64,000 bases of DNA from contig NZ_PDNW01000002.1 in the NCBI RefSeq assembly GCF_002849655.1, positions 124,001-188,000 on the forward strand, written 5' to 3'. The first letter of the stretch is position 1. Every line of letters begins with the position of its first letter. This document shows, piece by piece, positions 1 to 64,000 of this stretch. The translations under genes and the position numbers were made by a program. The DNA is from Pollutimonas subterranea (lineage in GTDB: Bacteria; Pseudomonadota; Gammaproteobacteria; Burkholderiales; Burkholderiaceae_B). The notes under the pieces are model-generated. The model did not search any database and was not told where the DNA came from. It saw only the letters and a list, made by a program, of their open reading frames with translations.

Positions 1-648
1 CTGCACCTGCTGCACGGCACTGAGCCCAGCGAAGAATGGGTCCGGGCCATGCATACATCGCTGAACCTGTATGCCGAACACGAGTTCAACGCATCGACGT
101 TCGCCAGCCGCGTCATTGCCGGCACAGGTTCGGATATGTATTCCGCCATTACCGGCGGTATTGGCGCGCTGCGCGGACCCAAGCACGGCGGAGCCAATGA
201 AGTCGCTTTCGAGGTTCAAAAACGCTACGACTCGCCGGACGAGGCTGAGGCCGACATCCGTCGCCGCGTCGAGAACAAGGAAGTCATCATCGGCTTCGGT
301 CATCCGGTGTATACGGTTTCCGATCCGCGCAATAAGGTGATCAAGGAAGTCTCGCGCAAGCTGTCCAAGGAGCAAGGCAACATGAAAATGTTCGATATTG
401 CCGAGCGATTGGAAACGGTGATGTGGGACGCCAAGAAAATGTTCCCCAACCTGGATTGGTTCTCGGCCGTGTCCTACCACATGATGGGCGTGCCCACGGC
501 CATGTTCACGCCACTATTCGTGATTGCCCGCACTGCCGGCTGGGCCGCGCATATTCTTGAACAGCGTGCCGACAACAAGATCATCCGCCCCACCGCCAAC
601 TACATTGGCCCGGAAGATCAAACTTTCGTACCGCTCGCCAAGCGCTGA
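1..648 (+). CDS. prpC: 2-methylcitrate synthase, C-terminal part (5' end outside window)
   Basis: The reading frame is open from base 1; the in-frame ATG at 49 is internal, so this is the last 215 codons of a citrate-synthase-family enzyme (full family length about 380-390 aa). It condenses propionyl-CoA with oxaloacetate to 2-methylcitrate, the entry step of the methylcitrate cycle. Visible active-site blocks are [13 protein letters not shown] and [13 protein letters not shown], each with a catalytic His, and [13 protein letters not shown]. PrpC rather than GltA is inferred from this wording and from acnD-prpF-prpD following on the same strand. There are 84 bases before acnD. Confidence 0.93.
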
Positions 649-732
649 TCGCGACAGGGGCATAAGCCGGGCATCGCGCCCGGCCGTTCCCCGCACCACC
701 CCTGGACATCACATCTCAATCTTCCGGATGCC

Positions 733-3327
733 ATGAACACTGCAAACCGCAAACCCCTGCCCGGCACTGATCTCGACTACTTCGACGTACAGGCAGTCGT
801 CGACGCCATCCAGCCCGGTGCCTATGAAAAGTTGCCATATACGTTACGCGTACTGGCTGAAAACCTGGTGCGTCGCTGCGATCCGGCCACGCTGACGGCT
901 TCGCTCAAACAGCTCATCGAGCGCAAGCGTGACCTGGACTTTCCCTGGTTCCCCGCGCGCGTGGTTTGCCATGACATCCTGGGCCAAACCGCACTGGTCG
1001 ACCTGGCCGGCCTGCGCGATGCCATTGCCGCGAAAGGCGGCGATCCCTCCCTGGTCAACCCGGTCGTGCCAACGCAACTGATCGTCGACCACTCGCTGGC
1101 CGTCGAACATGGCGGTTTCGAGAAAGATGCCTTCTCCAAGAATCGGGCCATCGAAGATCGGCGCAACGATGATCGCTTCCATTTCATCAACTGGACCAAG
1201 AAAACGTTCAAGAACGTCGACGTGATCCCGCCGGGCAACGGCATCATGCACCAGATCAACCTGGAACGCATGTCACCGGTCGTGCATGCGCGCGACGGCG
1301 TTGCCTATCCGGATACCCTAGTCGGCACAGACAGCCATACACCCCACGTCGACGCGCTGGGCGTGATCGCAATCGGCGTGGGCGGCCTTGAAGCGGAAAG
1401 CGTGATGCTCGGTCGCGCATCGTGGATGCGCCTGCCCGACATCATCGGTGTCGAACTGACCGGCAAGCTGCGCCCCGGCTCCACCGCCACCGATCTGGTA
1501 CTGGCGCTGACCGAATTCCTGCGCAACCAGAAAGTCGTATCGTCATACCTCGAGTTCTACGGCGAAGGCGCGTCCCGCCTGACCCTGGGCGACCGCGCCA
1601 CCATTTCGAACATGACGCCCGAATATGGCGCCACCGCGGCGATGTTCTACATCGACCAGCAGACCATCGATTACCTGAAACTCACTGGCCGCGACGACGA
1701 TCAAGTCAAGCTGGTGGAAACCTACGCCAAGCAGGCCGGCCTGTGGGCCGACAGCCTCAAGAATGCCGAATACGAACGCGTGCTCCAGTTCGACCTGTCG
1801 ACCGTCGTGCGCAATATCGCCGGACCATCGAACCCGCATCGGCGCGTACCCACGTCCGAACTGGCGGCCCGCGGCATATCGGGCACGGTGGAAAACGAAC
1901 CCGGCCTGATGCCGGACGGGGCCGTGATCATCGCCGCGATCACCAGTTGTACCAACACCAGCAACCCGCGCAACGTGATTGCCGCCGGACTGCTGGCCCG
2001 CAACGCCAACGCGCGTGGCCTGAACCGCAAACCCTGGGTCAAGACCTCGCTGGCACCGGGATCCAAAGCGGTACAGCTTTATCTTGAAGACGCCAAGCTG
2101 CTGCCCGAACTGGAAAGCCTGGGTTTCGGCATCGTCGGCTTTGCCTGTACCACGTGCAATGGCATGAGCGGCGCCCTGGATCCCGTGATTCAGAAAGAAA
2201 TCATCGACCGCGACCTGTACGCGACAGCCGTGCTGTCCGGCAATCGCAACTTCGACGGCCGTATCCATCCTTATGCCAAGCAGGCCTTCCTGGCCTCGCC
2301 GCCGTTGGTGGTCGCCTATGCCATTGCCGGCACCATCCGCTTCGATATTGAAAAAGATGTCCTGGGTATCGACAAGGACGGAAATCCGGTCACGCTGAAA
2401 GACCTCTGGCCCACCGATGAAGAAATCGATGCCATCGTGGCCGCCAGCGTCAAGCCTGAACAGTTCCGCCAAGTCTACGAGCCCATGTTTGCCGTGAGCG
2501 TCAATAGCAATGAGCAGCTCAGCCCGCTATACGACTGGCGCCCGACCAGTACCTACATCCGCCGCCCGCCCTACTGGGAAGGTGCACTGGCCGGCGAACG
2601 CACGCTCAAGGGCATGCGTCCGCTGGCGGTACTGGGCGATAATATCACCACCGATCACTTGTCTCCGTCCAACGCCATCATGGCGAACAGCGCCGCCGGT
2701 GAATACCTGACCAAGATGGGCTTGCCGGAAGAAGACTTCAATTCTTACGCAACCCACCGCGGCGATCACCTCACCGCCCAGCGTGCTACCTTCGCCAACC
2801 CAAAACTGTTAAATGAAATGGTCCAGGAGAACGGCCAGGTCAAGCAGGGTTCGCTCGCGCGCATTGAACCTGAAGGCAAGGTTACACGCATGTGGGAAGC
2901 CATAGAAACCTACATGGAACGCAAGCAGCCGCTCATAATCGTTGCGGGCGCCGACTACGGCCAAGGGTCATCGCGCGACTGGGCCGCCAAAGGCGTGCGC
3001 CTGGCCGGCGTGGAAGCCATCGTTGCCGAAGGCTTTGAACGCATCCACCGTACCAACCTCGTTGGCATGGGCGTATTGCCCCTCGAATTCATGCCCGGCC
3101 AGAATCGCAAGACGCTGGGCATCGACGGCACGGAAACCTACGACGTCATCGGTGAATGCACGCCGCTTGCGACGCTGACCCTTGTGATCAACCGCAAGAA
3201 CGGCCAGCGCGCCGAGGTGCCCGTCACCTGTCGCCTCGATACAGCGGAAGAGCTGTCGATCTACGAAGCGGGCGGCGTATTGCAACGTTTTGCCCAGGAC
3301 TTCCTGGACTCCACCGCGGCCGCTTAA
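733..3327 (+). CDS. acnD: Fe/S-dependent 2-methylcitrate dehydratase AcnD
   Basis: This 864-aa aconitase-family protein belongs to the AcnD branch, which dehydrates 2-methylcitrate to a 2-methylaconitate isomer and works together with PrpF. The [4Fe-4S] ligands are visible: Cys406 in TSCTNTSNP, and Cys472 and Cys475 in ACTTCNGMSG. The swivel-domain motif GADYGQGSSRDWAAKG lies near residue 740. An AcnA-type aconitase has the same fold, but the immediate downstream prpF makes AcnD the better call. The ATG at 733 has only a weak Shine-Dalgarno, so translation may depend partly on coupling with prpC. Confidence 0.94.
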   Translation: MNTANRKPLPGTDLDYFDVQAVVDAIQPGAYEKLPYTLRVLAENLVRRCDPATLTASLKQLIERKRDLDFPWFPARVVCHDILGQTALVDLAGLRDAIAAKGGDPSLVNPVVPTQLIVDHSLAVEHGGFEKDAFSKNRAIEDRRNDDRFHFINWTKKTFKNVDVIPPGNGIMHQINLERMSPVVHARDGVAYPDTLVGTDSHTPHVDALGVIAIGVGGLEAESVMLGRASWMRLPDIIGVELTGKLRPGSTATDLVLALTEFLRNQKVVSSYLEFYGEGASRLTLGDRATISNMTPEYGATAAMFYIDQQTIDYLKLTGRDDDQVKLVETYAKQAGLWADSLKNAEYERVLQFDLSTVVRNIAGPSNPHRRVPTSELAARGISGTVENEPGLMPDGAVIIAAITSCTNTSNPRNVIAAGLLARNANARGLNRKPWVKTSLAPGSKAVQLYLEDAKLLPELESLGFGIVGFACTTCNGMSGALDPVIQKEIIDRDLYATAVLSGNRNFDGRIHPYAKQAFLASPPLVVAYAIAGTIRFDIEKDVLGIDKDGNPVTLKDLWPTDEEIDAIVAASVKPEQFRQVYEPMFAVSVNSNEQLSPLYDWRPTSTYIRRPPYWEGALAGERTLKGMRPLAVLGDNITTDHLSPSNAIMANSAAGEYLTKMGLPEEDFNSYATHRGDHLTAQRATFANPKLLNEMVQENGQVKQGSLARIEPEGKVTRMWEAIETYMERKQPLIIVAGADYGQGSSRDWAAKGVRLAGVEAIVAEGFERIHRTNLVGMGVLPLEFMPGQNRKTLGIDGTETYDVIGECTPLATLTLVINRKNGQRAEVPVTCRLDTAEELSIYEAGGVLQRFAQDFLDSTAAA

Positions 3328-3344
3328 GAACAAAGGAACTATTC

Positions 3345-4535
3345 ATGGCTCACTCCCCACAGATCAAGGTTCCCGCCGTTTATATGCGGGGCGGCACCAG
3401 CAAAGGCGTGTTCTTTCGCCTGCAGGATTTGCCCGATTCCGCCCAAGTGCCAGGCGCCGCACGCGACGCGCTATTGATGCGCGTCATCGGCAGCCCCGAT
3501 CCCTACGCCAAGCAGACGGACGGCATGGGCGGCGCGACCTCCAGTACGAGCAAGACGGTCATTCTCTCCAAAAGCAGCCGGCCCGGCCACGACGTCGACT
3601 ATCTGTTTGGCCAGGTCTCCATCGACAAGGCCTTTATCGACTGGAGCGGCAACTGCGGTAATCTCTCGGCAGCTGTCGGCCCCTTCGCCCTCAGCAATGG
3701 CCTCGTGGATGCCAGCCGTATCCCGCAAAACGGCATGGCGACGGTACGCATCTGGCAGGCGAATATCGGCAAGACTATCGTCGCCCAAGTGCCCATCACC
3801 GACGGCGCCGTACAGGAAACGGGCGACTTCGAACTGGATGGCGTCACCTTCCCCGCCGCAGAAGTGCAGTTGGAGTTCATGGATCCGGCCGCCGATGAAG
3901 ACGGCGCGGGCGGCTCGATGTTCCCCACCGGCAACTTGGTCGACGATCTTGATGTACCGGGCATAGGTACGCTGAAGGCCACCATGATCAATGCCGGCAT
4001 CCCGACCATTTTCATCAATGCCGAAGACATCGGCTACACCGGCACCGAGCTGCAGGATGCCATCAACGGCGATCCCGGCGCGCTCTCGAAGTTCGAAACC
4101 ATACGTGCCCATGGCGCATTGCGCATGGGCCTGATCGCGCATATCGATGAAGCCGCCCAGCGCCAGCACACTCCGAAAGTGGCTTTCGTCGCCAAGCCGG
4201 CCGCCTACGCCGCGTCCAGCGGCAAGCAGATTGACAACGCCGACATCGACCTGCTGGTGCGTGCCCTGTCCATGGGCAAGCTGCACCATGCCATGATGGG
4301 CACAGCCGCCGTCGCCATTGGCGCCGCGGCAGCCATTCCAGGCACCTTGGTAAGCCTGGCGGCTGGCGGCGGAGAACGCAATGCGGTACGCTTTGGCCAT
4401 CCCTCGGGAACATTGCGGGTCGGTGCACAGGCCCGCCAAGAAGGCGGCGACTGGGTCGTCACCAAGGCCATCATGAGCCGCAGCGCCCGAGTACTGATGG
4501 AGGGCTGGGTGCGCGTGCCCGGCGACGCGTTCTAG
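3345..4535 (+). CDS. prpF: 2-methylaconitate cis-trans isomerase PrpF
   Basis: This 396-aa PrpF-family protein (diaminopimelate-epimerase fold) isomerises the AcnD product so that the methylcitrate cycle can proceed. The N-terminus reads VPAVYMRGGTSKGVFF, the usual PrpF opening, and TDGMGGATSSTSK and NCGNLSAAVGPFA are conserved family blocks. The start is ATG 3345, preceded by AAAGGA at about 3332. A longer frame reaching back to 3156 lies inside acnD and is not used. It sits 17 bases after acnD and is co-directional, so it belongs to the prp operon. Confidence 0.95.
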   Translation: MAHSPQIKVPAVYMRGGTSKGVFFRLQDLPDSAQVPGAARDALLMRVIGSPDPYAKQTDGMGGATSSTSKTVILSKSSRPGHDVDYLFGQVSIDKAFIDWSGNCGNLSAAVGPFALSNGLVDASRIPQNGMATVRIWQANIGKTIVAQVPITDGAVQETGDFELDGVTFPAAEVQLEFMDPAADEDGAGGSMFPTGNLVDDLDVPGIGTLKATMINAGIPTIFINAEDIGYTGTELQDAINGDPGALSKFETIRAHGALRMGLIAHIDEAAQRQHTPKVAFVAKPAAYAASSGKQIDNADIDLLVRALSMGKLHHAMMGTAAVAIGAAAAIPGTLVSLAAGGGERNAVRFGHPSGTLRVGAQARQEGGDWVVTKAIMSRSARVLMEGWVRVPGDAF

Positions 4536-4571
4536 GAACGCCAACGACTGTTGCCCGGAGGACAAGTCCAT

Positions 4572-6014
4572 ATGGAATCTGCCAACCGCCCCGACTGGGA
4601 TCCCGTCCTGGTCGACATCGTCGATTATGTCCAGCGCTACGAGATCAAGTCGGAACCGGCCTACGAAACCGCCCGCCTGTGCCTGATCGATACCCTGGGT
4701 TGTGGCCTTGAGGCGCTGGAGTATCCCGCCTGCACCAAACTGCTGGGGCCCATCGTTCCTGGCACCATGGTGCCCAACGGCGCCAAAGTGCCGGGCACCC
4801 AGTTCCAGCTTGATCCCGTGCAGGCGGCGTTCAACATCGGCGCCATGATCCGCTGGCTGGATTTCAATGACACCTGGCTCGCGGCGGAATGGGGCCATCC
4901 GTCGGATAACCTGGGCGGCATCCTGGCCACCGCCGACTGGCTCTCGCGCAACGCCGTTGCCGCGGGCAAGGCGCCGCTGACCATGCGCGCCGTCCTGACC
5001 GCCATGATCAAGGCACACGAAATCCAGGGCTGCATTGCACTGGAAAACTCCTTCAACAAGGTAGGCCTGGACCACGTCGTACTGGTCAAAGTGGCCTCCA
5101 CGGCAGTGGTGTCCCAGTTGCTGGGCCTCACGCACGAGGAAACTCTCAATGCCGTGTCGCTGGCCTGGGTCGATGGCCAGAGCCTGCGCACCTATCGTCA
5201 TGCGCCCAATACCGGCAGCCGAAAAAGCTGGGCAGCCGGAGATGCCACCAGCCGCGCGGTTCGCCTGGCCCTTATCGCCAGGACCGGTGAAATGGGCTAC
5301 CCCTCGGCACTGTCGGCGAAAACCTGGGGCTTCTACGACGTGCTGTTCAAAGGCCAGCCATTCAGGTTCCAGCGGCCCTATGGCAGTTATGTCATGGAAA
5401 ATGTGTTGTTCAAGATTTCCTTTCCGGCCGAATTTCATTCGCAAACGGCCGTGGAATGCGCAATGGCCATCCACCAGAAGCTGAAGGCGGTCGGCAAGTC
5501 GGCTAGCGATATCAGGAAAATCACGATTCGTACACATGAAGCATGCATACGCATTATCGACAAGAAGGGTCCACTGAATAACCCGGCCGACCGCGATCAT
5601 TGCATCCAGTATATGGTGGCTGTCCCTATCCTGTTCGGTCGCCTTACCGCCGGTGACTACGAAGACAACATTGCCACCGATCCGCGTATCGATGCGCTGC
5701 GTGCCAAGATCATATGCGTGGAAGACCCTGTCTTCACAAGCGAATACCACGATCCCGATAAACGCTCGATCGCCAATGCATTGACCGTGGAGTTCAACGA
5801 CGGCAGCATCCTGGATGAAATAGTGTGCGAGTACCCCATCGGGCACAAGCGCCGCCGCAATGAAGGCATACCGTTGCTGGAAGACAAGTTTCGCAGCAAG
5901 CTCGCACTCCGTTTCCCTACAAAACAGCAACAGCACATCCTCGATGCGTCGCTGGACCTGAAGAAACTCGAGGCCATGCCGGTGCATGAATACGTGGATC
6001 TCTACGTCATCTGA
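4572..6014 (+). CDS. prpD: 2-methylcitrate dehydratase PrpD (MmgE/PrpD family)
   Basis: This 480-aa MmgE/PrpD-family protein is an iron-sulfur-independent 2-methylcitrate dehydratase. Family blocks include [13 protein letters not shown] near residue 35, [21 protein letters not shown] near residue 100 and [15 protein letters not shown] near residue 285. ATG 4572 is chosen because GGAGGA at 4557-4562 sits at good spacing; an in-frame TTG at 4551 overlaps that ribosome site. The operon carries PrpD in addition to AcnD/PrpF, so two dehydration routes seem encoded; PrpD may instead serve another substrate or citrate. No clear terminator follows; a GGCGG/CCGCC hairpin near 6035-6050 lacks a U-tract. 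Confidence 0.93.
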
Positions 6015-6144
6015 AGCATAAGTGGTACCGTAGGCGGTATCATCCGCCTTCGGCGTTGATCGACCCGCGTTCAGCGGACCAGCGCTCCGACAAGCCGCTT
6101 CCATTTCAAATACCTCTAGCCATAGCCCCACCGCCACTATCACT

Positions 6145-6543
6145 ATGTTTCAAACTTTTGTCCTGTACGCCCTACCCTTCAGCTTCACATTACTCGTCGC
6201 ATGCGCATTGACCTCTCTTGTTTCAGCGCTTGTCCTGCTGCTGTTCAGGCTGAGAAAGACCAACGAGGTCCTGCGCCACCCTTATCTGAAGCATCAGCCC
6301 TGGGAGCGCTATCCACTGTCGATACGTGCAGCCATCCTGCTCGATTATTTCCTGCGGCTTGCCTTTCCCAAGAGCACGTTCTGGATTGCGGGCGAGGCCA
6401 ACCGGCTGCTTCCCCATATCGAGCCGGTAGACGTACCCATTGGGATAAAGTGGCCGATCATAGGCCTATGGGCGGGCTGCTTTATCGGTACCGCCGCCAT
6501 GCTGGTGATGTGGGCACTGATCCTGCTTACAATGAACTCCTGA
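6145..6543 (+). CDS. small conserved-looking membrane protein, function unknown
   Basis: This 132-aa protein has a hydrophobic N-terminal segment (about residues 8-35) and a C-terminal one (about residues 103-130), with a basic and aromatic stretch between them that holds RLRKTNE and HQPWERYP. Two membrane spans with a cytoplasmic loop are likely. I do not recognise the family. It starts with ATG 6145, 130 bases after prpD, and is followed after 24 bases by a small acetyltransferase gene, so the two may be co-transcribed. Start and coding status rest on length, codon use and position. Confidence 0.6.
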   Translation: MFQTFVLYALPFSFTLLVACALTSLVSALVLLLFRLRKTNEVLRHPYLKHQPWERYPLSIRAAILLDYFLRLAFPKSTFWIAGEANRLLPHIEPVDVPIGIKWPIIGLWAGCFIGTAAMLVMWALILLTMNS

Positions 6544-6567
6544 TCATTCCCTTGTCCAGGAGCAACA

Positions 6568-6843
6568 ATGAGCCGCAGCATCGAAAACAACACCAGCTTG
6601 CAACGATTTGAATGGGTAGAAGACGGCATCCTCAGTGTTCTTGATTATCAATTGCAAGACGGCGTCATGATCATTACCCATACCGGTGTACCCGAGGCTG
6701 TCGGGGGCCGGGGCATTGCCGCCGACCTTACGAAATATGCCCTGGATACCGTCCGCGGCAATGGGTGGCTGGTGCGCCCGCAGTGCTCCTATGCCGCCGC
6801 CTACATAAAACGACACCCCGAGTACGCTGACCTGCTGGCGTGA
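6568..6843 (+). CDS. small GNAT-fold N-acetyltransferase (YjdJ/Gcn5-like)
   Basis: This 91-aa protein matches the short GNAT-related family typified by E. coli YjdJ. It has a beta-rich N-terminus (SVLDYQLQDGVMIITHTGVP), then the acetyl-CoA-binding turn PEAVGGRGIAADLTKYALD and the closing CSYAAAYIKRHPEY block. It probably binds acetyl-CoA and transfers acetyl groups to an unknown substrate. ATG 6568 has CAGGAG about 8 bases upstream. It lies between the membrane-protein gene and acnB; the acnB operator follows 38 bases after its stop. Confidence 0.8.
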   Translation: MSRSIENNTSLQRFEWVEDGILSVLDYQLQDGVMIITHTGVPEAVGGRGIAADLTKYALDTVRGNGWLVRPQCSYAAAYIKRHPEYADLLA

Positions 6844-6881
6844 ACTGAACCGTCTTTTTGGCGCCGCCGCCACAAAAGTGT

Positions 6882-6909
6882 ATCTTATGTCTTATATAAG
6901 ATATAAGAC
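6882..6909. promoter_or_regulatory. candidate four-half-site operator upstream of acnB
   Basis: Four 7-base half-sites abut exactly: ATCTTAT, GTCTTAT, then ATAAGAT, ATAAGAC. Read as a dyad, the first pair mirrors the second, and a perfect 12-base palindrome, TCTTATATAAGA, spans 6890-6901. The site is 80 bases before the acnB start and is far more AT-rich than its surroundings. A dimeric regulator bound twice, for example of the GntR type, would fit; the protein is not identified here. Confidence 0.6.
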
Positions 6910-6988
6910 ATTTGCTTCCGGCCGCCCTTCCTCCTACAATTAGGGGTAAGCACTATTCCATTCATCATCGAATAAAAGGGCATGCACA

Positions 6989-9574
6989 ATGCTGGATTCA
7001 TATCGCCAACATGTTGCCGAGCGCGCCGCGTCAGGCATCCCTCCTCTTCCTCTTTCCGCACAGCAAACCGCCGACCTGATCGAGCTGCTCAAGAATCCGC
7101 CTGCCGGCGAAGAAGCGTTCCTGGTCGACCTCATCACGCACCGCGTCCCCGCCGGTGTGGATGATGCTGCCAAAGTAAAGGCCTCGTATCTGGCCGCCAT
7201 TACCCTGGGCAAGGAAGCCTGTCCTCTCATTGATCCCCAGTACGCCACTGAACTGCTGGGCACCATGCTTGGCGGATATAACATCGGTCCCCTGGTCGAC
7301 CTGCTCGACAACGATATGCTTGCCAGCATCGCCGCCGAAGGCCTGAAGAAAACCCTGCTGGTGTTCGATGCCTTCCACGACGTCAAGGACAAGGCCGACA
7401 AAGGCAACAAGCATGCCAGCGCCATCCTTCAAAGCTGGGCCGATGCCGAATGGTTCACCAGCCGCCCCGAAGTCCCACAGAGCCTTACCCTTACGGTGTT
7501 CAAGGTAACGGGCGAAACCAATACCGATGACCTGTCTCCGGCACCGGACGCATGGAGCCGCCCTGATATTCCGTTGCATGCCCTGGCCATGCTCAAGAAC
7601 CCCCGCCCGGGCATCGAGCCTGAACAGCCCGGAAAAATCGGCCCGATCAAATTCATAGAAAGCCTGAAGCAAAAAGGTCACCTTATTGCTTATGTGGGCG
7701 ACGTGGTCGGTACGGGCTCGTCGCGCAAATCAGCCACCAACTCGGTGCTCTGGCACACCGGCGAGGACATTCCTTTCGTTCCCAACAAGCGCTTTGGCGG
7801 CGTTTGCCTGGGCGGAAAGATTGCTCCGATCTTCTACAACACCATGGAAGACGCCGGCGCCTTGCCTATCGAACTCGACGTGACCAATATGAATATGGGC
7901 GACGTCATCGAGCTGCGCCCTTACGACGGCGTCGCACTGAAGAACGGCGAAGTCATTGCTGAATTCAAGGTGAAGTCCGATGTATTGTTCGACGAGGCAC
8001 GCGCCGGGGGCCGCATTCCCCTGATTATCGGCCGCGGCCTGACCGCCAAGGCGCGCGAGGCGCTGGGCTTGCCGGTATCGACGCTGTTCCGCCTGCCCCA
8101 GGTTCCTGCCGATACCGGCAAGGGCTTCACGCTGGCCCAGAAAATGGTTGGCCGTGCCTGCGGTCTGCCGGAAGGTCGCGGCATGCGCCCAGGCACCTAC
8201 TGCGAACCAAAAATGACGTCCGTGGGCAGCCAGGACACCACCGGCCCCATGACGCGCGACGAGCTCAAAGACCTGGCCTGCCTGGGCTTCTCGGCCGACC
8301 TGGTTATGCAGTCGTTCTGCCATACCGCCGCCTACCCTAAACCCGTGGACGTGAAAACCCACCACGAACTGCCCGCTTTCATCAGCACACGTGGCGGCAT
8401 TTCCCTGCGCCCGGGCGATGGCATCATCCACTCGTGGCTGAACCGCATGCTGTTGCCCGATACCGTGGGTACCGGCGGCGATTCACACACGCGCTTCCCG
8501 ATCGGCATCAGCTTCCCCGCCGGCTCCGGCTTGGTGGCCTTCGCGGCAGCCACGGGCGTCATGCCCCTGGATATGCCCGAGTCGGTACTGGTGCGCTTCA
8601 AGGGCACGCTGCGCCCCGGCGTTACCTTGCGCGACCTGGTCAACGCCATCCCGCTGTACGCCATCAAGCAGGGCCTGCTCACGATCGAAACCCAGGGAAA
8701 GAAAAACATATTCTCGGGCCGCATCCTGGAAATCGAAGGATTGCCCAACCTCAAGGTTGAACAGGCTTTCGAACTGTCGGATGCCTCGGCAGAGCGCTCG
8801 GCCGCCGGCTGCACCGTGCACCTCAGCAAAGAGCCCATCATCGAATACATCAACAGCAACATTACGCTGCTCAAATGGATGATTGCCAACGGCTATGAAG
8901 ACGAGCGTACGCTAGGCCGCCGCATCAAGGCCATGCAAGCATGGCTGGCCAATCCGCAATTGCTGGCACCCGACGCCGACGCCGAATATGCGGCCGTGAT
9001 CGAGATCGACCTGGCCGATGTGCACGAGCCCATTGTTGCCTGCCCCAACGACCCTGACGACGTCAAAACACTGTCTGATGTCTCCGGCACGGTGATCGAT
9101 GAAGTCTTCATCGGCAGCTGCATGACCAATATCGGCCATTTCCGCGCAGCATCCAAGCTGCTGGAAGGAAAACGCGATATGCCGACCAAGCTGTGGGTTG
9201 CGCCGCCCACCAAGATGGACCAGAAGCAACTCACGGAAGAAGGCCATTACGGCGTACTGGGCAGCGCCGGCGCGCGCATGGAAATGCCCGGCTGCTCGCT
9301 GTGCATGGGCAACCAGGCACAAGTGCGCGAAGGTGCCACCGTCATGTCGACCAGCACGCGCAACTTCCCGAACCGTCTGGGCAAGAACTCCTTTGTCTTC
9401 CTGGGTTCTGCCGAACTGGCCGCCATTTGCTCGCGCCTGGGGCGCATTCCCACCAAGGAAGAGTACATGGCCGACATGGGCGTGCTCAGCGAGAATGGCG
9501 CTGAAATCTACCGCTACATGAACTTCGACCAGATCGAAGACTTCAAGGAAATCGCCGACTCAGTCAGCGTATAG
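6989..9574 (+). CDS. acnB: aconitate hydratase B
   Basis: This 861-aa AcnB is the bifunctional aconitase / 2-methylisocitrate dehydratase of the TCA and methylcitrate cycles. The N-terminal HEAT-like domain (to about residue 160) and the swivel domain (around residues 165-380, with [19 protein letters not shown]) precede the catalytic domains, as AcnB requires. The [4Fe-4S] ligands are Cys711 (GSCMTNIGH) and Cys769/Cys772 ([10 protein letters not shown]), almost the E. coli numbering. The ATG at 6989 has a weak AAAAGGG upstream. The gene has its own palindromic operator and a strong terminator, so it appears monocistronic. Confidence 0.97.
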
Positions 9575-9600
9575 TCCGGCCTCAGTACCGCTCGCCGAAC

Positions 9601-9634
9601 AAACTCCCGGGGCCCTGGCCCCGGGAGTTTTTTT
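9601..9634 (+). terminator. rho-independent terminator of acnB
   Basis: A perfect 14-base stem (9601-9614 with 9617-9630, containing CTCCCGGGGCC) closes on a very short loop and is followed by a T-run. It starts 26 bases after the acnB stop. Confidence 0.93.
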
Positions 9635-9680
9635 ATCAGGAGAGCGTTACACTAGTCATCTAACCAACTTGTACTGTCTT

Positions 9681-10889
9681 ATGCCCCGTATGCCTGCCGC
9701 CCCCCCCTCCCGTTTGACTCGCGACGCGCAACGCCTTGTCACCTTGACGCTTGCCCTGGCACGTTCAGGCAGCCGCCTGGAAGATATCTATTGGGAGAAC
9801 CTGATTGCCACGCAGTTGAACAAGATGCTGTCCGGCAAGAAGAACAAAACGATTGAAAGCGTTCTTGAACACTTGCTGGCCAGCGACTTGAACGCCTACG
9901 AGATCCTTGTCGAACAAGCCGAAACGCTGTCCGAATCAACGACTATCGTGCACCAGGGTATCGAATACGACGCCTTATTATTCTCGGCACCCATCGTGGC
10001 CTGGACCCGCTATCAGTTGCCCGAGGGCGATCTTACGGCTGTCCAAAGCGCAACACTGGCCCGCCATCTGCACGAGCATATCGTCGCGGAAGGCGCCAGA
10101 ATGGCGCTCATACCGGCGTTCGTCAATTTCGACCAAATGCCCCAGTCGTTCCAGGAAACGCACGCATGGACGCAACGCCTGGCCCAACTGGCACTGGGTG
10201 TATCCACCGAGCCCTGCATCATCAATACGCCCGAAGAAGCGGAAGGCATGCTGGCCGATGCGCGCTTCGCCGTCGGCGTCATCGTCGTTCCGAAGGGACA
10301 GGCAGTATTCCGCTGGCAAGCACCCCAGGACGACGCCATTGCCCTGCGGCAGGCATGCCAGGAAGCCTGGGAGAAAGCCAGCGCCGAAGTTTTCACGCCC
10401 ATGTTCACTGGTTGCCATATGGAGTTCCTGCAGCCCGACGCGTATTACATGAACAGCCGTGAAGCTGACCGCCGCATACGCCCCCTCGCCTTGAAAGCCG
10501 CCGTAACATGGCTGCAAACCGCTGCTCATCTGCCCGGCGAGGACCTGCGCGCAGTCATCACGGGTTGTGGCGCCACCAGCATCGAAGAATACCGCGTCGG
10601 GTTCAGCACGCGGCAAAGCAACGAGGTCATCTACGGATGCATCTGGCCGGTACTCAGCAAGGAAGAGGCTGTCGCCGACGACGCGGAAGACGAAACCGTC
10701 GACATACCCGATGAGATCGCAGCGTTGCTCAAGGAGCAGGGCGTGGGCGACGTGCGGCGCTTGCCTGGTGTTCATCCCGCCGAGTTCTGCGACGACTGCG
10801 GGGCGCCTTATTTCCCCAATGCACAAGGCGAGATGATGCACCCCGAACTTCCTGAAGAGACCGACCTGGCGCCCGTCCACTTTCACTGA
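9681..10889 (+). CDS. DUF2863 family protein
   Basis: This 402-aa protein resembles the DUF2863 family of Burkholderiales, which has no known function. It is soluble with no signal peptide. The N-terminal third is helical (LTRDAQRLVTLTLALARSGSRLED). The C-terminus carries a Cys pair, FCDDCGAPYFPNAQGE, that could bind a metal, and the acidic linker DDAEDETVDIPDE precedes it. ATG 9681 is preferred to an upstream in-frame TTG at 9669. Its stop codon directly abuts the earP ATG, so the two are translationally coupled. Confidence 0.75.
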   Translation: MPRMPAAPPSRLTRDAQRLVTLTLALARSGSRLEDIYWENLIATQLNKMLSGKKNKTIESVLEHLLASDLNAYEILVEQAETLSESTTIVHQGIEYDALLFSAPIVAWTRYQLPEGDLTAVQSATLARHLHEHIVAEGARMALIPAFVNFDQMPQSFQETHAWTQRLAQLALGVSTEPCIINTPEEAEGMLADARFAVGVIVVPKGQAVFRWQAPQDDAIALRQACQEAWEKASAEVFTPMFTGCHMEFLQPDAYYMNSREADRRIRPLALKAAVTWLQTAAHLPGEDLRAVITGCGATSIEEYRVGFSTRQSNEVIYGCIWPVLSKEEAVADDAEDETVDIPDEIAALLKEQGVGDVRRLPGVHPAEFCDDCGAPYFPNAQGEMMHPELPEETDLAPVHFH

Positions 10890-12005
10890 ATGGGCAGGCT
10901 CAGTTTCGACATCTTCTGCCGGGTCGTCGACAACTATGGCGACATCGGCGTGTGCTGGCGTCTGGCCAGGCAATTGGCGCAGGCGCCGCACCAGCATGAA
11001 GTCCGGCTCTGGGTGGACGATCTGCACAGCTTCTCCCGGATCGCACCACAGCTTCGTACGCAGGATGGGTCCCAACGTATCGACGATGTGGATATTGTCC
11101 ATTGGACCGCGCCGGCACCTGTCATGCAGCCCCATGCGGTGGTCATCGAAGCCTTTGCCTGCGATCCTCCGCCCTCCTTCATCGAGGCCATGGCCCGCCA
11201 CGATAGCTTGTGGATCAACCTCGAGTACTTAAGCGCAGAAAACTGGGTCGAGTCCTGCCACGGGCTGCCGTCCTTGCAGCCCAATGGCCTGCGCAAATAT
11301 TTTTACTTTCCCGGGTTTACAGCGAAAACAGGCGGCCTGCTGCGCGAGCCCGGCCTGCTGGCGAAGCGGGCTCAATGGCTATCGAACCCGGGACGCCGCC
11401 TGGACCTGATGAAATCAGTCAATGTCCCGAACGAGCAGATCCACCGCCTGGAAGAAGGTGCGCTCCTTGCTTTCCTGTTCTGCTATCCCGATGCGCCAGC
11501 CCGGGCTTTGCTCGCCGGCCTGAATGAGCAGGATCGTCCTGCCTTGCTCCTTGTGCCCCAAGGCGTCTACCCGTCCCTGGCCGCACACACCAGCGAACAT
11601 GTGCATCTCCACGAAGTGCCCTTCGTCGACCAGGCGAACTTCGACTTGTTGCTCTGGAGCAGCGATTTGAATTTCGTGCGGGGTGAGGACTCCCTGGTTC
11701 GCGCCCTGTGGGCGGGGAAACCGCTGGTCTGGCAGATATATGCCCAGGAAGCCGGCGCGCATATGGATAAACTTCAGGCCTGGCTGGACCAGTCCGGCTA
11801 CCCGGCGGCGGCGCAAGCGCTGATGCAGCACTGGAACCTGGGCAATGAACGGGAAGTTTCAGCGCATCTATGTGAAGCGCTGAAGCCACAGAATTGGCAG
11901 AACTGGCAATCCAGTTGCGCGGATTTCAGTCAAAAACTGGCTGAGTATCCCGATTTGGCCCACTGCCTTGTCGACTTTTGCACGCAAAAGCAGCGATCAG
12001 GTTAA
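10890..12005 (+). CDS. earP: EF-P arginine rhamnosyltransferase EarP
   Basis: This 371-aa protein is EarP, the inverting glycosyltransferase that transfers rhamnose from dTDP-rhamnose to Arg32 of elongation factor P, which lets ribosomes pass polyproline stretches. The catalytic VVDNYGDIG block is at residues 12-20, with Asp14 and Asp18 in the positions described as essential, and the nucleotide-sugar site FVRGEDSLVRALWAGKPLVWQIY, with its Glu-Asp pair, lies near residue 265. The start abuts the preceding stop. efp follows 81 bases downstream, the usual partner order. Confidence 0.95.
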   Translation: MGRLSFDIFCRVVDNYGDIGVCWRLARQLAQAPHQHEVRLWVDDLHSFSRIAPQLRTQDGSQRIDDVDIVHWTAPAPVMQPHAVVIEAFACDPPPSFIEAMARHDSLWINLEYLSAENWVESCHGLPSLQPNGLRKYFYFPGFTAKTGGLLREPGLLAKRAQWLSNPGRRLDLMKSVNVPNEQIHRLEEGALLAFLFCYPDAPARALLAGLNEQDRPALLLVPQGVYPSLAAHTSEHVHLHEVPFVDQANFDLLLWSSDLNFVRGEDSLVRALWAGKPLVWQIYAQEAGAHMDKLQAWLDQSGYPAAAQALMQHWNLGNEREVSAHLCEALKPQNWQNWQSSCADFSQKLAEYPDLAHCLVDFCTQKQRSG

Positions 12006-12086
12006 AATCTAAGGTTTAGTAAGTCATGCTCCGGCCCGGCAGTGGCATCTGGCGGAGCAATCAAACCCCCGGAGTCTTTGGAATAT

Positions 12087-12644
12087 ATGAAAACCGCACA
12101 AGAATTGCGCGTTGGGAACGTCGTAAAAGTAGGTAACGACGCACTGGTAGTGCAAAAAACCGAATATAACAAGTCAGGCCGCAACTCGGCTGTCGTCAAG
12201 CTTAAGTTCAAGAACTTACTTACCGGATCGGGCAGCGAATCGGTGTCCAAGGCCGACGAAAAATTCGAGGTCGTTCAACTCGAAAACAAAGAATGCACCT
12301 ATTCGTACTACGCTGATCCCATGTACGTCTTCATGGATGAAGAATACAACCAGCACGAAGTCGAATCGGAAAGCATGGGCGACGCCCTGAACTACCTTGA
12401 AGAAGGCATGAAAGTACAGGTCGTGTTCTACGATGGACGGGCCATTTCCGTCGAACTTCCCACGATCGTCGTGCGCGAGATCATGTACACCGAACCTGCC
12501 GTCAAAGGCGACACGTCGGGCAAAGTACTGAAGCCTGCCAAGACCAACACCGACATGACCATCAACGTGCCGCTGTTCTGCAATATCGGTGACAAGATCG
12601 AAATTGACACACGCACCAACGAATACCGCAGCCGCGTAATGTAA
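12087..12644 (+). CDS. efp: elongation factor P (Arg32 type)
   Basis: This 185-aa EF-P has the three OB/KOW-like domains. Residue 32 is Arg within the loop [10 protein letters not shown], the substrate site of EarP; the lysylated EF-P class would have Lys here. ATG 12087 is chosen because the protein then begins [11 protein letters not shown], the normal EF-P start; the extension back to 12042 is not conserved in character. It releases ribosomes stalled on consecutive prolines. Two hairpin terminators follow. Confidence 0.97.
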
Positions 12645-12649
12645 TAAGC

Positions 12650-12680
12650 AAAACCCAGCCGATTCATTCGACTGGGTTTT
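12650..12680 (+). terminator. terminator-like hairpin after efp
   Basis: AAAACCCAG (12650-12658) pairs with CTGGGTTTT (12672-12680), with an inner CCG/CGA partial pairing. It lies 6 bases after the efp stop. The T-run is inside the stem arm and short, so it may be only partly effective alone. Confidence 0.65.
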
Positions 12681-12715
12681 GGCTACAGCTTGCGTCCCCA
12701 AGGCGCAATCCAGAG

Positions 12716-12743
12716 GCACCAATTTAACGATTGGTGCTTTTTT
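12716..12743 (+). terminator. second rho-independent terminator after efp
   Basis: GCACCAAT (12716-12723) and ATTGGTGC (12730-12737) form a perfect 8-base stem with a 6-base loop, followed by a run of T from 12738. The T-run lies on the plus-strand side, so it ends efp transcription ahead of the convergent DUF1178 gene. Confidence 0.88.
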
Positions 12744-12763
12744 ATTGCAAAGGCCGCAGGCCC

Positions 12764-13282
12764 TTACTGCAGGCGGTCATCGTCCAGAAATTCCGGTATG
12801 GGCATGACTGTGATTCCCTCTTCCGCCAATTCCCGCCGTTCCTCGCGGGTAGCTGTTCCGCGAATGGCACGCTCCTGGGCCTCGCCCTCGTGCATGCGAC
12901 GGGCTTCTTCGGCGAACCGTACGCCGACGTCTTCGGTATTGCGCAGCATCTGGCGAATATGGCGCATGACTTGAGCCTGCAACTGCGCCATCTGGGCCGC
13001 GGCAGGCGCAGCCACCGCAGTGGCGGCCACCCCAGTGGCGGCCACCGCAGAGCCAGGCCCGGCAGCAGGGGCGGACCCCGTGCCCGCAACGGGGTCCGGG
13101 CCCTTTGCATGGCCAAGATTCAGGCGCGGTGCCGATAACTTCTTCGAGACGCGGGAACTGCTGCAAATAGGACAGCTCAACAAGCCCCGGGCTTGCTGCG
13201 ATTCATAATTGTCGACGGACCCGAACCAGCCTTCAAATACATGGCCCTGGTCGCATTGAAGATCAAACACTTTTAATGACAT
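12764..13282 (-). CDS. DUF1178 family protein
   Basis: This 172-aa protein is of the DUF1178 family, common in alpha- and betaproteobacteria, with unknown role. The N-terminus MSLKVFDLQCDQGHVFEGWF and the downstream CPIC pair suggest a zinc-ribbon-like unit (Cys10, His14, Cys37, Cys40). An Ala/Gly/Pro-rich linker of about 35 residues (about 64-96) joins it to a helical C-terminal domain with the QAQVMRHIRQMLRNTEDVG block that is typical of the family. It is transcribed towards efp. No signal peptide is seen. Confidence 0.85.
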   Translation of the reverse strand: MSLKVFDLQCDQGHVFEGWFGSVDNYESQQARGLLSCPICSSSRVSKKLSAPRLNLGHAKGPDPVAGTGSAPAAGPGSAVAATGVAATAVAAPAAAQMAQLQAQVMRHIRQMLRNTEDVGVRFAEEARRMHEGEAQERAIRGTATREERRELAEEGITVMPIPEFLDDDRLQ

Positions 13283-13374
13283 AAGACCAATATGTGGGTG
13301 GCGGCGCCAACTACAAGGCGAGGAACCCGCCCAGCATGCGCAACGCTAAAAGACCATTATAGAGAGAGCTGTCG

Positions 13375-15117
13375 CTACAGGCGGGGAACGGCGGCGAGCA
13401 GGCGGCGGGTTTCACTATGCTGTGGCGCGGAAAGAACGGATTCAGTCGTACCGGCTTCGACGATTTTCCCTTGATGCATGATGGCGATACGGTCGGACAG
13501 ATACTCGACGACGCCAAAATTGTGCGTAATGAACAGGTAGGCAATACCGAACTCTTCCTGTAGCGCACGTAACAGATCGAGAATTTGCGCTTGTACCGAT
13601 ACATCCAGCGCAGAGGTGGGTTCGTCGCATATCAGCACGGAAGGCTCCACGGCGAGCGCGCGGGCGATGGCGATTCGCTGGCGCTGCCCACCCGAGAACT
13701 CGTGCGGGTAGCGCTGTGCCGTATTTTGGGGTAGCCCTACCCGGTCCAGCAAGCTGCTGATTTGCGCCTTGCGATCGGCTCTGGATCGATCAGGACGCAA
13801 GGCGGCAATGCCTTCATCCAGAATCTCGCCGACCAGCATGCGCGGATCGAGCGAGGCATAGGGATCCTGGAAAACGATCTGTATGGCCTGGCGCAACTGA
13901 CGCAAGCGTGCACCGCGGGCGGAAAGCAGATCTTCACCCTGCAAGCTGGCGTGGCCGCCGACTGTGGCTTGCTTGTCCAGCAGGCGCAGCAGCGCCTTGG
14001 CGGTCGTTGTCTTGCCGCAGCCCGATTCGCCGAGCAGGGCCAGTGTTTCGCCTGCGCGCAAGTCGAACGACACATTCTCGACAATTTTCACGGGCTCAGG
14101 ATGCCTCCAGAAACTTCCCCTGGCGGAATACGAGACCGAGAGATTCTTTACCGCCAACACGGGGGCATCGCTAAGACCCGCCTTGCTGCGGGTCGCGGCG
14201 GCCATGGGCAAGCCGGAGATTTCCGTGGACCGCGAGGCGGCTTCCGATACAGGTACCTGGCTCGCCGACAAGGGCTTGCCGCGCTTGGCAAAAGTGGGGA
14301 TGGCCGCCAACAACTCACGGGCGTAGGGATGCTTAGGCGCCGAGAAAAAGGAGTCCGCATCCACCGTCTCGACGATACGGCCGCCGCGCATCAGCGCGAC
14401 ATGGTCCGCCACGTTCTTGACCACGGCCAGGTCATGGGTAATAAGCATGATGGCCAAGCCCATTTCTTTCTGGATATCGGCCAGGAGATCGAGGATTTGC
14501 GCCTGTACCGTGACGTCCAGTGCGGTGGTGGGCTCGTCGGCAATCAGCAGGCGCGGTTCGGCGGCCAGGGCGATGGCAATCATGATGCGCTGCTTCTGTC
14601 CGCCCGAAAACTGGAAGGGATAGTCGTGCAGGCGCTTATCGGCTTCCGGTATGCCGACTCGTGCCAGCCACCAGGCGGCACGCTGCCGGAGCTCCTTGCC
14701 GCGGTATGAGGTATGCGCACGCAGTGTCTCGATAAGCTGGTCGCCTATCGTCATGACGGGATTCAGGCTGGTGGACGGCTCCTGGAATATGATGCCGACC
14801 TGTCCTCCACGTACACGGCGCATGCCCTGTTCCGTCAGCCCGTTGAGTTCAATGTCGCCCAGGTGGATTTCGCCGGAGACAACACGGCCGGCTTCGGGCA
14901 ACAGGCGCAGCAAGGCAAGCGCCGTCATACTTTTGCCACACCCGGACTCGCCGACCAGCGCAAAGGTTTCTCCACGCGCTATGGTCAGGGCCAGGGACTT
15001 TACCGCGTCCTGCACCCCCGCATCGCTTGATATCTGTACTGACAGGTCGTGAATCGACACTACTGTATCGCCTGCACCGGCGCGCGAATGCCTGTCGCTA
15101 TGGACAATTTCATTCAT
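13375..15117 (-). CDS. yejF: peptide ABC importer, fused double ATPase (YejF-like)
   Basis: This 580-aa protein holds two complete ABC ATPase domains of the dipeptide/oligopeptide class. Walker A is [14 protein letters not shown] near residue 57 and [14 protein letters not shown] near residue 356; signature motifs are [11 protein letters not shown] and [11 protein letters not shown], and both Walker B motifs end in DEPT. It energises import by YejA/B/E, the microcin C and peptide uptake system. It is the last gene of its operon and overlaps yejE by 4 bases (ATGA). Confidence 0.92.
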
Positions 15118-16571
15118 GGCGTAGCGTCCTTGAGCGCGTATCGACGTGGCTTATAGCGGCGTGTACGGGGGTCGAACGCATCCTGGACGGCGTCAGCGAA
15201 GATGTTGGCCGACAACACCAGCGCCAGCAAAAACATAAAGGCGCCCAGGAGATTCCACCAGATCATGGGGTCGCGTGACATTTCCAGGCGCGACATGTCT
15301 ATCATCGTACCGAATGAGGGCGTGCTGGGGTCGACCCCTATGCCCAGGTACGACAATATTGCCTCGTAAAGGACCAGGCCGGAGAATTCCAGGACCATGG
15401 TGATCAACACGATGTGCATGAGATTGGGAAGCAAGTGGCGCCGCATGATGCGCCAATGGCCCACACCGAATGCACGGGCCGCCTGGACGTATTCGAGTTC
15501 GCGCAGCTTCAGCGTTTCAGCACGCAGCAAACGGCACAGTCCAGCCCAACCGGTCAAGCCCAGGATCAAGCAAAGCAGGAACAGGCGGAGGTCCGCGCGG
15601 GCCGCGACCGTATCGAACAAACCGGGGTTATTGTCAATATAGACCTGCATCATCAGTACGCACGCGGCAATGAGCAAAACGCCCGGGATGGAAGTAAGCG
15701 TCGTGTAAATATACTGAATGACGTCATCGACGCGCCCCTTGAAGTAACCGGCCGCAATACCGAATATAAGCGCCGGGGGCAGCATAGCCACGGTGGTCAG
15801 CGTGCCTATCACCAGTGCAGTGCGTATGCTTTTCAGGCATTGCCACAGCACATCGTTGCCCGTGCGATCGGTACCCATTACATGGTAGTCACCACCCAGG
15901 CTCAGGGCGACGGCGGCCAGCAAGAGCCCTATCCCGAATGTGATCCACATGGGCCGCCAGGGCACACCGGATTCACCGCGCCACCATATTTGCCAGGCGC
16001 GTCCGAAACTGGCTGCACCACGCAGATGAGCCATCGTCAGCAGCAAGGCCGCGATCAGCGATGCGCCCAGGCCAGTGGCGACTCCCCACGCCAAACGCCT
16101 GTAGATGTCCTGCAGTCGATCGTCCTCGCTCTGCAAATACTGGCCGGCATGCTTGAGGCGCGGGTATTCACGCGTGGCCTGGCCATTGTCGACGACGGTT
16201 TCTTTGGTGAATTGGCGCACTGCCAAGGGCGCGGAATAGGTGTTCTCGCGCTGGGCCAGCTGGGTAAGCGACAACAGGTCATCCAGCGCAGAACGCAGCC
16301 GTGGCGAATAGATGGGCGGCGCGTCGGCGACGGCTGGAACCGCGGTACTGACCGGTGGCAGTAAAGGCCGGTAGTGCACGGAGTCGAGAACGCCTACCGA
16401 CACAAAGCCGGCCAGGACGACCGCCGCGCACATGGCCGATGACGTGCGGGCCACACTGCGCCAGGCCGAGCGCAAGGATGCGCTGCGCCGAACCCGTAAC
16501 GCATAAAACAGCACGGCAAGAACCATGCAGAACACAAAGATATCGGTCCAGAGGAAGACAAATTTAGGCAT
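15114..16571 (-). CDS. yejE: peptide ABC importer permease, long YejE-like form
   Basis: This 485-aa permease carries a BPD_transp_1 domain in its C-terminal half, with the EAA loop LRELEYVQAARAFGVGHWRIM near residue 365. It is much longer than E. coli YejE (about 341 aa). The extra N-terminal part has hydrophobic segments near residues 8-25 and 45-62, then a polar region to about residue 150 before the next span. It should pair with YejB as the inner-membrane channel. It starts 3 bases after the yejB stop and ends overlapping yejF. Confidence 0.9.
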   Translation of the reverse strand: MPKFVFLWTDIFVFCMVLAVLFYALRVRRSASLRSAWRSVARTSSAMCAAVVLAGFVSVGVLDSVHYRPLLPPVSTAVPAVADAPPIYSPRLRSALDDLLSLTQLAQRENTYSAPLAVRQFTKETVVDNGQATREYPRLKHAGQYLQSEDDRLQDIYRRLAWGVATGLGASLIAALLLTMAHLRGAASFGRAWQIWWRGESGVPWRPMWITFGIGLLLAAVALSLGGDYHVMGTDRTGNDVLWQCLKSIRTALVIGTLTTVAMLPPALIFGIAAGYFKGRVDDVIQYIYTTLTSIPGVLLIAACVLMMQVYIDNNPGLFDTVAARADLRLFLLCLILGLTGWAGLCRLLRAETLKLRELEYVQAARAFGVGHWRIMRRHLLPNLMHIVLITMVLEFSGLVLYEAILSYLGIGVDPSTPSFGTMIDMSRLEMSRDPMIWWNLLGAFMFLLALVLSANIFADAVQDAFDPRTRRYKPRRYALKDATP

Positions 16572-16574
16572 GGG

Positions 16575-17552
16575 CTACTCGAACCGGACCCGGGGGTCGG
16601 CCAGGGTGTAGGAAATATCCGCCAGGATCAGTCCAACGATATACAGGGAAGCCCCCAGGAAGACCATGGCGCGCACGATGGAAAAGTCTTGGGCGTTGAT
16701 GGCATCGATGGTGTAGCTGCCCAGGCCGGGGATGCCGAAAAACGACTCGGAAATCAGGCTGCCCATAAAAAGTAGCGGTATGGCCGAGACAGTGCCCGTG
16801 AGTATGGGCAGCATGGCGTTTCTCAGTACATGGCGAAACAGCACTATTCGCTCAGACAGGCCTTTGGCTCGCGCTGTGCGTACGTAATCCTTGCCCGCTT
16901 CTTCCAGGAACAATGTGCGATAAAAGCGGGATTCGGCACCCAGGCGCGACAACACGGCCACCAGCACCGGGAGCACAAGGAAACGCACGCTGCCCCAGCC
17001 GTCTACGTAGCCCGAATAAGGCACCCAACGCAGCACCTTGGCAAAAACCCATTGGCCCGCAATGATGTAGAACAGCCCGGAGATCGACAGGAGCACGACA
17101 CATAACACCACGCCGGCAAAGTCCAGCGGCGTGCCCTTGAAAAACACGAGCAGCAAGGCGAACGATACACACGCCAGAAGGCCAAGAAAAAAGGTGGGCA
17201 GGGCCAGCGCCAGGCTGGGGCCCATGCGCTGGCCGATTTCGTGACTGATATCCCGTCCTTCGTCGGAGAATCCGAAATCGAAACGCAATAGCGGCACCGA
17301 GCGGTCGACGAAGATGGTGTCGGTCCATTGGTCCGCACCGACCGCCTGCTTGTTGAAGAACAAGGGCTTGTCGTAGCCCCTCTCGGCTTTCCATTTATCG
17401 ATGGCGGTCTGGCTGACACGCTGGCCGCCTATCGACAAGCGTGCCATGTCATCGGGTGTATTCACCGCAAAGAACAGCACGAAAGTAAGAACGTTCACTC
17501 CGATCAGGATGAGGACCCCGTACAGCAGGCGCCGTATTACATAGCGTGTCAT
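16575..17552 (-). CDS. yejB: peptide ABC importer permease YejB
   Basis: This 325-aa dipeptide-type permease has an N-terminal span in MTRYVIRRLLYGVLILIGVN, a periplasmic loop, and the EAA motif DYVRTARAKGLSERIVLFRHVLRNA near residue 235. It forms the membrane pore with YejE. ATG 17552 is chosen because it overlaps the yejA stop as ATGA and gives the normal N-terminus; the frame extends to 17687 but that part lies within yejA. Confidence 0.93.
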   Translation of the reverse strand: MTRYVIRRLLYGVLILIGVNVLTFVLFFAVNTPDDMARLSIGGQRVSQTAIDKWKAERGYDKPLFFNKQAVGADQWTDTIFVDRSVPLLRFDFGFSDEGRDISHEIGQRMGPSLALALPTFFLGLLACVSFALLLVFFKGTPLDFAGVVLCVVLLSISGLFYIIAGQWVFAKVLRWVPYSGYVDGWGSVRFLVLPVLVAVLSRLGAESRFYRTLFLEEAGKDYVRTARAKGLSERIVLFRHVLRNAMLPILTGTVSAIPLLFMGSLISESFFGIPGLGSYTIDAINAQDFSIVRAMVFLGASLYIVGLILADISYTLADPRVRFE

Positions 17553-19771
17553 GCTTGCCTCGTTGTATCGTGGCGCGCCAGGGCCGTGCTGCGGTCCCGG
17601 TTGCGCGCCGTTCGCCAGGCCAGGAATCCGCCCACGGCGATCAGTCCGCCCAGCAACCATAAGGGCCACCAGACAGGTTGATTCCATTCCTTGATTTTTG
17701 CCGCACGCAGCGCGGGATCGATCCGGTAGAACTGCAAGGTATTGCGCACCATTTGGGTTGGCTTTGCGTTACCCACCCATGCCTGGTAGGCCCCGCCCGA
17801 TTTGGGAAAATAGCCGAACAGCCAGGGCGCATCGTGCTGGACCAAGTCGACCATTTTATGCACCAGCGCCTCTTTTTCGGGGCCATCGTCGAGAAACCGC
17901 ATTTGCTCGAAGAGACGATCAAACAGCGGATTCTGATAGTTCGATGCGTTCTCGCCCCCGCCTTCGGCCTTCGCATTGGGGCCATAAAGCAGGAAAAGGA
18001 AATTCTCGGCATCGGGATAGTCGGCGACCCAACCCCACATGAACATTTGCGCGCTACCGTTGCGCATCTTGTCCTGGAAGCGGTTGTAATCAGTGGCACG
18101 CACTTCAAGCTGGATATTGATGGAAGCCAACTGGCGCCGCATCCAGTCCAGCATGGCGCTGGAACCCATGCCGCCGGCGGAATCGAAATGCAGGATGAGG
18201 GGCCGGCCGGTGTCCGCCTCGCGGCCATCGGGATACCCCGCCTCTTTCAGGAGCTGGCGTGCGTCATCCAGCGGACGACGCAAGGCACGGCCGTTTTCCA
18301 GGGTATAGATCTGCTCATTAATGCCTTGCGGCAGGTCCTGATAACCAAGGATGCCCGGCGGCACCGGGCCATAGGCAACCTGGGCCTCGTCGTTCTGGAA
18401 TATGGAGACAAACTGCTCCCAGTTGAACGCAATGCCGATTGCCTGGCGAAGCTTGCGATTTTTTTCCTGCTGCTCGGGCGTGTCGCCCTGTCCCACCACC
18501 GGGTCGCGCCAATTGAAGCCCAGGTAATACACCTGCGCTTCCGTTGAGCTGCGCAACTGTATGCCATGGTCACGATACAGGGATGCCTTCTCGGCGGAGT
18601 CGCCTGCGGCAACACGCAAGGCAACCCCATAGTCGCCCCGGTCTACTTGAGGAATGTCGTAATAGCCTTGCATGAATTTGCCCATCAGGGGCACGCTTTC
18701 TTTTTCCAGCGAAAAGACCACCTTGTCGACGAAAGGCGTGAGTTTTCCACAGTCGGCCAAGAGGCCTGCCGCGGCATCGGCCGGCTCGCCCTGGCAAGGA
18801 TAAGGCTCGCCACGAAAATTCGGATTGCGCGACAAGACGTGTCGTCGGTTCGGGATGGATTCGGTCAGCATATAGGGACCGGTACCCACAGGCCAGGTAT
18901 TGAGCGACAAGTCGTGCTGGTCCATGCCGGCCTGCGCATAAAAGCGATCGACTTCCCAGGGGACCGGAGCCGTAAACGTCATGGCCAGCCAGTACTTGAA
19001 TTGTGGATACTTGCCCTTTACCTTGATGCGCAAGGTGTGGGAGTCCAGCGCCTGTACCCCGTCGAACTGGGTCTCGCGCAAGTCCAGCCATGGGCGGTGC
19101 GCGAATGCCATCGTAGCGGATTGGGTCTCGTCTATTTTCTTGAGCTGTTCACCATAGTCGCGCAAGCCAACGACATGCTCGGCCATGACCCCATAAATGG
19201 GTGAGGCCACACGGGGGCTTGCGAGCCGCCGGAAAGCATAGACATAGTCGCTGGCCAGTAGTTCTCGCGTTCCCGTATGTGGAAAATCGTCAATGCCGAA
19301 TTTATGTTCAAGCTCGCCGTCTTGTAACGGCCAGTAGCGATACCCGCCCGAGGCGTCGCGTGCCAGGGCGGGATGCGGCTGGAACTTGATGCCCGGCTTG
19401 ATCTGGATATCGTAGACGCTGAGCGCGACTTGCTGGCCCGGAGCGTCGTCGGGCAACTGCTGACCGGCAGCATCGAAGTACACGGGCTGCTCTATCGCCA
19501 GCGCCGTCTTGGGCACCAGCTTATAAGGCCGCGCCAGGTAATCATAGCCATACAGAGGCTCGTAGATGGAGTAGGTAAACGGCGTCTCGTCTGCCGAATA
19601 AGAGCGCGCCGGGTCCAGGTATTTTGGCGAACGCTGCGCGAAAGCCGTATACAGGACATTTTCGTCTGCTTCTCCGTGGGCGTAGGGGCTATTGACCGGC
19701 CCCGATGTACACGCCGCCACCAGCGTCACAGCTAGGAGCACAAGCATGCGCACTGCCCGTGCGCCTAGCAT
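17549..19771 (-). CDS. yejA: extracellular peptide-binding protein (YejA-like lipoprotein)
   Basis: This 740-aa family-5 solute-binding protein has a lipoprotein signal: from ATG 19771 the N-terminus runs through VLLAVTLVAAC with a lipobox Cys near residue 22. The long binding domain contains YEPLYGYDYL and the usual SBP_bac_5 segments, and ends in a hydrophobic segment (WWPLWLLGGLIAVGGFLAW) near the C-terminus, which could act as a second membrane anchor. It is longer than E. coli YejA (about 600 aa). It delivers peptides to YejBEF. It overlaps the nuclease gene by 7 bases and yejB by 4 bases. Confidence 0.9.
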   Translation of the reverse strand: MLGARAVRMLVLLAVTLVAACTSGPVNSPYAHGEADENVLYTAFAQRSPKYLDPARSYSADETPFTYSIYEPLYGYDYLARPYKLVPKTALAIEQPVYFDAAGQQLPDDAPGQQVALSVYDIQIKPGIKFQPHPALARDASGGYRYWPLQDGELEHKFGIDDFPHTGTRELLASDYVYAFRRLASPRVASPIYGVMAEHVVGLRDYGEQLKKIDETQSATMAFAHRPWLDLRETQFDGVQALDSHTLRIKVKGKYPQFKYWLAMTFTAPVPWEVDRFYAQAGMDQHDLSLNTWPVGTGPYMLTESIPNRRHVLSRNPNFRGEPYPCQGEPADAAAGLLADCGKLTPFVDKVVFSLEKESVPLMGKFMQGYYDIPQVDRGDYGVALRVAAGDSAEKASLYRDHGIQLRSSTEAQVYYLGFNWRDPVVGQGDTPEQQEKNRKLRQAIGIAFNWEQFVSIFQNDEAQVAYGPVPPGILGYQDLPQGINEQIYTLENGRALRRPLDDARQLLKEAGYPDGREADTGRPLILHFDSAGGMGSSAMLDWMRRQLASINIQLEVRATDYNRFQDKMRNGSAQMFMWGWVADYPDAENFLFLLYGPNAKAEGGGENASNYQNPLFDRLFEQMRFLDDGPEKEALVHKMVDLVQHDAPWLFGYFPKSGGAYQAWVGNAKPTQMVRNTLQFYRIDPALRAAKIKEWNQPVWWPLWLLGGLIAVGGFLAWRTARNRDRSTALARHDTTRQA

Positions 19772-20403
19772 TGACCTTGCTTCCAGCACTGATAGCGCCA
19801 CGCCCATGGGCTGACCGGCCTCGCCTGCTGCCAGACGCCGGCGCCGGCGCGCCTGGCCTGCTGTTCCAGGCCAGGCAGCTCGGGATCGCGCATGAACTTT
19901 CCACGGCCTTCCATATTGGCCCACGCCATGCCCGCGGCCACTTGCTTGCGGTTGGCGGTGTCGCCGCCGGGCAAAGGAACATTGCAGACATTTCGGTCGT
20001 AGCGATCACGTTCATAGCAATCAAGCGTAATGGTTTGGCCGGCTATGAGTGCCGTCAATGCTTTTTTTGATGCTTGCCCATGCGCCTGTCCAGGCCGATC
20101 TGGATTTCCACCGATTTCGGGCGCATCGATGCTCGCCATGCGAACGCGTTGTTGCTGGCCCTTCACGAGCAGGGTGAAGGTATCGCCATCGATCACCTGC
20201 ACCACGCGCCCAACCATGGTGTAATTTCCATCGACCGGCAGCGTGCTTGAGGCCGTATCGGCCGAGGTCTTTGGCGTGAAGGCAGTGACCGAACCCAACC
20301 CCGCCAGGCCCAGCATCAAGGCTACCGCCAACCATCTGGTCCACGGCTTGGCCGTCGGCCCAGCAAGCAGCCTGCTCGTCAATTTATTCAAGACTCTATT
20401 CAC
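19765..20403 (-). CDS. thermonuclease-family (SNase-like) secreted or anchored nuclease
   Basis: This 212-aa protein has a basic, hydrophobic N-terminal signal or anchor (WLAVALMLGLAGLGSVTA, about residues 25-42) followed by a staphylococcal-nuclease OB fold. Key blocks are VIDGDTF, MASIDAPEIGG and YDRNVCNVPLPGGDTANRK, which cover the calcium and catalytic positions. It should cleave DNA or RNA outside the cytoplasm. The start is GTG 20403. It is the first gene of the nuclease-yejABEF overlap chain, so it is probably co-transcribed with the peptide importer. Confidence 0.85.
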   Translation of the reverse strand: MNRVLNKLTSRLLAGPTAKPWTRWLAVALMLGLAGLGSVTAFTPKTSADTASSTLPVDGNYTMVGRVVQVIDGDTFTLLVKGQQQRVRMASIDAPEIGGNPDRPGQAHGQASKKALTALIAGQTITLDCYERDRYDRNVCNVPLPGGDTANRKQVAAGMAWANMEGRGKFMRDPELPGLEQQARRAGAGVWQQARPVSPWAWRYQCWKQGQC

Positions 20404-20534
20404 TGGGTCCCCGGAAAAATACAGTGTAGATGCCGGCGACCATTGCAGGACGGGCTCTGCGATTATATGGGCTTGCCGCGACGCGCAACAGACGGTTAAT
20501 CCCTAGAAATTACTTGCTCCTGTTTGCGTCGTAG

Positions 20535-22175
20535 TCATTCCGGCCATGCCCGCTCCAGCACACTGTATAGGGCCAGGGGCGCCGCGCTTACGCCGTAGAC
20601 TCGCCCGCCCGTGCCGCCAAAGCGGCTTTGCACAAAAGCATCGGCCAGCACCGATGGCGCATGCCGACGCAGCAGATTGGCCTGTGTCAACAACACGAGC
20701 TCTTGCGCGACATAACGGGCAGCCGCCTCGAGCGTAGGACCGGACGATGACAAAACGGCAAGGAGATCCTGCATGCGCTGCTTCAAAAGCGGCTCACCGG
20801 CGCAATCTTCCTGCAGCGCCGCCAATAAGGCCTGTGCCTGATCGGGATGCCGCTTCAGGCCGCGCAATACGTCCAGGCACATCACATTCCCGGATCCTTC
20901 CCAAATGGAGTTGACCGGCGCTTCACGAAACAGGCGCGCCATGGGGCCGTCTTCTATGTATCCGTTGCCGCCCCATACCTCCATGCATTCGCCCGCCGCC
21001 TCGATGCTGCGTTTGCATATCCAGAACTTGGCGGCCGGCGTCAGGATGCGCCGGTAAGCGTGGTCGATAATATCGTCCGACGCATCGAAGGCCCGCGCGA
21101 GACGCAGCGACAAGGTGGTGGCCGCCTCGCTTTCCAGTGCGAGATCCATCAACACGTTTTGCATTAGCGCATGCCGGATCAAGGGCTGTCCGAAAGCCAG
21201 CCGATGCCGCGCATGATGCAGCGCCTGGACGAGCGCCTGCCGCAGCAGCGCCGTACTTCCGAGCACGCAATCAAGCCGGGTATAAGAAGCCATCTCGACC
21301 AACGTCGCGATACCACGGCCGGGCTCGCCAACCATGACGCCGATGGCCTCATCGAATTCGACCTCGACGCTCGCATTCGAGGTGTTGCCCATCTTGTTCT
21401 TGATACGCTGGATATGCACGGCGTTCTTGCTGCCATCGTCGAGCCAGCGGGGCATGTAGAAACAGGAAAAAACATCGTCGTGGCGCGCCAGCACCAAGTG
21501 CGCATCCGATGTGGGTGAGGAAAAAAACCACTTGTGGCCGATCAGCCGATACGTGCCGCCGCGGCCGCCAGCTTCGGTGGGCGTGGCGAGTGTCGTGTTG
21601 CTGCGCAAGTCCGAGCCGCCCTGCTTTTCGGTCATGCCCATGCCTACCATCATCGAACTTTTCTCCGACAAGGGAAGGTCGCGCGCATCGTAGTCGCGCG
21701 AATATAGCCGGCTAACGATGGAATCGAACCAGGGTTCCTGTTGAAGCACCGGGATCGCCGCTGACGTCATGGTCGTAGGGCATAGGGACCCGGCTTCGAT
21801 CTGCCCGTGCATCAGGTAGGCCGCCGCCCGCGCCACGTGGGCACCGGCTTGCGGCGCCGACCAGGCGCTGCAATGCATGCCCTGCTGGAACGCCATGCCC
21901 ATGAACTGGTGCCAGCCTGGGTGAAAGCGGATGCGGTCAACACGATGGCCTTGTTGATCGAAAGCGTCGAGCTCCGGCTTGCAACGGTTGATCTCGTGTG
22001 CCAGCGCCATGACATCTTTCCCGCCAAGACGCCCGCCATAATCAACCAAGGCCTCATCGTGCCACTGACCACCCTCTCGCCTGACACCTTCGCGCAAGGC
22101 GATATCGCTGCCGTAAAGGTTGTAGTCACCCAATTCGGGGACCTGGTTAGTCACTTCATGTGTCGTAGTACTCAT
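20535..22175 (-). CDS. aidB: AidB-like acyl-CoA dehydrogenase
   Basis: This 546-aa flavoprotein belongs to the AidB branch of acyl-CoA dehydrogenases (E. coli AidB is 541 aa). Near-identical blocks include GMGMTEKQGGSD (FAD-binding), GHKWFFSSPTSDAHLVLA and VNSIWEGSGNVMCLDVLR. AidB binds DNA and is linked to the alkylation response; dehydrogenase activity is weak in E. coli. ATG 22175 gives the family start (MSTTTHEVTNQVPELGDYNL); upstream in-frame codons to 22370 lie in corA. It lies 26 bases after corA, so an operon is likely. Confidence 0.9.
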   Translation of the reverse strand: MSTTTHEVTNQVPELGDYNLYGSDIALREGVRREGGQWHDEALVDYGGRLGGKDVMALAHEINRCKPELDAFDQQGHRVDRIRFHPGWHQFMGMAFQQGMHCSAWSAPQAGAHVARAAAYLMHGQIEAGSLCPTTMTSAAIPVLQQEPWFDSIVSRLYSRDYDARDLPLSEKSSMMVGMGMTEKQGGSDLRSNTTLATPTEAGGRGGTYRLIGHKWFFSSPTSDAHLVLARHDDVFSCFYMPRWLDDGSKNAVHIQRIKNKMGNTSNASVEVEFDEAIGVMVGEPGRGIATLVEMASYTRLDCVLGSTALLRQALVQALHHARHRLAFGQPLIRHALMQNVLMDLALESEAATTLSLRLARAFDASDDIIDHAYRRILTPAAKFWICKRSIEAAGECMEVWGGNGYIEDGPMARLFREAPVNSIWEGSGNVMCLDVLRGLKRHPDQAQALLAALQEDCAGEPLLKQRMQDLLAVLSSSGPTLEAAARYVAQELVLLTQANLLRRHAPSVLADAFVQSRFGGTGGRVYGVSAAPLALYSVLERAWPE

Positions 22176-22201
22176 GGCGTCACCCATATCGCCGCAGCGA
22201 T

Positions 22202-23206
22202 TCATAACCAGTTTGACTTCCTGAACTTCCAGTACAGCACGGCGCATACCGCGAAGGTAGCGCCCATAACCAAGGGATACCCATAGGCCCAGTCGAGTTC
22301 GGGCATATACTTGAAATTCATGCCATAGATTCCGGCTACGGCTGTCGGGACCGCCAAAATGGCCGCCCACGCAGCCAGCTTTTTCGTTGTATCCGTTTGC
22401 TGCGACTGCCCTATCATGAGGCTGGCTTCGAACGCGAACGCCAAGGCTTCGCGCAGACTGTTGATAAATTCATTGGCGCGCAATACGCGATCGGCCACCT
22501 CGCCAAAATAAGCACGGCTATCCGCGTCGATATTGCGCATCTCGACCCGCGACAGGCGCCGGCAGATTTCCGCCATGGGCGCAATTGCCGTATGGATGCG
22601 AAGCAGGTCGCGGCGCTGGCGATACAGGCGGCGCACATCCGTTTCCCGGAATCCTCGCAACAGGAACTGTTGCTCCACCCCTTCGACGACGCTCTCGAGC
22701 TTGGTCAAGGCAATGATATAGCGGTCTACCAGCAGGTCCAGCAAAGCCGATGCCACGTAATCGGCGCCGCGGCCAAGGAATTCAGGCGAGTTCTCGAGCT
22801 GGTCGCGCAATTCCTGATGGGTGGCCATGGCGCCACGCCGTATGGTCACCAGGAAGCCTTCCCCGATCAGTATCTGGGTTTCTCCGAAGCTGGGCCGCAG
22901 GCTCTCGACTTCAACGGTAATCGCCACGATCAGCGTCAATCGCTCGTACTCGACAACTTTGGGTCGCCGGTGCGGGGACGTGATCTCTTCCATGGCTTTG
23001 CGCGAAAAACCAAGATCAGCGCCAAGTTTCTGCAGCTGTCCCAACGAAGGCTCTTTAAGCCCTATCCATAACAAGCCATTCTTCGACATCACACAGGAAG
23101 CGACCTGGTCCAGGTCCACATGCAGCGGATCGAGGCCAGGCCGATATAGCATCGACGCTACCACCCCTTGATTTGCCGCAGGCGTATCTGGACTATCAAT
23201 GACCAT
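22202..23206 (-). CDS. corA: CorA family magnesium/cobalt transporter
   Basis: This 334-aa CorA-family channel has a large cytoplasmic funnel domain and two C-terminal spans. The pore signature YGMNF follows the first span (LAVPTAVAGIYGMNF), and the loop ELDWAYGYP follows it. It imports Mg2+ or other divalent ions. ATG 23206 is preferred because AAGGAA lies 9-14 bases upstream; the in-frame GTG at 23224 would start inside that ribosome site. It is divergent from the acyl-CoA dehydrogenase gene at 23384. Confidence 0.93.
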   Translation of the reverse strand: MVIDSPDTPAANQGVVASMLYRPGLDPLHVDLDQVASCVMSKNGLLWIGLKEPSLGQLQKLGADLGFSRKAMEEITSPHRRPKVVEYERLTLIVAITVEVESLRPSFGETQILIGEGFLVTIRRGAMATHQELRDQLENSPEFLGRGADYVASALLDLLVDRYIIALTKLESVVEGVEQQFLLRGFRETDVRRLYRQRRDLLRIHTAIAPMAEICRRLSRVEMRNIDADSRAYFGEVADRVLRANEFINSLREALAFAFEASLMIGQSQQTDTTKKLAAWAAILAVPTAVAGIYGMNFKYMPELDWAYGYPLVMGATFAVCAVLYWKFRKSNWL

Positions 23207-23383
23207 ACCCGGAGTTTCCTTCACTGACCCGTTGCTCGAATATAGAAAACAGCAAATTCATCATATCACCCCTGGACGCGTCCGCCGGATGAACATCTGG
23301 AGCTGCCGAAGGCCAAAAAACGTCCACGCTGTTAAAGTATTACCTTATACCGTCGGCCAAAAAATTACTGGACTTAACTTATC

Positions 23384-24538
23384 ATGATCCGAGACCCTGA
23401 AACGCAGACCTTGCTCGAAGAAGGCGTGCGCCGCTTCATCAAAGAGGTGCTGATTCCCCGCGAAGAAGAGGTTGCCGAAACCGACCAGATTCCCGCCGAT
23501 GTCATTGCCCAGATGAAGGAAATAGGCTTGTTCGGCCTGTCGCTTCCGGAAGAATTCGGTGGCCTGGGCGTGACCATGGAAGAGGAAGTCCGCATCGCCT
23601 TCGAACTGGGCCAGACCTCGCCGGCTTTCCGGTCGCTCATCGGTACGAATAACGGCATCGGCGCGATGGGCATCTACCTGGACGGCACCGACGAACAGAA
23701 GCAGGCTTATCTGCCCCGTCTGGCCAGCGGCGAACTGATCGGATCATTCGCCTTGACCGAGCCGGAAGCGGGCTCCGATGCGGCATCGCTCAGGACCACG
23801 GCAGTACGCGATGGCGATCACTACATTCTGAATGGGACCAAACGCTTCATCACCAATGCGCCCGAGGCGGGAATTTTCACCGTCATGGCGCGTACCGATA
23901 CCAGCATTAAAGGTGCTGGCGGTATTTCCGCGTTTATCGTCGAAGCGGGTACGCCTGGACTTTCCTTGGGCAAGATCGACAAGAAGATGGGCCAGAAAGG
24001 CGCTCACACCTGCGATGTCATCTTTACCGACTGCAAAGTGCCGGCCGCCAACCTGATCGGCAATCGGGAAGGTGTCGGCTTCAAGACCGCCATGAAAGTG
24101 CTGGACAAAGGACGCCTGCATATTGCGGCGGTGGCCATCGGCGCCGCCAAGCGCATGTTGGGCGATGCGCTGGAATTTGCCATGAACCGCAAGCAGTTCG
24201 GCCATCCCATCAGCGACTTCCAGCTTGTGCAGGGCATGCTGGCTGATTCCAAGACCGAAATCTATGCCGCCGAATGCATGGTGCTCGATGCCGCCCGCCA
24301 GCGCGATGAGGGGAAAGACGTATCCATACAGGCGTCCTGCGCCAAGTATTTCTCCACCGAAATGTGCGGCCGCGTCGCTGATCGGGCGGTGCAGATACAT
24401 GGTGGTTCGGGCTATGTCAGCGACTATGCCGTCGAACGCTTTTACCGCGACGTGCGGCTGTTTCGCCTGTACGAAGGTACTTCGCAAGTACAGCAAGTCA
24501 TCATTGCTCGCGGCCTGATCCGCGGCGCAGCCATTTAG
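23384..24538 (+). CDS. acyl-CoA dehydrogenase
   Basis: This 384-aa canonical acyl-CoA dehydrogenase contains FALTEPEAGSDAASLRTTA (FAD/substrate site) near residue 125, KRFITNAP, QIHGGSGY near residue 340 and the terminal YEGTSQVQQVIIARGL, where the Glu is the expected catalytic base. It oxidises an acyl-CoA with electron-transfer flavoprotein as acceptor. Chain specificity cannot be told from sequence alone. It is followed after 56 bases by a DUF423 gene and is divergent from corA. Confidence 0.93.
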   Translation: MIRDPETQTLLEEGVRRFIKEVLIPREEEVAETDQIPADVIAQMKEIGLFGLSLPEEFGGLGVTMEEEVRIAFELGQTSPAFRSLIGTNNGIGAMGIYLDGTDEQKQAYLPRLASGELIGSFALTEPEAGSDAASLRTTAVRDGDHYILNGTKRFITNAPEAGIFTVMARTDTSIKGAGGISAFIVEAGTPGLSLGKIDKKMGQKGAHTCDVIFTDCKVPAANLIGNREGVGFKTAMKVLDKGRLHIAAVAIGAAKRMLGDALEFAMNRKQFGHPISDFQLVQGMLADSKTEIYAAECMVLDAARQRDEGKDVSIQASCAKYFSTEMCGRVADRAVQIHGGSGYVSDYAVERFYRDVRLFRLYEGTSQVQQVIIARGLIRGAAI

Positions 24539-24594
24539 CAAACGCGGGGACGCGGATTGAAATCGTCCTTGCAAATCCTATTCGAGACCACACG

Positions 24595-24972
24595 ATGACC
24601 GACCGCCGACTGTTGATCCTGGGTGCACTGACCCTGCTTACCGGTGTCGGCGCCGGCGCGTTCGGCGCGCATGGACTCAAGTCCATCATCAGCGCCCATC
24701 TCATAACGGTCTGGCAGACCGCAGTCTTGTACCAACTGGTGCATGGGCTGGGTATGTTGCTGCTGGCTAGCCTGGGGGCGCGATTCGGCTCCGCCTTGAT
24801 GAGCAAAGCCGGCACATTGATGTTTGCCGGTGTCGTGGTCTTCAGCGGAAGTCTTTACGTACTGGCGCTGACAGGGGTTACCTGGCTGGGCGCCATCACG
24901 CCCCTGGGCGGCCTCGCATTCATTGCGGCCTGGGGCATGGTGGCGCTGGCGGCGTATCGATTGCCTCAGTGA
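24595..24972 (+). CDS. DUF423 family membrane protein
   Basis: This 125-aa protein has four hydrophobic spans and the DUF423 signature GVGAGAFGAHGLK near the N-terminus plus LVHGLGMLLLA. The role of the family is unknown. ATG 24595 follows the acyl-CoA dehydrogenase by 56 bases. Its 3' end overlaps the convergent deacylase gene by 7 bases. Confidence 0.9.
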   Translation: MTDRRLLILGALTLLTGVGAGAFGAHGLKSIISAHLITVWQTAVLYQLVHGLGMLLLASLGARFGSALMSKAGTLMFAGVVVFSGSLYVLALTGVTWLGAITPLGGLAFIAAWGMVALAAYRLPQ

Positions 24973-25910
24973 ACCTGGCGTGCAAAGCGCACGACGGTAA
25001 CGCCGGGTACAAGTTGCCGCAAGGAAGGCATGACCAATACGCAGTTGTCGTAGGGCGTGACGATGGGCACGCCATCATCGTGTCCAATCGTCGTCCCTGC
25101 ATGTTCGATACATTCCATGCCCTGCCAAGGACTGCTGAACGTCAGATTCTTCGACTTTGCGACAACCGGCTCGGTGACCTGCAAGACTTGCTGGGCAATA
25201 TCCTGGCCATCGCGCTCCTGCCATTCGGCAGGCAACTGCCCCGCTGAGACCACACCGGACTCAAGCAGAAAACGTGCAGTAGTCTGCTTGGCAATGCGTA
25301 CTGACGATGGATCGCCATGAAACCCGCACTCCACCAGCAAGGCAAGCGCCTGGCCTTCAGGATCGCCAAACTGGGCATAATCGCGCATTCGTGTGCCGTC
25401 TTTGTGGCCGGCATCGACGACAAGATGGCGGGGCACGCCCAGGCGTAGTCCCACATCGATATTTCGCTGCAGGATCCCGGTGACCAGTAAAGGCGGTGAG
25501 GGTTCATGCATGGAATGCAGATCCAGCAAGCGGTCCGCCTGTTTCACCCACGGCAGCAGTTCGGCCGCCCGTTGGCGTTCGAGAGTGCTGGGTTCCGCGA
25601 GCTTCTGCTCTGTCCATACGCGGTTCAGGTCTTCATCGGCAAAGCGCGACGTGTCGTGGGCCAGCGGGTCGAAGCGATCGAATGCGGCCAGGTTGCAAAA
25701 TGCCAGCGTAAGCTTGCCATTTTCAGGCTTCAGGCCACTGGCAAGTAGATCCTTCAGCGCCCATGCCCCGCAAAGCTCATTCCCGTGTATCAACGCGGAA
25801 ATGAGCACGCTGGGCCCGGGCTTGCCGGAATCAAAATGCCATACGCCTGGCGTGCCGGTGTTTCCGGCGCGCTCTTGCGTGAGGTCGGGAGTATCAATCT
25901 TGAAGATCAT
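24966..25910 (-). CDS. succinylglutamate desuccinylase/aspartoacylase family deacylase
   Basis: This 314-aa zinc hydrolase (M14-like AstE/AspA family) has the metal motif HGNE near residue 43 and a later His in DLHSMHEPSP. FADEDLNRVW holds the conserved substrate-binding DLNR, and the Glu in LLVECGFHGDP is a candidate catalytic residue. It should hydrolyse an N-acyl amino acid or similar amide. It lies 9 bases after tctC in the same direction, so the binding protein and this enzyme form an operon whose substrate may be the same compound. Confidence 0.87.
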   Translation of the reverse strand: MIFKIDTPDLTQERAGNTGTPGVWHFDSGKPGPSVLISALIHGNELCGAWALKDLLASGLKPENGKLTLAFCNLAAFDRFDPLAHDTSRFADEDLNRVWTEQKLAEPSTLERQRAAELLPWVKQADRLLDLHSMHEPSPPLLVTGILQRNIDVGLRLGVPRHLVVDAGHKDGTRMRDYAQFGDPEGQALALLVECGFHGDPSSVRIAKQTTARFLLESGVVSAGQLPAEWQERDGQDIAQQVLQVTEPVVAKSKNLTFSSPWQGMECIEHAGTTIGHDDGVPIVTPYDNCVLVMPSLRQLVPGVTVVRFARQVH

Positions 25911-25919
25911 GGAAAAGTC

Positions 25920-26912
25920 TCACTTCACGCCAATTCCGGCAGTATCCACCATTTTCTTGAACTTCTCGCGTTCGGCGGGAAGAAAGGTCGCCAGATCGGG
26001 TTGCTCGGCCATGACGACTCCGCCTGTGCGCTTGTATTTTTCCTGGAATGCGGGATCCTTCAGCACATCGGCCAATGTCGCCTGCAATTTCTTGATGACG
26101 GGTTCGGGGGTGTCTTTAGGTGCGAACAATCCGAACCAGATGTTGATGTCCACCCCCTTGAATCCCGGGTTCTCGGACAGGGCTGGAATCTCTGGAGCCG
26201 TGGGAGCGCGCGTGGTGGACGTAACGCCGATCGGAACGATCTTGTCGGCGGCAACCTGGGGCAAGCCTGAAGACAACACAAACATGCCGAACTGCAATTG
26301 GCCGCCGACCATGTCGGTCAAAAGAGGTGCAACGCCTTTATATGGCACGTGTTGCACCTTGCCCCCAGTTGTGGTGTTGATCATTTCACCTGCCAGGTGC
26401 AAGGCGGTGCCGACACCGGACGAACCGAAATTGGCGTCTTGCGATTTGCCGGCCTTGACCATCTTGAGATAGTCGTCTGCGGATGTCACGCCCGTCGCTT
26501 TTGATGCCGCGAGCAACATGGGCTGCGAACCGATGAACCCTATGGGACGCAAATCGGTGACGCCGTCGTACTTGACGTTGGGGTTGATCAAGCCGGCGAT
26601 AATGATCTCGTTGACCGAGCCTACCAGCAGAGAATGGCCATCGGCCTTCTGGTTGACGACCTTCTGCGCGCCGATCGCGCCGCCCGCGCCGCCGAGGTTC
26701 TCGACGACAACCGAGCTGCCCAGCTTTTGCTCAAAGGCTTCGGCCAGCAAACGGCCGTTAAGATCGACGCTGCCACCGGCCGGGTAGCCCACCACAATAT
26801 TGATTGTCTTATTGGCCGGGTAAGCCTGCTCGGCATGAGCAATACTGCCAAGATTGAACAGCATGCCTGTTCCCAATAGCGCATAAGCTAGCGTGCTCGT
26901 TTTTTTCTTCAT
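25920..26912 (-). CDS. tripartite tricarboxylate transporter substrate-binding protein (TctC/Bug)
   Basis: This 330-aa periplasmic binding protein has a Sec signal (cleavage after SIAHA, about residue 27) and the TctC fold, with NIVVGYPAGGSVDLNGRLLAE and VVENLGGAGGAIGAQKV, the usual ligand-binding loops. ATG 26912 has AAGGAG at good spacing. TctA and TctB membrane partners are absent nearby, as is common for the expanded Bug proteins of Alcaligenaceae. It is divergent from the LysR gene and upstream of the deacylase. Confidence 0.92.
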   Translation of the reverse strand: MKKKTSTLAYALLGTGMLFNLGSIAHAEQAYPANKTINIVVGYPAGGSVDLNGRLLAEAFEQKLGSSVVVENLGGAGGAIGAQKVVNQKADGHSLLVGSVNEIIIAGLINPNVKYDGVTDLRPIGFIGSQPMLLAASKATGVTSADDYLKMVKAGKSQDANFGSSGVGTALHLAGEMINTTTGGKVQHVPYKGVAPLLTDMVGGQLQFGMFVLSSGLPQVAADKIVPIGVTSTTRAPTAPEIPALSENPGFKGVDINIWFGLFAPKDTPEPVIKKLQATLADVLKDPAFQEKYKRTGGVVMAEQPDLATFLPAEREKFKKMVDTAGIGVK

Positions 26913-27016
26913 TTCGCGTGCTCCTTGTATTTATCTGTTGTGGTGATCTATGGTAATAAGAAGTAAGTCGTACACCGTGCCTTTACGGCACAACGATGTG
27001 CCAATTGAAGCAACCA

Positions 27017-27922
27017 ATGACCGAAACAAAACTACTGCAAGACTTCATCGCTTTATCAAGAACCGGAAGCTTCACGAAAGCGGCGGAGCTCAGGCACGTG
27101 ACTCACCCTGCGTTCAGCCGGCGGATAAAAGAACTGGAGGAATGGGCGGGAACATCCCTGATCAACAGGAAGAAGATGCCCATCACATTGACAGAAGCGG
27201 GGCTTGATCTGCTTGGCGTTGCCGAGCATGTCATTGCAAGGCTCAATACAATCCAGCAGCAAATCGCCAAGCCCGAAAGCCAGGCGAACCGCAAGTTGCG
27301 CATTGCCACCGGCCGTACCCTTGCCCATTATCTCGTTGCCGACTGGGCCAGTGAACTTGCCCGGCAGGTCGAGCGCAACATGGGTTGCCCCATACCGATA
27401 GAGATACACACCGGCATTACGCAAGACATGATTACGCTGCTGAAGCAGGGCCAGGTCGATTTCCTTTGCTGTTATGAACATCGCGCCCTGTCGGTACCCA
27501 TCAGCACCAAGGATTTCCAGTACGTCAGCCTCAGCGCGGACAGGCTTATTCCCGTAAGTTTGAACACCAGTGACAGCGGTGGCGCTTACCGGTTGGAAGA
27601 CGAGATCACTCCCCTGCCCCACATCAGCTATTTCTCGAGCCTGGCCTTGCAACACATCATCAACGACCACCTGCGCTCCAGCAGTTATCATCTGCGGGAG
27701 GTCGCGCACTGCGACTCGGTCGACGTTGCATACAGCCTGGTGAAGAAAAACCTGGGCATGGCCTGGCTGCCATGGTCTGCCGTCAAGCAGGACTGCGAAT
27801 CCAACGTCCTTTCCGTGCTTGGAAACCGGAAGGATGAAATTCCCTACGAAGTTCGCCTGTATCGACCGAAAAGCCCCCTATCGGCCGCTGCCGAACTGGC
27901 CTGGAAGAAAACAATAGCCTGA
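27017..27922 (+). CDS. LysR family transcriptional regulator
   Basis: This 301-aa LysR-type regulator has the winged HTH at residues 1-60 (FIALSRTGSFTKAAELRHVTHPAFSRRIKELE) and an effector domain from about residue 90. ATG 27017 gives the normal start; an upstream in-frame start at 26996 adds seven residues without support. It is divergent from tctC-deacylase, with 104 bases between start codons, so it probably controls that operon and itself. The inducer is not evident. Confidence 0.92.
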   Translation: MTETKLLQDFIALSRTGSFTKAAELRHVTHPAFSRRIKELEEWAGTSLINRKKMPITLTEAGLDLLGVAEHVIARLNTIQQQIAKPESQANRKLRIATGRTLAHYLVADWASELARQVERNMGCPIPIEIHTGITQDMITLLKQGQVDFLCCYEHRALSVPISTKDFQYVSLSADRLIPVSLNTSDSGGAYRLEDEITPLPHISYFSSLALQHIINDHLRSSSYHLREVAHCDSVDVAYSLVKKNLGMAWLPWSAVKQDCESNVLSVLGNRKDEIPYEVRLYRPKSPLSAAAELAWKKTIA

Positions 27923-27998
27923 TGCGTTGCCGGACGGATTGCCGGATACCGGACGCGCTACGCCGGCGGGGTCTGGCGCTACTCGCGAGATATCATTA

Positions 27999-28015
27999 AT
28001 TTAGCTTAACTACAT
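27999..28015. promoter_or_regulatory. degenerate second HexR-type site upstream of edd
   Basis: The right arm ACTACAT (28009-28015) is identical to that of the perfect site at 28064-28080. The left arm ATTTAGC matches ATGTAGT at 5 of 7 positions, with the same 3-base spacer. It lies 104 bases before the edd start and 49 bases upstream of the strong site. Confidence 0.5.
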
Positions 28016-28063
28016 CACAGCATGGCAATCATGTCACTGTTCTGCCAGACTATTTGCTCTATT

Positions 28064-28080
28064 ATGTAGTATAACTACAT
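28064..28080. promoter_or_regulatory. HexR-type operator upstream of edd
   Basis: ATGTAGT and ACTACAT form a perfect inverted repeat with the 3-base spacer ATA. This agrees with the HexR pattern TGTARTnnnAYTACA known from gammaproteobacteria. It ends 38 bases before the edd ATG, where repression would block initiation. HexR is encoded in the window at 40936-41778. Confidence 0.82.
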
Positions 28081-28118
28081 ATCGTCAGGCATAGACGTCT
28101 TCCCCTAAGGTTCCGATC

Positions 28119-29951
28119 ATGGCATTGCATTCCGTCGTTCAACGCGTGTCCGAGCGCATCATCGAACGCAGCCGCGCTACCCGCGAGCAGTATATGGCCC
28201 GCACCCGTGCGGCCTGTGGAAAGAAGGTCGAGCGGGCCCATCTGGGATGTACCAACCTTGCTCACGCCATTGCCGCCATGCCTGTGCCGGAAAAACAGCG
28301 CCTTAAAGCCGCGGCACGCCCCAACCTGGCCATTGTTTCATCCTATAACGACATGCTCTCGGCCCACCAGCCACTGGCCGCCTATCCCGCCCTCATCAAG
28401 CAGGCCGCCTTCGCGGCCGGCGGAACGGCACAGTTTGCCGGCGGCGTCCCCGCCATGTGCGACGGGATTACACAAGGCGAAACCGGCATGGAGCTTAGCC
28501 TGTTCTCGCGCGACGTGATTGCAATGTCGACGGCCATCGCGCTTAGCCACCAGATGTTCGACGCAGCTGTATTCCTGGGCGTTTGCGACAAGATTGTTCC
28601 GGGCTTGCTGATAGGCGCCTTGAGCTTCGGCCATTTACCCGCTGTATTCATTCCGGCCGGACCCATGAGTACTGGCATATCGAACAGCGCCAAGGCTCAT
28701 ACCCGCCAACTGTTCGCCCAAGGCAAGGCAAGCCGGTCCGAACTGCTTGAGTCTGAAGTGCAGTCTTATCATGGGCCAGGTACCTGCACGTTCTACGGTA
28801 CGGCCAATTCAAACCAGATGCTCATGGAAATCATGGGCCTGCATTTGCCCGGCGCAGCCTTCGTACCGCCCAATACGGCACTGCGCGAGGCGCTCACCCG
28901 GGCAGCCGCCCAGCGCGCCCTGATGCTCGGCCACCAGGGGGACCAATTTACGCCCGTTGCCGAAGTGATCAGCGAAAAAGCGATTGTGAACGGCATCGTC
29001 GGCCTGCTTGCCACCGGCGGCTCGACCAACCACACCTTGCATCTGGTCGCTATTGCACGTGCGGCGGGCATTGCCATCAACTGGGACGATTTCTCGGACC
29101 TCTCGAGCATCGTGCCGCTGCTGGCGCGCGTGTATCCCAACGGCGGGGCCGACGTGAACCATTTCCATGCCGCGGGCGGCATTGGATTGGTGATCGCGGA
29201 ATTGCTGGATGCCGGACTGGTGCACGCAGACGTCAAGACTGCCGCCGGCGACGGTCTTAGGCACTACACGCAAGAGCCGTACCTGGCCGACGGGAAACTG
29301 GCCTGGCGGCCCGTTGCGCCTGCATCGCTGGACAGGGCCGTTATCCGTCCCGCCAGCCAGCCATTCAGTGCGGATGGCGGGCTGAAGCTGCTCCAGGGCA
29401 ACCTGGGAAGGGCCATGATCAAAGTATCCGCAGTCAAACCCGAACATCGCCGTGTCCAGGCTCCCGCTCTGGTATTCAATAGCCAGGAGGCGTTGCTGGC
29501 GGCCTACCAAAGAGGCGAACTGGCGCGCGATTTCGTCGCCGTCGTGCGCTACCAGGGCCCGTCGGCGAACGGCATGCCGGAGCTGCACAAGCTGACGCCT
29601 GCCTTATCGGTGTTGCAAGACCACGGGTTCCAGGTGGCACTGGTGACCGACGGCCGCATGTCCGGCGCATCGGGCAAGGTACCTGCCGCCATACACGTCA
29701 GCCCCGAAGCCCTTGGCGGCGGACCCCTGGCATTGCTGCGCAATGGTGATATCGTAAGCCTGGACGCCGACGCCGGTGTACTGTGCGTTCTGGAGCCTTC
29801 CAATTGGCTGGAACGCAGCCCGGATCCGGTAAACATTGATACGCACGCCACCGGTTTCGGGCGCGAGCTTTTCGCGTCGGCGCGCCAACATGCCGGCACG
29901 GCGGAATCGGGCGCCACACTTTTTCAACACCCAGACTGGGCCGCGTCTTAA
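28119..29951 (+). CDS. edd: 6-phosphogluconate dehydratase
   Basis: This 610-aa IlvD/Edd-family [4Fe-4S] dehydratase converts 6-phosphogluconate to 2-keto-3-deoxy-6-phosphogluconate, the first ED-specific step. [16 protein letters not shown] near residue 70, [20 protein letters not shown] near residue 112 and [18 protein letters not shown] near residue 510 are Edd blocks; the Cys in PAMCDG and in [11 protein letters not shown] are cluster ligands. The close Edd wording separates it from IlvD. It is followed after 28 bases by eda and preceded by HexR sites. Confidence 0.96.
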
Positions 29952-29979
29952 GCACAGTCCCCCCACGAATGAGAAACCC

Positions 29980-30606
29980 ATGAATGCTCTTGAACTACTC
30001 GAACAAAGCCCTGTAATGCCAGTGATGGTCATCAAGGACCTCGATACCGCCGTCGAACTGGCCCGCGCCCTGGTGGCCGGCGGCGTGCGCAGCCTTGAGA
30101 TAACCTTGCGTTCCGAAGCGGCACTGCAAGCCATTTCGTTGATCACCCAGGAGGTTCCTGAAGCATTGGTCGGGGTGGGCACGGTGCGCAGCGCTCAGCA
30201 GCTCGACGCCGCAGTCAGGGCCGGCGCGCGCTTTGCCGTCAGCCCGGGGCTGACGGCCGACATCGCGCAAGCAGCGCGCCAAGCAGGCATTGCATTCCTG
30301 CCCGGCATTGCCACGCCCTCGGAGTCCATGTTCGCCGCGGACCACGGCTTTATCGTACAGAAGCTGTTTCCCGCAGAAGCCGTGGGCGGCGTGGCGCTGC
30401 TGAAGGCCTTGTACGGTCCCCTGCCCGATATCGTGTTCTGCCCGACAGGGGGCATCAATGCAGGCAATGCCGCCCAGTACCTGGGCTTGCCCAATGTGAA
30501 ATGCGTGGGTGGTTCGTGGCTCACGCCGGATGCAGCGGTGTCGGCCAAAAACTGGGGCGACATTACAGAACTGGCCCGGCAGGCATGCCTGCTGCGCAAA
30601 TCGTAA
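29980..30606 (+). CDS. eda: KDPG aldolase
   Basis: This 208-aa class I aldolase cleaves 2-keto-3-deoxy-6-phosphogluconate to pyruvate and glyceraldehyde-3-phosphate. Blocks include SLEITLRSEAALQAI (with the catalytic Glu region), VGVGTVRSAQQL, FLPGIATPSE and VQKLFPAEAVGG with the Schiff-base Lys, and FCPTGGINAGNA for phosphate binding. ATG 29980 gives the usual start; the frame upstream lies in edd. It ends 16 bases from the convergent kguD stop. Confidence 0.96.
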   Translation: MNALELLEQSPVMPVMVIKDLDTAVELARALVAGGVRSLEITLRSEAALQAISLITQEVPEALVGVGTVRSAQQLDAAVRAGARFAVSPGLTADIAQAARQAGIAFLPGIATPSESMFAADHGFIVQKLFPAEAVGGVALLKALYGPLPDIVFCPTGGINAGNAAQYLGLPNVKCVGGSWLTPDAAVSAKNWGDITELARQACLLRKS

Positions 30607-30622
30607 CGCCGCCTTCCGCTCC

Positions 30623-31600
30623 CTACCTTGCAGGCGCGGGACTATAAGCCGCCAGGGGCTGCTTGCCTTGCAAGGCAAGCAGCAGATTGGTGGTGGCCAT
30701 TTCGCACATGGCCCGGCGGGTTTCATGCGTGGCCGAACCGACATGCGGCAGCGCCAGCACTTTGGGATGCGTGCGCAAAAGAGAATCGACCGGCAAAGGC
30801 TCGATGTCGAACACGTCCAGGCCGGCAGCCCGCAACTGCCCATGCTCCAATGCCTGCAACAGGGCTGCCTCCTGGACGATAGGCCCGCGCGCGCCATTGA
30901 TCAGGATAGCGCCAGGTTTCATCAAGGCAAATTCCTGCGGCCCGATCAAGCCGCGCGTCTGTTCGGTCAAGGGCAACACCAACACGATGAAATCCGACTG
31001 CATCAGCACTTCGCGCAAGGTGACCGGCTGTGCGCGACCTTCAGGTAGACCGCTAGGCACCGGGGTGCGCGTGTGATAGAGCACCGGCATATTGAATCCC
31101 AGCGCCGCGCGATGAGCCAATGCCTGCCCAATACGCCCATAGCCCAGTATGCCCATGGTCTTGCCATGCACATCCCAGCCGTAGAGGTCTTCGCCCACGC
31201 TGCGATTCCATTGCCCTTCCCGGACATACCGGTCGAGCTCGGCGACGCGGCGGCTGGTGGCAAGCACCATGGCAAAAAGCAGATCGGCAACCGTCTCCGT
31301 GAGCACGCCCGGCGTATGGCACAAGGTGATGCCGCGACGGTGCAAGGCATCGGGCGAAAATTGATCCAGGCCCACCGAAATACTGGAAATGACTTCCAGG
31401 CGGGGAGCCAGCGTAAGCACCTCTTCATCAATGGGGTAGCTGGATCCTATCATCCCCTCGGCGGTGGGCAAGGCCTTCAGGAACGCATCCTTCTGGCCGG
31501 CTACGCGCGGGTTCGCGATCACGACATCATGCTCTTGCTGGATACGGGCCAATTGATCCGGCGGCAGTTGCCTGTAAACCAATACCTGTCTGCGGCTCAT
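30623..31600 (-). CDS. kguD: 2-hydroxyacid dehydrogenase, likely 2-ketogluconate-6-phosphate reductase
   Basis: This 325-aa D-isomer-specific 2-hydroxyacid dehydrogenase has the Rossmann motif GILGYGRIGQALAHRAALGF near residue 148. Catalytic positions are Arg in NGARGPIVQEAAL, Glu in DVFDIEPLP and His in LPHVGSATHE. In Pseudomonas KguD reduces 2-keto-6-phosphogluconate to 6-phosphogluconate; the neighbouring kguK and kguE and the PtxS operator favour that role over a general glyoxylate/hydroxypyruvate reductase. ATG 31600 is chosen as the family start. It is the last gene of the minus-strand operon. Confidence 0.85.
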   Translation of the reverse strand: MSRRQVLVYRQLPPDQLARIQQEHDVVIANPRVAGQKDAFLKALPTAEGMIGSSYPIDEEVLTLAPRLEVISSISVGLDQFSPDALHRRGITLCHTPGVLTETVADLLFAMVLATSRRVAELDRYVREGQWNRSVGEDLYGWDVHGKTMGILGYGRIGQALAHRAALGFNMPVLYHTRTPVPSGLPEGRAQPVTLREVLMQSDFIVLVLPLTEQTRGLIGPQEFALMKPGAILINGARGPIVQEAALLQALEHGQLRAAGLDVFDIEPLPVDSLLRTHPKVLALPHVGSATHETRRAMCEMATTNLLLALQGKQPLAAYSPAPAR

Positions 31601-31655
31601 TTTCGGGACTCCATTGTTTGCCGGGGACCTCCGAACGCCAGTGCCGGACGGCACA

Positions 31656-32615
31656 CTAACGTCCGGCCTGCTCGAGCACGTCGCGGGTGGGCAGGCCTTC
31701 GGTGTCGCCCAGTACCTGCACGGCGCGGGCGCCTATCCATGCGCCCCGCTCGACCGCCTTGCGCAAAGGCAGTCCCGCCAGCAACGCGCTGATCACGCCT
31801 ACCGCAAAACCATCGCCCGCACCTACTGTATCAAGCACGGTATCGACAGGGAATCCGGGCACGTAACCGCGTTCGTCGCCATTGTCGAAATAGGCGCCCT
31901 TCGCACCCAGCTTGATCACAACGAGCCGGGGGCCGCCCATGCGGGTGCCGCCGGCTCGGTAAAAGCCGGCGATGTCTTCGGGGGTTTCATGTCCCGTCAG
32001 AAGTCGGCCCTCTTCGATGCCGGGGAAGACCCAGTCGGCTGAGAAGGCCAGCTCATTGATGCCTTCACGCATTCGTTCGGTCGAAGGCCACAAGGTGGGA
32101 CGCAAATTGGGATCGAAGGAAACGGTCTTGCCCGCCTCGCGCATCAAGGCCATGGTCTTGCGCTGTACCTCGAAACAGTTGTCAGAGATTGCCGCAAAAA
32201 CACCGGTGCTATGCAGATGCCGGGCGCCGCACAGCCACGCCTCATCCACGTCGGACACCTGCATCTGGCTTGCGGCAGAACCCTTGCGGTGGTATTCGAT
32301 GGGTGGATCGCTGCCATCGGTGACGCGGCCCTTGAACTGCATGGCAGTGCGTTGCGTGGGATCGCTCACCACGTGTGAACAGTCGATGCCCTCGCCTTGC
32401 ATCTCGGCAAGCAGATAGCGGCCCATGGAATCGGCGCCCAGGCGGCTGGCCCAGCCTACTTTCAAGCCCAAGCGCGCCAGCCCGATCGCGACATTGGTCT
32501 CGGCGCCCGCTGTGCGCCTATGAAAGGCCTTAGCGTGCTCCAGTGGTCCGGGCTGGTCGGCCACCAGCATCATCATCGCTTCGCCGAAAGTCACGACATC
32601 CAATTCGCCGCTCAT
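31656..32615 (-). CDS. kguK: PfkB-family sugar-acid kinase, likely 2-ketogluconate kinase
   Basis: This 319-aa ribokinase-family enzyme has TFGEAMMMLVADQPGPLE at the N-terminus, the RTAGAETNVAIGLARLG substrate lid region near residue 34, and the ATP/catalytic motif DTVGAGDGFAVG near residue 256, whose Asp is the catalytic base. 2-keto-3-deoxygluconate kinases look similar; the link to kguE, kguD and PtxS makes 2-ketogluconate the likelier substrate. It overlaps kguE by 4 bases. Confidence 0.85.
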   Translation of the reverse strand: MSGELDVVTFGEAMMMLVADQPGPLEHAKAFHRRTAGAETNVAIGLARLGLKVGWASRLGADSMGRYLLAEMQGEGIDCSHVVSDPTQRTAMQFKGRVTDGSDPPIEYHRKGSAASQMQVSDVDEAWLCGARHLHSTGVFAAISDNCFEVQRKTMALMREAGKTVSFDPNLRPTLWPSTERMREGINELAFSADWVFPGIEEGRLLTGHETPEDIAGFYRAGGTRMGGPRLVVIKLGAKGAYFDNGDERGYVPGFPVDTVLDTVGAGDGFAVGVISALLAGLPLRKAVERGAWIGARAVQVLGDTEGLPTRDVLEQAGR

Positions 32616-33385
32616 GAGCGTTTCTCCAGGTTGCGCAAGCCATCAATGGCGTCGCGGGTCACAGACAGCAAATCGTCGCCGATCAAGGGGTATTCAATGG
32701 CGCATGGCGTATCGCCGGGAAGCGCCCTCAATATCGCACGCCAGGGTGCGCTGGATTCGGCAAGGGGAACCGCGACCCAGCGTGCGGGTTGACGCTGCAC
32801 CCCTTTGCAATGTACGTAGCGTACGCGATTTGAAAATACGTCGGCGGCCTGAACCGCACATTCGCCCACCCAATGCCAATTGCCCATGTCGAAGGTCATG
32901 CCCAGGTCCAGCCCGTAAGCGTCGGCGGCCCCAAAAAACCGCTGCAACGCGTCCAGTGTGCCGGCAGCGGCGGTCTGGTCGTTCTCGATAAGCAGACGCA
33001 CGTTCTGCCGTTCCAGGGTCTGCTTCAGCACCCCAAGCGTCTCGGAGCTGGCCCGCTCGAAATGGCCTATGGACATCTTGAGCACCGGGGCATTCAGGCT
33101 GACCGCGCGAGCAAGGCTTTGTTGCAGCGCGTCCAGATTCAATAGCCCCGAAGTCTCCCAGAGCATCTCCGGGCAAGAATAGACGCAGGACAAGCCGGAC
33201 TGGCTTATGCCGGCGGCAAGTTCGTCCAGCTCTTGCGCATGGCCCTGAAGCAGCTCACCGCGAATCTCAACGCCATCGGCACCGGCGGCGCGGCACAGCT
33301 CGACGAACCACCCCTGCCCGTGGCGCCGCACTTCGCTCGCGCCGAAAGAGGTCAAAGAAATAATAATCTGTCTGGACGAATTCAT
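32612..33385 (-). CDS. kguE: TIM-barrel sugar epimerase/isomerase-like protein KguE
   Basis: This 257-aa xylose-isomerase-like TIM-barrel protein matches KguE, the first gene of the Pseudomonas kgu operon, whose exact reaction is not firmly known. Visible blocks are GADGVEIRGELL near residue 33, LKMSIGHFER near residue 100, RLLIENDQT near residue 130 and FDMGNWHWVGE near residue 165, with the acidic and His residues expected at the metal site. ATG 33385 is used; the frame extends to 33436 without support. It overlaps kguK as ATGA. Confidence 0.82.
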   Translation of the reverse strand: MNSSRQIIISLTSFGASEVRRHGQGWFVELCRAAGADGVEIRGELLQGHAQELDELAAGISQSGLSCVYSCPEMLWETSGLLNLDALQQSLARAVSLNAPVLKMSIGHFERASSETLGVLKQTLERQNVRLLIENDQTAAAGTLDALQRFFGAADAYGLDLGMTFDMGNWHWVGECAVQAADVFSNRVRYVHCKGVQRQPARWVAVPLAESSAPWRAILRALPGDTPCAIEYPLIGDDLLSVTRDAIDGLRNLEKRS

Positions 33386-33476
33386 GGTTCCATAGGAGCC
33401 GCATAAATGGGGCTCGCCAATGAGAGGACGCGGCAAGACGCAGCCGGGGATCGATCGATACGGCTGCGGTAAAGAC

Positions 33477-34271
33477 CTAAGAGTTCAGGATCTGTCCGAG
33501 GAAGCTGCGGGTCTTCTCGTTCTCGGGATTGCTGAAGAACTTTTCCGGTGGCGCCTGCTCAATTATTTTACCGTCCGCCATGAAAATGACCCGGTCCGCC
33601 ACGCTGCGGGCAAAACCCATTTCATGCGTCACGCACAACATCGTCATGCCGTCCTCGGCCAATCCGATCATGGTATCGAGCACTTCCTTGACCATTTCGG
33701 GATCGAGCGCCGAGGTGGGCTCATCGAACAACATGATTTTCGGCGTCATGCACAAGGCCCGCGCGATGGCCACCCGCTGTTGCTGTCCGCCGGACAACTG
33801 GCTGGGATACTTGCGCGCCTGATCAGCGATACGGACCCGGGTCAGGTATTTCATGGCCATGGTCTCGGCTTCCTGCGAGCTGATGCCTCGTGAGCGCATG
33901 GGCGCCAGCATGCAATTCTGCAGCACCGTCATATGCGGGAACAGATTGAACTGCTGGAACACCATGCCCACTTCCTGGCGGATCGCATCGATATTGCGCA
34001 CATTGGCGGTCAGGTCGATGCCATCTACCACAATACGGCCTTGCTGGATCTTCTCAAGGCCGTTGATGCAGCGGATCAGCGTCGATTTGCCCGAACCCGA
34101 AGGCCCGCAAATGACGATCCGTTCACCCGTTGCAACCGTAAGGTCAATATCGGTCAGGGCATGGAACTTGTCGTACCACTTGTTGAGAGCGTCGATTTCG
34201 ATGATGGTCCCGCCTTGCTGCGCGGGACCACTCGACACATCGACCGCGATAGTGGTCTGTCTGTCAGTCAT
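33477..34271 (-). CDS. PAAT-family ABC transporter ATPase (predicted 2-ketogluconate uptake)
   Basis: This 264-aa ATPase is of the GlnQ/HisP class. It has Walker [17 protein letters not shown] near residue 55, Q-loop [13 protein letters not shown], signature [15 protein letters not shown], Walker [15 protein letters not shown] and the switch His in VTHEMGF. It powers the permease pair at 35165-36489 with the binding protein at 34290. The class normally moves polar amino acids, but the genes sit in the PtxS/kgu operon. It starts 18 bases after the binding-protein gene and ends 91 bases before kguE. Confidence 0.88.
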
Positions 34272-34289
34272 GATGAATTGCCAGGTTGA

Positions 34290-35096
34290 TCAAGAGGCTT
34301 TCAGTTCAGGCAGGGGAGCACCCAGCCATTTCTCGAAGAGCTTGCTGAATTCGCCGCTCTTGATGTTCTTGTCGACCATCTGGTTGACCGCCTCAAGGGT
34401 CTTAGCTTCGCCTGGACGCAGGGCTACCGCCATTTCCTGCTGAAGCAATACGAATTTATTCTCGAAACGGTCTGGAGCGCGCTGGGCGATCTGGCCGGCG
34501 ACGGTCGTCGAGCAACCAATGGCATCAACCTGGCCCGACAGCAATGCCTGCATGGCCGAGGCGTCGTCATCGAAGCGGCGGATGTTGGCATCCTTTGGGG
34601 CGATTTTGCTTACAGCGATATCCTGGGTGCTGGCACGGGCCACACCAATACGCAAGCCCGACAGGTCTTCCGCCTTGGCGATCTTTGTGTCTTTGCCGCC
34701 GAACACGACAATCTGGGCTGCCGAATAGGGATGGGAAAACTGTACCTGCTTGGCGCGTTCAGGAGTGATCGCGAGCGACGCAATCAGCATGTCGACTTTG
34801 TTGGTTAACAGGTAAGGAATGCGATTGGGGCCTGTAACGGGAACAATATTGACCTTTACGCCCAGGTCTTTCGCCAATTGGCGTGCCACATCGGCATCGT
34901 AACCATCGGGCTTGTTTTCAGTATTCAGGATGCCATAGGGCGGAAAATCAACAAGCATGCCCACGGTGAGCTCGCCCTTCTCCTTGATTTGGTCTATGGT
35001 TTCGGCCTGCGCCGCGGTGGCGCCCATCGCCAGGGCGGCACAACTGGCCAGTAAGGTCGCACCCACAAAGCTGCGCATTTTCTTGATTACGAACAT
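34290..35096 (-). CDS. family-3 periplasmic binding protein (predicted 2-ketogluconate binder)
   Basis: This 268-aa protein has a Sec signal (cleavage after AAQA, about residue 31) and the family-3 amino-acid-binding fold. Arg114 in ITPERAKQVQFS is the conserved carboxylate-binding Arg. The Asp that clamps the alpha-amino group of amino acids, expected five residues after the DA of SGQVDAIG, is Ser196 (CST). That change and the kgu context suggest a ligand with a carboxylate but no alpha-amine, such as 2-ketogluconate. This is an inference; an amino acid ligand is not excluded. Confidence 0.85.
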   Translation of the reverse strand: MFVIKKMRSFVGATLLASCAALAMGATAAQAETIDQIKEKGELTVGMLVDFPPYGILNTENKPDGYDADVARQLAKDLGVKVNIVPVTGPNRIPYLLTNKVDMLIASLAITPERAKQVQFSHPYSAAQIVVFGGKDTKIAKAEDLSGLRIGVARASTQDIAVSKIAPKDANIRRFDDDASAMQALLSGQVDAIGCSTTVAGQIAQRAPDRFENKFVLLQQEMAVALRPGEAKTLEAVNQMVDKNIKSGEFSKLFEKWLGAPLPELKAS

Positions 35097-35164
35097 TTCA
35101 TGTCTCCAGGATTGAAGTAAACGTCAACAAAGCACGGGCGCAGAACTATCGCTGCGCCCAGGTT

Positions 35165-35818
35165 CTAGCGTGAAAGCGACACGGCAAGGCGCCGTTCCAT
35201 ATAGGAAGCCAGCAAAGACAGGGGCCAGCATAGTAAAAAGTAGATGGCTGCGACCACCGAAAACACCACCATGGGCTGGAAGGTAGCGTTATTGATGATC
35301 TGGCCCGCACGGGTCAACTCGGTGAAGCCGATAATGGCCGCCAGCGAGGTGCCCTTCACGATTTGCACCATATATCCCACTGTGGGAGGCACGGCAACCT
35401 TCAGCGCCTGCGGCAGCACCACGTCGCGCATTTTGTAGCGATACGACAGGCCCAGCGCTTCGGCGGCTTCCCACTGGCCGCGTGGAATTGCCTGGATGCA
35501 GCCGCGCCAGATCTCGCCCAAAAATGCGCCACTATTGAGGGTAAGCGCCACTGCCGCGGCAATCCAGGGATTCACATCGAGCCCGAGTACCGGCGCGCCA
35601 AAAAAGACCAGGAACAGTTGCAGCAACAGGGGCGTTCCCTGGAACAGCTTTATGAATCCCATGGAGGCGCCGCGCGCAATCGTATTATCGGATGAACGCG
35701 ACAGCGCAACAATCAGCCCGACAATGCCGCCGCCGATGAAGGCCATGATGGACAAGGCGATGGTCCACTGGGCGGCTTCGATAATGAACCAGAAATCGGA
35801 ATAGCCAAAAGTACGCAT
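35165..35818 (-). CDS. PAAT-family ABC transporter permease 2
   Basis: This 217-aa inner-membrane permease of the HisM/GlnP class has hydrophobic spans near residues 15-38, 55-80 and 185-210, and the EAA segment EAAEALGLSYRYKMRDVVLPQALK near residue 130. The start ATG 35818 shares one base with the stop of the preceding permease gene (TAATG), a sign of tight coupling. It forms a heterodimeric pore with the product of 35818-36489. Confidence 0.9.
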   Translation of the reverse strand: MRTFGYSDFWFIIEAAQWTIALSIMAFIGGGIVGLIVALSRSSDNTIARGASMGFIKLFQGTPLLLQLFLVFFGAPVLGLDVNPWIAAAVALTLNSGAFLGEIWRGCIQAIPRGQWEAAEALGLSYRYKMRDVVLPQALKVAVPPTVGYMVQIVKGTSLAAIIGFTELTRAGQIINNATFQPMVVFSVVAAIYFLLCWPLSLLASYMERRLAVSLSR

Positions 35819-36489
35819 TATCGACGGTCCGGATAATTGAGGCCCCACTGGTAGATCAGTCGGAACAGATAAGAAAAGGCCAGGGTAAGTAGAAGGTAGA
35901 TGCCGGTCACGACGATATAGATCTCGAAGCTTCGGAAAGTCTCGGACTGCAGGTTGGCGGCCACCGAAGTGAGGTCATCGGCCGATATCACCGAAACGAC
36001 GCTCGATGCCAGCATCAACAAGATGAATTGGCTGGTCAGTGCGGGATAGATCGCCTTCAACGCCGGCTTGAGCACAATAAAACGGAAGATTTCGATGCGC
36101 GACAGGCTGAGTGCGGCTCCGGCTTCGATTTGGCCTTTGGGGATGGATTCGATACCGGCGCGCACGATCTCGGTCGCGTACGCACCCAGGTTGAACACCA
36201 TGGCCACCAGCGCTGCCGTATAGGGCGACCAACGTACTCCGACCGCGGGGAGCGCAAAGAAAAAGAAAAACAACTGCACGAGGAAGGGGGTATTGCGTAT
36301 GACTTCGATATACGCATTGATGATCCAGCGCAACGGGGCGGGACCTGCCGTCTTGCCCCATGCGCAAAAAATCGCAACGAGGGATCCGAGCACCATTGCC
36401 ATGAATGACAGCTGAATAGTCATCCAGGTGCCGTGAAGCAACAAAGGCCAAGCGTCGAAGACCGGGCCAAATTGGAAGGAATAATTCAC
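35818..36489 (-). CDS. PAAT-family ABC transporter permease 1
   Basis: This 223-aa HisQ/GltJ-class permease begins NYSFQFGPVFDAWPLLLHGTW, the usual amphipathic opening, and has the EAA-loop block IEAGAALSLSRIEIFRFIVLKPALK near residue 140. It is the first gene of the operon on the minus strand; 187 bases separate it from ptxS, and they hold the PtxS palindrome and a second dyad. Substrate is predicted from context to be 2-ketogluconate. Confidence 0.9.
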   Translation of the reverse strand: MNYSFQFGPVFDAWPLLLHGTWMTIQLSFMAMVLGSLVAIFCAWGKTAGPAPLRWIINAYIEVIRNTPFLVQLFFFFFALPAVGVRWSPYTAALVAMVFNLGAYATEIVRAGIESIPKGQIEAGAALSLSRIEIFRFIVLKPALKAIYPALTSQFILLMLASSVVSVISADDLTSVAANLQSETFRSFEIYIVVTGIYLLLTLAFSYLFRLIYQWGLNYPDRR

Positions 36490-36587
36490 GTTATCTCAGA
36501 CCTAAGGTATTGCCGGCGGGTCAAGCTTACCGCGTTGTGGCGGAAAATACCTACAAAAAAAGCATATCGCCATAAGCATGACGCCCC

Positions 36588-36603
36588 ATCAATAAGTATT
36601 GAT
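36588..36603. promoter_or_regulatory. 16-base inverted repeat, candidate second operator
   Basis: ATCAATA and TATTGAT form a perfect inverted repeat with a 2-base spacer, in the AT-rich leader between ptxS and the transporter operon, 18 bases from the PtxS palindrome. The binding protein is unknown; it could also be part of the promoter region. Confidence 0.4.
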
Positions 36604-36621
36604 TTGCACGCTATTTGCGTA

Positions 36622-36635
36622 TGAAACCGGTTTCA
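36622..36635. promoter_or_regulatory. PtxS operator
   Basis: The 14-base perfect palindrome TGAAACCGGTTTCA equals the operator sequence known for PtxS of Pseudomonas. It lies 41 bases downstream of the ptxS stop and 132 bases before the first permease start, in the only long gap of the operon. 2-Ketogluconate releases PtxS in Pseudomonas, so induction by that sugar acid is expected here. Confidence 0.88.
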
Positions 36636-36676
36636 CGTCGGGGCGACAAGACTGAAAATTATATCAGGACTTTTGC

Positions 36677-37711
36677 CTAGGCGGTCGCCGGACGCGATGA
36701 ACCCCGGGCCATCAATGTGCCGGGCAACAAGATTTGACGCGCCGCAACGGTCGATCCTGCCACCCGTTGCATGAGGCATTGTGCCGCCTTGCGTCCGAGC
36801 TCATTGGTAGGCTGGGACACCGTGCTGATGCCTGGTCCCACGTACGGCGCCCATTCGGTATCGTCGATACCGACCAGGCCAATGTCCTTTCCCAATTCCC
36901 ACCCCAGCCGGTCGACGGCGGCGACGACCCGCAGCGTCACGACAGCATTGTTGGCGATGATCGCCGGCATGGCGGACCTGGCTCGGGCGCGGTCACGGCA
37001 TGCCCGCAACGCATCGGCCAGGGCGTCTCTATCTTGTTCGCGGCTTTCGGTGCAGCGCCCCGAGACCGGGGGATGCCCGGCGACGAATGCATCGAAGGCC
37101 CGAGCGCGCTCAACCCGGGAGCTGACCTCCCCCAGCGGTTCGGTGACCAGCAACAGCTCGTGATAGCCGGCGTCGAACAGATGCTGTGCGCTCAAATAGA
37201 TGGCTTGATGATTGTCCAGCGAGACGAAGTCCACGTCGAGCCCTTTGTGCAGGCGGTCGACCAATACCATGGGCTTGCCTTGCCTTGCGGTCTCCAGGAG
37301 CGCGCCCGCATCATGGCCCATGGTATTGAGTATGAAACCTTCAACCCGATACGACGACAAGGCATGAATGCCTGCGGTTTCGCGTTCGCCTTCATTGCCC
37401 AGGTTGAACAGCATAAGCAGGTAGCCGGCTTCACGGCATGCCTGCTCGGCGCCCCGCAGGACAGCCACGGAATAGGGATTCGTAATATCGGCCACGACCA
37501 GCCCTATAAGGCGCGAGCGCCCGCGCTTCAGGGATTGGGCCATCGGGCTGGGGGTATAGCCCAACTGCGCGATCGCGGTTTCCACGCGGATTGCAATCTC
37601 GGGAGAAAGCAGGGTTTCGCGATGATTGAGAAAACGCGATACGGTGGCTTTGGAAACGCCCGCGTGACGAGCTACGTCGGCTATTGTGTTGCGGGCCGGG
37701 CTTTTGATCAT
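36677..37711 (-). CDS. ptxS: LacI-family regulator PtxS
   Basis: This 344-aa LacI-type repressor has the HTH NTIADVARHAGVSKATVSRF at residues 8-27, hinge residues near 57-65 (SLKRGRSRLIGLVVADITNP) and a periplasmic-binding-protein-like effector domain. The wording NPYSVAVLRGAEQACREAGY resembles Pseudomonas PtxS. The perfect PtxS palindrome downstream and the kgu genes support 2-ketogluconate as effector. It is divergent from zwf, and the spacer carries a HexR site. Confidence 0.88.
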   Translation of the reverse strand: MIKSPARNTIADVARHAGVSKATVSRFLNHRETLLSPEIAIRVETAIAQLGYTPSPMAQSLKRGRSRLIGLVVADITNPYSVAVLRGAEQACREAGYLLMLFNLGNEGERETAGIHALSSYRVEGFILNTMGHDAGALLETARQGKPMVLVDRLHKGLDVDFVSLDNHQAIYLSAQHLFDAGYHELLLVTEPLGEVSSRVERARAFDAFVAGHPPVSGRCTESREQDRDALADALRACRDRARARSAMPAIIANNAVVTLRVVAAVDRLGWELGKDIGLVGIDDTEWAPYVGPGISTVSQPTNELGRKAAQCLMQRVAGSTVAARQILLPGTLMARGSSRPATA

Positions 37712-37808
37712 GGTTGGGTCTGACAGGTGAATGCGTGAATCGATGATACCGTTACGATGAACATAACACGCTCACCCTTCCCGATTTGCACTTTACATTG
37801 TGGGCGGC

Positions 37809-37825
37809 CTGTAGCTTAATTACAT
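37809..37825. promoter_or_regulatory. HexR-type operator upstream of zwf
   Basis: CTGTAGC and ATTACAT flank a 3-base spacer (TTA), matching the HexR pattern TGTARTnnnAYTACA apart from a mismatch in the left arm. It ends 20 bases before the zwf ATG and lies between the divergent ptxS and zwf genes. As hexR is the fourth gene of the zwf operon, this gives autoregulation. Confidence 0.75.
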
Positions 37826-37845
37826 TTTCGATCAGGGAGCTTTCC

Positions 37846-39306
37846 ATGGCCACCACGCCGGCATTCGATATCGTTTTTTTCGGCGGCACCGGCGACCTGG
37901 CACTACGCAAACTGCTTCCCGCGCTATACCAGGCTCACAAGGCAGGCGCCTTGCATGCGGACGGCCGCATTTTTGCACTGGGCCGCAAGCCCATCGGACT
38001 TGAAGGTTACCTTGACCTGCTGCAGCAGCGGGTCCGGCCCAAGCTGGGCGGCGACTACGATGACAAAGTATGGGAAAGTTTCGTCAGCCGCCTGCAATTC
38101 CAGACTCTGGATGCCGGCAATATCGAAGACTATCGCAAGCTGGTCGCGGCAATGGACAGCCCAGGCAACCGCATTACGGTATGTTATCTGGCGACTGCTC
38201 CCCACCTGTTCATCCCTATCTGCCAGAACCTGGCTGCGGTGGGCCTGAACCATCCCTGTGTCCGCATCGTCCTGGAAAAACCCCTGGGTCACGACCTGGA
38301 ATCGTCCGGCACCATCAGCGAGGCGGTGGGACAGTGCTTTGCGGAAAACCAGATATATCGTATCGACCACTACCTGGGTAAAGAGTCGGTACAGAATCTG
38401 ATGGCGATCCGCTTCGGCAACACACTGTTCGAACCCCTGTGGCGCCGCGAATGGATAGACAATATACAAATCACCATTGCCGAAGACCTGGGCGTGGAGG
38501 AACGCGGCGAATTCTATGATCGCACCGGAGCACTGCGGGACATGCTGCAAAGTCATCTGCTGCAGCTTCTGTGCATCGTAGCCATGGAACCCCCGCCCAG
38601 CCTTTCCGAGGACGCAATACGCGATGAAAAGCTGAAGGTACTGAGGTCGCTCAAGCCCTTCAGCACTGAAGACGTGCTGTCCAAAAGTGTACGAGGCCAA
38701 TATCGCAGCGGCGCCATCAACGGCATGCCAGTGGCGGGATACCGCGAAGAACTGAATGTGGCGCCGGATAGCAACACCGAAACTTTTGTTGCCTTGCAAG
38801 CGGAAATCGTCAACTGGCGCTGGGCCGGCATTCCTTTTTTCCTGCGTACCGGCAAGCGCCTGCAAGAGCGGGTAGCCGAGATCGTCATCAATTTCCGGGA
38901 CGTTCCGCATGCGCTGTTTCCCTCACCCCTGGGTTCGCACTGCGCCAATCGCATGGTCATAGGCCTGCAACCCAAGGAAAGCGTGCGCCTGTATTTCCTG
39001 GCCAAGGAGCCAGGCGATGCGATGAATCTGCAATCCACTTACCTCAATCTGGATTTCCACGCTATGTCTAAGTCGCGCCGCGCCGATGCCTATGAGCGCC
39101 TGCTGCTGGACGTCATACGCGGGCAATTGTCGCTTTTCATGCGCCGCGACGAGCAGGCGCAGGCGTGGGCCTGGGTCGAGCCTATATTGGAATGCTGGAA
39201 CAAACACTCGGTCCCGCCAAAACCCTATACGGCAGGCAGCTGGGGCCCCGCCGCTTCCAGCGCCCTGGTTTCGCGTGCCGGGGTGGTGTGGCATGAGGAG
39301 ACCTGA
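37846..39306 (+). CDS. zwf: glucose-6-phosphate 1-dehydrogenase
   Basis: This 486-aa Zwf oxidises glucose-6-phosphate to 6-phosphogluconolactone with NAD(P)+. The coenzyme motif FFGGTGDLALRKLLPALY is at residues 9-26 and the catalytic site YRIDHYLGKESVQNL is near residue 172. ATG 37846, preceded by CAGGGAG, is chosen; the frame reaching 37786 would run through the HexR operator. First gene of zwf-pgl-glk-hexR. Confidence 0.96.
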   Translation: MATTPAFDIVFFGGTGDLALRKLLPALYQAHKAGALHADGRIFALGRKPIGLEGYLDLLQQRVRPKLGGDYDDKVWESFVSRLQFQTLDAGNIEDYRKLVAAMDSPGNRITVCYLATAPHLFIPICQNLAAVGLNHPCVRIVLEKPLGHDLESSGTISEAVGQCFAENQIYRIDHYLGKESVQNLMAIRFGNTLFEPLWRREWIDNIQITIAEDLGVEERGEFYDRTGALRDMLQSHLLQLLCIVAMEPPPSLSEDAIRDEKLKVLRSLKPFSTEDVLSKSVRGQYRSGAINGMPVAGYREELNVAPDSNTETFVALQAEIVNWRWAGIPFFLRTGKRLQERVAEIVINFRDVPHALFPSPLGSHCANRMVIGLQPKESVRLYFLAKEPGDAMNLQSTYLNLDFHAMSKSRRADAYERLLLDVIRGQLSLFMRRDEQAQAWAWVEPILECWNKHSVPPKPYTAGSWGPAASSALVSRAGVVWHEET

Positions 39307-39307
39307 A

Positions 39308-39982
39308 TTGCAATACGATTTCGACGATCAAAAAGACTATCTGAACACCATGGTCGACAAGGTGTCCTCCGTGCTTGCCAATGCCATAGAACACACCGGC
39401 TGCGCCGGACTGGCCGTGTCGGGCGGACGATCGCCCGTGCCATTGTTCGAACGGCTCAGCCTCGAGGCCCTGCCTTGGGAGAAAATCCATATCACGCTGG
39501 TTGACGAGCGTTTTGTTCCTCCCGATCATCCCGACAGCAACGAGCGGCTTGTTCGCACTCATTTGCTGAAGAACCGCGCCCGACAGGCACGTTTCACCGG
39601 CCTGGTCAGCCACCCCGGCGATCTCGCACTGTGTTTGCAGGACGCCAATCGTCAAACCCACGCCATCAGCCTGGCCGTGCTGGGTATGGGCGATGACGGT
39701 CATACAGCGTCGTTATTCCCCGAGGCGCCGCAGCTGGAACAGGCCCTGGATACACAGGCAAGCCACCGCTATGTTCATGTCAGCCCGGCGCATGCACCCC
39801 ACGAAAGAATCAGCATGACGCTGGCGGCGCTATTGGCAAGCGGGCACCTCCTGCTGGCCATCAGCGGCCCGCACAAGCGGCGCATTGCTGAACAAGCCGC
39901 GCTTCAAGCGACACCGCGCCTGCCAGTAAGCTACCTTATATCGCAATCCGGAGTACCTCTTGATGTCTACTGGCACCCCTGA
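39308..39982 (+). CDS. pgl: 6-phosphogluconolactonase
   Basis: This 224-aa DevB-type lactonase hydrolyses 6-phosphogluconolactone. Blocks are AGLAVSGGRSPVPLFERLS near residue 36, WEKIHITLVDERFVPPDHPDSNERL near residue 60 and LGMGDDGHTASLFPEAP near residue 130. The start is uncertain: TTG 39308 follows GAGGAGA (39295-39301) at ideal spacing and gives the family-like N-terminus, while an in-frame ATG at 39293 overlaps zwf. The 3' end overlaps glk by 20 bases. Confidence 0.93.
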   Translation: MQYDFDDQKDYLNTMVDKVSSVLANAIEHTGCAGLAVSGGRSPVPLFERLSLEALPWEKIHITLVDERFVPPDHPDSNERLVRTHLLKNRARQARFTGLVSHPGDLALCLQDANRQTHAISLAVLGMGDDGHTASLFPEAPQLEQALDTQASHRYVHVSPAHAPHERISMTLAALLASGHLLLAISGPHKRRIAEQAALQATPRLPVSYLISQSGVPLDVYWHP

Positions 39983-40943
39983 AACCAAACCGTCCCGCCT
40001 TGTCGCCGACATAGGCGGAACGCACGCGCGATTCGCTTTATCGACATCGGTCGACGATATCCGGAACGTCAGCGTGGTCAACGTGGCGGACTACCCCAGC
40101 ATCGTAGACGCCATCAAGGGCTATCTGCACAGCGTCGGCAGCCCGGCAATCACGCATGCCGCCATCGGGATCGCCAATCCTATCGTCGGCGATCATGTAA
40201 AAATGACCAATTTCCCATGGGAGTTCTCGATCGAGGCCACGCGAGAAGCGTGTGGCTTCGAGAAGCTGCATGTCATCAACGACTTTACGGCGCTGGCGCT
40301 GGCATTGCCCCATCTACCGCAAAGTGAACTGCGTGCCGTCGGCGGCGGCCAGGCTGTAGCCGGGACACCGCTGGGGGTCGTGGGCCCGGGTACGGGCCTG
40401 GGCGTCTCTGCCCTTATCCCCACATCGCAAGGGTGGGTGCCGTTGGCCGCTGAAGGCGGGCATGTCAGTTTCGCGCCCTCCGACCAGCAGGAGCTCCTGC
40501 TTTGGCAGGAAGCCCATGAAGAGTTCGGGCATGTCTCCATGGAACGCCTGGTCTCCGGATCCGGCCTGCAGTTTATTTACCAGAAACTATGCCGGCGCGC
40601 GGGCAACAAGGGACTGGACTATTCGGCTTCCGACATCAGCAAGCACGCAATCGCGGACAGCAGCAACCATTGCCGGCAGGCGCTGGACACCTTCTGCGCC
40701 ATTCTGGGCACGGTAGCCAGCAATCTTGCGCTCATGCTGGGCGCGCGAGGAGGCATTTATATCGGTGGCGGCATCATTCCCAAGCTCGACGGCTATTTCG
40801 CCGATTCCCCGTTTCGCCAGCGCTTCAACGACAAGGGCCGCTTCTCGGACTATATGGCGGCCATACCCGTTTTCGTCATCACCAGCGAGAACCCGGCACT
40901 GACAGGTGCTGCCGCCTATCTGGATGCATGCATCAATGAATGA
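39963..40943 (+). CDS. glk: glucokinase
   Basis: This 326-aa glucokinase of the bacterial Glk family has the ATP phosphate motif LVADIGGTHARFAL near residue 14, the INDFTALALALP block with the catalytic Asp near residue 104, GPGTGLGVS, and the sugar-binding EGGHVSFAP. ATG 39963 follows GGAG at 39950; an adjacent TTG at 39960 would add one residue. It supplies glucose-6-phosphate to Zwf. Its last 8 bases overlap the hexR start. Confidence 0.95.
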   Translation: MSTGTPETKPSRLVADIGGTHARFALSTSVDDIRNVSVVNVADYPSIVDAIKGYLHSVGSPAITHAAIGIANPIVGDHVKMTNFPWEFSIEATREACGFEKLHVINDFTALALALPHLPQSELRAVGGGQAVAGTPLGVVGPGTGLGVSALIPTSQGWVPLAAEGGHVSFAPSDQQELLLWQEAHEEFGHVSMERLVSGSGLQFIYQKLCRRAGNKGLDYSASDISKHAIADSSNHCRQALDTFCAILGTVASNLALMLGARGGIYIGGGIIPKLDGYFADSPFRQRFNDKGRFSDYMAAIPVFVITSENPALTGAAAYLDACINE

Positions 40944-41778
40944 CTCGGTGCTTGAGCAAATAGAACGCCAGCTTCCCCAGTTGAGCACGGCCGAAGGCAA
41001 AGTGGCACGCCTCATCCTGGATCAGACTCAAGCCGTTGCGCGGTCTGCTCTGGCCGAGGTGGCCAAGCGGGCTCACGTCAGCGAACCTACCGTAATCCGA
41101 TTTTGCAGGTCGCTCGGCTACGACGGCTGGCCCGACTTCAAAATCAAACTCGCAGCCAGCCTTATGGTGGGCGTACCGTATGTGCACTCATCGCTTGGCG
41201 CCGGGGACGGCACTGCGGTACTGGCCGCCAAAGTACTCGACAATGCCGTATCGGCGCTGCTGCGCGTGCGTAACGACATCAATGCCGACCGCCTCGATAC
41301 GGCCATCGGCCTGCTGGCCGGCGCCCGGCGCATCGAGTTCTACGGCGTCGGGAATTCCGGCATTGTCGCCGCCGACGCACAGCACAAGTTTTTTCGCTTT
41401 GATTTGTCCACGGTGGCCTATTCCGATACCCACACACAGCTCATGGCGGCCTCTCTGTTAAGTCCTGCGGATGTGCTGGTGGCCATTTCGCACTCGGGAC
41501 GTTCGCGGGAATTGCTGGATGCGGTCAAACTCGCTTTGGGAAATGGCTGCCCGGTCGTCGCCATCACCGCCTCGAACACGCCATTGGCGCAAATGGCGAC
41601 GGTTCTGCTGCGAGCCGATACCCAGGAAGACACCGATATCTACAGCCCCATGATCTCGCGCCTGGTCCATCTGGCACTGATCGATGTACTGGCTCTGGGC
41701 TTGGCGCTAAAGTACGGGAACAATGTCAGCAGAGTGCTGGAGAAAACCAAGCAGAGCCTGCGCGACCGGCGCGCGTAG
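40936..41778 (+). CDS. hexR: HexR, RpiR-family regulator of the ED pathway
   Basis: This 280-aa RpiR-family regulator has an N-terminal HTH (ALAEVAKRAHVSEPTVIRFCRSLGYDGWPDFK, residues 30-65) and a C-terminal SIS domain (YGVGNSGIVAADAQHKFFRF near residue 135; ISHSGRSRELLDAVKLA near residue 180) that binds KDPG in known HexR proteins. ATG 40936 overlaps the glk stop. HexR-type operators precede edd and zwf in this window, which strongly supports the identity. Confidence 0.92.
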   Translation: MNDSVLEQIERQLPQLSTAEGKVARLILDQTQAVARSALAEVAKRAHVSEPTVIRFCRSLGYDGWPDFKIKLAASLMVGVPYVHSSLGAGDGTAVLAAKVLDNAVSALLRVRNDINADRLDTAIGLLAGARRIEFYGVGNSGIVAADAQHKFFRFDLSTVAYSDTHTQLMAASLLSPADVLVAISHSGRSRELLDAVKLALGNGCPVVAITASNTPLAQMATVLLRADTQEDTDIYSPMISRLVHLALIDVLALGLALKYGNNVSRVLEKTKQSLRDRRA

Positions 41779-41782
41779 CCGC

Positions 41783-42538
41783 CTACATGCTTGAAGACAA
41801 GCCACCGTCAACGGCCAGGACTTGCCCGGTTACGAAACGGGATTCCCGGGCAGCAAGAAAGACCAGCGTCGACGCAATGTCGTCAGGTTCGCCCCACTTT
41901 TTCACGGGAACCCGGTTTTCCAGCCAGGATGTGAATTCAGGGTCTTTCCACAGCTTGGTGGTGAGCTCGGTTCTTATATAGCCCGGCGCAACGGCGTTGA
42001 CGGTAATCCCCGACTCCGACAATTCGGTGGCCCACTGACGCACGATACCGTGCATGGCAGCCTTGGCGGCGGTATAGGCGGTCACTTCCCGCCGACCCAG
42101 CAGTGCCGTGATCGAACCCGTAAAAATAATACGCCCGTACCCCTGTGCATGCATGCCGGCCGCCACATGCCGGCCCAGCGCCCACTGCGCCGTCAGATTG
42201 GCAAACACCACGCGCTCAAACTCGGCCAGCGGAAAATCGAGAAGTTTTTCCCTGTGTTGTATGCCGGCGTTCGAAAAGAATATGTCTATCTTGCCCACTG
42301 TCTTCAGCACCGTGTCGACCGCCACGATGGATTGGTCGATATCGGTGATGTCGAAAGGCAAAACAACGCTGTCGATGCCTTCGACGGCAAGTTTTTCCCG
42401 GGCGCGCTCCAGCGAGTCGGCATCCCGGCCATTGATGATGACCGTCGCGCCCTGGCGTCCCAATGCGCGTGCGGCGGCCAGGCCGATGCCGCGTGATGAC
42501 CCCGTAATCAGCGCGACCTGTCCAGACAAATCAAACAT
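41783..42538 (-). CDS. SDR oxidoreductase, gluconate 5-dehydrogenase-like
   Basis: This 251-aa classical short-chain dehydrogenase has the cofactor motif TGSSRGIGLAAARALG at residues 12-27, the NAG block and the Ser-Tyr-Lys triad (TGSITALLG, then AYTAAKAA). The phrase INGRDADSL and the RVPVKKWGEPDDI block resemble IdnO/gluconate 5-dehydrogenase. It would interconvert a hydroxy and a keto group of a sugar acid or similar. It is the last gene of the minus-strand operon 45312-41783, and ends convergent to hexR, 4 bases away. Confidence 0.82.
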   Translation of the reverse strand: MFDLSGQVALITGSSRGIGLAAARALGRQGATVIINGRDADSLERAREKLAVEGIDSVVLPFDITDIDQSIVAVDTVLKTVGKIDIFFSNAGIQHREKLLDFPLAEFERVVFANLTAQWALGRHVAAGMHAQGYGRIIFTGSITALLGRREVTAYTAAKAAMHGIVRQWATELSESGITVNAVAPGYIRTELTTKLWKDPEFTSWLENRVPVKKWGEPDDIASTLVFLAARESRFVTGQVLAVDGGLSSSM

Positions 42539-42600
42539 AGACCATCCCGGTAAAGGTATTCGTTGGAGCGCGACAAAATGCGCGCCCCTTCATGCAACCA

Positions 42601-43533
42601 TCAGAAGGCGACCTTGTCGGCGCCTTTCAGATGCAGGATGGCGCGGGCGTCGGCCGGCGTTGCCACGTCAAGGTTCAGAGCCTCCAGGATGATGCGTATG
42701 CGGCTTACCTGCTCGGCGTTGGACGATGCCAGCTTACCGGGCCCGATCCACAGCGAATCTTCCAGGCCGACGCGTACATTCGACCCCATGGCTGCGCCCA
42801 TGGTCGCCAGCGGAATCTGGTTGCGCCCGGCACCCAGGATGGACCATTCGTAGTTATCCCCGAACAGGCGGTCCGCGGTACGGCGCATATGCATCAAGTC
42901 TTCCGGGTCGGGGCCAATACCCCCCAGTATGCCGAATACCGACTGGATGAATGGTGGGTTCTGCACCAGCCCCTTGTCCATGAAATGCGCCAGGTTGTAC
43001 AAGTGGCTGATGTCGTAGCATTCGAATTCGAAACGCGTGCCGTTTTCCGTGCCCTTCCTGAGTATGGCCTCTATATCCTTATAGGTGTTCTTGAAAATGA
43101 GATCGCGGCTGTTTTCAAGGTGTTCGCGCTCCCATTCATGCTGGAAGGTTTTGAAGCGATCGAGCATGGGGAACAGGCCGAAATTCATGGAGCCCATATT
43201 CAGCGATGCCAATTCGGGCTTGAACGTCATGGCCGGGCGCATGCGTTCCTCGACCGTCATGTGCGGGCTGCCGCCGGTGGTGATGTTGACCACGGCGTCG
43301 GTACTGGCCTTGATGCGCTCCAGGAACGGCCGGAATAAATCGGGTTCTTGCGAAGGCTTGCCATTAATCGGATCACGCGCATGCAGATGCAGGACTGCAG
43401 CGCCGGCTTCGGCGGCTGCAATCGCAGCGTCTGCGATTTCATCGGCGGTGACCGGAAGGTGCTCGGACATGCTGGGAGTGTGGATGGCGCCGGTTACCGC
43501 GCAGGTGATGACAACTTTCTTCTTGCTGGCCAT
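42601..43533 (-). CDS. beta-keto acid cleavage enzyme (BKACE, former DUF849)
   Basis: This 310-aa zinc TIM-barrel enzyme belongs to the BKACE family, founded on the 3-keto-5-aminohexanoate cleavage enzyme. Zinc ligands His49 and His51 are in VLHLHARDP and the late Glu in RVGLEDSLW; SHLYNLAHFM and GRNQIPLATMGAAMG are family blocks. Such enzymes react a beta-keto acid with acetyl-CoA to give acetoacetate and a new acyl-CoA. With the dehydrogenase gene next to it, the keto acid is probably made in the same operon. Confidence 0.9.
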   Translation of the reverse strand: MASKKKVVITCAVTGAIHTPSMSEHLPVTADEIADAAIAAAEAGAAVLHLHARDPINGKPSQEPDLFRPFLERIKASTDAVVNITTGGSPHMTVEERMRPAMTFKPELASLNMGSMNFGLFPMLDRFKTFQHEWEREHLENSRDLIFKNTYKDIEAILRKGTENGTRFEFECYDISHLYNLAHFMDKGLVQNPPFIQSVFGILGGIGPDPEDLMHMRRTADRLFGDNYEWSILGAGRNQIPLATMGAAMGSNVRVGLEDSLWIGPGKLASSNAEQVSRIRIILEALNLDVATPADARAILHLKGADKVAF

Positions 43534-43589
43534 GGTTGGTTCTTCCTTAATGATGCTGATGCGATATGAGTCAGTCGGGTACGCCGGAA

Positions 43590-44507
43590 TCAGGCATTTT
43601 TGAGCCGCAACAATTCCATCAGGCGCGCGTCACGCCAGAGGCGCCGATCCAGCAGTTCCGCTTTGGGCAACAAAGACCGCCGCTGTTGCTCGATGTCAGC
43701 CACGATTTCCGCATCCCATGCATCGACCGATGTCTGCTCCCTGGCAATTGACTGGTACATGTCCCCGTAGCGATTGCAATAATCCTGGACGCCTTCCGGG
43801 GCGTTCAGGTCTATGGTCTCGAACGGCCCCATGAAGGCCCAGCGCAGGCCCAGGCCGTCCTTGACCGTGGTGTCCAGATCCTCGGCTGAAATGCAGCCGC
43901 CCTGGACCAGGCGAAATGCCTCGCGCAGCAGCGCGCCTTGCAAGCGGTTGAGCACGAACCCTTCCAGTTCCTTGTGCACGATGACCGGCTTCTGTCCGAC
44001 CGACGCGTGCAGGGATCGCGCCTTTTCCACGGCGGACTCATCAGTCCATGGAGCGCCGCACAGCTCGACCACGGGAATGAGATACGGGGGATTGACCGGG
44101 TGCGCCACCAGGCAGCGGTGCCGTCCAGCCAGATGCTCGGTAAAGGCCGATGCGGGGATGCTCGATGTTGAGCTGGCCAGTACGGCACGGGGGTCGCTCA
44201 AGGTATCCAGTTTGCTGAAAATTTCTTGCTTCAATGCCACTCTTTCAGGCAGATTTTCCTGAACGTACTGGGCGCCGCTCAGGGCGTGCTCCAGGCTGGC
44301 CGACGTCTGTATGCGTGACATGACGCTGGCCGCATCAAGCAGCAGTTGCTGATTCTCGAGCTCGGCCACCTGCCTGCCGATAAGCGTCAGCGCACTATCA
44401 AGAGCCTGCTGATCGCCATCCCACAGCCGCACATCGCAGCCTCCCCGCGCAAACACAATAGCCCACGCCTGGCCGATGAGTCCTGCGCCTACAACTGCAA
44501 CGTTCAT
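43590..44507 (-). CDS. short 3-hydroxyacyl-CoA dehydrogenase family protein (carnitine/gulonate dehydrogenase-like)
   Basis: This 305-aa NAD-dependent enzyme has the Rossmann motif VAVVGAGLIGQAWAIVFARGG at its N-terminus and the HPVNPPYLIPVVELCGAP block near residue 140, typical of the short 3HCDH group that includes L-gulonate 3-dehydrogenase and L-carnitine dehydrogenase. A carnitine-type role would feed dehydrocarnitine to a BKACE, but other beta-hydroxy acids fit equally. ATG 44507 is chosen as the family start; the extension to 44558 is unlikely. Confidence 0.87.
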   Translation of the reverse strand: MNVAVVGAGLIGQAWAIVFARGGCDVRLWDGDQQALDSALTLIGRQVAELENQQLLLDAASVMSRIQTSASLEHALSGAQYVQENLPERVALKQEIFSKLDTLSDPRAVLASSTSSIPASAFTEHLAGRHRCLVAHPVNPPYLIPVVELCGAPWTDESAVEKARSLHASVGQKPVIVHKELEGFVLNRLQGALLREAFRLVQGGCISAEDLDTTVKDGLGLRWAFMGPFETIDLNAPEGVQDYCNRYGDMYQSIAREQTSVDAWDAEIVADIEQQRRSLLPKAELLDRRLWRDARLMELLRLKNA

Positions 44508-44529
44508 TATTTTCTCGCTATTGTCAGAG

Positions 44530-45312
44530 TTAAACGAGAGACTGGGTGTGCCCGTCAACCACCAGGGCCTGCCCGCTTACACTGCCGGCGGCGGCGCTTG
44601 CCGTGAACAACGCCATATTCGCAATATCGCGCGCCGAGACCATGCGCCCCATCGACGCCTGCTGCTCATACGCGGCAGCGACCTCTTGCACAGGCTTGCC
44701 CAGTGTTTCGGCCTTGGCCGCGATGACCGCCCTGATGCGGGGTCCTTCGACCGCACCCGGCAAAATCGCATTGACCCGTATGCCATATTTGCCCAGCTCT
44801 ATGGCCAGGCTTTTCGTGAATCCAATTACGGCCCATTTGGACGCGGCATAGGCGGACCGGCCTGCAAATCCCAGATGCCCGGCCGCCGATGACATATTGA
44901 TCATGACACCGTCATCCGACTTCTTGAGCAATGGGATGGCAAGCCGTGCACACAAAAACTGACCCGTGATATTGACCGCCAGGGTCTTGTCCCAATCAGC
45001 CTTCTGCAATGTCTCGACATAGCCGGTTGGGCCGGCTATGCCGGCGTTATTCACGAGCACGTCCAGCGTCCCGAAAGTGCCGGCGACCTGTTCGAACAAA
45101 GCCGCGACACTGGCTTCATCGGATACGTCCGCAAGCGCCGTATGAAGTGACGGAAGCTCTGCCCGGGCCTGCTGAAGAAGATCCTGATTCACATCGCAAA
45201 TAAAAACCTCGCATCCGGCCGCCATAAAGACGCGTGCCATCTCCAGCCCCAGGCCACTGGCCCCGGCGGTAATCAGCACCTTTTTCGCTTTCATGCTCAC
45301 GTCTTCAAACAT
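44530..45312 (-). CDS. SDR family oxidoreductase
   Basis: This 260-aa classical SDR has TAGASGLGLEMARVF (coenzyme site) near residue 15, NNAGIAGPTG near residue 92 and the SAAGHLGFAGRSAYAASKW block with Ser, Tyr and Lys near residue 145-165. The start ATG 45312 follows AAGGAGAGG at good spacing, so the longer form is kept. It is the first gene of the operon, divergent from the GntR regulator. Substrate unknown. Confidence 0.88.
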   Translation of the reverse strand: MFEDVSMKAKKVLITAGASGLGLEMARVFMAAGCEVFICDVNQDLLQQARAELPSLHTALADVSDEASVAALFEQVAGTFGTLDVLVNNAGIAGPTGYVETLQKADWDKTLAVNITGQFLCARLAIPLLKKSDDGVMINMSSAAGHLGFAGRSAYAASKWAVIGFTKSLAIELGKYGIRVNAILPGAVEGPRIRAVIAAKAETLGKPVQEVAAAYEQQASMGRMVSARDIANMALFTASAAAGSVSGQALVVDGHTQSLV

Positions 45313-45359
45313 AGATGCCTCTCCTTGGGTCGCTGTGGTATTTTCTCGCTATACTAGCA

Positions 45360-45380
45360 ACTGAGATCACAGATCACAGT
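45360..45380. promoter_or_regulatory. candidate GntR-regulator operator
   Basis: ACTGAGATC and GATCACAGT form an inverted repeat with a 3-base spacer and one mismatched pair. It lies in the 93-base spacer between the divergent SDR operon and the GntR-type gene, 25 bases before the regulator start, where local auto- and cross-regulation is expected. Confidence 0.5.
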
Positions 45381-45405
45381 AAGTGATAACCCTTAATCAA
45401 GCGCC

Positions 45406-46086
45406 ATGCAGACACTGCTACAGCCGGCCCCGCGAAGAGAGACGCTCGGTGCCAATGTGCTTTTCCAAATTAAAGACCTGCTGCTCAGCGGGCGTCTTAT
45501 GCCGGGCGAACAACTTTCCCTTCGCTCCACGGCCGAGGCATTGGGGGTCAGCGTAATGCCCGTACGCGAGGCCGTATATCAGTTAGTTGCGGACCAGGCG
45601 CTGGAAGTGGCGCCGAATCGATCGGTCAGGGTGCCCACCATGACGCGGGAACAGTTCAAGGAAATCACCGACATTCGTCTGCAGATCGAGGGCTATGCCG
45701 TAGAGCAAGCCACCTTGAAGGCCACACCGGCGCTGATACTGTCGCTTAGAAGCCTGAACGAAACGCTTGCCCGGGAAATGGACGCTCCCGACAACAACAA
45801 GGCATCGATTGTGATGCTCAACAAGGAAATCCACTTCTCGATATACGAGGCGGCGGCAATGCCCATGCTCCTGAAAATCATCGAAACGCTATGGCTCAGA
45901 ATTGGTCCGATCCTGAACTACGACATTCGTGCCGGGTCGGAACGAACACAGAACAAAATCGCCGTGAATCACCACATCAAAATGATTGACGCGCTCGAAC
46001 AGGGAATACCGGCTGAGGCCAGACAAGCGCTGCACAACGACATAAAAGGCGCCTTCGACTATATTTACGCCAAGCAATTTTCATGA
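45406..46086 (+). CDS. GntR family regulator (FadR/FCD type)
   Basis: This 226-aa regulator has a GntR winged helix (LSLRSTAEALGVSVMPVREAVYQLVADQALEV, about residues 37-68) and an all-helical FCD effector domain with EIHFSIYEAA and the late His (NHHIKMIDAL) expected at a metal or acid-ligand site. Divergent from the SDR/3HCDH/BKACE operon, so it probably controls it. The adenine deaminase gene follows after 10 bases, so the two may also be co-transcribed. Confidence 0.92.
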   Translation: MQTLLQPAPRRETLGANVLFQIKDLLLSGRLMPGEQLSLRSTAEALGVSVMPVREAVYQLVADQALEVAPNRSVRVPTMTREQFKEITDIRLQIEGYAVEQATLKATPALILSLRSLNETLAREMDAPDNNKASIVMLNKEIHFSIYEAAAMPMLLKIIETLWLRIGPILNYDIRAGSERTQNKIAVNHHIKMIDALEQGIPAEARQALHNDIKGAFDYIYAKQFS

Positions 46087-46096
46087 AGCGCCCAGC

Positions 46097-47155
46097 ATGT
46101 CCAAATCAGTACTCCAGCTAGACCTGCACACCTTTGTGCGCGGCCTGCCCAAGGCCGAACTCCATCTCCATATAGAAGGTTCGCTCGAGCCCGAGCTGAT
46201 GTTCGAGTTGGCAAGGCGCAACGGCGTTGAACTGCCCTACTCCAGTGTCGACGAGTTGCGGCGTGCCTATGCTTTCGACAGTCTTCAATCCTTCCTGGAC
46301 TTGTATTACGCCGGGGCCGGCGTGCTGATCACGGAACGCGATTTCTACGACATGACGATGGCCTATATGAGCCGGGCCAGGCAAGACGGCGTGGTACATG
46401 CGGAAATCATGTTCGATCCGCAAACGCACACGGCGCGCGGCGTGGCCATGGAAACCGTTTTCGCCGGCATTGCGCGAGCACTGCGGGAAACGCGTGCGAC
46501 CACGGGAATCACCAGTTACCTGATACTGAGCTTCCTGCGCCATCTGTCCGAGGAGGACGCCATTGCCACCCTGGAAGCGGCCCTGCCTTTGCGGGAACAG
46601 TACAACGACCTCTGGACAGGCATCGGGTTGGATTCCGCCGAGCATGGCAATCCGCCCGGCAAATTTGCACGAGTTTTTGCGCGATGCAGGGAACTGGGCT
46701 TTCGCCTGGTGGCCCACGCAGGCGAAGAAGGCCCCGCCGACTATGTGCGCGATGCGCTGGATTTGCTTCAGGTGGAACGCATCGACCATGGCGTGCGCAG
46801 TGAGGAAGACGCGGTGCTGCTGCAGCGGCTGATTGACCAGCAAGTGCCGCTGACCGTCTGTCCGCTTTCGAACCTGAAGCTGCAAGTCATTCAAAGCATG
46901 CCGCAGCACAATCTGGCACGCTTGCTGCGATTGGGCGTAATGGCTACCGTGAACTCGGACGACCCTGCCTATTTTGGCGGCTACGTGGCGGATAACTATA
47001 TTGTCTGTGCCGAACACCTGGCGTTGACGCGTCACGAACTTTTCGAGCTGGCACAAAACAGCATAACGGCATCGTTCCTGCCGCCAGAGCAGAAGCACAA
47101 GCATATGGAGACTTTGTCTGCGTATGTGGCGGACAACAGCACGCCGGCCATGTAG
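46097..47155 (+). CDS. adenine deaminase (adenosine deaminase family)
   Basis: This 352-aa zinc amidohydrolase has PKAELHLHIEGSLEPEL (zinc His pair) near residue 18, the catalytic HAGEEG near residue 213, ERIDHGVR and the late NSDDPAYFGG with the zinc Asp. The full wording (RRAYAFDSLQSFLDLYYAGA, LSFLRHLSEEDA, VNSDDPAYFGGYV) is closer to the Pseudomonas PA0148 type, which deaminates adenine, than to true adenosine deaminase. The product would be hypoxanthine and ammonia, for purine salvage. Confidence 0.88.
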   Translation: MSKSVLQLDLHTFVRGLPKAELHLHIEGSLEPELMFELARRNGVELPYSSVDELRRAYAFDSLQSFLDLYYAGAGVLITERDFYDMTMAYMSRARQDGVVHAEIMFDPQTHTARGVAMETVFAGIARALRETRATTGITSYLILSFLRHLSEEDAIATLEAALPLREQYNDLWTGIGLDSAEHGNPPGKFARVFARCRELGFRLVAHAGEEGPADYVRDALDLLQVERIDHGVRSEEDAVLLQRLIDQQVPLTVCPLSNLKLQVIQSMPQHNLARLLRLGVMATVNSDDPAYFGGYVADNYIVCAEHLALTRHELFELAQNSITASFLPPEQKHKHMETLSAYVADNSTPAM

Positions 47156-47162
47156 CGCCCAT

Positions 47163-47187
47163 AAAAAAACCCGCCTTGCGGCGGGTT
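47163..47187 (-). terminator. terminator of the cold-shock gene, possibly bidirectional
   Basis: An 8-base stem AACCCGCC/GGCGGGTT with a TTGC loop sits 20 bases after the csp stop. On the minus strand it is followed by a run of T. It also lies just after the convergent adenine deaminase gene and may end both. Confidence 0.88.
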
Positions 47188-47207
47188 CTTCTGAAATCCA
47201 GCGAAGC

Positions 47208-47417
47208 TTAGATGGCTTCGATCGATTTGGCTTGTGGGCCTTTTTGGCCTTCGGCAGCGACGAAAGAAACACGTTGGTTTTCTTCCAGCGACTTGAAGCC
47301 CGTACCGACGATGTCGGTGTGGTGCGCGAACAAGTCCTTGCCACCCGATTCAGGCTTGATGAAACCAAAGCCCTTTTCGTTGTTGAACCACTTTACAATA
47401 CCAGTTTCTGTTTGCAT
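47208..47417 (-). CDS. cold-shock protein, CspA family
   Basis: This 69-aa single cold-shock domain protein has RNP1 KGFGFI and RNP2 DLFAHH, the aromatic nucleic-acid-binding patches, and the normal CspA length. It binds single-stranded RNA or DNA and probably acts as an RNA chaperone. The 135-base spacer upstream is long and AT-rich and could hold a cold-responsive 5' leader; I see no specific structure that proves it. Confidence 0.96.
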
Positions 47418-47552
47418 TTTTTTGCAATCCCTAAAAATACGAGCACTATGCCCTATAGAAGACGGTCAAGGTGTAGAGATTTGAACAAAAAAATACTGTT
47501 TCCTGGTACTTCACTTGCACTAACTTCAACGAACTTGAAAATCTAACCGCTA

Positions 47553-48143
47553 ATGGTAGCATCACGAAAACAAACTGTCAAACAAAATTTAATGCCTCCA
47601 CTTCCCAGAGAATTCTACAACAGAGACACCACGCAGGTCGCTCATGACCTGCTCGGCAAACTGCTGGTTCATCACATTGACGGTGCCGAGCGCATCGGAA
47701 AGATTGTCGAGGTCGAGGCCTATTTGGGGCCACACGACCTTGCCGCGCATACCTCCAAGGGCATCACTCCCCGCACCCAAGTCATGTATGGGCCTCCCGG
47801 GTTCGCCTATGTGTACCTGATATACGGAATGCACCACTGCATGAACGTCGTCACCGAGCCGGACGGAACGGGCGCGGCCGTCCTGTTGCGGGCACTGGAG
47901 CCTATCGCCAATCTCTCGGATAACACCAAGGGTCCAGGCCGGTTATGCAAAGCCATGGGCATAGACCGCAGCCATTACGGCCACGACCTGACCAGCGAAG
48001 ATTTCTACATCACCAATGCGCCCGAGCCGCAAACGATAGAAATTGTGCCACGCCCCCGTATCGGCGTGGACTATGCCGGCGAATGGGCTGGAAAACTATT
48101 GCGCTTCTATATAGAAGGCAATCCTTATATTTCCAGGAAGTAG
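47553..48143 (+). CDS. 3-methyladenine DNA glycosylase (AAG/MPG type)
   Basis: This protein (196 aa from ATG 47553; 183 aa if the start is ATG 47592) matches the Mpg/AAG family. PREFYNRDTTQVAHDLLGKLLVH opens it, IVEVEAYLGPHDLAAH carries the catalytic Glu, and MYGPPGFAYVYLIYGMHHCMNVV is the base-pocket block. It excises alkylated purines in base excision repair. Neither start has a strong ribosome site; the shorter form begins at the conserved part. A hairpin terminator follows 47 bases after the stop. Confidence 0.92.
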   Translation: MVASRKQTVKQNLMPPLPREFYNRDTTQVAHDLLGKLLVHHIDGAERIGKIVEVEAYLGPHDLAAHTSKGITPRTQVMYGPPGFAYVYLIYGMHHCMNVVTEPDGTGAAVLLRALEPIANLSDNTKGPGRLCKAMGIDRSHYGHDLTSEDFYITNAPEPQTIEIVPRPRIGVDYAGEWAGKLLRFYIEGNPYISRK

Positions 48144-48184
48144 GCGCTCGCAGCCTTGGATGCATAAAGGCCCAACGTGCAGGC

Positions 48185-48225
48185 AAAAAAAAACCGCCTA
48201 GAGAATTGAAGCTCTAGGCGGTTTT
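48185..48225. terminator. strong hairpin terminator between mpg and tRNA-Arg
   Basis: A perfect stem (48191-48203 with 48212-48224, containing ACCGCCTAGAG) encloses an 8-base loop. On the minus strand it is followed by a long T-run, so it ends the tRNA-Arg transcript; on the plus strand it has a TTTT in its arm and probably also ends the mpg transcript. Confidence 0.88.
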
Positions 48226-48251
48226 AACCAACAAACTACATTGGTAAATTC

Positions 48252-48328
48252 TGGCGCGGCTGGCAGGATTCGAACCCACGACCCCTTGGTTCGTAGCCAA
48301 GTACTCTATCCAACTGAGCTACAGCCGC
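48252..48328 (-). tRNA. tRNA-Arg (anticodon ACG)
   Basis: A 77-base cloverleaf is readable on the minus strand. The acceptor stem GCGGCTG/CAGCCGC is followed by G and an encoded CCA (48252-48254). The anticodon stem CTTGG/CCAAG holds the loop CTACGAA with anticodon ACG, which after inosine editing reads CGU, CGC and CGA. The T-loop TTCGAAT is intact. Confidence 0.97.
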
Positions 48329-48424
48329 TTTGGAAGAGGCGTAACTATAACACAGATTTTTTTTCGTGTCCCGCGCGCCTTTGGCGATGGTGAGTAGAAT
48401 GAGGTTTTCGCCAAGGATTCCGGC

Positions 48425-49354
48425 ATGAGCCCACCCCGCGCTGCTTACTCTTATGACTACTCGCGTATCGAAACCGTCATTTCAGGCTTTGTCCCAGCGT
48501 GGAGGTTCATGAACTTCCATGCCGTGGTCGCCATCGCACGCGGAGCGCTGACACCGGGCGTCATGGCCTCTACAAGCCTGGACGTCCCGCTGCATGCGCT
48601 GGCCTATGCTCGTGCCAGTCGACAGGTCTCCTGGTATACCGTCGATCAGCCCCAACCAAACAGCCGCCTGCTTCTCATTGAAGATGTTGCCGGACGCGGC
48701 ACCACCTTGTCGGACAGCGTAGATTATTTGCGTGCGCAAGGTCACGACGTTACCGTCTTTACCTTGGCCTACGATGACGAATCACGTATCAAGCCGGATT
48801 TTGGGATAGAGATCCCGACGGGCTTCCGGGCCTGGTTCCCATGGGAACGGGAATCCATTACCCCATCGTTCGATGCGACCCGGAATTGCCCTGACCGGCT
48901 CGCCTATGACTACGCGTCCTGGGCCATTGACCTGGACGGCGTGCTATTGATGGATTTGCCTGAACACGAATACGCGCAGGCGCTGCATGAAACCCTGGCG
49001 CGCCGGGATGTGCTGCCTCCCAGTGCCAGCTTGCCGCAGCTTGATTTGAGCGACATTACGATTATCACCGGCCGCCCCGAGCAGGATCGCGAACGCACAC
49101 AGTGCTGGTTGGATCAGCATGGGTTTCATGGGCCATTGATCATGCGCGACGAGGCCCTTCACACCGCGGCACAAAGTGCCTCGCACAAGGCGCAAGCAAT
49201 TCTCGCACGATGCCACACGCACTTTATTGAAAGCGATCCCAGGCAGGCGCTTGATATTGCCAGCCTAGCCCCGGTCGCACGCGTGGTGTGGTGGAATGGC
49301 AGCAAGGCGCTGATGGTCTACGCCAATGCCGTGGAACAACTTGATATGGCCTAA
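48425..49354 (+). CDS. phosphoribosyltransferase-HAD fusion protein
   Basis: This 309-aa protein joins two domains. The N-terminal half (to about residue 130) is a type I phosphoribosyltransferase fold with the PRPP-loop signature LLLIEDVAGRGTTLSDS near residues 81-97 and an early VVAIARGALTPGV flexible-loop region. The C-terminal half starts with AIDLDGVLLMD near residue 167, the HAD nucleophile motif DxD, then IITGRPEQDR and the late motif FIESDPRQA. It may both make and hydrolyse a phosphoribosyl compound; the substrate is unknown. Stands alone, downstream of tRNA-Arg on the other strand. Confidence 0.82.
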   Translation: MSPPRAAYSYDYSRIETVISGFVPAWRFMNFHAVVAIARGALTPGVMASTSLDVPLHALAYARASRQVSWYTVDQPQPNSRLLLIEDVAGRGTTLSDSVDYLRAQGHDVTVFTLAYDDESRIKPDFGIEIPTGFRAWFPWERESITPSFDATRNCPDRLAYDYASWAIDLDGVLLMDLPEHEYAQALHETLARRDVLPPSASLPQLDLSDITIITGRPEQDRERTQCWLDQHGFHGPLIMRDEALHTAAQSASHKAQAILARCHTHFIESDPRQALDIASLAPVARVVWWNGSKALMVYANAVEQLDMA

Positions 49355-49478
49355 TAAACCTGCGCGACCGCCTTCATGAATCGTATCAATCCAGCGATGA
49401 TTTTGGTTAAGATGCGATATTCGATAAAAAAGACGGCCGTACCACCCCACGTCCAGACAAAAATCAAGGAGATGTTTC

Positions 49479-50645
49479 TTGCCCAGTCCATCCAAAATCA
49501 CCTGCATGGAAGACTTTCGCCGGCTAGCCCAGCGCCGGGTCCCTCGAATGTTTTACGATTATGCCGACTCCGGCTCCTGGACAGAAGGCACGTACCGCTC
49601 CAACGAAACTGATTTCCATAAATTGAAGTTTCGCCAGCGTGTAGCCGTTGACATTGAAACGCGTACTCACCGCAGTTCAATGATAGGGATCGATGTCGCC
49701 ATGCCCGTGGCCATCGCGCCAACCGGCCTGACTGGCATGCAACATGCCGACGGAGAAATCCTGGGTGCCAAGGCAGCCGAAAAATTCGGTATTCCGTTCA
49801 CCTTGTCGACCATGAGCATCTGCTCCATCGAAGATATCGCGGCCCATACGCACAAGCCATTCTGGTTCCAGTTGTACGTCATGCGTGATCGGGACTTCAT
49901 CGAGCGCCTGATTAACCGTGCCAAGGCCGCCAATTGCTCGGCCCTGGTACTGACGCTGGACCTGCAGGTATTGGGGCAACGCCATAAAGACATCAAGAAC
50001 GGTTTATCCACGCCTCCACGTCCCACCTTCGCCAATCTGGTCAACCTGGCCACCAAGCCAAGTTGGTGCCTGGGCATGCTGGGAACCAAGCGCCGCAGTT
50101 TCGGCAATATTGTCGGCCATGCCAAGGGCGTGGGCGATCTGTCTTCGCTGTCGTCATGGACGGCCGAGCAATTCGATCCCGCCCTTAGCTGGAAGGATAT
50201 TGAATGGATCAAGAAATGCTGGGGTGGAAAACTGATACTCAAAGGCATCATGGACGCTGAAGACGCGCGCCTTGCCGTCGACAGTGGCGCCGATGCCCTG
50301 GTCGTCTCCAACCATGGTGGTCGCCAGCTTGACGGCGCACCCTCCTCCATTTCCGCGCTGCCGGCAATTGCCCACGCCGTAGGCAAGGAAATCGAAGTAT
50401 GGATGGACGGTGGCATCCGTTCAGGGCAGGACGTGCTCAAGGCCATCGCGCTGGGCGCCAAGGGCACCATGATAGGACGCTCTTTCCTGTATTCGCTGGG
50501 CGCCATGGGAGAAGCCGGTGTGACGCGCTGCCTTCAGATGATCGCCAACGAGCTGGACATCACCATGGGCTTCTGCGGCCATACCGATATCCACAATATC
50601 GACCGCTCAATTTTATTGAACGGCGATATATTCGATCGCCGTTGA
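49479..50645 (+). CDS. FMN-dependent alpha-hydroxy-acid dehydrogenase (LldD-like)
   Basis: This 388-aa enzyme is of the lactate dehydrogenase/glycolate oxidase family. Blocks include MFYDYADSGSWTEGTYRSN near residue 25, PVAIAPTGLTGMQHADGE near residue 76, the catalytic VSNHGGRQLDGAPSS near residue 270 and the FMN phosphate site DGGIRSGQDVLKAIALGAK. It oxidises an alpha-hydroxy acid, probably L-lactate or an analogue. The start is TTG 49479: AAGGAG at 49466-49471 is well placed, and the ATG at 49472 is out of frame. Confidence 0.9.
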   Translation: MPSPSKITCMEDFRRLAQRRVPRMFYDYADSGSWTEGTYRSNETDFHKLKFRQRVAVDIETRTHRSSMIGIDVAMPVAIAPTGLTGMQHADGEILGAKAAEKFGIPFTLSTMSICSIEDIAAHTHKPFWFQLYVMRDRDFIERLINRAKAANCSALVLTLDLQVLGQRHKDIKNGLSTPPRPTFANLVNLATKPSWCLGMLGTKRRSFGNIVGHAKGVGDLSSLSSWTAEQFDPALSWKDIEWIKKCWGGKLILKGIMDAEDARLAVDSGADALVVSNHGGRQLDGAPSSISALPAIAHAVGKEIEVWMDGGIRSGQDVLKAIALGAKGTMIGRSFLYSLGAMGEAGVTRCLQMIANELDITMGFCGHTDIHNIDRSILLNGDIFDRR

Positions 50646-50665
50646 TTCACGGCACCGCTTCGCGC

Positions 50666-51256
50666 CTAGGCTGACGGATTCACCAGCTCGGGCGTGAGAC
50701 GCGCCCTGCCTGGTTCGACCGTGGTGAGCGGGTCAACGGCCTGCATGGTTTGCAGGCAGCGACGGGTAAGCATCTGGTATTGGCGCGTTCCAAACGACTT
50801 GCCCGCCACTTCGGCGTCGCTCAGCTCACGCAAGACACGTGCCGGCGCACCCACCACCAGGCTGCGCGGCGGCACCACCAGGCCCGTCTTCACAAAAGCC
50901 ATGGCCGCCACGACACTGGAATGACCAATGACGGCCTGGTCCATGACCACGGCGTTCATGCCCACCATGGCGTTGCGTTCGATAGTACAGCCGTGCAGTA
51001 CTGCACCATGCCCGATGTGCCCATCGACATCGACAATGGTGTCATTGCCGCCCACGCCATGAATGACACAGGTGTCTTGCACGTTAGAGCCTTCCTTGAG
51101 CTCGATTCGGCCGAAATCCCCCCGCAAACTGGCGAGCGGGCCAATATACACGCCCGCACCGACAATGACGTCGCCAATGAGGACCGCGGTGGGATGCACG
51201 TAGGCCGAAGGATGGACCACGGGAACGATGCCGTCGATGGCATAAACTTTGAACAT
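50666..51256 (-). CDS. gamma-carbonic-anhydrase-like hexapeptide protein (PaaY/CaiE type)
   Basis: This 196-aa left-handed beta-helix protein has repeated hexapeptides (for example [24 protein letters not shown]) and the metal-type His residues in CVIHG and [11 protein letters not shown]. Its wording resembles PaaY, a thioesterase linked to phenylacetate degradation, and CaiE. No paa genes are nearby, so the specific role is uncertain. It lies downstream of lodB on the same strand (83-base gap) and convergent to the alpha-hydroxy-acid dehydrogenase gene. Confidence 0.85.
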
Positions 51257-51339
51257 GCAGCGAGTCTCCGAGACTTTTATACCTGGTTGCGGAACGGTTG
51301 TTCAATTTACCAGCGAGCATGCCTTGTGGACAAGGCTTT

Positions 51340-52473
51340 CTACCCCGGCACCGTGGATTCAGTCAGATCCAGGGCTGAACGCCGCCGGACCCAGAACGCC
51401 GAATCGGCAAATCGGCCTTCCCGCCCGTACAAGACGGCGCGCTGTGCCAGGAATTGCTTTCTGCCCGCCTCCAGTGCGTCCGCATAGGCTGTTAATGGCG
51501 CGCGATCGCCCGCTAGGGTAGCCACGGCGGCGTCTCCAACGCGTGTCGCGCACCACAATGCCGACGTGATGCCATGCGAAGACAATGGATCAAACGCAGC
51601 CGCCGCATCGCCCACTGCGGCCCAGGCAGCGCCATTCGCTGCCCAGCCACAAGCGCGATCCAGCCATGTTGTTCCGGCGCTGGCCAGCCTGGGGGCTCGG
51701 TCGGCGACGAAACCCGCCTCGGACACCCAGCGGCCAATATAGTCGGTATCGGCCAACAGGCGCCGCCATACCGCTGGATCACGCGACAGGCCGGCGGGCA
51801 GTATGTCCGGGTCGGAAAAATAGACCAGCGACAGCCGGCCATCAGCCAGCAAGGACGCATACCACCAGCCGTCCCGCTGCGCTTCAATAAGCGTGGCCGG
51901 CGTCGGCGCCACGGGACTATCGTGCTGACGCAATATGACCGCCGCTGCCGCAAGATTATCGGCACGCCGGTACGCGGAAAGATGGCGGCCCACTGCGGCG
52001 CCACGGCCGCTGGCATCGATGACGAACCGGGCAGTCGCCACAACGCCATCGGCCAATGTCAGTCGCCACCCGTTGTCGTCGAGCGGCACCACGGACGCTA
52101 ACGTACAGGTGTGACGCAGAGCCACTGCCGCAGCCCGGTCGGACAAGCCGGATTCAAATATCCGCCTGTCCAGCACCCGACCCGGCCCGTCCAGATGAAT
52201 GATGGCATTCCGTTCCACCAGGCGCGAAGAGCCCCAGGCTGAAAAGGTCGTATTGGCCGGCCTGTGCCGCGGGCTGTCGAGCAAATCCTGCAAACCCAGC
52301 CTGGTCAATATCGCGTTCGCCGCCGGTGCCAGCGATTCCCCGACGGGATCGTGTTGGGTGCACGCCGAAGGCCCTATCCACAATGGCTCAATACCGTAGC
52401 GGGATAGTGCAATGCACGTCGCGGCAGCTGCGATGCCGCCTCCCACGACGGCTACGTCGACAGCGATATTCAT
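51340..52473 (-). CDS. lodB: LodB-like flavoprotein, predicted quinone-cofactor maturase
   Basis: This 377-aa FAD-dependent protein has the dinucleotide motif VAVVGGGIAAAATCIALSR at its N-terminus and the later GDAAAAFDPLSSHGITSAL block of the tryptophan-halogenase/geranylgeranyl-reductase-like flavoproteins. In Marinomonas LodB is needed to make the cysteine tryptophylquinone of LodA. ATG 52473 overlaps the stop of the upstream lodA-like gene as ATGA, so the pair is coupled. The LodB call depends mainly on that partner. Confidence 0.8.
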   Translation of the reverse strand: MNIAVDVAVVGGGIAAAATCIALSRYGIEPLWIGPSACTQHDPVGESLAPAANAILTRLGLQDLLDSPRHRPANTTFSAWGSSRLVERNAIIHLDGPGRVLDRRIFESGLSDRAAAVALRHTCTLASVVPLDDNGWRLTLADGVVATARFVIDASGRGAAVGRHLSAYRRADNLAAAAVILRQHDSPVAPTPATLIEAQRDGWWYASLLADGRLSLVYFSDPDILPAGLSRDPAVWRRLLADTDYIGRWVSEAGFVADRAPRLASAGTTWLDRACGWAANGAAWAAVGDAAAAFDPLSSHGITSALWCATRVGDAAVATLAGDRAPLTAYADALEAGRKQFLAQRAVLYGREGRFADSAFWVRRRSALDLTESTVPG

Positions 52474-54518
52474 CGCGGCAGCTGTCCGTCCCGAAGCGAC
52501 CAATCAAAGCGCATCTCTGTATTGGAACGGCCGATTTCCACATACAGCTCGTCGGGGATTCCCGCAGGCTTGCCGGCATCCGTTGGTCCGGCACGTTTTT
52601 CGACAAAACCCATATGCTGCCAAAGACGGATCATGTTTGTGATTCCGTCCCAGTAGCTGCCATTGGCGTGATAGCCGATACCGGCAACGCCGCGCGACCA
52701 CGCCACCCTGGTTTCGTAGAATTTAAGCCTTGCATCGGCGGAAAGGTCCGCCCGCATAAGCTGCTCGTAATGATGCTGCGGCAGGACATCGATGGGCAGC
52801 AACGCGGGCCACCATGCCGCAGACGGGAAATCTTCCTGCATGACGACCTGCTGGCAACTGAAGGCATCGCACTGCCATGGCAGCCCCATCCAGCGCGTCA
52901 AGTCGCCCGGCATCTGTGGGCCGATGGGCGCCGGCGCACCATTGCCGCCCTTCAGTGCTTTCTCGGTCGTCAGCAAACGCCCAACGTTCTGCAACAGGCT
53001 TCCGCGCTCGCCTTGGGCAATGCGGAAGGGTTCCTGCGTGCTGTCGTAAGCCCGCGCATACAAAGGAGCGAGGCGCATGTAGTAGCTAAGCTCCACGCCC
53101 GGATGGAACGCGCCTCCGGAACAGGGTTCCAGCGCCGCTTCAGTCAATGCCGCAGGCTGAAGGGCCACGTCGATATCATCCAGCGTGGCAATGGCGTTCG
53201 CAGCCGCATCATCAAGGTCGTCAACGAAATTGCCCGCCGCCCACTCTTTCAGCCATGCATACTGCAGCTTGGGAAACTGGAACCACTGCAAAGGACTGCC
53301 GTCGTAATTGATGCCATCGCCCGGCATGTAAGGCATCTTGAGCCGTTCTTCCTTGTAGGCCTGGTCACTGATGTTTTCAGGATTGCGAAACTTCTGGAAT
53401 ATCGATGAACGGAACTGAGCATTTTCAGGCGATGGATCGGCAAGCTGGGCCACGTAGGCGGGATCGGTAAAGTCGCCAATACCCAGCCAGCCCTGGCGCA
53501 AGTTTGCCTCCGAAGCCACCCACTCCGCCAGCCCCAGGCGTCGAAACGTCGGATAGATATGTTTCCGGAAGGACAAGGGCAATGCCGGCACATCGGTCCA
53601 GCCTTCGCGCACATTCAGGTCGGCAACCACATCGTACAAGGTGGTGATGGGCGGAATGTCGGGCGCAAAGTTCGGGCCCACACTAGCCACCCAGGAATGC
53701 GCCGCCTTCAGGCGTCGGCCATCCGGCAAGGTAACGGTTGCGCCGACAGGACCGTCGCACCAGTCGTCATACCATCCATCGTTATCGGCAAAGCTTGTAA
53801 TCGGACTGCCGACAGGGCTGCGCGACACGCCATCCGGCGGAAAAACCAATAAGCGCCCTTTGTCATCGGTGCGCAAGTGGCCCAGCCCGACGTCAGTCTT
53901 ATCGTAGAATCGGCCCACCATGGCATGCGCGGCGGACGTCCCATCGGCATTCGCGTCGATGCCTGAAATTGTCTTGCGGCCGCCGTCGATCAGCAGCATC
54001 TGCTCGCGCTGTGCATCCGAGACAAAATACTGATTGCGCAATTGACCGGGCAGGCCCGGAGCCAGCTCGCCATTATCGAGTGGGTTATTAAACCCGTACC
54101 AGGCCGCCTTGGTGTTGGCCACGTGTACGCTCCATTCGATGCTTGCCTTTCCCTGGGTGATCTCGCCAATGACCCTGTCGTGGTCGTCAAAAGCGTAAAC
54201 CCGGAAGCGCTGGATCTGCTTCTTGATGAGTTGCGCCCCGTCCTTGAAGCCGCCTTCAGGTTGCGATGGCAGGCCGGGGACCTCAGGAGCCAAGAACCAC
54301 TGGGGACTGCCACCGACCCGGCAGATACCAATGGCGGGATAAATGCCCAACCGTGCGATCTTGGCATCCGCCGGCGCGACAGGGGCTGCCGACGCTTCGG
54401 TGAAGTCCGTTCCTGCGATGGCGGCACGGGCCAGCATGGGAAAACCGAATGCAAGGGCCCCTGCCCCAGCCAGGAAATCCCGTCGGCTAACCGCCGTATT
54501 GGATACGTCTGACGACAT
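52470..54518 (-). CDS. lodA: LodA-like cysteine-tryptophylquinone amine oxidase with Tat signal
   Basis: This 682-aa protein matches the LodA/GoxA family (L-lysine epsilon-oxidase, glycine oxidase). It carries a twin-arginine signal, SRRDFLAGAGALAFGFPMLA, at residues 11-30. Family blocks are IARLGIYPAIGICRVGGSPQWFLAPE near residue 55, WVASVGPNFAPDI near residue 276, EPCSGGAFHPGVE near residue 465 and MGLPWQCDAFSC near residue 544; Cys466 and Trp548 are the candidate cross-linked pair. The products would be an aldehyde, ammonia and H2O2; the substrate is unknown. ATG 54518 with AGGGACA upstream is the start. Confidence 0.82.
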   Translation of the reverse strand: MSSDVSNTAVSRRDFLAGAGALAFGFPMLARAAIAGTDFTEASAAPVAPADAKIARLGIYPAIGICRVGGSPQWFLAPEVPGLPSQPEGGFKDGAQLIKKQIQRFRVYAFDDHDRVIGEITQGKASIEWSVHVANTKAAWYGFNNPLDNGELAPGLPGQLRNQYFVSDAQREQMLLIDGGRKTISGIDANADGTSAAHAMVGRFYDKTDVGLGHLRTDDKGRLLVFPPDGVSRSPVGSPITSFADNDGWYDDWCDGPVGATVTLPDGRRLKAAHSWVASVGPNFAPDIPPITTLYDVVADLNVREGWTDVPALPLSFRKHIYPTFRRLGLAEWVASEANLRQGWLGIGDFTDPAYVAQLADPSPENAQFRSSIFQKFRNPENISDQAYKEERLKMPYMPGDGINYDGSPLQWFQFPKLQYAWLKEWAAGNFVDDLDDAAANAIATLDDIDVALQPAALTEAALEPCSGGAFHPGVELSYYMRLAPLYARAYDSTQEPFRIAQGERGSLLQNVGRLLTTEKALKGGNGAPAPIGPQMPGDLTRWMGLPWQCDAFSCQQVVMQEDFPSAAWWPALLPIDVLPQHHYEQLMRADLSADARLKFYETRVAWSRGVAGIGYHANGSYWDGITNMIRLWQHMGFVEKRAGPTDAGKPAGIPDELYVEIGRSNTEMRFDWSLRDGQLPR

Positions 54519-54599
54519 CTTGTCCCTTTTATTCTGCAATATTGTAAGTCGATGTTTCGATTTTAGCAGAGGGAAAAGACGGTTTAAGAGGGGCAGAGA

Positions 54600-54616
54600 G
54601 ACCGGACGCTCCGGTC
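54600..54616. other. short perfect hairpin between znuD-like and lodA-like genes
   Basis: GACCGGA and TCCGGTC (7-base arms, 3-base loop) lie 34 bases upstream of the receptor gene's stop side, in the 132-base gap. A T-run follows on the plus strand, none on the minus strand, so it may not stop receptor-to-lodA transcription. It could be an mRNA-processing hairpin. Confidence 0.4.
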
Positions 54617-54650
54617 TTTTGCCGTGGCGGGTCGTCACTTTCGGCAGCGT

Positions 54651-56711
54651 TCAAAACTCGACCCTTACCCCCGCCATGATGCTGCGGCCCTGGAGGGGCG
54701 CCTCGCGAGAAATAAATGACGTGTGGTTGTAAGCCAGCTTGTTCATCAAATTGCTGCCTTTCAAGTACAACAGGAAGTCCGTGTCAGCCATTGTGCCTTT
54801 GTACGATACTCCGGCACCCAACAAGCCATAGCCGGATGTGGTCTCTTCATAGCTCGCAATGCGGTTTTGGCTTAGAACCTGTGTGTACTCCAGGAAGCCG
54901 CCCCAGCGGTCCCACGTCAGGTCGGTGCGCGTTCCGATGCGTGCCGAGGGTATGCGCGGCAGGTCGCCGGCGCCATCACGCAGCTTGCCACGCACATAAT
55001 CACCAAAGACGGTCACCGACATATTCGGCGAGAACCGGTATGAAGCTTCAGCCTCAACGCCGGCAAAGAAGGCATCGCCTTGCGTATATTCGATCAGGCG
55101 AAAATCCTCGTGCTGGTCCAGTGTATTGCCATAGATGTAGCCGTCAATACGACTAAGAAAGAGGTTAACCGCAAAGCGCAGGTCGCCATCCGTTTTGCGC
55201 AGACCCAAATCCACCGTGCGGGCTGTTTCCTTGTCGAGGCTGGCGTTGCCTTTCTCGTAGGTCAGCGTGGCAAAGTGCACGCCCCGGGCGTAGAGTTCCT
55301 GCACATTCGGCATGCGTTGTGAGCGCGATACGGAGAGCGACGCAGCGTACCCGGGCACGAAATTCCAGGTCGAGCCCGCTGACAGTGACGTAGCGTTGCC
55401 ATCGTAGTCAGGCTGGATACCGCTTTCGGGGGAGACCGATTGCCATTCGTGGCGCGCACCAAGCTCAAAGCGCCAATCATTCCATTCATAGCTTTCCAAC
55501 AGGAACAAACCGGTAGACTGGGTGCGGGTATTAGGGATGAAGTTCTCCGCGCCCCCAAAGGATGCAAAATCATAGCGTGAGGCCTGCATGCCAACCACGC
55601 CATCCCAACCGGCCAACGGCTTATGGCGCAACTCCAGTCGTCCGTCGTAGCCCCGATTGGTAAAGGTCGTGCCCAATTCGCCATCGTCACGCTCGTCGTG
55701 CCTATAGTCGGTATAGCCGCCGCGAAAACTCAGATTGGAAAAACCGGCGAAAGGATCCCGAAGCTCGCCTCGTAGGTCCAGCCGATCACTGCGCAGATGC
55801 GCGGTCGCGGCATGCTCTCCGTGCTCACGATCATGGTCGTGGTCGTGGTCGTCATCGTGGCCATGGTCATGGCCACCGCAATGCAGCGTCGAACCATGCG
55901 GATGGCAGTCCTCGTACTCATGACTGTGGCCAGGCAAGCCGTAGTCGTCCTCGCGATACGAATAGGCTGCTCCGATATAGCCTCGACTTCCTATGAACGA
56001 CAGTCCGACGCTGCCCGTGGTGCTGTCGGCATTGGAGTTGGGCACCCGGCTTTCAGTCCAATCCGCCACGCGATAGTCGTCGGCACGACGCCTCGCGCCC
56101 TCTACGTGCACGGCAATATTGCCTTCTCCCACAGTCAATCCGACGGCCCCGGCTCGTTCTTTCGCCGCTGTGGCGCCCAGCACCTCGATCGAGCCACTGA
56201 ACCCGTTCTCCGGTATCTCGGTGGGAATCTTGTCGTCCAGCACATTGACCACCCCGCCAATGGCGCCGCCGCCGTACAACAGCGCGGAGGGACCGCGCAG
56301 GATTTCAACACGGCGGGCCAGCAACGTATCGACCGTCACTACATGGTCGGGCGACACTCCGGACGCGTCCATCACCTCGGATCCATCGCTTAAGACCTTG
56401 ACGCGCGGTGCCGTTTGCCCGCGGATTACCGGCCGGCTTGCCCCACCACCAAACGTATCGGCGCGCACACCGGGCTCGCCTTCAAGCAGTTCACCCAGCG
56501 TGCTGCGGCGATTCAACGTCAGGCGCTCGCCCTGCAACACACTGGCCGGTGTCGTCAAACTGTCACTGTCCAAACCGAGCGGGTTAGCCGTCACGATGAT
56601 GGATGGCAAGCTCCCGACCGAGGTGGGCGCGGTCTTGGTTGTCTGCGCATAGGCAGGCTGCGCGAACGCCATAACCAAGGCCAGTGTCAAAGGGCGGGGG
56701 ATCGGTCGCAT
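54651..56711 (-). CDS. znuD: TonB-dependent outer-membrane receptor, ZnuD-like zinc receptor
   Basis: This 686-aa TonB-dependent receptor has a signal peptide (cleavage near AYAQ, residue 23), a plug domain (ASVLQGERLTLNRRSTLGELLEGEPGV, then VRGQTAPRVKVL) and a 22-strand barrel ending in VRVEF. An extracellular loop at about residues 263-305 is packed with His, Asp and Cys (CHPHGS, CGGHDHGH, DHDHDHD), as in Neisseria ZnuD. It should bind and import zinc. A Zur-like operator lies 20 bases upstream of its start. Confidence 0.88.
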   Translation of the reverse strand: MRPIPRPLTLALVMAFAQPAYAQTTKTAPTSVGSLPSIIVTANPLGLDSDSLTTPASVLQGERLTLNRRSTLGELLEGEPGVRADTFGGGASRPVIRGQTAPRVKVLSDGSEVMDASGVSPDHVVTVDTLLARRVEILRGPSALLYGGGAIGGVVNVLDDKIPTEIPENGFSGSIEVLGATAAKERAGAVGLTVGEGNIAVHVEGARRRADDYRVADWTESRVPNSNADSTTGSVGLSFIGSRGYIGAAYSYREDDYGLPGHSHEYEDCHPHGSTLHCGGHDHGHDDDHDHDHDREHGEHAATAHLRSDRLDLRGELRDPFAGFSNLSFRGGYTDYRHDERDDGELGTTFTNRGYDGRLELRHKPLAGWDGVVGMQASRYDFASFGGAENFIPNTRTQSTGLFLLESYEWNDWRFELGARHEWQSVSPESGIQPDYDGNATSLSAGSTWNFVPGYAASLSVSRSQRMPNVQELYARGVHFATLTYEKGNASLDKETARTVDLGLRKTDGDLRFAVNLFLSRIDGYIYGNTLDQHEDFRLIEYTQGDAFFAGVEAEASYRFSPNMSVTVFGDYVRGKLRDGAGDLPRIPSARIGTRTDLTWDRWGGFLEYTQVLSQNRIASYEETTSGYGLLGAGVSYKGTMADTDFLLYLKGSNLMNKLAYNHTSFISREAPLQGRSIMAGVRVEF

Positions 56712-56730
56712 GAGTACTCCTAGAAAAATA

Positions 56731-56752
56731 ATGTAATGTTATAACATAACAT
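56731..56752. promoter_or_regulatory. Zur-like operator upstream of znuD
   Basis: A 22-base dyad has a perfect 12-base core, ATGTTATAACAT (56736-56747), and outer arms ATGT and ACAT, with a single mismatched pair at 56735/56748. This agrees with the GTTATAnnATAAC-type Zur boxes of proteobacteria. It lies 20 bases before the receptor start and is placed to repress it when zinc is ample. Confidence 0.8.
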
Positions 56753-56797
56753 ATTATCTGAGCATTAGGCCCCACCCCGTTTCTATCCTATACTCGC

Positions 56798-56884
56798 TCG
56801 CACGCAGGGGTACTCGCTGTTTACAGCGGGTTGAGAAAGGCCCTTCGTACCAGTACGGATAATGCCGATGCTGGGAGCGTGCCC
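56798..56884 (+). ncRNA. TPP riboswitch (thi-box) upstream of thiC
   Basis: The closing stem GCACGC (56800-56805) pairs with GCGTGC (56877-56882). Inside are the AGGGGT side, TTGAGA (56831-56836, variant of CTGAGA) and the GGATAATGCCG block, the conserved thi-box elements in the right order. It senses thiamine pyrophosphate and controls thiC. A candidate -10 hexamer TATACT lies at 56789-56794. Confidence 0.9.
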
Positions 56885-56910
56885 GTTGATATCGTTTGAC
56901 TTCATGTCAT

Positions 56911-56939
56911 CCGATAGCGACGGGTCTATTCCCTATCGG
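56911..56939 (+). promoter_or_regulatory. hairpin in the thiC leader, likely expression platform
   Basis: CCGATAG (56911-56917) pairs with CTATCGG (56933-56939), with inner GGG/CCC pairing possible. It lies between the riboswitch and the GGAG ribosome site at 56957. No clean T-run follows, so translational control is more likely than a classical terminator. Confidence 0.55.
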
Positions 56940-56951
56940 CTCCATTATTGA

Positions 56952-58880
<1,929 letters not shown>

Positions 58881-58921
58881 CCTAAGCCCCCCCACATGAA
58901 TCATGTACCGGAACCCGATCG

Positions 58922-60415
58922 ATGACTCAACGCATAAATCCCGTTACTGCCACGCATAAGGCAAATCTGGACAGCAAGCAGAGCGCGACGCGTTGGCGGA
59001 TCCTGATTGTCCTGTTGACGGCGCTCTTCATGTCGCTCGTCGGCGTAAGCATCGTCAACGTGGCTCTTCCATCGATGCAGAATGCGCTCCATGCCTCGCA
59101 ATCGGATATCCAATGGGTGCTTTCAGGCTACGCGCTGACGTTCGGCGTTGTTCTGGTCAGCGCCGGACGCGCGGGCGACCTCATGGGACGTGGCGGCCTC
59201 TTCCTCATTGGAACGGCCATATTCACGGTTTCTTCGGTCGCAGCCGGCCTGGCTCCGGACGCCACTTGGCTCAACGTCGCGCGCTTCGTGCAAGGGTTGG
59301 GCTCGGGGCTGCTAAGCCCACAGGGCATCGGCATGATCCAGCAATACTTCAGGGGCGCCGAACGCGGTCGGGCATTTGGCTATCTGGGCACTGTCGTGGG
59401 CTTCTCCGTCGCGATCGGACCGGTACTCGGGGGGCTCCTGATCGAGCTGGGTGGTGCCAGCATCGGTTGGCGGCTCACTTTCCTGGTCAACGTCCCCATC
59501 GGGCTCATGACGATTGTTCTGGGCTTGCGCTGGTTTCCCCGCCCCCTCTTCGCCTATGTCGGAAATCCTGAAGAACCACGATCAAACCGAAACAGCAGCA
59601 TTCTGCGCTCGCTGGATCCCGTCGGCGCCGGCTTGCTCGGCCTGGCGGTGCTGGCCGTTCTGTTTCCGTTCATGGAATTCCGCAGCTCGCCACTGACGTG
59701 GCTGCTGGTGCCCGCTGGCCTCGTACTGGCCTATATGTGGGTCAAGTGGGAGCGTCGTTACGCTCGCCTGGGCGGCAGTCCCATGGTCGATCTGAATATT
59801 TTCTCCATCTCGAGTTTTACCAACGGAACCCTGATCATGACGCTCTACTTCCTGGGGATGACCAGTGTCTGGGTCCTGGTGGCGCTCTACGTGCAATTGG
59901 GCACTGGCAAGACCGCATTTGAAGCCGGGCTGTTTGGCGTACCGGCGGCGCTGCTGTCCGCCTATGCCGCCGCCTGGGCCGGCAAACGAGTCATGCGCTA
60001 TGGCCGCAGGATCGTCATCGGCGGCCTTTTGCTGGCGCTACTGGGCCTGGCATTGAGCATACTCGTTGCGTTGTTCCATGAGAAAGGCGCGATCAGCATC
60101 TGGTGGTTGCTGTTGACGCTGTCCTTCATCGGTTTGGCGCAAGGCTCCATCATCAGCCCGAACCAGGCGCTGACGCTGGCAGATGTGCCGCTGGACTACG
60201 CAGGAAGTTCGGGTGCCATTATGCAGACTGGCCAGCGCATCGGTACCTCGATAGGCATTGCCGTGATCACGGCCGCCACCTTTGCATCGCTCGACGCCTC
60301 ATCATCCTGGGCAACCGCCGTCATGGTCGGCTTTGGCATAATTTTTTTTGTGGTCTTCCTGACCTTGATCGTAGCCATCAAAGATATGCATGAGCGCAAT
60401 AAGCCAGTTGTGTAG
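58922..60415 (+). CDS. DHA2-family (EmrB/QacA-type) multidrug efflux MFS
   Basis: This 497-aa transporter has about 14 hydrophobic spans, the expected DHA2 count. SIVNVALPSMQNALH, WVLSGYALTFG, the motif A region GRAGDLMGRGG and the motif C region VGFSVAIGPVLGGLLIE are family features. It probably exports drugs or organic solutes by proton antiport. It begins 41 bases after thiC; no terminator is clear between them, so read-through is possible. Convergent to yceI. Confidence 0.9.
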   Translation: MTQRINPVTATHKANLDSKQSATRWRILIVLLTALFMSLVGVSIVNVALPSMQNALHASQSDIQWVLSGYALTFGVVLVSAGRAGDLMGRGGLFLIGTAIFTVSSVAAGLAPDATWLNVARFVQGLGSGLLSPQGIGMIQQYFRGAERGRAFGYLGTVVGFSVAIGPVLGGLLIELGGASIGWRLTFLVNVPIGLMTIVLGLRWFPRPLFAYVGNPEEPRSNRNSSILRSLDPVGAGLLGLAVLAVLFPFMEFRSSPLTWLLVPAGLVLAYMWVKWERRYARLGGSPMVDLNIFSISSFTNGTLIMTLYFLGMTSVWVLVALYVQLGTGKTAFEAGLFGVPAALLSAYAAAWAGKRVMRYGRRIVIGGLLLALLGLALSILVALFHEKGAISIWWLLLTLSFIGLAQGSIISPNQALTLADVPLDYAGSSGAIMQTGQRIGTSIGIAVITAATFASLDASSSWATAVMVGFGIIFFVVFLTLIVAIKDMHERNKPVV

Positions 60416-60498
60416 CGTAAATCGCGGGGCTGCCACTACGAAGAACGAGCGGCACTCTTGGTATGAGCGCCGCTCGCAAACCAAGACTTAACTACTGA

Positions 60499-61089
60499 TT
60501 ATTTTCGTATTGCTTCGATTTGGATCAACAGGCGAACATCATCGGGAATGCCTTTATCGATGCCCCAGGTCATGCCCCATTGACTGCGTTTGATGGTGGT
60601 TTCAAAGTCTCCGCCGCAAATCTGAGCTTTCATTCTGGCATTATCGTAGCAGTTGAAGTTGCTGGCGGTGAGCGTAACCGGTGCAGTTTTGCCGAGCATC
60701 GTCAACTGGCCCGTTAACGCTTTTACCTTATCGCCGTCGAAGCTGAAATCCGTACCGATGAACTTGGCCGTGGGTGCTTTGGCGACGTCAAGGAAGTCCT
60801 GGTTTTTCAGATGAGCATCGAAGTCAGGTATGCCGGAGCTGATGGAGTTGGCGTTGATAGCGATGTCGGCTTGGCCCGTCCCGGCTTTGCGGTCCAGCAC
60901 GATGAAGCCGTCGACTTGGTCGAAACGGGCGCGTGTCGTCGAGGTCTTGGAGTGCGTGACTTCGACGTTGACGAAAGTATGAGTGGGCTCGATGTCGTAG
61001 CGGACGGGTTCGGCGTAGATAAATCCGGCCCATAGGCTCGATAGTGCGATTGCGGTGGCGATTCCGGTTTTTACTGATTTCAGGGTCAT
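60499..61089 (-). CDS. YceI family periplasmic protein
   Basis: This 196-aa protein has a Sec signal (about residues 1-26, ending FIYAEP) and the YceI lipocalin-like barrel: EPTHTFVNVEVTHSK, DGFIVLDRKAGTGQADIAI and HLKNQDFLDVAKAPTAKF. Such proteins bind polyisoprenoids or amphiphiles. It is convergent to the MFS gene; a GAGCGGC/GCCGCTC stem lies between them at 60447-60475 but without a T-run. Confidence 0.92.
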   Translation of the reverse strand: MTLKSVKTGIATAIALSSLWAGFIYAEPVRYDIEPTHTFVNVEVTHSKTSTTRARFDQVDGFIVLDRKAGTGQADIAINANSISSGIPDFDAHLKNQDFLDVAKAPTAKFIGTDFSFDGDKVKALTGQLTMLGKTAPVTLTASNFNCYDNARMKAQICGGDFETTIKRSQWGMTWGIDKGIPDDVRLLIQIEAIRK

Positions 61090-61303
61090 GGTGTGTTCTA
61101 CAGGTAAGTTCAGTTTTCACTTATGGAAAGCGCCAGGCGTTTGCATTGCGTGGCGCTCTCATCGCGGGCGAAGAAACCATTGTCAGTTTTTCTACTGAAG
61201 TGTTTTTGATTCTTCGCAAGTTCTGATTTACTGGTGGGTAGAACGTAATCCATTGAAACAGGTAACGCCGCTTAGGCGGGATACTCCCGCAAATCAGCAA
61301 ATG

Positions 61304-62182
61304 TCATAGGTGATCATTACGCACATCCAACGCGTCACGCAGCCCATCGCCGATGAAATTGAAGCTGGTCACAGCAATGGTGATCGTGATGCCCGGTACG
61401 ATGGCGAGCCATGGCGCAGTCGCCAGATATTGCTGCGCACCGTTCAGCATGTTGCCCCAGCTTGGCAATGGCGGCTGGATTCCGTAGCCGAGGAAGCTGA
61501 CATACGCTTCGAGCAGGATAGCGCGCGCCACTGTGAGAGTGGCGGCCACAATGATCGGGCCCATTACATTGGGCAGAATCTCGCGAAACATAATGTGGTT
61601 GCTGCTGAGGCCCAGCATCAGTCCTGCCTGTACGAACTCCCGCTCGCGCAGGGAGCTCACTTCGGCCTCGACGATACGGGCGACTTCCATCCAGCTTGTG
61701 ACGGCGATGATCACGGTGATCATTATCGGACTGGGCTTTAGCAGTGCGGCAAGCGCCAAAACCAGGAAAATCGAGGGAAACGCCAGAAAGGCATCGACCA
61801 CGCGCATCAGCGTAGCTCTCAGCCAACCGCCGCGATAGCCCGCAATGACTCCTACCGCGGTACCGATGATCGTCGAGAGGACCATTGCCGAGAAACCGAC
61901 CAGGAGCGAGATATTTCCGGCCTCCAGCAAACGCACAGTCTGGTCGCGGCCCAGAGGATCGGTGCCCAAATAATGTTGCCCGGTAAGGGGGGGCGCGAAG
62001 CGCGCGCGCAGGTCAATGTAAAGCGAGTCGTAAGGCAGAAGCCAGGGGCCCACGATACAAGCCAGCGTCAGTGCAGTAATCATGAAGATCCCGACCAGGG
62101 CCAGGCGATGGCGGGCGAACCGGCGCACGGCCCGGCTCTGCCACCAGCGACTGTGGCCGGACGATGTTGCGATAGCGGTCAT
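61304..62182 (-). CDS. dipeptide/oligopeptide-type ABC permease (DppC-like)
   Basis: This 292-aa permease has the DppC opening (HRLALVGIFMITALTLACIVGPWLLPYD), the HYLGTDPLGRDQ block and the EAA loop SLREREFVQAGLMLGLSSNHIMFREILPN near residue 175. It pairs with the upstream DppB-like permease, 21 bases away on the same strand. No ATPase gene is within the window, so one may lie elsewhere or be shared. The 214-base region to yceI holds no gene I can support. Confidence 0.92.
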   Translation of the reverse strand: MTAIATSSGHSRWWQSRAVRRFARHRLALVGIFMITALTLACIVGPWLLPYDSLYIDLRARFAPPLTGQHYLGTDPLGRDQTVRLLEAGNISLLVGFSAMVLSTIIGTAVGVIAGYRGGWLRATLMRVVDAFLAFPSIFLVLALAALLKPSPIMITVIIAVTSWMEVARIVEAEVSSLREREFVQAGLMLGLSSNHIMFREILPNVMGPIIVAATLTVARAILLEAYVSFLGYGIQPPLPSWGNMLNGAQQYLATAPWLAIVPGITITIAVTSFNFIGDGLRDALDVRNDHL

Positions 62183-62203
62183 AACAGTCTCCTGATTAAG
62201 GGG

Positions 62204-63154
62204 TCAGGCAAGGCGGATGCGTGGATCAACCGTCGCCACGATGACGTCGGCGATGAGGTTTCCAAGCAGTGTCAAAATGGCGGAGAGCATAAGAAGCCCC
62301 ATCACCACCGGGTAATCGCTGTAACCGAGGCTGTCGAGAAACAGCCGTCCCATTCCGGGCCAAGTGAAAACCGTCTCGGTTACCAGTGCGCCGCCGAGAA
62401 TCGTGGGCAGCTGCATTCCTGCCAGCGTGATCATAGGAAGCAGAGCATTGCCCACCACGTGCTTCATCACGACCCGGCGCTCTCGCACCCCCTTGGCCCG
62501 GGCAGTCTTGATGAAGTCTTGATTGATCACGTCGAGCGTGGCCGAGCGCATGTAGCGGCTCCAGGTGGCAATGCTCACCAGGGACAGTACGAGGCTCGGC
62601 AAGATAAGGTGATGCAGGTAGTTCAGTACCGACTGATCGCCGATCGTGTACATATTGCCCGCGGGCACCCAGCCGAGCTTTAGTGAGAATACATAGATAC
62701 CAACAAGGCCAAACCAGAAGGTCGGGATCGAAAGCGCGATCATGGCGCCGATGGTGGCGGTGTAGTCGAAACCCGAATAGCGGTGCGTCGCGCCACGGAT
62801 ACCTATCCATGTACCGATGGCGATGGAAATGGCCGTCGATGATCCCATCAGCAACAGCGTCGCGAAAAGATGTCGACCGATCACTTGCAGGACCGGAACG
62901 CCGTCGCGAAAAGAGGTGCCCCAGTCTCCGCGCAGCATTCGCCACGCCCAGTCGAAATATCGCAGAATCAGCGGTTTGTCGAGGCCAAGCTGACGGGTCA
63001 GGCGGTCGATGTCCGCCTGCGTCATGCTGGCGTCAAGTGCAAATTGCGATAAGGGACCGCCGGGTATCATGTTCAGCACCGTGAAGCCGATGATAGACAC
63101 GATCACCAGCAGGATAATGCTCTGCCACAGGCGATTAAACAGAAATCCGGCCAT
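62204..63154 (-). CDS. dipeptide/oligopeptide-type ABC permease (DppB-like)
   Basis: This 316-aa permease has the usual DppB features: N-terminal span in FLFNRLWQSIILLVIVSIIG, GDWGTSFRDGVPVLQVIG near residue 96, SIPTFWFGLVGIY, and the EAA loop DFIKTARAKGVRERRVVMKHV near residue 218. It forms the pore with the DppC-like protein. It follows the binding-protein gene by 73 bases. Confidence 0.93.
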   Translation of the reverse strand: MAGFLFNRLWQSIILLVIVSIIGFTVLNMIPGGPLSQFALDASMTQADIDRLTRQLGLDKPLILRYFDWAWRMLRGDWGTSFRDGVPVLQVIGRHLFATLLLMGSSTAISIAIGTWIGIRGATHRYSGFDYTATIGAMIALSIPTFWFGLVGIYVFSLKLGWVPAGNMYTIGDQSVLNYLHHLILPSLVLSLVSIATWSRYMRSATLDVINQDFIKTARAKGVRERRVVMKHVVGNALLPMITLAGMQLPTILGGALVTETVFTWPGMGRLFLDSLGYSDYPVVMGLLMLSAILTLLGNLIADVIVATVDPRIRLA

Positions 63155-63227
63155 TCAGCCCCCATCGGGATTACAGGACTTTGAAAGAAATGCCCGGGCA
63201 CTGCGCTTGCCCGGGCGGCGCATACGA

Positions 63228-64000
63228 TCAGGCCTTGCGGGACCAACCCGCCGCATTCCAGGATTCGCTGCGGGTGTTGCTGTTGCTGACCACGCCCTTG
63301 ATGTCCGACTTCCAGCCTTGGACGGAATTCTCTGAAAACAGGGGCAGAAAGGGCAGATCGGCGCGCACTGTCGCCTGAATTTCCTTGTAGATCTCGATCC
63401 GGCGCGCCTGGTCGAAGCTGCGTGCGCCTTCTTCCAGAAGCTGGTCGACGCGCGGATTGCTGTATTGCGCGGTATTCGAGCCCCGTCCGCCTTTGACGCG
63501 AGTTGCACCGCTATGGAAGCGGTTGAATACGTCGGGGTCCGCCCCCACCAGATAATTGATGCCCACCACGACAGAGTCGAATTGCGACAATGTCCAGAAA
63601 TCTCCCCAAATCACAGCGGCGGGCAGGTTCGAGATGGTCATCTCGATGCCGATCTCCTTCAGTGTCTGTTGGACAAATTGCTGCATCTGTTCGCGCAGAT
63701 GGTTGCCCGTCGTGGTCGAATTGGTGAACGCAAGCCGCACGCCATCCTTGGCGCGGATTCCGTCACGCCCCTTCACCCAACCTGCGTCATCAAGCAACTT
63801 CACCGCATTCTCGAGGCTGAACTCATGCTTGGGCAGGTCTTTGTTGTAGTAAATCGAGCCACGCGGCATGTAGGATTCGACGGGCTCAGGCAGGCCATAG
63901 TAGAGCGCATCGATGATCGACTGCTTATCAATGGCTGCATAGATTGCCTGGCGCACTGCCAGATCTTTGAAAACCGGACGTTCCAGATTGAGGTAAATCT
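63228..64000 (-). CDS. family-5 extracellular solute-binding protein, C-terminal part (5' end outside window)
   Basis: The frame is open to base 64000, so only the last 256 codons are visible; the ATG at 63956 is internal. The visible part has VRQAIYAAIDKQSIIDALYYG and DLPKHEFSLENAVKLLDDAGW, the standard SBP_bac_5 blocks of peptide/nickel/opine-type importers. It should hand its ligand to the two permeases downstream. Ligand unknown. Confidence 0.9.
   Translation of the reverse strand, partial: IYLNLERPVFKDLAVRQAIYAAIDKQSIIDALYYGLPEPVESYMPRGSIYYNKDLPKHEFSLENAVKLLDDAGWVKGRDGIRAKDGVRLAFTNSTTTGNHLREQMQQFVQQTLKEIGIEMTISNLPAAVIWGDFWTLSQFDSVVVGINYLVGADPDVFNRFHSGATRVKGGRGSNTAQYSNPRVDQLLEEGARSFDQARRIEIYKEIQATVRADLPFLPLFSENSVQGWKSDIKGVVSNSNTRSESWNAAGWSRKA

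Follow-up and report, generated by a model that had tools for sequence, protein, structure and literature searches.

The closest described system is the kgu operon of Pseudomonas, in which ptxS is followed by the PtxS operator and then by kguE-kguK-kguT-kguD, with kguT between kguK and kguD. A P. plecoglossicida kguT knockout was reported to be unable to use 2-ketogluconate (PMC11678583). Its product, KguT, is a secondary carrier of the major facilitator superfamily (MFS, PF07690). The second group of described relatives comprises the HisJQMP, GlnHPQ and ArtPIQMJ importers, each with a family-3 binding protein, two HEQRo-type permeases and a GlnQ-like ATPase; polar amino acid uptake ABC importers of this kind form class TC 3.A.1.3.

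We have analysed a 64,000-nucleotide stretch of the Pollutimonas subterranea genome (the window), in which the two systems meet. The repressor, the exact operator, KguE, the kinase and the reductase are common to the window locus and the Pseudomonas operon, and in both the operator separates ptxS from the operon genes that follow it. In contrast to Pseudomonas, kguT is missing and four ABC genes precede kguE. All genes are on the minus strand with open frames. The order starts with ptxS, encoding a LacI-family repressor and predicted 2-ketogluconate sensor (36677..37711, Pfam LacI and Peripla_BP_3), and continues with the operator (36622..36635), a leader (36490..36621) and the two permease genes of the polar-amino-acid-type importer. 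Permease 1 (35818..36489) and permease 2 (35165..35848) both matched PF00528 and TIGR01726 (HEQRo_perm_3TM; 103.5 and 98.1 bits, respectively, cut-off 42.2). They are followed by the genes for a family-3 periplasmic binding protein, the predicted 2-ketogluconate binder (34290..35096, PF00497, 125 bits), and the importer ATPase (33477..34271, PF00005; top NCBIfam model GlnQ with 320.6 bits, under the cut-off of 379). The catabolic genes come last: kguE, for a sugar isomerase-like TIM barrel (32612..33436, PF01261), kguK, for a predicted PfkB-family 2-ketogluconate kinase (31656..32615, PF00294), and kguD, for a 2-hydroxyacid dehydrogenase (30623..31654, PF02826/PF00389). Judging from the frames, the start codons of kguE, kguD and permease 2 are probably to be revised to the ATGs at 33385, 31600 and 35818, respectively.

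The original prediction had placed co-oriented ABC importer genes and kguE-kguK-kguD behind a PtxS-like LacI gene and a perfect palindrome, and the frames, the protein families and the exact operator all agree with it. The range given then, 32612-37711, has to be extended, since it omits kguK and kguD (30623-32615). The locus is flanked by Entner-Doudoroff genes on the plus strand (28119..30606), namely edd (28119-29951, TIGR01196 at 980.9 bits, over the cut-off) and eda (29980-30606, TIGR01182 and NF004325, both over the cut-off). No MFS protein was present among the ten products scanned at 28119-37711.

The individual products pointed to the same pathway. For KguE, P. aeruginosa PA2260 was the sole solved relative at E<=0.01 (E 4.5e-50), and the solved structure nearest to KguD was a "probable 2-ketogluconate reductase" (E 7.5e-73). 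KguD was 47-53% identical to the KguD proteins of KguT-type loci, and KguK 54-59% identical to the kinases of 21 such loci; Burkholderia, Pseudomonas and enterics with KguT share these related kinases and reductases. PtxS was 42-44% identical to the LacI gene product heading Pseudomonas kgu loci, rising to 53% and 55% over its first 62 residues in comparison with two such proteins.

The operator TGAAACCGGTTTCA is identical to the 14-mer demonstrated as the PtxS site in Pseudomonas (PMC5902321, PMC11678583) and occurs as a single exact copy in the 4,544,755-base genome. With up to two mismatches, the genome had 22 matching places and the reversed control 17, and a window scan allowing three mismatches found 3 against 2.04 expected. 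Mismatched matches are thus at chance level, and the exact copy alone was used as evidence. In P. plecoglossicida the operator overlaps a transcription start 34 bases ahead of kguE (PMC11678583); in the window locus it lies ~130 bases ahead of the first start codon. Among 28 other loci of the host's family, 25 have the operator beside and ahead of the permease 1 gene, and their 348,058 bases hold exactly 25 exact copies. The operator and ptxS are both missing from three of these relatives.

Conservation in the host's family supported that the gene arrangement is not due to chance, because the same order recurs. In 151 genomes of this family, the ATPase gene adjoins kguE in 23/23 KguE carriers; six genomes have the ABC genes without kguE, and the contig of one locus (L016) breaks off within the ATPase gene, its binding protein lying on a separate contig. 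The kguD gene is not beside kguK in 5 of the 28 relatives (L038, L041, L063, L064 and L074). A look for the gene set in related Alcaligenaceae had been proposed. It recurs there and extends to Comamonadaceae, and a divergent form of it occurs in Cupriavidus and Oxalobacteraceae.

We have then compared the carriers of 80 named loci collected through the kinase. They comprised 39 with an ABC importer like that of the window (type A), 7 with a divergent ABC importer (type B), 21 with MFS KguT and 13 uncalled, and none of the 80 combined two carrier types. The slightly loosened operator pattern was found near the genes in 33/39 type A, 2/7 type B and 11/21 MFS loci. Three order-level carriers were verified as MFS proteins (PF07690). 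In 19 of the 21 MFS loci kguT sits between kguK and kguD (kguD was not found in L164 and L168), whereas in 36 of the 39 named type A loci kguD starts at most 134 bases past kguK, a gap into which a carrier gene cannot fit. A KguT ortholog was also absent from 13 ABC-type genomes (best match 37%), compared with best matches of 85% and 87% in two MFS control genomes, and the window genome had none at E<=1e-50 (11 of 23 candidates scored). Hence, ABC and MFS carriers were mutually exclusive per locus and in the 15 genomes tested. Given that loss of kguT abolishes use of 2-ketogluconate in P. plecoglossicida, an operon devoid of it requires another carrier.

The binding protein offered a closer view of the ligand. 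Its AlphaFold2 model had a mean pLDDT of 86.3, with residues 1-29 below 50. The nearest folds were amino-acid binding proteins, and so were the sequence neighbours. This resemblance would suit an ordinary amino-acid importer that lies in the operon by accident, with 2-ketogluconate admitted by an unrecognised carrier. Such a reading is very improbable: it is at odds with the missing KguT ortholog (window genome and 13 ABC-type genomes), with a linkage kept in Alcaligenaceae and Comamonadaceae, and with the pocket itself. Arg114, aligned to the HisJ residue that we take to hold the alpha-carboxylate, was present in 45/45 kgu-linked proteins and in 7/7 E. coli controls. Position 196 aligned to the HisJ Asp that presumably holds the alpha-amino group, and this Asp was missing in all 45 aligned kgu-linked proteins. 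It was replaced by Ser in 38/38 type A proteins (the window and 37 of the 39 named, L107 being omitted by the length or stop filter and L122 because of a short frame) and by Pro in 7/7 type B proteins, whereas the seven E. coli relatives (one of them, ArtI, annotated as putative) all had Asp. The window genome encodes 11 further family-3 proteins; in the six that were aligned for the pocket comparison, the residue was Asp (three), Ser, Thr or Glu (one each). Arg92, Arg114 and Arg154 were invariant in types A and B. Compared with HisJQMP, GlnHPQ and ArtPIQMJ, the window protein thus retains the carboxylate Arg and differs by Ser for the E. coli Asp, by Arg92 and Arg154, and by its linkage to sugar-acid genes.

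From these alignments, the pocket looks rebuilt for an acid lacking an amino group. The same feature bears on a further candidate substrate, D-glucosaminate or a similar amino sugar acid entering the same pathway. Mutant-fitness work has revealed importers of the polar-amino-acid type that take up glucosamine or glucosaminate; nevertheless, the amino-group Asp should be retained if the ligand were an alpha-amino acid, and a deaminase was not named among the ten products at 28119-37711, which makes this substrate extremely improbable. The Ser196/Arg signature also occurs in relatives outside kgu operons; it therefore indicates a ligand that is an acid and has no amino group, and does not single out 2-ketogluconate.

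The importer could instead serve sugar acids close to 2-ketogluconate, namely 2-keto-3-deoxygluconate, gluconate or 5-ketogluconate, singly or as a mixture, with 2-ketogluconate at most one of its substrates. Binding-protein relatives (46-55%) in L067, L068, L069 and L071 adjoin a hydrolase resembling that of the L-rhamnonate pathway (top NCBIfam model 2,4-didehydro-3-deoxy-L-rhamnonate hydrolase, 436-439 bits, under the cut-off of 500), hinting at a sugar-acid branch of the transporter family. A KguK relative accompanies a D-mannonate dehydratase in L109 and a dehydratase of the galactarate/altronate type in L155. In the outlier G134, the ABC genes occur with a KguD-like reductase (39%), KguK not being found in the 13 kb fetched. 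Since kinases 58-70% identical to KguK exist away from kgu genes, one of them adjoining a mannonate dehydratase, KguK by itself is no proof of the substrate. Against this, both the exact operator and the gene set for PtxS, KguE, KguK and KguD belong to 2-ketogluconate use in Pseudomonas (PMC5902321, PMC11678583), and a KguT ortholog was not found in the ABC-type genomes tested. We consider a neighbouring sugar acid unlikely.

We conclude that a PtxS-controlled ABC importer probably replaces the MFS carrier KguT and imports 2-ketogluconate, its predicted ligand. The proposal that an ABC importer had taken over 2-ketogluconate uptake therefore holds for the replacement of kguT, backed by carrier exclusion and the lost pocket Asp; certainty about the ligand is not supported, since relatives of KguK and of the transporter also adjoin genes for other sugar acids. 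The importer would share operon place and proposed substrate with KguT while belonging to a separate superfamily, being ATP-driven with a periplasmic receptor instead of a secondary carrier.

We infer the direction of transport, the regulation and the co-transcription of the operon. By analogy with Pseudomonas, in which such repression has been demonstrated, PtxS would occupy the palindrome upstream of the first permease gene when 2-ketogluconate is lacking, silencing the operon. The binding protein would capture periplasmic 2-ketogluconate through the carboxylate Arg and the two further arginines and pass it to both permeases, with ATP powering inward transport. KguK would then convert 2-ketogluconate to 2-keto-6-phosphogluconate and KguD the latter to 6-phosphogluconate, which the edd-eda products would channel through the Entner-Doudoroff route. 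Intracellular 2-ketogluconate would release PtxS.

Type B was found in the kgu loci of Cupriavidus, Herbaspirillum and Janthinobacterium, with polar-amino-acid-type ABC genes and KguT not nearby. As in type A, the three arginines are kept and the Asp is lost; the binding protein is encoded first in order and is 37-39% identical to that of type A. In the binding-protein tree, type A grouped with non-kgu relatives (89/86) and type B stood apart, and a single A+B clade was not rejected (p-AU 0.29). The type B permeases and ATPase were nearest to those of non-kgu loci (support 99/92), and for the joined permeases and ATPase an A+B clade was rejected (p 0.0004), a result to which two non-kgu rows nested in A contribute. 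Uniting A, B and those non-kgu relatives against the rest was not rejected (p 0.096, 0.098). The kinase tree was built from 62 chosen loci. Two separate recruitments of ABC genes into the kgu operon are favoured by these trees, though not proven. In a broader scenario, to which we give somewhat less than an even chance, a polar-amino-acid ABC branch exchanged amino acids for sugar acids, both ketoaldonates and those of L-rhamnonate/L-fuconate-like pathways, when the amino-group Asp was lost and two arginines appeared in the cleft; members of this branch were recruited into kgu at least twice, displacing KguT each time.

Neither a description nor a bench test of an ABC carrier for 2-ketogluconate was found in the literature searched, in line with its having been put forward as undescribed. 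The operon is of a known kgu type, predicted from its genes to have an ABC importer in KguT's place across many Burkholderiales. If true, a wide set of these bacteria would import 2-ketogluconate by an ATP-driven, receptor-based system of expected high affinity, and could thus live off what their neighbours spill; Pseudomonas-type bacteria secrete 2-ketogluconate while oxidising glucose (PMC10634833). It would also correct the annotation of genes resembling amino-acid transporters, provide a signature by which a change of ligand from amino acids to sugar acids can be recognised in the sequence, and offer a clean natural example of carrier replacement within one regulated operon.

The window genome had no match to PF13618 (gluconate 2-dehydrogenase small subunit family), so that its 2-ketogluconate would be external or come from another enzyme. 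In a survey of 39 genomes (L135 left out), PF13618 was present in 4/17 type A, 6/6 type B and 14/16 MFS genomes, one A and one B match being barely above the cut-off; the difference between type A and MFS (Fisher p 0.0004) is uncontrolled for kinship. The idea that ABC carriers mark scavengers unable to make 2-ketogluconate was not supported, PF13618 being equally common inside the host's family (E<=0.001; 9/29 ABC genomes versus 40/122 others, three of the 40 under the cut-off, p 1.0).

Finally, the leader contains an inverted repeat (AGGTATT..AATACCT) that is kept in part of the host's family. The leader had no Rfam match at E<=1, and 12 leaders chosen by eye from 61 distinct ones showed slight covariation (term -0.27 kcal/mol), with both-sided change in 2/11 pairs.

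The gene content and order of the original prediction, together with its exact palindrome, proved correct on the minus strand. In transcription order, the operon comprises a LacI-family repressor gene (ptxS, 36677-37711), the palindrome TGAAACCGGTTTCA (36622-36635), two permease genes, the gene of a family-3 binding protein (34290-35096), the ATPase gene, kguE, kguK and kguD. The range first assigned to it, 32612-37711, held for the genes included, with kguK and kguD falling outside. On one flank lie edd and eda (plus strand), and on the other zwf, a 6-phosphogluconolactonase-family gene, glk and the gene of a regulator with an RpiR helix-turn-helix and a SIS domain, which we presume to be HexR-like.

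The palindrome occurs exactly once in the 4,544,755-base window genome, the chance expectation for an exact 14-mer palindrome at equal base frequencies being ~0.02 per genome of this size. Two sources describe the identical 14-mer as a demonstrated PtxS site in Pseudomonas (PMC5902321, PMC11678583). The window repressor was 42-44% identical to the repressor of Pseudomonas kgu loci, and its residues 1-62 shared 53% and 55% identity with the two Pseudomonas repressors compared. In several Comamonadaceae and Pseudomonas loci the palindrome flanks ptxS on both sides, whereas in the window it does so on one side only, with no second PtxS palindrome ahead of ptxS at 37712-37860. At 36490-36560 (minus strand), the operon leader also carries an inverted repeat, AGGTATT..AATACCT, enclosing a GCGGTA(A/T)GCTT core. 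Roughly twelve related leaders share this repeat, which is missing where the operator sits near the start codon; it is a candidate second operator, promoter or RNA hairpin.

Regarding the enzymes, the sole solved relative of KguE at E 0.01 or better was P. aeruginosa PA2260, which we take to be kguE, and the top solved relative of the window KguD was a probable 2-ketogluconate reductase. For KguK it was 4du5, an uncharacterised PfkB protein, followed by a 2-keto-3-deoxygluconate kinase. Among the best 80 of 567 stretches, the same kinase family (54-59% identical to the window kinase) was present in KguT-type loci of Pseudomonas, Burkholderia, Caballeronia, Trinickia, Buttiauxella and Chimaeribacter. 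Locus L109 (4879-11776) has a kinase with 70% identity to KguK, neighboured by a D-mannonate dehydratase and by a further polar-amino-acid-type ABC importer; this close relative of KguK probably acts on 2-keto-3-deoxygluconate. In the window genome, two proteins exceed the TIGR03074 cut-off (membrane-bound PQQ dehydrogenases), and PF13618, the small subunit family of gluconate 2-dehydrogenase, has no match.

As the sources describe it, in Pseudomonas KguT imports, KguK phosphorylates and KguD reduces to 6-phosphogluconate, with 2-ketogluconate releasing PtxS (PMC5902321, PMC11678583); a kguT knockout of P. plecoglossicida lost 2-ketogluconate use (PMC11678583). By analogy, the ABC importer would occupy the role of KguT, bringing 2-ketogluconate to the KguK-KguD route. 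Cupriavidus JMP134, which has no kinase gene, did not grow on 2-ketogluconate and other Cupriavidus strains did, which fits the kgu reading, the available text of this source being silent on the carrier (PMC2842291).

We compared the carriers of the named loci, i.e., the top-scoring 80 among 567 stretches confirmed in one scan with a kinase alignment. Types were called from neighbouring genes up to 6.5 kb away (identity of at least 55% for the binding protein or KguT, or of at least 70% for permease 1), giving 39 loci with the window-like importer (type A), seven with a divergent ABC type in which the binding protein comes first (type B; Cupriavidus, Herbaspirillum, Janthinobacterium), 21 with KguT and 13 with none; none of the 80 held two carrier types. 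Among the 13 uncalled, at least four were cut by a contig end (L115, L116, L137, L150), and further ones were kinases in other neighbourhoods. In these 80 loci, 19 of the 21 KguT loci had kguT placed after kguK and before kguD or the reverse, flanked by the two, whereas kguD came no more than 134 bases after kguK in 36 of the 39 loci of type A, leaving the position of kguT empty. Using the MFS protein at the KguT position of locus L090 as query, the top match in 151 family genomes was 35% identical, and the window genome gave no match at E 1e-50 or better (11 of 23 candidates scored). The 13 ABC-type genomes behind named loci (seven type A, six type B) reached at most 37%, compared with 85% and 87% in two KguT-type controls; matches at ~30-37% were taken as general members of the MFS superfamily. 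That an ABC-type importer replaces KguT, with 2-ketogluconate as its predicted ligand, is a well-supported prediction.

The ABC-type importer is more widespread in kgu operons than originally thought, and such an operon is not novel as a kind of system. KguE was found in 23 of 151 family genomes, with the ATPase gene adjoining kguE in all 23 (one contig stops there). The binding-protein search of the family returned 27 genomes at 75% identity or more and two at 63%. In 28 of these 29, the window counted, kguK adjoins the ABC genes; in the remaining one (G021), the binding-protein contig stops in the ATPase gene, and kguE and kguK lie on a second contig. No kguE was seen in six of the 29 (G110, G080, G052, G102, G122, G013). 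At least seven named type A loci were already in the family sample, so the two samples overlap. The operator adjoins the first permease in 25 of the 28 relatives; since both operator and ptxS (at 50% identity or more) were missing from the stretches fetched for the other three (G049, G009, G110; loci L045, L046, L060), a different regulator may act there. In five ABC-type loci (L038, L041, L063, L064, L074) kguD was missing beside kguK, and the reductase gene may be at another site.

One family genome (G134, locus L066) carries a type A importer with a binding protein at 61%. Its neighbours are edd and eda, a LacI gene other than ptxS, a reductase 39% like KguD, and a 262-residue protein with weak similarity to 4-oxalocrotonate decarboxylases and to 2-keto-4-pentenoate hydratases. 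With no kguK in the 13 kb fetched, the locus possibly serves a non-phosphorylating route.

The KguE profile matched nine of 399 order genomes, including the window and one family genome already counted. Two others were window-like (G855, G682) and one of the divergent ABC type (G688); in three, kguK and kguD were separated by an MFS gene, with PF07690 each time (G631, G763, G792), and one had kguE and kguK only (G611). Across 369 class genomes, the matches were the window and G422 (kguE and kguD only).

The predicted binding-protein model is of good quality (mean pLDDT 86.3, residues 1-29 unreliable). Ranked by E-value, its first matches were proteins that bind arginine or tryptophan and ancestral amino-acid-binding proteins; in shape, the closest among the matches listed was a cystine receptor in the open state (TM 0.87 on target). 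Putative pocket residues were assigned from alignment with E. coli HisJ, ArgT, GlnH, ArtJ, GltI, TcyJ and putative ArtI, and not from model coordinates. All seven E. coli proteins have at window position 196 an Asp, presumably the holder of the alpha-amino group. All 38 type A proteins aligned (that of the window plus 37 from the 39 named loci) have Ser here, and all seven type B proteins have Pro. Types A and B and the E. coli proteins alike retain Arg114, which aligns with the carboxylate Arg. Arg92 and Arg154 are invariant in aligned types A and B; among the E. coli seven, GltI alone shows an Arg at 92, and no protein has one at 154. The Asp loss is not unique to the kgu importer: of six further family-3 proteins from the window genome that were aligned, three have Asp and the others Ser, Thr and Glu, one each.

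A tree of 62 chosen kinases placed KguT loci and Oxalobacteraceae type B loci on one side (support 100/100) and type A and Cupriavidus type B loci on the opposite side, and non-kgu kinases fell on either side. The kinases that accompany type B transporters thus belong to two backgrounds, which suggests independent movement of carrier and enzymes; for types A and B, two recruitments are favoured over one.

The closest non-kgu binding proteins (loci L067-L071) were 46-55% identical to that of the window, shared Arg92, Arg114 and Arg154 and lacked the Asp. All but L070 adjoin a 285-residue frame whose top NCBIfam model is 2,4-didehydro-3-deoxy-L-rhamnonate hydrolase (436-439 bits, below the cut-off of 500), itself adjoining a 248-residue frame, which scans of the L067 and L069 frames identified as a short-chain dehydrogenase; L070 has no such pair. 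These L-rhamnonate-pathway-like neighbours point to a sugar-acid branch within the polar-amino-acid-type ABC transporter family. The existence of this branch, the boldest interpretation retained here, we consider quite possible, if somewhat short of probable, the presence of the hydrolase in four loci rather than one making it very slightly likelier. In L069 (6260-9297) and L070 (6001-8982), permeases and ATPase were 66-74% like those of the window and the binding protein only 49%, the receptor seemingly swapped on a retained channel; that of L069 adjoins the L-rhamnonate-pathway-like hydrolase.
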